A DNA stretch of 7,503 nucleotides from Bacteroidales bacterium UBA1256 (GTDB lineage: Bacteria; Bacteroidota; Bacteroidia; Bacteroidales; Paludibacteraceae): contig DBVU01000108.1 of assembly GCA_002308195.1 (NCBI GenBank), positions 11,101 through 18,603 of the forward strand, written 5' to 3'. Position 1 is the first letter of the stretch, and the number at the start of each line of letters is the position of its first letter. Shown piece by piece: positions 1-7,503 of the stretch. A program made the position numbers and the translations under genes. The notes beneath the pieces are model-generated. The model was not told the origin of the DNA and did no database searches. It was given only the letters and a program-made list of their open reading frames with translations.

Positions 1-1086
1 TTAACATCCAATACGGGTCTGCAATATCGTTTTTCCTATCCTTGCGGATTGGCGAATGGCGATTTGACCGTAGGCGCAGAATATACCTTCAATGGTTTGC
101 ACGACCGGATGTTGGGCTATCAGCGCGACATAACTCAGAATGTGCATGTGGTAGGTGCCTATGCGCAGAATGAATGGAAGACAGACAAGTGGAGTGTATT
201 GATTGGCGCACGTTTGGAGAAACATAACCTGTTGACAAAGCCTGTATGTACACCTCGTGCTACATTCCGTTATACTCCTATCGATGGCTTGGTATTCCGC
301 GCGGGATATAGTAGCGGTTATCGTGCTCCGCAAGCTTATGACGAGGATCTGCATGTGGCTGCCGTTGGTGGCAATGTTTCACTCATTTCGCTAGATCCGA
401 ATCTCAAACCCGAATATTCTCATAGTGCAACGTTGAGCGCAGATTGGTATAGGCAGTTTGGGCGTTGGGAGCTAAACCTAACGGCAGAAGGATTTTATAC
501 CTATCTGCAGGATGTTTTCTTCTTGCGTGAGGATGGCAAGGATGCCTCTGGCAATCTACTCTTTACCCGCACTAATGCACAGGGTGCGTGGGTAGGAGGA
601 CTGAACCTGGAAGGTAAGGTCAGTTATTATCGTGCTCCGTTCTCTTTCAGCCTGTCTGCAGGATATACCTATCAGCAAAGTCGCTACACGGTTGCTCAAC
701 AATGGAGTGCGGATGTGGCTCCTCAGACGCGAATGTTGCACACACCGGACAACTATGGTTATGTGCTGATCGATATCCAACCGATTCAGGATTTCACTAT
801 TTCTATCAACGGAAAAGTAACAGGCTCAATGCTTGTTCCTCACTTGGCAGGCTATGTTGCGCAGGATGAAGAGATTCTAACTCCTTCTTTCTGGGATCTC
901 GGTATCCGTTTGGCATATGATGTTCATCTGTACAAGCATTATTGCCTGGAGATAAGTTGCGGCGTAAAAAATATCCTTGACCAATATCAGCGTGATAATG
1001 ATCAAGGAGAATTTCGTGATGCCAATTATATCTACGGACCTACTATACCTCGTTCGTATTTCGTAGGGTTGGCACTAAAGCTGTAA
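1..1086 (+). CDS. TonB-dependent receptor, C-terminal beta-barrel (5' end outside window)
   Basis: Frame 1 is open from the first base, so the gene begins upstream; about 361 residues are visible and the plug domain and signal peptide are missing. The protein alternates short polar turns with amphipathic strands rich in aromatic residues, as in an outer-membrane barrel. Family-typical segments include FRAGYSSGYRAPQAYDEDLH (about residues 99-118) and, close to the end, GVKNILDQYQRD followed by DANYIYGPTIPRSYFVGLAL. These match the C-terminal strands of the TonB_dep_Rec family, particularly the BtuB/CirA-like Bacteroidota receptors. Such proteins import siderophores, cobalamin or glycans using TonB-ExbBD energy. 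The substrate cannot be read from this fragment. The last residue is Leu rather than the common terminal Phe. The gene meets the minus-strand DUF2490 gene tail to tail, with 3 bp between the stop codons. Confidence 0.93.
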   Translation, partial: LTSNTGLQYRFSYPCGLANGDLTVGAEYTFNGLHDRMLGYQRDITQNVHVVGAYAQNEWKTDKWSVLIGARLEKHNLLTKPVCTPRATFRYTPIDGLVFRAGYSSGYRAPQAYDEDLHVAAVGGNVSLISLDPNLKPEYSHSATLSADWYRQFGRWELNLTAEGFYTYLQDVFFLREDGKDASGNLLFTRTNAQGAWVGGLNLEGKVSYYRAPFSFSLSAGYTYQQSRYTVAQQWSADVAPQTRMLHTPDNYGYVLIDIQPIQDFTISINGKVTGSMLVPHLAGYVAQDEEILTPSFWDLGIRLAYDVHLYKHYCLEISCGVKNILDQYQRDNDQGEFRDANYIYGPTIPRSYFVGLALKL

Positions 1087-1089
1087 TTC

Positions 1090-1944
1090 TTACCAATCCA
1101 AATGATATACAATGCCGATGGCGTGGATGAACGATTTCTGTTCGTCCAGCCTCATTTTTAGTTCCTTGCCACGATAGTATCCACCATTGACATTAATGTC
1201 TCGGTCGTAGCCATATTGGAACCGGTAGTAGAAATCTAAGCTGCTTAACCTACTGACGCGCCATCTAACACCGGCTTGCGTGCGTACAGTGCTAATAAAT
1301 TGCCGACCATCTTTCTGTTGAAATTCAGGCGCATTGAGCGTATTTTCCAGTTCCACCCACAAATAAGGTTTGACTGGTTTGCCTGGTACAGAGAACTCGG
1401 ATCCTAAACGACTACGCAGAAGCCAGTTATACTGATTCTTTTCATCAGGATTCACGCTATCTGTACGAATGTCGCATAATGCTCGCTCGCGTATGTAGAG
1501 TTTGACAAAATCAATGTGGTAGATTCCGCTAACACTAAAGAAAACGCGGTGTCGCAAATATTCGTTTGGATCGTCCCAACCTTTTCTTCCCAGAACACGT
1601 AGTGTGTAACCCGCATCAATCTTAAAATATTCGATGGGTGTGTACGAGAGCGATAGAGTAGTGTACGAGCGATTGAACGAAGGTGCGTACGTCGTATCTA
1701 CCGCCTCACGTTTAGCCGACATTCCCGTTTCCTGGTCGTAAAGACTAAAACGCGCTTCTTCCGCCAGATGGAGATGAACGCCGCAATTCCATTTCTTGGT
1801 GAACTCGGCTCCTACTCGCATCTGGACCTGTTGCTCCGTTGTTTCTCCGGTAGAGAAATAGTCCCATGCCCGTATTGTAGGCGAAACCAGAACTACTATG
1901 CAGAGCAAGCCGGTTCTTATATTTCTAGCAAAGTTATCTATCAT
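1090..1944 (-). CDS. DUF2490-family outer-membrane beta-barrel protein
   Basis: 284 residues. The N-terminus has a signal peptide (hydrophobic core LLCIVVLV, likely cleavage after about residue 26 before WDYF). The rest is alternating beta-strand sequence without hydrophobic helices and ends in Trp, as outer-membrane barrels usually end in an aromatic residue. Tracts such as LRHRVFFSVSG, LRSRLGSEF, KPYLWVELENTL, RTQAGVRWRVS and LDFYYRFQYGYD fit the DUF2490 family, a group of small outer-membrane barrels of unknown function. The start is fixed by a 4-base overlap (ATGA) with the stop of the DUF4956 gene, which suggests translational coupling. It is the last gene of the minus-strand block, and no stem plus T-run terminator is seen after it. 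A role as a channel or scaffold for the product of the VTC/DUF4956 genes is inference. Confidence 0.85.
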   Translation of the reverse strand: MIDNFARNIRTGLLCIVVLVSPTIRAWDYFSTGETTEQQVQMRVGAEFTKKWNCGVHLHLAEEARFSLYDQETGMSAKREAVDTTYAPSFNRSYTTLSLSYTPIEYFKIDAGYTLRVLGRKGWDDPNEYLRHRVFFSVSGIYHIDFVKLYIRERALCDIRTDSVNPDEKNQYNWLLRSRLGSEFSVPGKPVKPYLWVELENTLNAPEFQQKDGRQFISTVRTQAGVRWRVSRLSSLDFYYRFQYGYDRDINVNGGYYRGKELKMRLDEQKSFIHAIGIVYHLDW

Positions 1945-2696
1945 CTAAACTTTGTTATTTGGTCTATACTATTCACAATTTTCCCCGGTTCCAACGAATA
2001 AGTTATATTGAGATATGCCACATCGCGCAGGAAATCAATATGACCTATTTCTACGTCAATTATCTTGAGTCCGGTTCTCTCTTCCAGATCCGCAATCAGT
2101 TCTTTGCGGCGGTCTGGGCGGATATTCTCAATCTTCTCGTAGAGAATGATTTTCTTAGACAAACGCTTACGATTGTTCCACAACTCAAAGCCGAGCGCAA
2201 GCAGAATGATTAGCGCATTGGCGATAAGCAGCAGATACCATGCCAGTCCATCGGCTTTCAGGCTAAGCGAATTGATTACCGAAACAGCAATAATGATGAA
2301 CATGTAGTTCATTTCGCGGATAGGAACTGTCTCTGTGCGATATCTAATCATGCCAAATATAGCAAATAGACCCAACACAAATCCGGTCTGAATATCCAGA
2401 ATCTGCATCAACCATAACAGCAAGAACATAGCGCTCGAGAAGAGCATGTAGGTGACGTAATAATCGCGTCTACGACAGAAACGATAGTATATGCAATATA
2501 CTATTACCCACGTTACTAATAGGTTGAAAAGGAACATCAGTGGCATGGTAATGAGATCCTCGCTGACGTGTAACCACTCGGCGATCGAATGCATCACATA
2601 CGAGATACTATCACTTGTGCCAAAACGTGCAGCGATAGACGGATCGTCCTCCAAAAATTCCAACGTTGGGTTGGCTAGATCTACTTGCATTAACAT
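1941..2696 (-). CDS. DUF4956-family inner-membrane protein (partner of VTC polymerase)
   Basis: 251 residues. Four or five hydrophobic segments lie at about 50-72, 80-100, 104-117, 131-146 and 151-171. The family signature is FAIFGMIRYRTE (111-122) followed by VPIREMNY (124-131), a conserved basic loop between membrane helices. A soluble C-terminal part (about 175-251) is predicted to be cytoplasmic by the positive-inside rule (NNRKRLSKK, 174-182). DUF4956 proteins are of unknown biochemical function but are commonly encoded next to VTC-domain polymerases, as here, 16 bp downstream of the VTC gene. By analogy with yeast VTC, where polymerase and membrane domains are joined, this could be the membrane module that translocates the polymer; that is inference. 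ATG at 2696 is used; a second ATG two codons later is equally possible. Confidence 0.88.
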   Translation of the reverse strand: MLMQVDLANPTLEFLEDDPSIAARFGTSDSISYVMHSIAEWLHVSEDLITMPLMFLFNLLVTWVIVYCIYYRFCRRRDYYVTYMLFSSAMFLLLWLMQILDIQTGFVLGLFAIFGMIRYRTETVPIREMNYMFIIIAVSVINSLSLKADGLAWYLLLIANALIILLALGFELWNNRKRLSKKIILYEKIENIRPDRRKELIADLEERTGLKIIDVEIGHIDFLRDVAYLNITYSLEPGKIVNSIDQITKFR

Positions 2697-2712
2697 AATT
2701 CTATATTTTTTC

Positions 2713-3489
2713 TTAATTATCTAACAATCGTTCAATACGACGAATTTTTTCCTTAAATCTATTGCGCTTTAGGTTCGGTGTCGTAAGCGCCGTTCCAATG
2801 CAGTATTTGCTGATTTTCAGCGGATAAACATGCTGATCGCGCATTATTTTGGTCATCTGCGATGGACTGTTTCCATCTCGTTTTAGTTCGATGATAACCA
2901 GGTCCTTGTAACTTTTATCTTCGTGGCTCAGCACATTGTGCCATACCAGATTCATGTCTATGGTCAGCCGTTCGGTCTTCTGCCGATTGACTAGCGTGAT
3001 TCGCTTAAAGTCCGTCCGCAGATGTGGGGAAATCGTGTCCCAGGAGTAATGGCTTTTTTGTTCGATGAAATCGGCGATTCTTATATCTTCTTTGCCATGC
3101 CCGATAGTATCTGCCGTTAGTTGGGTATTCGGAACTTCTATGCGTTTCTTCTTGGTCCGCCCCTTATTGTTTTTTCGCTTGATTTCCAAGAATGTCAGCC
3201 CGCTATCTACATATTGCCGTACGCGTATTTTCTGTCTAACCAGTTGTCGGTCATGATGACGCATGTACATATCCAGTGTATCGGTATCGTAGTACATGGT
3301 GTCGTATGTCGCAATTCGCTTTCCGTCGATCTCTTGCGCAAAGTAATCGGTTTGTGCGGCTTGCAGAATAGCGGGCAGCATAGGCAATGACACCGCATAT
3401 TTGGTATCAATGCGGTTCATCAGCTTCACGCTTTCCATCTCGGCCAAACTGATTGGCTCGAACTTACTTATCAGAGAAGATATATTCAA
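2713..3489 (-). CDS. VTC-domain polyphosphate polymerase
   Basis: 258 residues, essentially only the VTC catalytic tunnel domain, without SPX or membrane segments. Visible motifs in order: RIDTKY (26-31), YDTMYYDT (62-69), RQKIRVRQY (85-93), FLEIKRK (100-106), FKRITLVN (161-168), LTIDMN (175-180), IIELKRDG (199-206) and LKISKY (224-229). By position K30, R89/R91, K104, R163, E201 and K225/K228 correspond to the basic nucleotide- and phosphate-binding residues and the metal-binding Glu of yeast Vtc4, so it looks catalytically intact. The expected reaction is transfer of ATP gamma-phosphate onto polyphosphate. No ATG lies before residue 18, which is inside the conserved N-terminal region (KFEPISLAEM), so translation probably begins at TTG 3489, or at a nearby codon. 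An in-frame TAA lies just upstream. The gene overlaps the preceding one by 26 bases. Substrate specificity of bacterial VTC proteins is mostly untested. Confidence 0.9.
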   Translation of the reverse strand: MNISSLISKFEPISLAEMESVKLMNRIDTKYAVSLPMLPAILQAAQTDYFAQEIDGKRIATYDTMYYDTDTLDMYMRHHDRQLVRQKIRVRQYVDSGLTFLEIKRKNNKGRTKKKRIEVPNTQLTADTIGHGKEDIRIADFIEQKSHYSWDTISPHLRTDFKRITLVNRQKTERLTIDMNLVWHNVLSHEDKSYKDLVIIELKRDGNSPSQMTKIMRDQHVYPLKISKYCIGTALTTPNLKRNRFKEKIRRIERLLDN

Positions 3490-3892
3490 AGACCTTTACG
3501 CTATATAGTTTGCCGTTAGGCAAATAGTTGTACTGTTTGGCTTTTGTGCCATCTTTGTTCCACTCGTATTTGCGAATGCGCACGGGTTTGTTGCGATCGT
3601 TGTATTCCACTTCTTCCTGCACCTTGCCTGTTTTGTCATCATAAGTGCTTGTGACACGCCATTTCTGGCCATACGTGGCATACTCAATCTCCTCGATGCA
3701 TCGTCCTTGCGCATCATACACTTTGATGCGATCCAGCCAACGAGTCTTGGTCCGGTCATCGGTGTTCCACTCTTTGACTGTCAGGTTCTTACGTTTCTCG
3801 CGTTTAGCGAGTTGTTCTGGCGTCAGCAGACTCTGCGCCATCGATGTGCTTGCTATCAGCAAGCAGGCTAATAAATATAATGCTTTCTTCAT
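3464..3892 (-). CDS. small exported protein with YD/RHS-like tracts
   Basis: 142 residues. The signal peptide is clear: KK, then a hydrophobic core YLLACLLIAS and a SMA-Q cleavage site at about residue 19. The mature part is hydrophilic, strongly charged and built of beta-strand-like tracts of the type YD..G..xEEhEY: VYDAQGRCIEEIEY, TYDDKTGKVQEEVEY and NYLPNGKLYSVKVFEY. This resembles YD/RHS-type or MORN-like beta repeats found in many short Bacteroidota exported proteins. I do not recognise a named family. The only two cysteines are in the signal peptide (residue 10) and at about residue 64. ATG 3892 sits 6 bp after the lipoprotein stop codon, and the 3' end overlaps the VTC gene by 26 bases, so it is embedded in the operon. 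A periplasmic adaptor role between polymerase, barrel and lipoprotein is a guess from position only. Confidence 0.8.
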   Translation of the reverse strand: MKKALYLLACLLIASTSMAQSLLTPEQLAKREKRKNLTVKEWNTDDRTKTRWLDRIKVYDAQGRCIEEIEYATYGQKWRVTSTYDDKTGKVQEEVEYNDRNKPVRIRKYEWNKDGTKAKQYNYLPNGKLYSVKVFEYIFSDK

Positions 3893-3898
3893 AATTTC

Positions 3899-5428
3899 TT
3901 ACGATCCTTGTTGTAAGCTTACAGCTGATCCTCCGGTGCATGAGGCGGGATAATAGCCCATGCCATTGAATATCTGTGTTCCGCTTGCGCTTACACTTTT
4001 CTGTAGAGTGGGTTTAGAGTCGCCACTAACCACCATCTTAGTTCCTCCGCTACTTGGCGTTTGGAAGGCAAACACGTTGTCGCCTACAGTCAGCGCGTAC
4101 CATGTGCTTTTGCTCCACGAAGAGGTGTAATAGCATGTTTGATTCAGTTTCGAATTGCGTTCCAATCCTCCGATGGCAACGATTGTACCGCCATTCACGG
4201 TCAGATAGAATCGGTCTTCGGTGTTAGCATCAATGCCCACTTCCGGATCTCGACTACCGATGGCATACACTACACCTCCGTTGATGATGCAATTTCCATT
4301 AGCATCCATTCCATCGTTTCCGGTAGAATAAGCACAAACCAATCCTCCGTTGATAGTGAACGTACTACCTGCATTGATGGCATCGTCCGCTGATTGGGAG
4401 TATATCTGTCCTCCGTTGATTGTGATCGTACCTTTGGCCTCAATGCCCTCTGGCTTGTTTCCCGTCGTATCTTGATGATCTCCGGGCCTACCGCCTCCGC
4501 CTGGGCCTCCGGGACCTCCGCTATTTTGCGCCTCGCCTGTACAAATCGCCTTGATCGAACCATCATTCACCACAAGATTGCTTTTTGTTTTAATGCACTT
4601 AGCGGGACTGGTCACGTATATCGTACCACCAGTGATTTCTATGTTCCCGTAGGCAAGTATACCTTTGTCTTCCAGACTGGTCACGCTTAGATCCCCTCCG
4701 CTAATGACAATGCTACTTGTGTCGCATTGTATGCCTTCTTGCTTTGCCGTAATCGTGACTTGCCCACCGTTGATGATGATACCATCGTTAGCGTGCAAAC
4801 CATCGCTAGCATTCGTGGTGAGTGTAAGCGTGGCCGTGGTATTTGGGCACAGACGGATATAATCGTCACTGGCAATGGCATGTTTGTAGTTACCGGTCAC
4901 GTTCAGACTTCCTGTTCCGGAAATACACAGTTTATCTTCACAAAAGATAGTGGCCTTACGGTCTTCCGTCGTGGCGGCATAATTGGTGCCATCGGTCAAT
5001 GTGTTCGTTCCTGCGATGACCAGATAGCAGCGCTTGTTGCTCTGACAATTGATGGCTGGTCCATCCGGGCAAGTCACAGTCAGCCCTTGCAGTGCCAACT
5101 GGTATTTATAGTCGCTATATATGCTCAGTTGACCGGTTCCTGAACCGCTCACATTATAAACAATGTGTTTGGCTGTCGAGCGAATCGTCACATAACCGTT
5201 GTTCGTGTTGATACTGACTCCATCTGCGCTGCCGACAACAGTCACGTCTGTGCCGTTCCAGATGATTTCAATCGTCGAGTTCCATGTCTGGTTTTCTACC
5301 AAATCTTCGTCATCACCTAGGTTGGTGGTGTTATTAGTACCATTGGTGGTCTCCTCTTCGTTGTTGCAACCGGTCCCGATGAATGCTACTAGCATCAATG
5401 CGGGAATCATCTTCCATAATGTCTTCAT
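3899..5428 (-). CDS. surface lipoprotein with right-handed beta-helix (Cthe_2159/carbohydrate-binding type)
   Basis: 509 residues from ATG 5428. Upstream extension in the same frame is possible but overlaps queH and gives a non-signal N-terminus; 5428 instead gives KTLWK, a hydrophobic core and Cys21 in IGTGC. The acidic CNNEEE after the cysteine resembles the Bacteroidota lipoprotein export signal, so the protein is probably displayed on the cell surface. A low-complexity Asn/Thr/Asp linker (27-50) follows. From about 70 to 420 the chain repeats a beta-helix coil, with G-I-x-A and I-N-G-G turns at about 219-222, 242-245, 266-268, 337-340, 359-362, 382-385 and 411-414. This pattern fits the Cthe_2159 family, whose Clostridium thermocellum founder is a polysaccharide-binding parallel beta-helix. 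A Gly/Pro-rich break lies at 303-316. Several cysteine pairs could be disulfides. It starts 4 bp after the queH stop codon. The ligand is not known. Confidence 0.87.
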   Translation of the reverse strand: MKTLWKMIPALMLVAFIGTGCNNEEETTNGTNNTTNLGDDEDLVENQTWNSTIEIIWNGTDVTVVGSADGVSINTNNGYVTIRSTAKHIVYNVSGSGTGQLSIYSDYKYQLALQGLTVTCPDGPAINCQSNKRCYLVIAGTNTLTDGTNYAATTEDRKATIFCEDKLCISGTGSLNVTGNYKHAIASDDYIRLCPNTTATLTLTTNASDGLHANDGIIINGGQVTITAKQEGIQCDTSSIVISGGDLSVTSLEDKGILAYGNIEITGGTIYVTSPAKCIKTKSNLVVNDGSIKAICTGEAQNSGGPGGPGGGGRPGDHQDTTGNKPEGIEAKGTITINGGQIYSQSADDAINAGSTFTINGGLVCAYSTGNDGMDANGNCIINGGVVYAIGSRDPEVGIDANTEDRFYLTVNGGTIVAIGGLERNSKLNQTCYYTSSWSKSTWYALTVGDNVFAFQTPSSGGTKMVVSGDSKPTLQKSVSASGTQIFNGMGYYPASCTGGSAVSLQQGS

Positions 5429-5432
5429 AATC

Positions 5433-6083
5433 TCACAATTTTTCATCTTTTTGCAACAAATATTGTGCCGAAAACTCACATCCGCAATATAGTTGGTTGT
5501 AAAAACCAAATTCTTTGAGCAACTGGTTTCTGCGCTCTTGTAATCCATCTTTTCTCCAGTTCTGCGCCCAGAACCTACTTGTGACTCTTGACTCTTGACT
5601 CTCAACTTTTTTTCCCGCAGCATTCACCTGCTCAAGGTTTTTCCATCGTGAAGAGGCTAGGGTGGTAGCGAAGAAGGGGATACCCAGTTCTTGCGCTTTC
5701 TGCGCAGTCTTTTGCAGGCGGTAGAAGAAGCATGCCTCGCATCGTTTGCCTCTTTCCGGCTCGTTCTCCATGCCTTTTACGGCTTGCAACCATTTCTTGT
5801 GCTCTTCTCTCCAGAAGTCTTTCTCCTTCCCTTCAGGGAGGGGCGGGGTAGGCTCCTCTATCCATTTTATTCCTAGGCTCTCCGCATGCCTTTTACTCTC
5901 CGCTTTGCGTTTCTCGTATTCCTCGCGCGGGTATATGTTCGGATTATAATAATAGATGACGGGTTCAATCTGATGCGCTAACAACCATTCCACAATAGCA
6001 CTGGAGCACGGCGCACAACATGCATGCAAGAGTACTTGTTTGCATCCTTCTGGCACTATGATGGCTGATTGTTTCATGTTCAT
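5433..6083 (-). CDS. queH: epoxyqueuosine reductase QueH
   Basis: 216 residues from ATG 6083 (the frame extends one TTG codon further; ATG 6077 is an alternative). QueH (formerly DUF208) reduces epoxyqueuosine to queuosine at tRNA wobble position 34 using metal-bound cysteines. The expected motifs are present: LLHACCAPCSS (cysteines 22, 23, 26), YYYNPNIYPREEYEKRK, EPERGKRCEAC (cysteines 115, 118), RL, FFATTLASSRWKN, QNWRKDGLQERRNQ and YCGCEFS (cysteines 200, 202). It therefore looks functional. Two segments look foreign to the family: PTPPLPEGKEK (about 78-88), where relatives usually have a short YD..W link, and VESQESRVTS (about 160-169). At DNA level the first is a GC-rich palindrome and the second a triple heptamer repeat; both keep the frame. 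The gene leads the minus-strand block and has its own promoter with a 5' leader of only about 10 bases. Confidence 0.93.
   Translation of the reverse strand: MNMKQSAIIVPEGCKQVLLHACCAPCSSAIVEWLLAHQIEPVIYYYNPNIYPREEYEKRKAESKRHAESLGIKWIEEPTPPLPEGKEKDFWREEHKKWLQAVKGMENEPERGKRCEACFFYRLQKTAQKAQELGIPFFATTLASSRWKNLEQVNAAGKKVESQESRVTSRFWAQNWRKDGLQERRNQLLKEFGFYNQLYCGCEFSAQYLLQKDEKL
5582..5602 (-). repeat. three tandem copies of a heptamer (AGAGTCA on the minus strand) inside queH
   Basis: On the plus strand TGACTCT occurs three times in direct succession, at 5582-5588, 5589-5595 and 5596-5602, with no mismatch. Three sevens make 21 bases, so the array fits seven codons and leaves the queH frame open, encoding most of VESQESRVTS. 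The block sits between the conserved NAAGKK and FWAQNWRK segments and has no counterpart in the typical family sequence as I remember it. It resembles heptameric intergenic repeat DNA more than protein-coding sequence. Confidence 0.85.
5825..5852 (-). repeat. GC-rich palindromic repeat-like segment inside queH
   Basis: On the plus strand CCTTCCC (5825-5831), loop TTCA and GGGAGGG (5836-5842) form an imperfect palindrome (one G-T pair), followed by a G-rich tail to about 5852. Read on the minus strand it encodes PTPPLPEGK in the queH frame. The word closely resembles, from memory, interspersed intergenic repeats of the type CCCCTCCCT-GAAGGGAGGGG found in many Bacteroidota genomes. It lies where QueH relatives have a much shorter connection before the EPERG motif. 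Confidence 0.55.
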
Positions 6084-6096
6084 CAAATTTGCGGCG

Positions 6097-6128
6097 CAAA
6101 TTTACTGCTTTTTTCTGACATACGCAAA
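6097..6128 (-). promoter_or_regulatory. Bacteroidota-type promoter for queH and the downstream operon
   Basis: On the minus strand the -7 box TAAATTTG (6104-6097) is preceded by a -33 box TTTG (6128-6125) with a 20-bp spacer, matching the Bacteroidota housekeeping consensus TTTG-N19/21-TAnnTTTG exactly. Placing the last G of the -7 box at -4 puts the start near 6093, which leaves a leader of about 10 bases before ATG 6083 (16 before ATG 6077). Confidence 0.72.
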
Positions 6129-6162
6129 TTTTGACTTGATTTTATGAAAAAACGTACATTTA

Positions 6163-6194
6163 TTTGCATATATCCAAAATTTGTTGTACCTTTG
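6163..6194 (+). promoter_or_regulatory. Bacteroidota-type promoter for the small RNA region
   Basis: TTTG (6163-6166), a 20-bp spacer and TACCTTTG (6187-6194) match the Bacteroidota -33/-7 consensus. The predicted start is near 6198, which is also where the closing stem of the candidate RNA begins. No start codon of a convincing gene follows for about 300 bases, so the primary product is probably non-coding RNA. Confidence 0.72.
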
Positions 6195-6197
6195 CGC

Positions 6198-6427
6198 CGC
6201 AAAGGTTTTTATGACCTATGTCGTTGAACTCAGCAGCGTTAAAAAGTGAGGACATAGAAATTTAGCGTTTGCTATATTTTGGAAGCCGTTCATTTCTCGA
6301 CAACTTGAATTTCTATGTTTCCATAAATATTGCGAAACGCTCACGCACCGCGTGGGCTTTCTGCATATTGGACATAGAGGGAGTCGAGACCCGAACGGAC
6401 CAATGGCACCTAGCCTGCGCTTTTTTA
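6198..6427 (+). ncRNA. candidate structured small RNA (possibly Bacteroidales-1/6S-like)
   Basis: The region runs from a consensus promoter to a T6 run at 6421-6426, with no plausible coding frame. Complementary segments: 6198-6201 with 6416-6419 and 6203-6206 with 6408-6411 (closing stem next to the T run); CTATGTC 6216-6222 with GACATAG 6371-6377; a perfect 11-bp ACATAGAAATT 6252-6262 with 6308-6318; and a hairpin 6339-6346/6350-6357 (8 bp, loop ACC). The pairing of the predicted 5' end with the bases before the T run supports a discrete transcript of about 230 nt. A promoter-defined, terminator-ended RNA in Bacteroidales recalls the Bacteroidales-1 RNA, which has been proposed to be the 6S RNA of this group; I cannot confirm the identity by sequence. 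It lacks the hallmarks of tmRNA, RNase P RNA and 4.5S RNA. Confidence 0.55.
6405..6427 (+). terminator. possible transcript end of the small RNA (weak stem plus T6)
   Basis: Six T residues (6421-6426) follow TGCGC. The local hairpin is poor (GGC 6405-6407 with GCC 6413-6415), but the bases before the T run can pair with the predicted RNA 5' end (6198-6206), so the closing stem could serve as the terminator stem. The T run alone is moderate evidence. Confidence 0.35.
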
Positions 6428-6517
6428 TGTGTATACACGCGAACAATATAAACCTAATACAATGGAGAATGCCGAAAGCCGAATAATAAAGTGGAGGCAA
6501 AATTAAATAATTCAAAA

Positions 6518-6934
6518 ATGGAACTAGAAGTAATTTCTCAAGACAAAGAATTTATTGGCAAGCATCCAGTGCAGAGCGAGTTATATGTAGCATTACAAAG
6601 TCGTATAATAAAAAAAATGCAAACCGAGCAGCATAATAAAAAAATATATGAAATGTATGTTCGCATATCAAGTCCAATGAATAAAAAAGGTGTCATTAGA
6701 CTCGCTTGTGCTCATCCTGCTCATGGACTGGACTCTACCCATATAATGTTAGGAGAACGAACCCGAAAGGAATTAGCAGTTAAAGAGTATGATAAAGTGA
6801 CATTAGAAAATGTATCAAAGTGGCGTTTCTTGTATGAGCATCCAGAAACAAGTATCCGTGTTGCTTTTATAGTATCTATGCTATCAATAGTATTAGGTGT
6901 TACCGCGATTATATTGACAATAATTTATAACTAA
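6518..6934 (+). CDS. unrecognised small protein with one C-terminal transmembrane anchor
   Basis: 138 residues from ATG 6518; the frame extends to GTG 6491, which would add nine residues. I favour the ATG because it follows an A-rich leader typical of Bacteroidota starts, whereas a GGAGG at 6493-6497 is too far from it to count as a ribosome binding site. The N-terminal half is charged and possibly helical (LQSRIIKKMQTEQHNKK). A central part with alternating strands reads YVRISSPMNKKGVIRL, then HIMLGERTRKELAVKEYDKVTLENV. The spacing of this last segment resembles a double-psi or AbrB-like small beta-barrel (hydrophobic, R..L.V...D.V.L), a weak similarity only. The last about 23 residues form one hydrophobic helix (VAFIVSMLSIVLGVTAIILTIIY), so the protein is probably tail-anchored with its bulk in the cytoplasm. 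The gene is visibly AT-rich compared with the left operon. The LRR gene starts 15 bp downstream. No family is recognised. Confidence 0.7.
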   Translation: MELEVISQDKEFIGKHPVQSELYVALQSRIIKKMQTEQHNKKIYEMYVRISSPMNKKGVIRLACAHPAHGLDSTHIMLGERTRKELAVKEYDKVTLENVSKWRFLYEHPETSIRVAFIVSMLSIVLGVTAIILTIIYN

Positions 6935-6949
6935 AAATGTTTTACAATT

Positions 6950-7503
6950 ATGAAAAAACTATTTACTATCCTATTAGCTATAGTGGCAAATATAGGAATG
7001 TCACTAGCGTACATACAAGTCGGAAACTTGTATTATTCAGACTACGATGGTAATGGAATAGCAGTTGAAGTTGTAGATTGTCCTCGAGATTTAAGCGGTG
7101 ATGTTGTTATTCCGTCCTCTGTAACCTACGATGGGAGAGTATATCGCGTCGTAAGAATTGGAGAGAAAGCTTTCTATAGTTGCGAAAGTTTGACCTCTGT
7201 GACGATTCCCAATAGCGTCACAAGCATTGGTAAAGAGGCTTTCCATTATTGCAGAGCATTGAATACTGTCGAAATCCCAAATAGCGTCACATCCATCGAA
7301 GAGGATGCTTTCTGTTTTTGCGACGGAATGACGGGCGAACTAATTATCCCAAACAGTGTGACGAGCATTGGCAGTGGCGCTTTTGATGGTTGCAGCAGTT
7401 TGACTTCTATTACTATTTCAAATAGCATTACAAACATTGAATCTGGAGTTTTCGGCTATTGTCATGGTTTGTCTTCTATAACTATTCCCAATAGCGTCAC
7501 AAG
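6950..7503 (+). CDS. BspA-like secreted leucine-rich-repeat protein (LRR_5), 3' end outside window
   Basis: The open frame from ATG 6950 continues past the window end (184 codons visible). The signal peptide is MKKLFTILLAIVANIGMSLA with likely cleavage after residue 20. A short beta-rich lead-in (21-70, containing Y-Y-S-D-Y-D-G-N-G) precedes repeats of about 23 residues of the form IPNSVTSIGxxAFxxCxxLTSVT. The Pro of each unit falls at 87, 110, 134, (Ser) 157 and 180. This is the LRR_5/BspA family of Bacteroidales and Treponema, whose members are surface or secreted proteins involved in adhesion or binding to host or polymer. The third repeat is one residue longer than the others. The C-terminus, where a sorting domain or anchor would lie, is not visible. 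It follows the small membrane-anchored gene by 15 bp and may be co-transcribed with it. Confidence 0.9.
   Translation, partial: MKKLFTILLAIVANIGMSLAYIQVGNLYYSDYDGNGIAVEVVDCPRDLSGDVVIPSSVTYDGRVYRVVRIGEKAFYSCESLTSVTIPNSVTSIGKEAFHYCRALNTVEIPNSVTSIEEDAFCFCDGMTGELIIPNSVTSIGSGAFDGCSSLTSITISNSITNIESGVFGYCHGLSSITIPNSVT
7205..7503 (+). repeat. tandem 69-72 bp LRR-coding repeats
   Basis: The word CCCAATAGCGTCACAAG and variants recur with spacings of 69, 72, 69 and 69 bases. ATTCCCAATAGCGTCACAAG is identical at 7205-7224 and 7484-7503. The near-identity at DNA level suggests recent repeat duplication within the LRR gene. The array runs off the window. Confidence 0.8.

Follow-up and report, generated by a model that had tools for sequence, protein, structure and literature searches.

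A conserved VTC–DUF4956 gene pair at the core of a putative trans-envelope phosphate-polymer locus in Paludibacteraceae

The gene for a VTC-family polyphosphate (polyP) polymerase in Bacteroidales bacterium UBA1256 (Paludibacteraceae) is paired with a gene for a DUF4956 inner-membrane protein, and this pairing is the firmly conserved core of a five-gene cassette. We read the set, with a probability of about 0.4, as a trans-envelope phosphate-polymer module. The window, i.e., the whole stretch of DNA analysed, comprises 7,503 nucleotides (assembly GCA_002308195.1, contig DBVU01000108.1, positions 11,101 to 18,603 of the forward strand). In eukaryotes, from which VTC enzymes are known, polymer synthesis is tied to passage across a membrane. 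If a bacterial VTC belongs to a conserved set with a partner in the inner membrane, an exit in the outer membrane, and a protein at the surface, extracellular placement of polyP would become directly testable. With this cassette, gut and rumen bacteria may deposit phosphate polymers at the cell surface; conservation is firm for the pairing, and the export is putative.

Organization of the locus

Five packed genes occupy positions 1090–5428 of the window on the minus strand, in the transcribed order Cthe_2159 lipoprotein, 142-residue exported protein (P142), VTC, DUF4956, and DUF2490. All five genes claimed by the first-pass annotation were present, and the Pfam matches of the four other than P142 all exceeded the curated cut-off. 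The first gene (3899..5428) encodes a 509-residue beta-helix lipoprotein of the Cthe_2159 family (PF14262, E 5e-53; PDB 4peu/4phb, 1.6e-9). It is followed by P142 (3464..3892), in which a signal-like helix precedes an eight-stranded antiparallel meander of the MORN/YD-repeat/DUF3836 type. The VTC gene (2713..3489) has a TTG start, overlaps the P142 gene by 26 bases, and encodes a 258-residue protein with the polyP polymerase domain (PF09359, E 2.4e-31). The DUF4956 gene (1941..2696; PF16316, E 9e-45) encodes an inner-membrane protein with five long predicted helices and overlaps by 4 bases the DUF2490 gene (1090..1944; PF10677, E 6e-11), whose 284-residue product is a predicted outer-membrane beta-barrel with a C-terminal W.

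A promoter scan of the window gave 12 candidates vs. 11.3 expected from shuffles. No Rfam family reached its gathering score in the window, and comparison with PHROGs yielded nothing useful.

The VTC polymerase and the absence of PPK

The VTC domain match spans positions 1–233 of the 235-position profile and covers residues 25–235 of the protein. PDB searches with the single VTC sequence and with a narrow profile found no relative; a broader VTC alignment used as a profile found yeast Vtc4 (3g3q) at 7e-15. The enzyme looks catalytically intact, as had been claimed at first, since 11 of the 13 residues compared with Vtc4 are identical. Residues K30, R89, R91, K104, K114, R163, R174, E201, K203, S227, and K228 correspond to Vtc4 K200, R264, R266, K281, K294, R361, R373, E426, K428, S457, and K458, respectively; the two differences are at R253 and H283 (Vtc4 numbering). 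The compared residues represent the catalytic basic tunnel and the metal-site glutamate of Vtc4. R264, R266, and E426, the three altered in an impaired Vtc4, are all kept in the window VTC. PF09359 was the sole above-cut-off match of the protein, with neither an SPX domain nor a Vtc-type membrane domain found in it. Used as a query, it had at least 7806 matches among 8000 candidates scored.

None of the 25 sampled Paludibacteraceae genomes carried PPK1 or PPK2, so VTC is likely the only polyP polymerase of these genomes. PPK1 was present in 78 of 119 Bacteroidales genomes. The idea that VTC replaces PPK1 across Bacteroidales gained nothing from the data: VTC presence showed no association with lack of PPK1 (Fisher p 0.25).

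Conservation of the gene set and variation of the exit

The first-pass proposal depended on the genes being neighbours in related genomes, and in the lineage of the window so they are. The same genes adjoin in most of 80 related Paludibacteraceae loci taken from GTDB species genomes, and the arrangement therefore exceeds chance. In 75 of these loci DUF2490 followed DUF4956 in the vicinity of VTC, and in 59 Cthe_2159 was no more than 6 kb from VTC. Among the 48 loci of a rumen Paludibacteraceae subset with room on both sides of VTC, DUF4956 was found in 48, DUF2490 and the P142 gene in 47 each, Cthe_2159 in 37, and all five in 35. DUF4956 was near VTC at 59 of 61 VTC places in the 119 Bacteroidales genomes and in 40/40 fetched Bacteroidota loci; the pair also occurred on plasmids of Deinococcus, Shinella, and Aminobacter (6 of 16 plasmid records examined). 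The cassette was conserved among gut and rumen bacteria.

Two genes flanking the set were considered as parts of the system and rejected. QueH (6086–5433, same strand, 4 bases upstream) looks like a passenger because it is near VTC in only 13/80 loci. The TonB receptor gene (1–1086) lies on the opposite strand, tail-to-tail, an arrangement seen at 9/80 loci.

In a set of 100 VTC loci (60 from Bacteroidales and 40 wider), 33 showed DUF2490 and 32 a HlyD-like adaptor, no locus combined the two, and in 35 neither was seen. The adaptor takes the place of DUF2490 in another VTC clade, with a TolC-type OEP too at two loci. On the VTC tree (a quick FastTree reconstruction with long-branch warnings), DUF2490 vs. 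adaptor is one change; mutual exclusion thus counts as one event and was rejected as repeated independent evidence. Porin_O_P followed DUF4956 in one Pseudoalteromonas plasmid, where VTC is decayed. An apparent fused VTC in locus L218 was discarded as merely a long open frame, with the adaptor match in another frame. The proposed envelope-spanning role gained support from the adaptor, TolC-type OEP, and Porin_O_P at other VTC–DUF4956 loci; such swapping of outer parts supports the role itself, but neither the product nor the direction of transport that had been proposed with it.

The inner-membrane partner

The window DUF4956 protein scored 152.9 bits (curated cut-off 30.6). A RYRT motif (R118, R120) lies between the third and fourth helices, and the C-terminal domain is ferredoxin/ACT-like. 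G109, R120, and F133 were present in 69/69 sequences and R118 in 66/69. An AlphaFold2 model had modest confidence (pLDDT 69), and fold searches with it gave no trustworthy solved relative, the C-terminal domain resembling common ferredoxin-like folds only.

These features bear on the alternative that survives best, although we consider it unlikely: VTC would make a cytoplasmic polyP store in inner-membrane phosphate/ATP homeostasis, DUF4956 would be an MgtC/ACT-like regulator or sensor, and the surface genes would be co-expressed for biofilm formation or adhesion. Five DUF4956 genes beside VTC, in adaptor-type loci, had weak matches to MgtC (PF02308), all below the curated cut-off; the window protein had none at E 0.1. 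With hhalign, a mixed DUF4956 alignment matched 30 MgtC proteins with P 1.6e-4 and probability 50, whereas the window-clade alignment alone gave probability 0.3. The authors of a study on Streptococcus intermedius term SIR_1592 MgtC-like with an ACT domain (PMC12345266). Genes for phn and phosphatase functions near the pair in Deinococcus QL22 would also suit homeostasis. Distant kinship of DUF4956 with MgtC, together with an ACT-like tail, is possible and would fit a regulator no less than a channel. However, a regulator leaves the adaptor, TolC-type, and porin neighbours unexplained, and these are unexpected for a purely cytoplasmic polyP store.

The surface slot and the outer half

The surface slot is occupied by Cthe_2159 at some loci and by a CotH kinase at others. 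CotH was found within the fetched stretch of 34/100 VTC loci and on a Deinococcus plasmid; a purpose-built CotH profile matched in 0/80 Paludibacteraceae loci. In a distinctly unlikely reading, VTC would not be a polyP polymerase in the cell, and the pair would instead pass phosphoryl groups or short phosphate chains on to a protein or polysaccharide at the surface; in the CotH variants, the kinase, once outside the cell and so without ATP, would draw its phosphate from exported polyP. The frequency of CotH at VTC loci is consistent with this, as is the CotH/polyP polymerase/DUF4956 set beside Pel, where mutants of CotH and SIR_1592 alter Pel levels and aggregation in S. intermedius (PMC12345266). 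Against it, the window has no CotH, and CotH is reported to polyphosphorylate the spore-coat protein CotB (PMC7821199).

The window lipoprotein is acidic (pI 4.5) and scored 180.5 bits vs. a curated cut-off of 25.8. According to the first-pass annotation, proteins of the Cthe_2159 type bind acidic polysaccharide. At the N-terminus, the lipobox FIGTGC is followed by NNEEE. The lipoprotein export signal defined in Capnocytophaga is K-(D/E)2 or Q-A-(D/E)2 (PMC5080379); the window protein reads C-N-N-E-E-E, an acidic run without the K or QA. A lipobox-like motif occurred in 49/94 related open frames, although the pattern used was permissive and produced false matches as well. Cthe_2159 is dispensable: of 15 whole genomes with no copy at the VTC locus, 6 have none at all.

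The mature part of P142 is basic (pI 9.4). The protein barely reached DUF2963 in Pfam (22.7 bits vs. cut-off 22.6), its profile gave only chance-like matches to PDB sequences, and viral models gave weak MORN/YD-like matches with no functional lead. It was seen at 16/60 Bacteroidales and 0/40 wider loci. The barrel nature of DUF2490 we take as established for the family. Of 20 hand-picked stretches, 8, drawn from six genomes, carried the outer half apart from VTC. In 7 of the 20, DUF2490 accompanied CotH or Cthe_2159 where VTC was not close by, and 29 of 49 DUF2490 places in the 119 Bacteroidales genomes were not near VTC. It is nevertheless very unlikely that the outer half is for surface display or adhesion, with DUF2490 as route or anchor for the Cthe_2159 or CotH protein and VTC–DUF4956 only travelling along, as such detached cases suggest, since all six genomes also have VTC elsewhere, the P142 and VTC genes overlap in the window, and P142 is as conserved in the related loci as DUF4956 (47 vs. 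48 of 48). The five-part unit first proposed can be divided: VTC–DUF4956 is the core, DUF2490 and P142 form part of an outer half found also apart from VTC, and the Cthe_2159 slot swaps with CotH.

A putative phosphate-polymer module

In the trans-envelope module, VTC would polymerise the gamma-phosphate of ATP into polyP at the cytoplasmic face, as its conserved catalytic residues suggest. DUF4956 would take the chain at the invariant arginine pair and pass it into the periplasm, like the membrane part of yeast VTC. P142, a small basic meander, may escort the anion in the periplasm or dock the parts, the DUF2490 barrel would let it out through the outer membrane, and the acidic lipoprotein of the Cthe_2159 family would sit at the surface and hold or use the polymer, possibly by way of divalent cations. 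The module is supported by the conserved gene order and close packing, the VTC–DUF4956 linkage, the intact-looking active site, the absence of PPK from the 25 sampled genomes, the recurring envelope parts, and the presence of VTC elsewhere in the six genomes with a detached outer half. The possible MgtC-like nature of DUF4956, the 35/100 loci without DUF2490 or adaptor, the decayed VTC of the porin case, the dispensable Cthe_2159, and the lack of a tie between VTC and missing PPK1 across Bacteroidales count against it, as does an S. intermedius mutant in the polyP polymerase (VTC), which still aggregates and still has Pel (PMC12345266).

A wider formulation appears doubtful to us: a polyP synthesis–export machine of Bacteroidota with a VTC–DUF4956 core, interchangeable exits (DUF2490 with P142; HlyD-like adaptor with or without TolC; an OprO/P-type porin in a Gammaproteobacterium), and a surface client, either Cthe_2159 or an extracellular CotH kinase that draws its phosphate from the exported chain. 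In Paludibacteraceae this machine would be the sole polyP polymerase of the cell. The question of extracellular polyP arises here in a lineage whose 25 sampled genomes yielded no PPK, and it bears on the phosphate source of CotH kinases outside the cell.

Comparison with known systems

The first-pass annotation knew of no described system made up of these five parts. No description of the five-part composition was found in the open-access literature searched, which differs from absence from print; a CotH/polyP polymerase/DUF4956 set, however, is already described beside Pel. Gram-positive Pel clusters have the accessory genes CotH, polyP polymerase, DUF4956, and DUF4832 (PMC7112168; S. intermedius SIR_1594–SIR_1591, PMC12345266). 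These clusters share with the window the VTC–DUF4956 pair and a secreted partner protein; the window differs by adding DUF2490, P142, and Cthe_2159. CotH, Pel, and DUF4832 had no match in the nine window frames scanned, Pel genes being sought within the window only.

Compared by the pair alone, BT3498–BT3499 of Bacteroides thetaiotaomicron resemble the window in having adjacent DUF4956 and DUF2490 genes; an iron stimulon table gives them with −7.6 and a second figure of 0.175 (PMC10434189). The likeness to tripartite HlyD/TolC exporters lies in related VTC–DUF4956 loci, where a HlyD-like adaptor is encoded, joined at two of them by an OEP. The window differs in having DUF2490 and P142 in their place, and neither a HlyD-type adaptor nor a TolC-type OEP was present in the nine frames scanned. 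The window lipoprotein is of the same family by sequence as Cthe_2159 (PDB 4peu, 4phb); what sets it apart is its lipoprotein nature and its place in a VTC operon.

In the yeast VTC complex (Vtc1/Vtc3/Vtc4), polymer synthesis on the cytosolic side and transport across a membrane are coupled (PMC9911596). The window polymerase shares its core with the same catalytic residues. Unlike the yeast complex, it is without SPX and the Vtc membrane domain and has DUF4956 as a separate membrane partner, and where yeast has a vacuole, the window system has two membranes together with surface proteins.

Gene organization and conservation in the Paludibacteraceae lineage

Reading of the open reading frames together with Pfam revealed a minus-strand run of six genes with intergenic gaps of no more than 16 bases. 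The five packed genes described in the first-pass annotation are present there and proved to be a real set, conserved in related loci: the Cthe_2159 lipoprotein (5428–3899), a 142-residue exported protein, P142 (3892–3464), the VTC polyphosphate polymerase (3489–2713), the inner-membrane protein DUF4956 (2696–1941), and the predicted outer-membrane barrel DUF2490 (1944–1090). The P142 and VTC frames share 26 bases, and those of DUF4956 and DUF2490 share 4. The sixth gene, encoding the epoxyqueuosine reductase QueH (6086–5433), lies 4 bases upstream of the set. The C-terminal part of a TonB-dependent receptor (1–1086, plus strand) stands tail to tail with the operon, as it does in 9 of 80 related loci. 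Also on the plus strand, a frame without known family (6491–6934) precedes the first part of a leucine-rich repeat protein of the BspA type (6950–7501).

A rod-like RNA hairpin was predicted at 6206–6440 on the plus strand (−76 kcal/mol vs. −54.4 for shuffled sequences, sd 4.7; z −4.6). It is preceded by a Bacteroidota-type promoter-like stretch, according to what we take to be the consensus, and its shape is, in our view, reminiscent of 6S RNA. No Rfam family matched the hairpin at gathering score, and recurrence in related loci was limited to the promoter-like first 30–60 bases of the region.

Among the matches listed, the VTC relatives with a source name were from Paludibacteraceae MAGs, in line with a Paludibacteraceae (Bacteroidales) character of the window. 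We compared 80 loci from GTDB genomes whose titles give Paludibacteraceae, Bacteroidales, or Bacteroidia and in many cases name a rumen or another gut sample, counting as neighbors genes on the same strand within 6 kb of VTC. DUF4956 was found in 78, DUF2490 in 75, P142 in 74, Cthe_2159 in 59, and QueH in 13; all five genes occurred together in 53. Early contig ends were frequent. When the comparison was restricted to the 48 loci flanked by 4.5 kb or more on each side, the counts were 48 (DUF4956), 47 (DUF2490), 47 (P142), and 37 (Cthe_2159), and all five genes were neighbors, as the first-pass annotation's proposal requires, in 35. The order VTC–DUF4956–DUF2490 was unchanged wherever present; Cthe_2159 and P142 stood as a pair before it in 30 loci and after it in 14, and were split one per side in 9. 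Median identity was 82% for P142, 80% for DUF4956, 71% for VTC, and 52% for both DUF2490 and Cthe_2159; thus P142, although it belongs to no clear family, is under as much constraint as the membrane core. Of 15 genomes examined whose VTC locus is free of Cthe_2159, nine encoded it elsewhere and six had none.

Additional neighbors were seen in individual loci, namely a queuosine biosynthesis protein (PF02547) in L040 and, in some Paludibacteraceae, AraC-type regulators upstream of the five genes (L021, 6934–7791; L030, 7236–8186; L037, 8654–9562).

The VTC–DUF4956 core

Across 119 sampled Bacteroidales genomes, VTC was detected in 57, DUF4956 in 62, DUF2490 in 42, Cthe_2159 in 21, and CotH, a kinase family, in 69. 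DUF4956 lay within 1 kb on the same strand at 59 of 61 VTC places; one exception was at a contig end, and the other had DUF4956 about 4 kb away with CotH in between. Conversely, VTC lay within 1 kb of 59 of 71 DUF4956 places. By the Pfam model, DUF2490 was within 3 kb of VTC at 20 of its 49 places and near 20 of the 39 VTC places with a window-kind DUF4956; Cthe_2159 frames were within 6 kb of VTC in 6 of 24 cases. VTC was present in 37 of 198 Bacteroidota genomes, with DUF4956 within four genes at all 40 fetched places. Of 16 plasmid records, 6 were inspected, and the two genes adjoined in two Deinococcus, one Shinella, and one Aminobacter record. VTC–DUF4956 is a nearly fixed unit.

Three fetched stretches (L195, L196, L197) carried a window-kind DUF4956 and no VTC; in two of the three genomes (G025 and G108), no VTC match was found anywhere.

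Yeast Vtc4 (3g3q) was recovered, with an E-value of 7e-15, by a profile built from 22 diverse members of the VTC family. By profile mapping, Vtc4 K200, R264, R266, K281, K294, R361, R373, E426, K428, S457, and K458 correspond to K30, R89, R91, K104, K114, R163, R174, E201, K203, S227, and K228 of the window VTC; R253 and H283 differ. With 11 of 13 compared residues identical, the active site is as intact as it had appeared at first reading. We presume the compared positions other than R264, R266, and E426 to be catalytic. R264A/R266A/E426N served as a catalytically impaired Vtc4 in PMC9911596. K30, R89, K104, K114, R163, E201, K203, S227, and K228 were invariant across the 22 proteins. The Pfam scan found no SPX or membrane domain in the window VTC.

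Of the polyphosphate kinases, PPK1 was present in 78 of the 119 Bacteroidales genomes, and neither PPK1 nor PPK2 was found in the 25 Paludibacteraceae genomes searched (0/25 each); MAG incompleteness is hard to blame for both results, though such MAGs can be incomplete. VTC and PPK1 were not associated across Bacteroidales (p 0.25; 34 both, 23 VTC only, 44 PPK1 only, 18 neither).

The structure model of DUF4956, of moderate confidence (mean pLDDT 69), predicts five long helices and ends in a small alpha/beta domain. G109, R120, and F133 were invariant across 69 sequences drawn from Bacteroidales and plasmids, and R118 was kept in 66. The positive-inside rule would place the RYRT loop on the cytoplasmic side, which is where the VTC product would reach DUF4956. 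A rival reading, that DUF4956 is MgtC-like, has support from weak, sub-threshold matches of the MgtC model on five DUF4956 genes adjoining VTC and from a mixed DUF4956 profile (P 1.6e-4, probability 50 against MgtC proteins), but the window-clade profile alone gave no alignment with these proteins.

Exchange of outer parts around the core

We examined 100 VTC loci (60 from Bacteroidales, 40 from the wider Bacteroidota sample). In a second VTC clade, a protein of about 360 residues adjoins VTC–DUF4956. Pfam scans of nine of these proteins put seven over the cut-off of HlyD-type adaptor models (L203 barely) and gave no match for L146 and L222; the remaining ones were assigned to these nine by profile. 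The adaptor occurred in 32 loci, DUF2490 in 33, both in none, and neither in 35. The adaptor clade forms one branch (support 84) in a tree of 115 VTC proteins, on which one change suffices, so the exchange with DUF2490 is a single switch. A TolC-type OEP accompanies the adaptor in L153, and L221, with CotH, DUF4956, HlyD, OEP, VTC, and an LTD protein in a row, is perhaps the clearest exporter-like locus. On a Pseudoalteromonas plasmid (L175, 6270–7552), DUF4956 precedes a Porin_O_P porin (E 2e-47); both look intact despite decay of VTC to a C-terminal remnant between an LTD protein and DUF4956. A third clade (support 100) comprises 13 rows (L115, L116, L120, L121, L128, L132, L152, L158, L164, L165, L173, L174, L228); they lack a recognized outer-membrane partner, and seven encode CotH-like proteins of about 900–1000 residues.

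An O-antigen-ligase-like neighbor was seen in L228. In L127, a protein that combines ankyrin repeats with a calcineurin-like phosphoesterase domain (4415–6205) lies downstream of VTC–DUF4956 in the same row and is a possible polymer-degrading partner.

The outer parts change like exchangeable fittings around VTC–DUF4956. Adaptors, OEPs, and porins serve in envelope transport, and the strongest argument for passage of something across the envelope is that such unlike parts accompany the same core. The envelope-spanning system initially proposed is better supported than could be known from the window; its product, the direction of movement, and what each outer part does we infer.

Comparison with known systems

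The open-access literature searched contained no paper on the five-gene composition. BT3498-99 of B. thetaiotaomicron is a DUF4956–DUF2490 pair (PMC10434189), and polyphosphate-polymerase and CotH genes are reported in NELoc-2 of Clostridium perfringens (PMC11677781). In streptococci and clostridia, CotH, polyphosphate polymerase, DUF4956, and DUF4832 adjoin Pel genes, and bifidobacteria have a variant of this group (PMC7112168). According to PMC12345266, loss of the ACT-domain membrane protein SIR_1592 or of CotH (SIR_1594) in S. intermedius changed Pel amounts and lowered aggregation, and the polymerase mutant SIR_1593 kept aggregation and Pel. From its gene position, SIR_1592 would be the DUF4956 gene. 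The authors of PMC12345266 state that their own search met the three-gene arrangement nowhere but at Pel loci. L224, L236, and like Bacteroidota loci contain a CotH–VTC–DUF4956 row, the comparison covering the row itself. A Deinococcus taeanensis plasmid carries CotH, VTC, and DUF4956 side by side, and the 12 annotated features there include no Pel gene, so the arrangement does exist outside Pel loci.
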